This document shows, one piece after another, positions 1-5,081 of a stretch of 5,081 nt of DNA. How positions within the stretch are numbered: position 1 is the stretch's first letter; each line of letters begins with the position of its first letter. The notes under the pieces are model-generated. The model worked only from the letters and a program-made list of their open reading frames with translations. It was not told the origin of the DNA and did no database searches. Source of the stretch: an uncultured Synergistia bacterium (GTDB lineage Bacteria; Eremiobacterota; SpSt-956; JAKJGF01); assembly GCA_937888925.1 (NCBI GenBank), contig CALARM010001081.1, positions 1 to 5,081 on the forward strand, in the 5' to 3' direction. The translations under genes were made by a program, and so were the position numbers.

Positions 1-597
1 GAAGCGATTAAAAGCCTTTCATGGCTGCTTAATGATTTAAAGCAGACCAGTTCCGAGTCATTATATGTGGCCGAAAATTTTTTTAATATTGCTGTTCCCC
101 CGGCTTTTATACCGATATCCTTAAGTTTTCTCAGCTGTGAAGACGAGACTACTGCAGATATGGAATATACCGATAAGATAACTTCCCCTGAATGGAAATA
201 TTTTATTTTATATTATCTTTTCAGAGATGAAAAAAATATACATCATTATAGAGATCCGAACAATCCTTCAGTTATAAAATCATATCCGAAGTATTTTCTT
301 ATAAGAAAAACTTATATTAATAATATTACTTACAGCTACGCTTTTAAGAAGTTTATACCTCAGCCATTACAGTTTGCTGATGTAAAAGCTTTATGTGACG
401 GGAATACAAACACAACAACAAATAATAGAATAGTAGCAAGAAATATTTATTCTCTGGAGCTTGTAAGCATGGACCCCTGTAAAAATTCATGTACCCTCAA
501 AATTGATATAAGGGCCAGGGGCATGAGAACTGAAGAGACAAAATCATCTTATGTGACAACTGTTATAATGAGGAATACAATTAAACAACCTGAATAA
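1..597 (+). CDS. Pseudopilin / minor pilin, GspJ- or PilW-like (5' truncated by window edge)
   Basis: The frame is open from base 1 to the TAA at 595-597, giving 198 residues. The GTG at 67 is only an internal codon and the real start lies outside the window. The missing N-terminus would carry the prepilin leader and hydrophobic helix. What remains begins like the post-helix part of a pseudopilin (amphipathic EAIKSLSWLLNDLKQ). It continues with a YFILYYLFRDE strand, resembling the 'YYL..R' strand of GspJ/PilW proteins, and ends with a strand finishing in TTVIMRN, much like the C-terminal 'lRN' ending common in this group. A Cys pair (DPCKNSC) near the C-terminus could form a disulfide. The family role is a minor subunit at the tip of a type IV pilus or type II secretion pseudopilus. 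The PilX-like gene 17 bases downstream supports a pilin operon. The family call rests on pattern and context, since the diagnostic N-terminus is not visible. Confidence 0.6.
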   Translation, partial: EAIKSLSWLLNDLKQTSSESLYVAENFFNIAVPPAFIPISLSFLSCEDETTADMEYTDKITSPEWKYFILYYLFRDEKNIHHYRDPNNPSVIKSYPKYFLIRKTYINNITYSYAFKKFIPQPLQFADVKALCDGNTNTTTNNRIVARNIYSLELVSMDPCKNSCTLKIDIRARGMRTEETKSSYVTTVIMRNTIKQPE

Positions 598-614
598 AGA
601 AAGGATGGAATTCT

Positions 615-2132
615 GTGAATAAAAAAAATATTTCAGAAAAAGGTATTGCCGTAATAACAGTGCTGGGAGTATGTCTGGTTTTATTAGGTCTTGGTACTGT
701 TCTTGTAATGGATAGCTATTCTCAAATGAGAAGAGCTTCTAAATATAATTATGATACTGAGGCTCTTATTCTGGCAGAAGCAGGTGTCCAGAGGGCTATT
801 TATGAACTGGAAGAACATGATCTAAGCTGGAGCAATGCAACAGAGGAACTGGGAAATGGAAGTTACACTGTACAGGTAATTGGTGACAATTTAGCAGGGG
901 CTGAGCCAATACCAGCTTCAGGAAGTAATCCTGAGATTCCTGCTAATTCCATATGGTTAAGGTCAACAGGAACAGTTGCGGGAAAGTTTCGTAAGACCGT
1001 CGAGGTAGCTCTCTCTTATCAGATTATATCTCAGGCCGGTTTGAGCAATGCAAAAATGTTGATAGGAGACCCCAATAATCCTTCTTATGGTAATTTTGTC
1101 TTTGAATTGAATGCAATTCCCGGATTTGAAGGAAAACTTCATTCTAATTATAATAACTCTTCCGAACCCAATAATATAGCTTTTGATATTATAGGTGATC
1201 CCAATTTATCCGTACAGGGGGCAACCTTTTCAACACCGGGTACTGTATCAGTTAATGCACAAAATAAGATTTCAAATGCTCATGGTGCAGTAGCTAATTC
1301 TCCAGCAAAAAATATTCCGGAAGTGGTTTATGAAGATGTAGAACCTAACAATACTGTAGAAATAGCTGCCAAGGTGCCTTCCATTGTTGAATTTACAGGA
1401 AAGTTGAAAAATGATGGAGGAGTGCTGAAAGCACAATGTGACACTCCTCTGGGGTCTATGTGGATTCCTTTGAATAATATGTTCGGAGATTTTACTCCTG
1501 ATGGCATGATCTGGGACGGCCCTAACAGTACTATCAGAATCGTTGATAACAAAAAGTATTCTTATACCTGTGATCCAAACGGTTCGAATGCAGTTCTTTC
1601 ATTTACTGATATTAATATTCAGGTTGATCCGAATATAAATACAGGACTGTTTACAAATGGTAATATTGAAGCCAGTAATATGTATCTGAATGCTCCTTTT
1701 TTTACTCTGGCAAGCAAGGGCAGTATTACCTTTAAAGAAACCAGGTTTCGTATAGAGGAACCTACCAATAACAGGGGCGTTGCCATATTTTCAGGGAAAG
1801 ATTTTATTATTGAGACTCCTTCTTCTCCTGTCAAACCACCTCCCACCGGAGGTAATATCTTTAGAGGTGTTATTTATGTGAAAAATGGAAAATTTATACT
1901 TGATAATAAGTCCAATGACATATCTGATAATAATGCCGTAAAAATGGAAGGATTGATACTGGTTCAAAACGGAGATCCAAATACGAATGATGGTATTATA
2001 TTAAAAAATAGTGGCACAAATAGTAATTATAAACTCTCCATTACTTATAATCCACATCTTGCAAGGGTTCTGAATTGCAGTAATTCGAGCGATGTTCAGC
2101 TTCAACCTGTATTCTGGAGGATTGTGCGCTGA
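615..2132 (+). CDS. PilX N-terminal domain-like minor pilin
   Basis: The protein has 505 residues. The GTG start at 615 is chosen because AAGGA (601-605) sits 9 bases upstream and the hydrophobic N-terminus follows at once. Residues 1-10 are a short charged leader ending in EKG. Residues 11-32 (IAVITVLGVC onward) are one hydrophobic helix, followed by an amphipathic stretch with AEAGVQRAIYELE (54-66). This is the PilX_N pattern, with G10 as the plausible prepilin-peptidase site; the Glu usual at mature position 5 is absent. The rest is a large exported beta-rich domain. Residues 412-485 (FRGVIYVKNGKF, EGLILVQNG, ITYNPHLA) resemble the repeated-strand C-terminal region of large PilX-like proteins. 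DPN/EPN turns recur throughout. The likely role is a minor subunit of a type IV pilus or pseudopilus. It is probably co-transcribed with the upstream pseudopilin. The stop is TGA, which matters for interpreting the UGA in the selenoprotein gene. The length is well above that of classical PilX, suggesting an enlarged head domain. Confidence 0.75.
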   Translation: MNKKNISEKGIAVITVLGVCLVLLGLGTVLVMDSYSQMRRASKYNYDTEALILAEAGVQRAIYELEEHDLSWSNATEELGNGSYTVQVIGDNLAGAEPIPASGSNPEIPANSIWLRSTGTVAGKFRKTVEVALSYQIISQAGLSNAKMLIGDPNNPSYGNFVFELNAIPGFEGKLHSNYNNSSEPNNIAFDIIGDPNLSVQGATFSTPGTVSVNAQNKISNAHGAVANSPAKNIPEVVYEDVEPNNTVEIAAKVPSIVEFTGKLKNDGGVLKAQCDTPLGSMWIPLNNMFGDFTPDGMIWDGPNSTIRIVDNKKYSYTCDPNGSNAVLSFTDINIQVDPNINTGLFTNGNIEASNMYLNAPFFTLASKGSITFKETRFRIEEPTNNRGVAIFSGKDFIIETPSSPVKPPPTGGNIFRGVIYVKNGKFILDNKSNDISDNNAVKMEGLILVQNGDPNTNDGIILKNSGTNSNYKLSITYNPHLARVLNCSNSSDVQLQPVFWRIVR

Positions 2133-2213
2133 TTATTAAGGAGAGCATAATATGGAATAATGCAGATGTTTAGAGAAAATTTATTACACAATTTAAAGGT
2201 ATAGGAATTTTCA

Positions 2214-2326
2214 TTTTTGACCAGGATTTATAGGATTTATGAGATTACCAGGATGATAAATAGAATTACTTTACGTGAAGTTTCTAATCCCGGTAATTCT
2301 TTAATCTCGAAAATCCCGCTTAAAAA
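2214..2326. repeat. Long imperfect palindrome made of GGATTTATAGGAT-type units
   Basis: The left arm (2214-2260, starting TTTTTGACCAGGATTTATAG) and the reverse complement of the right arm (2281-2326, starting TTTTTAAGCGGGATTTTCGA) align over about 46 positions with most bases matching and one single-base gap. They flank a loop at 2261-2280. Each arm is itself a run of short units of the form AGGATTTAT / AGGATTTAT / AGATTACC / AGGAT. I recall similar 'aggatttacaggat' palindromes as common dispersed intergenic elements in many bacterial genomes. As RNA it would form a long interrupted hairpin between the pilin operon and the selenoprotein gene. A TTG-initiated frame of 61 codons crosses it (2217-2402), but it reads the repeat and has no credible ribosome binding site. 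Confidence 0.6.
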
Positions 2327-2400
2327 TAAGGCTTTAGATGAAAATCAGGTAGAAGCAGTTTATCCAAATAATTTATATAAAAATGATGGCAGAGCTTTGT

Positions 2401-2407
2401 AAGGAGG
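2401..2407 (+). promoter_or_regulatory. Strong Shine-Dalgarno for the selenoprotein gene
   Basis: AAGGAGG, extended to AAGGAGGTGA, lies 8 bases before the ATG at 2416. It is the best ribosome binding site in the window. It argues that the ATG is really used even though conventional reading stops after ten codons. Confidence 0.85.
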
Positions 2408-2415
2408 TGAAATTT

Positions 2416-2634
2416 ATGAATATTACTATTGAATATTGTACTATGTGAAATTATGAACCAAAGGCTTCAGGGTTGAAGTCTGATATAGAGAAGAATTTTC
2501 CCGGTGCAAGTATAAAGCTAATTCCTTCCGGCGGAGGCGTTTTTGAAGTAGTAAAAGACGGAATATTGATTTTTTCCAAAAAATCCCTGGGCAGATTTCC
2601 CCTTCATGATGAAATATTTGCTAATTTGAAATAA
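2416..2634 (+). CDS. SelW-like selenoprotein (Rdx family, CxxU redox motif; in-frame UGA at 2446-2448)
   Basis: Read with UGA as selenocysteine, the gene encodes 72 residues from ATG 2416 to TAA 2632-2634. The N-terminus MNITIEYCTMUNY carries C8-T-M-U11 directly after the first beta strand, the position of the CxxC/CxxU redox motif in the Rdx (SelW/SelT/SelH) thioredoxin-like family. Downstream, GGGVFEV (39-45), DGILIFSK (48-55) and GRFP (59-62) match the family's conserved C-terminal core. The size is typical of bacterial SelW-like proteins. With UGA as a stop, only a ten-residue peptide would be made, although the frame stays conserved for 61 more codons. Support for selenocysteine comes from the strong ribosome binding site, the CxxU placement and a hairpin starting 14 bases after the UGA. 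Known members are small cytosolic thiol or selenol oxidoreductases of uncertain substrate. No strong promoter of its own was found, and it is separated from the pilin operon by a palindromic spacer. Confidence 0.9.
2462..2481 (+). promoter_or_regulatory. Candidate bacterial SECIS element
   Basis: AGGCUUCA (2462-2469) pairs with UGAAGUCU (2474-2481) in eight consecutive pairs, one of them G-U, around a GGGU loop (2470-2473). The first loop G lies 22 bases past the last base of the UGA (2448). That fits the usual placement of bacterial SECIS hairpins, as does a small apical loop with G in its first two positions. It lies inside the coding sequence (codons 16-22), as bacterial SECIS elements do, and would bind SelB carrying Sec-tRNA. 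Three extra pairs (2452-2454 with 2485-2487) could form a lower helix. Confidence 0.75.
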
Positions 2635-2642
2635 TCATCAGA

Positions 2643-2671
2643 GAACAGTGGGTAACATAAACTCACTGTTC
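2643..2671 (+). other. Stem-loop 8 bases after the selenoprotein stop
   Basis: GAACAGTGGGT (2643-2653) pairs with ACTCACTGTTC (2661-2671) in 11 consecutive pairs, one of them G-U, around a 7-base loop. The position fits a 3'-end element of the selenoprotein mRNA. It is followed by CATAAAAAAATTT rather than a T-run, so it is not a standard intrinsic terminator. It may be a processing or stability hairpin, or a weak terminator. Confidence 0.45.
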
Positions 2672-2724
2672 CATAAAAAAATTTCCAAATGTTTACAAAA
2701 TTTTAACAAATATCTCCATAAGTT

Positions 2725-2755
2725 TTCACAAAAAAAAGTAAAAATATGTTATTCT
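2725..2755 (+). promoter_or_regulatory. Possible promoter of the metalloprotease gene
   Basis: In a very AT-rich stretch, TTCACA (2725-2730) is followed 19 bases later by TATTCT (2750-2755) preceded by TGT, an extended -10 arrangement. The match is partial and the spacing is long. A promoter is expected here because the preceding gene ends in a hairpin and the leader is about 65 bases, but its exact position is uncertain. Confidence 0.3.
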
Positions 2756-2795
2756 GTACACATATTAATTAACTTAAAAATGGAAAGGGGTAAAG

Positions 2796-2813
2796 AACTT
2801 CTAAAAAGAAGTT
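2796..2813 (+). promoter_or_regulatory. Leader hairpin upstream of the metalloprotease start
   Basis: AACTTCT (2796-2802) and AGAAGTT (2807-2813) form a perfect 7-bp stem with an AAAA loop, ending 14 bases before the ATG at 2828. A purine-rich AAAGGGG (2784-2790) lies on its far side. The bases nearest the start (CTGGA, 2816-2820) are a poor Shine-Dalgarno. The hairpin could bring the better one closer or could gate initiation; either is inference. Confidence 0.35.
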
Positions 2814-2827
2814 TCCTGGAATAAGCT

Positions 2828-4462
2828 ATGAAAATAGGATCAAATTATAATCTCCTGGCAGAACAGAAAATAAAGCATACAGGTGTGAAAAGGCAGAGTG
2901 AGGGCGCAGGTTCTCTTGAAGATCTATCCAGAAAAGATATGCTTGTAAGTTATTATCCTCAGGATCCATATGTAGGGAAACCTGTGACTGCATCAATCCC
3001 TGCCGATGATATAACTGCCGGACCTGATAATACAAGAATAGATACAAAAGGTGATGTTAAACCAAATGCAGACGGAAATATGATTTTTGAGCCTGCCGAT
3101 CCTGCCTTTATAAATGTTCAAACCTTTACAAGCACGGAGAAAACAATAGAAATGTTTGAGAAATATCTCGGACGAAAGGTGAAATTCTACGGGAATCGTT
3201 CCAAAATAAGTCTTAATCCCGATAAAGGCGAGATGAGAAATGCTTATTATAGCCGTCAGGATTGTTCCTTAAACTTTTTCCATTTTAAAGATAAGAAAAC
3301 GGGTCAGACTTTACATACAGGAAAATCTGCAGAAATAGTGCAGCATGAAGGAGGACATGCCCTTATTGACGGAACTCAGTCGGGATGGCTGGGATGGAAT
3401 CCTGAAACAATGGCACTTCATGAGGCAGGTGCAGATATGACTGCTCTCGTTACATGTCTTCATGATGATAATAATCTGGAACTCTTCCTGAAGCAAACAG
3501 GGGGAGATTTCAAAAAACCTAATATCCTTGCCAGTATGGGTGAAGAATTCGGTATGTCTGCCTATGGAAGACCATACCTGAGAAATGCCATAAATAATTT
3601 TACTTACAGCCCTCCTGAAAGTTTACCTGATATTCCATCCAGTCCGGATCAGCTTGGCGGTGAAGCTCATTATTTTGCTCCTCTTTTTGTAGGTGCTTTT
3701 TATGATATTCTTGGTGCTGTATTTCACTCTTATGAACAACAGGGACTCGGACAGAAAGAAGCCCTTGTAAAAACAAGAGAAGTAGCAGGTAAACTTCTTG
3801 CAAAAGGTATTGCAGGTGCTCCTCCTTCCAATGCTACATACAAAGATCTTGCTCTGTCAATGATCAAGGTAGATCAGTTGAATGAAAGAGGAAAACATGT
3901 AGATCTTCTTACCGATATATTTAAAGAAAGAAAAATACTTTCCGATGAAGACATTCCTCAACTTTCTGCTCTTGATAATACACGAGCTTATACATTCCTT
4001 AATTCCAGCAGTCCCTTAAATGTAATTGATTTTGTTGATAAAAATAGAGAAATCCTCGGAATAAATCAGGATGTCCCTCTTTCTCTTCAGGAAGTAAATA
4101 AAAATGAAGACGGAAGCGAAAGTTTTAATGTAGGCTTCAATGTGGAAGTTCCTCTTACCGGTTCGGAATACGGAGTATTTGACGGTGCAGTTATAGATGT
4201 ACATGGAGGAGTAACCCTGGGGACAAAAGAGACAGGTCTTCTTGCTTCTGTGGCGCCGGGAATGGTGTCAGATACTGATATAGCAAAAACAAAGGATTAT
4301 ATGAAAAAATTGATAAAAGGCGGCAGGATAAAATTTGTCGATCCTTCCAAAAGATCCCTGAAAGATGAAGATTTCTTTGATAAAGACGGTAAACCTTATA
4401 TGGGATATACGTCTTATGAAGACGGGAAAATGAAGATAGTAAGAAGTCCGATTATAGATTAA
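2828..4462 (+). CDS. Thermolysin-like (gluzincin, M4/M36-type) metalloprotease homologue
   Basis: The protein has 544 residues. ATG 2828 is the first start after an in-frame TAA (2822-2824). The sequence H173-E-G-G-H177 is an HExxH zinc site, and 22 residues later comes LHEAGAD with E199 as the probable third ligand and D203, matching the 'NEaiSD/GEgwSD' helix of M4 and M36 peptidases. A preceding NAYY (138-141) matches the NAFW/NAYW strand of thermolysins. GGEAH281YFAPLFVGAFYDIL resembles the segment carrying thermolysin's transition-state His231. The catalytic set therefore looks intact. Residues 1-90 are polar and low in hydrophobics, with no signal peptide or membrane helix, unlike secreted thermolysins. 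The C-terminal part (about 385-544) is unrecognised. The gene appears monocistronic, with a weak ribosome binding site (CTGGA) and a strong terminator 14 bases after the stop. The substrate is unknown. Assignment to clan MA is firm; the exact family is not. Confidence 0.8.
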   Translation: MKIGSNYNLLAEQKIKHTGVKRQSEGAGSLEDLSRKDMLVSYYPQDPYVGKPVTASIPADDITAGPDNTRIDTKGDVKPNADGNMIFEPADPAFINVQTFTSTEKTIEMFEKYLGRKVKFYGNRSKISLNPDKGEMRNAYYSRQDCSLNFFHFKDKKTGQTLHTGKSAEIVQHEGGHALIDGTQSGWLGWNPETMALHEAGADMTALVTCLHDDNNLELFLKQTGGDFKKPNILASMGEEFGMSAYGRPYLRNAINNFTYSPPESLPDIPSSPDQLGGEAHYFAPLFVGAFYDILGAVFHSYEQQGLGQKEALVKTREVAGKLLAKGIAGAPPSNATYKDLALSMIKVDQLNERGKHVDLLTDIFKERKILSDEDIPQLSALDNTRAYTFLNSSSPLNVIDFVDKNREILGINQDVPLSLQEVNKNEDGSESFNVGFNVEVPLTGSEYGVFDGAVIDVHGGVTLGTKETGLLASVAPGMVSDTDIAKTKDYMKKLIKGGRIKFVDPSKRSLKDEDFFDKDGKPYMGYTSYEDGKMKIVRSPIID

Positions 4463-4475
4463 ATAATAAAATAAT

Positions 4476-4510
4476 AAAAAAGAAGGGGTCTTTAGACCCC
4501 TTCTTTTTTT
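4476..4510. terminator. Strong bidirectional intrinsic terminator
   Basis: AGAAGGGGTC (4481-4490) pairs perfectly with GACCCCTTCT (4495-4504) around a TTTA loop. It is followed by T4505-T4510 on the + strand and flanked by A4476-A4480 on the other side, which gives a T-run on the - strand. It ends the metalloprotease transcript and can equally end a - strand transcript arriving from 4790, as expected between convergent transcription units. Confidence 0.9.
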
Positions 4511-4790
4511 GTCCCTTAAAATGGATTTGCTCTTCTGCAGTTAAAAAACAGAGGAAAAAGCATTTCCCGCGTCACCCTGCTCCAGAGATCCTTACTCCAA
4601 TCCAGTTTTAAATTTATTAATCTCTCATATTTTCTCTTACGAAAATGAGACTTCAAAACTAAATCTTTTCATTCACTCTTTTGTAGAGATTTTCTACGAA
4701 AAAGCATTCTTTCTAAGAAGAATTCCCCTTCTTTAACCACGAAGAGCAAATAACGATAGAGTAAACATATTTTAATCAATTACCCTTTCA
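4476..4790 (-). ncRNA. Candidate structured small RNA (or decayed small gene / mobile repeat)
   Basis: A perfect-consensus - strand promoter and the shared terminator bound a transcript of about 315 bases. ATTTGCTCTTC (4525-4535) and GAAGAGCAAAT (4741-4751) form an 11-bp perfect closing stem. Inside it, GTTAAA (4540-4545) pairs with TTTAAC (4732-4737), and 4550-4556 pairs with 4723-4729 through one position that is a G-U pair only in the - strand RNA. Enclosed are hairpins at 4706-4723, 4679-4701 and 4623-4650. It carries none of the signatures I know for tmRNA, SRP RNA or RNase P RNA, and I do not recognise it. The hairpin at 4679-4701 forms slightly better in + strand RNA. The same strand also has a largely open frame (4779 to 4516) broken by one UGA at 4671-4669, so a small pseudogene remains possible. 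The 11-bp terminal inverted repeat would also suit a miniature mobile element. Confidence 0.45.
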
Positions 4791-4796
4791 AATAGT

Positions 4797-4825
4797 ATTA
4801 TACTTATTTTATAAGTCTTTGTCAA
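4797..4825 (-). promoter_or_regulatory. Perfect-consensus sigma-70 promoter, - strand
   Basis: Read on the - strand, TTGACA (4825-4820) and TATAAT (4802-4797) are separated by exactly 17 bases. Both hexamers are full consensus. Transcription would start near 4790 and run toward the terminator at 4510-4476. No recognised gene lies in that direction, which is the main reason to suspect an unannotated RNA or small gene. Confidence 0.8.
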
Positions 4826-4930
4826 TAGTTAAGTTCAATAAAATACAAGAATTTATCAGGTTTTTCATAAGTCCCCCTCTTTTTTGTCGCAATTATTTAC
4901 TAAAAAGTAATTTTTGTAATGTAAATTCTT

Positions 4931-4959
4931 TTGACACTTTGATTTTAAAACGATATAAT
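4931..4959 (+). promoter_or_regulatory. Perfect-consensus sigma-70 promoter of recJ
   Basis: TTGACA (4931-4936), a 17-base spacer and TATAAT (4954-4959) form a full-consensus promoter. Transcription would start near 4966, leaving a leader of about 40 bases before the ATG at 5006. It is divergent from the - strand promoter, with 105 bases between the two -35 elements. Confidence 0.85.
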
Positions 4960-5005
4960 AAAATGTATTTTATATTATAAAAAATTAATATTTAGAAAGT
5001 ACTTT

Positions 5006-5081
5006 ATGAAAAAATGGATTGAACCTGAAGAGGTAAATGTATCGGAGGATTTTTATGATGCAATAGGAGGGCATCCGCTGG
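5006..5081 (+). CDS. recJ: Single-stranded-DNA-specific exonuclease RecJ, N-terminal fragment
   Basis: Only 25 complete codons fall in the window, so the gene is cut by the 3' edge. The start MKKWIEPEEV followed by AIGGHPL matches the beginning of many RecJ proteins, which open with a K-W-x-x-P segment and then a 'GGHPLvA..L..RG' segment before the DHH domain. RecJ is a cytosolic 5'-to-3' exonuclease on single-stranded DNA in recombinational and mismatch repair. ATG 5006 is supported by the promoter 47 bases upstream and a weak AGAAAG (4994-4999). No catalytic residues are visible yet, so the call rests on the N-terminal pattern alone. Confidence 0.7.
   Translation, partial: MKKWIEPEEVNVSEDFYDAIGGHPL

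What the first reader, a model, noticed from the sequence alone, without database searches (positions are those of the whole stretch)
2416..2634. Hidden SelW-like selenoprotein gene with in-frame UGA
Conventional translation yields only MNITIEYCTM. Reading UGA 2446-2448 as selenocysteine gives a full 72-residue Rdx-family protein with C8-T-M-U11, GGGVFEV and GRFP in the right order and at the right length. The PilX-like gene just upstream ends in UGA, so the genome has not simply reassigned UGA. Seen directly: the reading frame, the motif and the ribosome binding site. From family knowledge: the CxxU site and the conserved core. Inferred: that selenocysteine is actually inserted.
Basis: partly seen in the sequence, partly recalled or inferred. 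Interest (0 to 1): 0.85.

Follow-up and report, generated by a model that had tools for sequence, protein, structure and literature searches.

The report
Bacterial SelW-like selenoprotein gene
A small gene that looks cut short by a stop codon almost certainly makes a complete 72-residue selenium-containing redox protein of a family already well known in bacteria; it is real and easily mis-annotated, but not a new kind of thing.

Summary
The finding is real. With UGA 2446-2448 read as a residue, window 2416-2634 encodes a 72-aa Rdx/SelW-like protein (Pfam Rdx 6.4e-20; NF041051 99.1 bits, cut-off 88). All 89 loci returned by two collection scans carry TGA at that codon, although the query bore Cys there. 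UGA is still a stop: the closest relative (L001, 75% identical, same downstream gene) ends its own selW with a second UGA, and its genome has RF2. That genome has selA, selB with tRNA-Sec at its end, and a selD with an in-frame TGA. A hairpin after the window's UGA meets a published bacterial SECIS model; 4 of 500 synonymous recodings do. Across 84 distinct sequences a six-pair helix, one base out of register with the window's, is 93% paired against 62% for recodings. Inferred: that selenocysteine is inserted in this organism, whose genome is not held. SelW-like selenoproteins have been known in bacteria since at least 2005, and Campylobacter SelW is reported made full length. New member of a known kind. 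Side result: nine viral contigs carry TGA-containing selW.

The parts
2401..2409 (+). Shine-Dalgarno AAGGAGGTG
   Evidence: read directly; L001 has AGGAAGGTGA before its GTG start
2416..2634 (+). selW-like gene, 72 aa with Sec at codon 11, stop TAA
   Evidence: dN 0.17 / dS 1.84 (NG86) against L001
2437..2448 (+). CxxU redox motif: C8 (TGT 2437-2439), T9, M10, U11
   Evidence: a Cys codon (TGC 49, TGT 42) at this place in all 91 genes examined
2446..2448 (+). UGA read as selenocysteine (inferred)
   Evidence: TGA at this codon in 89 of 89 related loci; each of the 9 Rdx matches in a 148-genome sample holds one TGA
2462..2481 (+). bacterial SECIS hairpin: 8-bp stem (2462-2469 / 2474-2481), loop GGGU 2470-2473, 21 nt after the UGA, -9.1 kcal/mol
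   Evidence: published model read in passages of PMC13188914; helix in relatives, one base out of register
2828..4462 (+). downstream neighbour, 544-aa distant M36-like metallopeptidase homologue; follows selW in L001 too
   Evidence: shared gene order only, no functional link shown
615..2132 (+). upstream 505-aa protein, weakly pilin-assembly-like, ending in TGA; shows UGA used as a stop nearby

Best explanation
Window 2416-2634 is a SelW-like (Rdx-family) selenoprotein gene of a bacterium known here only from sequence. Translation starts at ATG 2416. At UGA 2446 the SECIS hairpin at 2462-2481 recruits SelB carrying Sec-tRNA(Sec), so that selenocysteine is inserted and translation runs on to TAA 2632. 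The product is a small thioredoxin-like protein whose C8-x-x-U11 motif does thiol/selenol redox chemistry. Shown here: frame, family, conservation of the UGA, a hairpin that fits the SECIS model, a conserved helix at nearly the same place in relatives, and the Sec genes in the genome of the closest fetched locus. Inferred: Sec insertion in this organism, and the redox function.
For: Family: PF10262 6.4e-20; NF041051 99.1 bits over cut-off 88, and TIGR02174. UGA conserved: 89 of 89 loci (80 from genome contigs, the best of 503; 9 from viral contigs); also one TGA in each of 9 Rdx matches, in 6 of 148 genomes of the relative's phylum. Purifying selection: dN 0.17, dS 1.84 against L001, codon 11 left out. 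UGA still a stop: L001's selW has TGA at codon 11 and TGA as terminator, aligned to the window's TAA; in 46 of 91 selW genes the next stop after the UGA codon is again TGA; RF2 498.3 bits in G001. Sec genes in L001's genome G001: selA 545.8 bits, selB 398 bits, tRNA-Sec 69.3 bits at the 3' end of selB, selD 376.8 bits with an in-frame TGA. SECIS: the window meets the model quoted in PMC13188914; 4 of 500 synonymous recodings do; 59 of 91 genes meet it (58 of the 90 testable against 19.7 expected; 40 of 60 non-redundant against 13.5). Helix pairing 92.9% in 84 distinct sequences against 62.5% for recodings (sd 1.7, maximum 66.5% of 200).
Against: The window's own genome is not held, so selA-D were not seen in this organism. 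L001's own hairpin just misses the energy limit (-7.3 against -7.5), and 32 of 91 genes miss the model. The window and L001 do not share the helix register of the other sequences: at that register they form only 3 of 6 pairs; they pair one base over, with a 4-nt loop. The register was picked from the same sequences on which it was then counted, and the sequences are related. One downstream control (23 against 14.3) and two (mean z -0.34, -0.28) are also over expectation, less strongly. In the phylum sample selA is so common (120 of 148 over cut-off) that its presence in the SelW genomes is weak evidence by itself. No expression or mass-spectrometry data.
Confidence: 0.95

Rival explanations
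1. UGA is reassigned to tryptophan in this lineage (code 4/25), so residue 11 is Trp.
For: 82 of the 120 listed protein homologues have W at this position.
Against: The 615-2132 gene ends in TGA where five of six aligned relatives end; L001's selW itself ends in TGA; RF2 is present, and a tRNA-Sec with anticodon tca. Trp would destroy the CxxC/U motif of the solved relative Atu0228 (CTQC). W in the databases fits gene calling under a code with TGA=Trp (inferred; their DNA was not seen). A tRNA-Trp(UCA) was not searched for.
Confidence: 0.02
2. UGA is a true stop: the gene is a nonsense pseudogene, or the real product is the 53-aa protein from TTG 2473.
For: Standard gene finding gives the 53-aa ORF, and 35 of 120 listed homologues start after the UGA.
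Against: The stretch before the UGA, with its Cys, and the UGA itself are conserved over 89 loci; the gene is under purifying selection against L001; the truncated form lacks both redox residues; a pseudogene would not be expected to keep a paired, co-varying helix.
Confidence: 0.02
3. UGA is read through inefficiently by a near-cognate tRNA (Cys or Trp) without selenium.
For: The organism's own Sec genes could not be looked for.
Against: The genome of the closest fetched locus, with the same downstream gene, has the Sec genes, and a hairpin fitting the SECIS model follows the UGA.
Confidence: 0.02

Closest known systems
Bacterial SelW-like selenoprotein family (PF10262, CxxU), PMC1088965 and PMC2398784
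   Same: Rdx family, CxxU near the N-terminus, in-frame UGA, hairpin after the UGA; [quoted passage not shown]
   Different: Host lineage and sequence details only, as far as seen
Campylobacter SelW / NCBIfam NF041051 SelT/SelW/SelH family (seleno)protein
   Same: Over the equivalog cut-off (99.1 against 88 bits); for C. jejuni SelW, translation past the UGA is reported from Ribo-seq and proteomics (PMC11955535 passages)
   Different: Another lineage, judged from the named relatives of the neighbour protein; no expression data here
Cys-form Rdx proteins such as Atu0228 (PDB 2fa8)
   Same: Same domain, matched over residues 3-67, E 9.7e-10
   Different: CxxC in place of CxxU

Membership tests
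SelW-like / Rdx family | Match to Rdx (PF10262) over curated cut-off and full length | tested here: met
   71.6 bits against 22.6, residues 2-70, profile 1-71 of 74
SelW-like / Rdx family | N-terminal CxxC or CxxU motif | tested here: met
   C8-T-M-UGA11; Cys codon at 8 in all 91 genes examined
Bacterial selenoprotein | In-frame UGA aligned with Sec or Cys of homologues | tested here: met
   TGA in 89 of 89 loci; Cys in P0012 and PDB 2fa8
Bacterial selenoprotein | bSECIS: 3-9 nt loop with G in the first two bases, 4-16 bp stem, 16-37 nt from UGA, MFE at most -7.5 | tested here: met
   Loop GGGU, 8 bp, 21 nt, -9.1; model from passages of PMC13188914
Bacterial selenoprotein | selA, selB, selC, selD in the same genome | tested here: inconclusive
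   Own genome not held; all four present in the relative's genome G001
Bacterial selenoprotein | Selenium actually incorporated | not testable with these tools
   needs 75Se labelling or mass spectrometry

The most novel reading that the evidence does not exclude
Concerns the relatives rather than the window gene: tailed phages carry SelW-like selenoprotein genes with in-frame UGA and their own SECIS hairpin, without carrying the decoding machinery. They would borrow the host's selenocysteine system during infection and so depend on Sec-decoding hosts. Nine IMG/VR loci (L081-L089) have the gene. L084's copy lies about 1 kb before baseplate-wedge genes, and L088's record holds a T4-type gp23 capsid gene. 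Against: only 2 of the 9 meet the full SECIS model. tRNA-Sec genes in phages are already in print (PMC6145125, PMC10747093 passages). Probability and interest were lowered slightly (from 0.6 and 0.55) after these two facts came out on checking.
Probability: 0.5. Interest if true: 0.5.

Novelty: new member of a known kind. Interest (0 to 1): 0.22.

Why it matters
For the window gene itself the gain is mostly annotation: of 120 listed homologues, 117 are either cut after the UGA or carry Trp there, and the conserved helix after the UGA offers a way to recognise such genes. If the organism could be named it would add a lineage to the list of likely Sec users. If the phage copies are genuine, they would raise a testable question about viruses depending on the host's selenocysteine decoding.

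Tried and rejected
Rfam scan of the window at lax threshold: 12 hits, all below gathering score; 11 lie over the 4480-4510 terminator hairpin and its surroundings, one at 1078-1136; no SECIS family. Folding 65 nt around the UGA gave z -0.02 (95 of 200 shuffles as good); 41 nt from the UGA gave z -1.91 (8 of 200), so the signal is local. Promoter scan: no more than chance. The small upstream ORF (ATG 2253-2402) has no counterpart in the first 1400 nt of L001 (tblastn empty), so it was not made part of the feature. Single-protein scan of viral contigs: 11 stretches, none confirmed; the alignment scan gave 9. tblastn of INPHARED phages: no match. tblastn of plasmids: 12 records, all under 60% identity; their codon 11 was not examined. 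PHROGs: no family for the gene. The window's organism could not be named: homologues of the downstream protein are labelled Candidatus Eremiobacterota, Candidatus Xenobiia and bacterium ADurb.Bin363, whereas L001's record title says Bacillota; no held paper has both 'Eremiobacterota' and 'selenocysteine'. No structure was predicted; relatives are solved.

Rows not seen or dropped: 423 of 503 genome contigs relatives were not returned; 145 of 265 protein hits were not listed. In some searches seven of 98 loci (L093-L096, L098-L100, minus orientation) were skipped, leaving 91 (the window, L001-L089 and L097); the tool itself reports one TGA in each of those seven. One gene was dropped from the null (90 left). 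In one search duplicates and sequences with N were removed (84 left).

Mended on checking: only 2 of 9 viral genes, against 55 of 80 bacterial ones, meet the SECIS model; phage tRNA-Sec genes are already published.

Full report
Observation. Read with UGA as a residue, 2416-2634 gives 72 aa that match Pfam Rdx at 6.4e-20 across the UGA and pass the curated cut-offs of NCBIfam NF041051 and TIGR02174. Mechanical ORF calling finds only a 53-aa TTG-start piece. Databases treat relatives much the same way: of the 120 listed homologues (of 265 found), 35 begin after the UGA, 82 have W at residue 11, one has C, one has S and one could not be placed. That the W forms come from calling genes with TGA=Trp is inference; their DNA was not seen.

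Conservation of the UGA. A profile scan of the genome-contig collection found 503 relatives, of which the best 80 were returned; a scan of IMG/VR found 9. All 89 have TGA at codon 11. The search patterns printed lie downstream of that codon, and the query carried Cys there, so the search did not favour TGA. The 423 unreturned, more distant relatives were not examined, and Cys forms do exist (P0012; PDB 2fa8). Against L001 (75% aa identity), dN is 0.17 and dS 1.84 by NG86 (dS is high enough to be imprecise).

UGA is still a stop. L001's selW has TGA at codon 11 and ends in another TGA exactly where the window has TAA. In 46 of 91 genes the next stop after the UGA codon is again TGA. L001's genome has RF2 at 498.3 bits. 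The window's 615-2132 gene ends in TGA, and five of six aligned relatives end at the same column or one residue off.

Machinery. The window's own genome is not held. L001 has the same next gene: selW, then the M36-like protein, whose reading is that of P0126, 64% identical to the window's. Its genome G001 has selA, selB, a tRNA-Sec that starts within the last 8 nt of the selB frame, and a selD with its own TGA, in the motif SKAAG*ASK. In a sample of 148 genomes of G001's phylum, 6 have an Rdx gene, with 9 matches, each holding one TGA. All 6 have selA and tRNA-Sec over cut-off. But 120 and 109 of the 148 have those anyway, so this co-occurrence discriminates little. selD was searched in 5 of the 6 (not G029), and the best match in each holds one TGA. 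selB was searched in G001 only among bacterial genomes.

SECIS. The review PMC13188914 (passages only) gives a bacterial model: 3-9 nt loop, 4-16 bp stem, G in the first two loop bases, 16-37 nt from the UGA, MFE at most -7.5 kcal/mol. The window has loop GGGU, 8 bp, 21 nt and -9.1. Four of 500 synonymous recodings reach that. Of 91 genes, 59 meet the model; of the 90 testable, 58 do against 19.7 expected (sd 3.4), and of 60 non-redundant genes 40 do against 13.5 (sd 2.8). Positions further down the same genes gave 31 against 27.8, 23 against 14.3 and 11 against 13.2; the second of these is over expectation too. Split by source, 55 of 80 bacterial and 2 of 9 viral loci meet the model, besides the window and L097. 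A mean-energy test points the same way: z -0.95 after the UGA; -0.34, -0.28 and -0.03 further down, the first two of which are also slightly below zero. Counted without choosing sequences by structure, a six-pair helix in one register is 92.9% paired in 84 distinct sequences. Synonymous recodings give 62.5% (maximum 66.5% of 200), and the twelve other registers tried give 23-55%. The register itself had been picked from these sequences. Pair 20-32 occurs as C-G, U-A, U-G, G-C, A-U and G-U (5 of 84 unpaired), pair 21-31 as G-C, U-A, C-G, U-G and G-U (14 of 84 unpaired). The sequences are related, so these are not independent events. The window and L001 form only 3 of the 6 pairs in that register; they use the neighbouring one with a 4-nt loop, and L001 misses the energy limit by 0.2. 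In the six hairpin codons, window and L001 share five, differing only at GGG/GGT in the loop.

Mechanism. SelB bound to the hairpin delivers Sec-tRNA(Sec) at the UGA; the product is a thioredoxin-like CxxU protein. The SelB step is established knowledge of the bacterial system, recalled and in passages of PMC4607533. The redox role rests on the family literature (PMC1088965 passages: conserved CXXU, reported interaction with glutathione), not on data here.

What is known. [quoted passage not shown] passages). In Epsilonproteobacteria, SelW genes in particular were noted as completely missed by annotation (PMC4607533 passages). C. jejuni SelW is reported full length from Ribo-seq and proteomics (PMC11955535 passages). 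[quoted passage not shown] The window is therefore a new member of a known kind.

Side result. Nine IMG/VR loci carry the gene. In L084 it lies about 1 kb before genes matching phage baseplate-wedge families (7.2e-26 and 1.1e-18). L088's record has a T4-type gp23 capsid gene (2.2e-76). L082 has a thymidylate synthase and a PhoH-like protein of phage families. In the helix, pairs 20-32 and 23-29 change on both sides among the nine, at synonymous sites, but L084 and L085 break pair 20-32. Only L086 and L089 meet the full SECIS model. None of the 9 records has selB or a tRNA-Sec over cut-off, but records may be fragments. Terminase_6N was found in none of the 9, gp23 in one of 9; for the records without such evidence the viral origin rests on the collection's label. 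Four paper searches listed no title on a phage selenoprotein gene; of the papers listed, three were looked into by passages besides PMC9402790. PMC6145125 and PMC10747093 report tRNA-Sec genes in phages, and the latter suggests that such phages can encode Sec proteins; PMC9784644 has the word only in a reference. PMC9402790 passages say that protein families other than those it names have few or no viral sequences in GOS.

Noticed in passing
L081-L089 (IMG/VR); L084:5001-5198, L088:5001-5201, L082:5001-5198: SelW-like genes with in-frame TGA on nine viral contigs; L084's is about 1 kb before baseplate-wedge genes, L088's record has a gp23 capsid gene. No selB and no tRNA-Sec over cut-off in the records; 2 of 9 meet the SECIS model.
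   Followed up: partly
window 2828-4462: 544-aa protein with an HEGGH stretch and distant M36 metallopeptidase relatives; of three family members scanned only P0134 passes the Pfam M36 cut-off. It follows selW in L001 as well.
   Followed up: partly
L120: selD of the relative's genome has an in-frame TGA (SKAAG*ASK), as have the best selD matches of four more genomes.
   Followed up: partly
protein P0059: A full-length homologue with Ser at the Sec position (IEYCTASNY); whether it is real or made by a gene caller was not checked.
   Followed up: no
L001 record title: The record is labelled Bacillota, although its downstream protein reads as P0126, which a source names from bacterium ADurb.Bin363, with relatives labelled Candidatus Eremiobacterota; the label may be wrong.
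   Followed up: no
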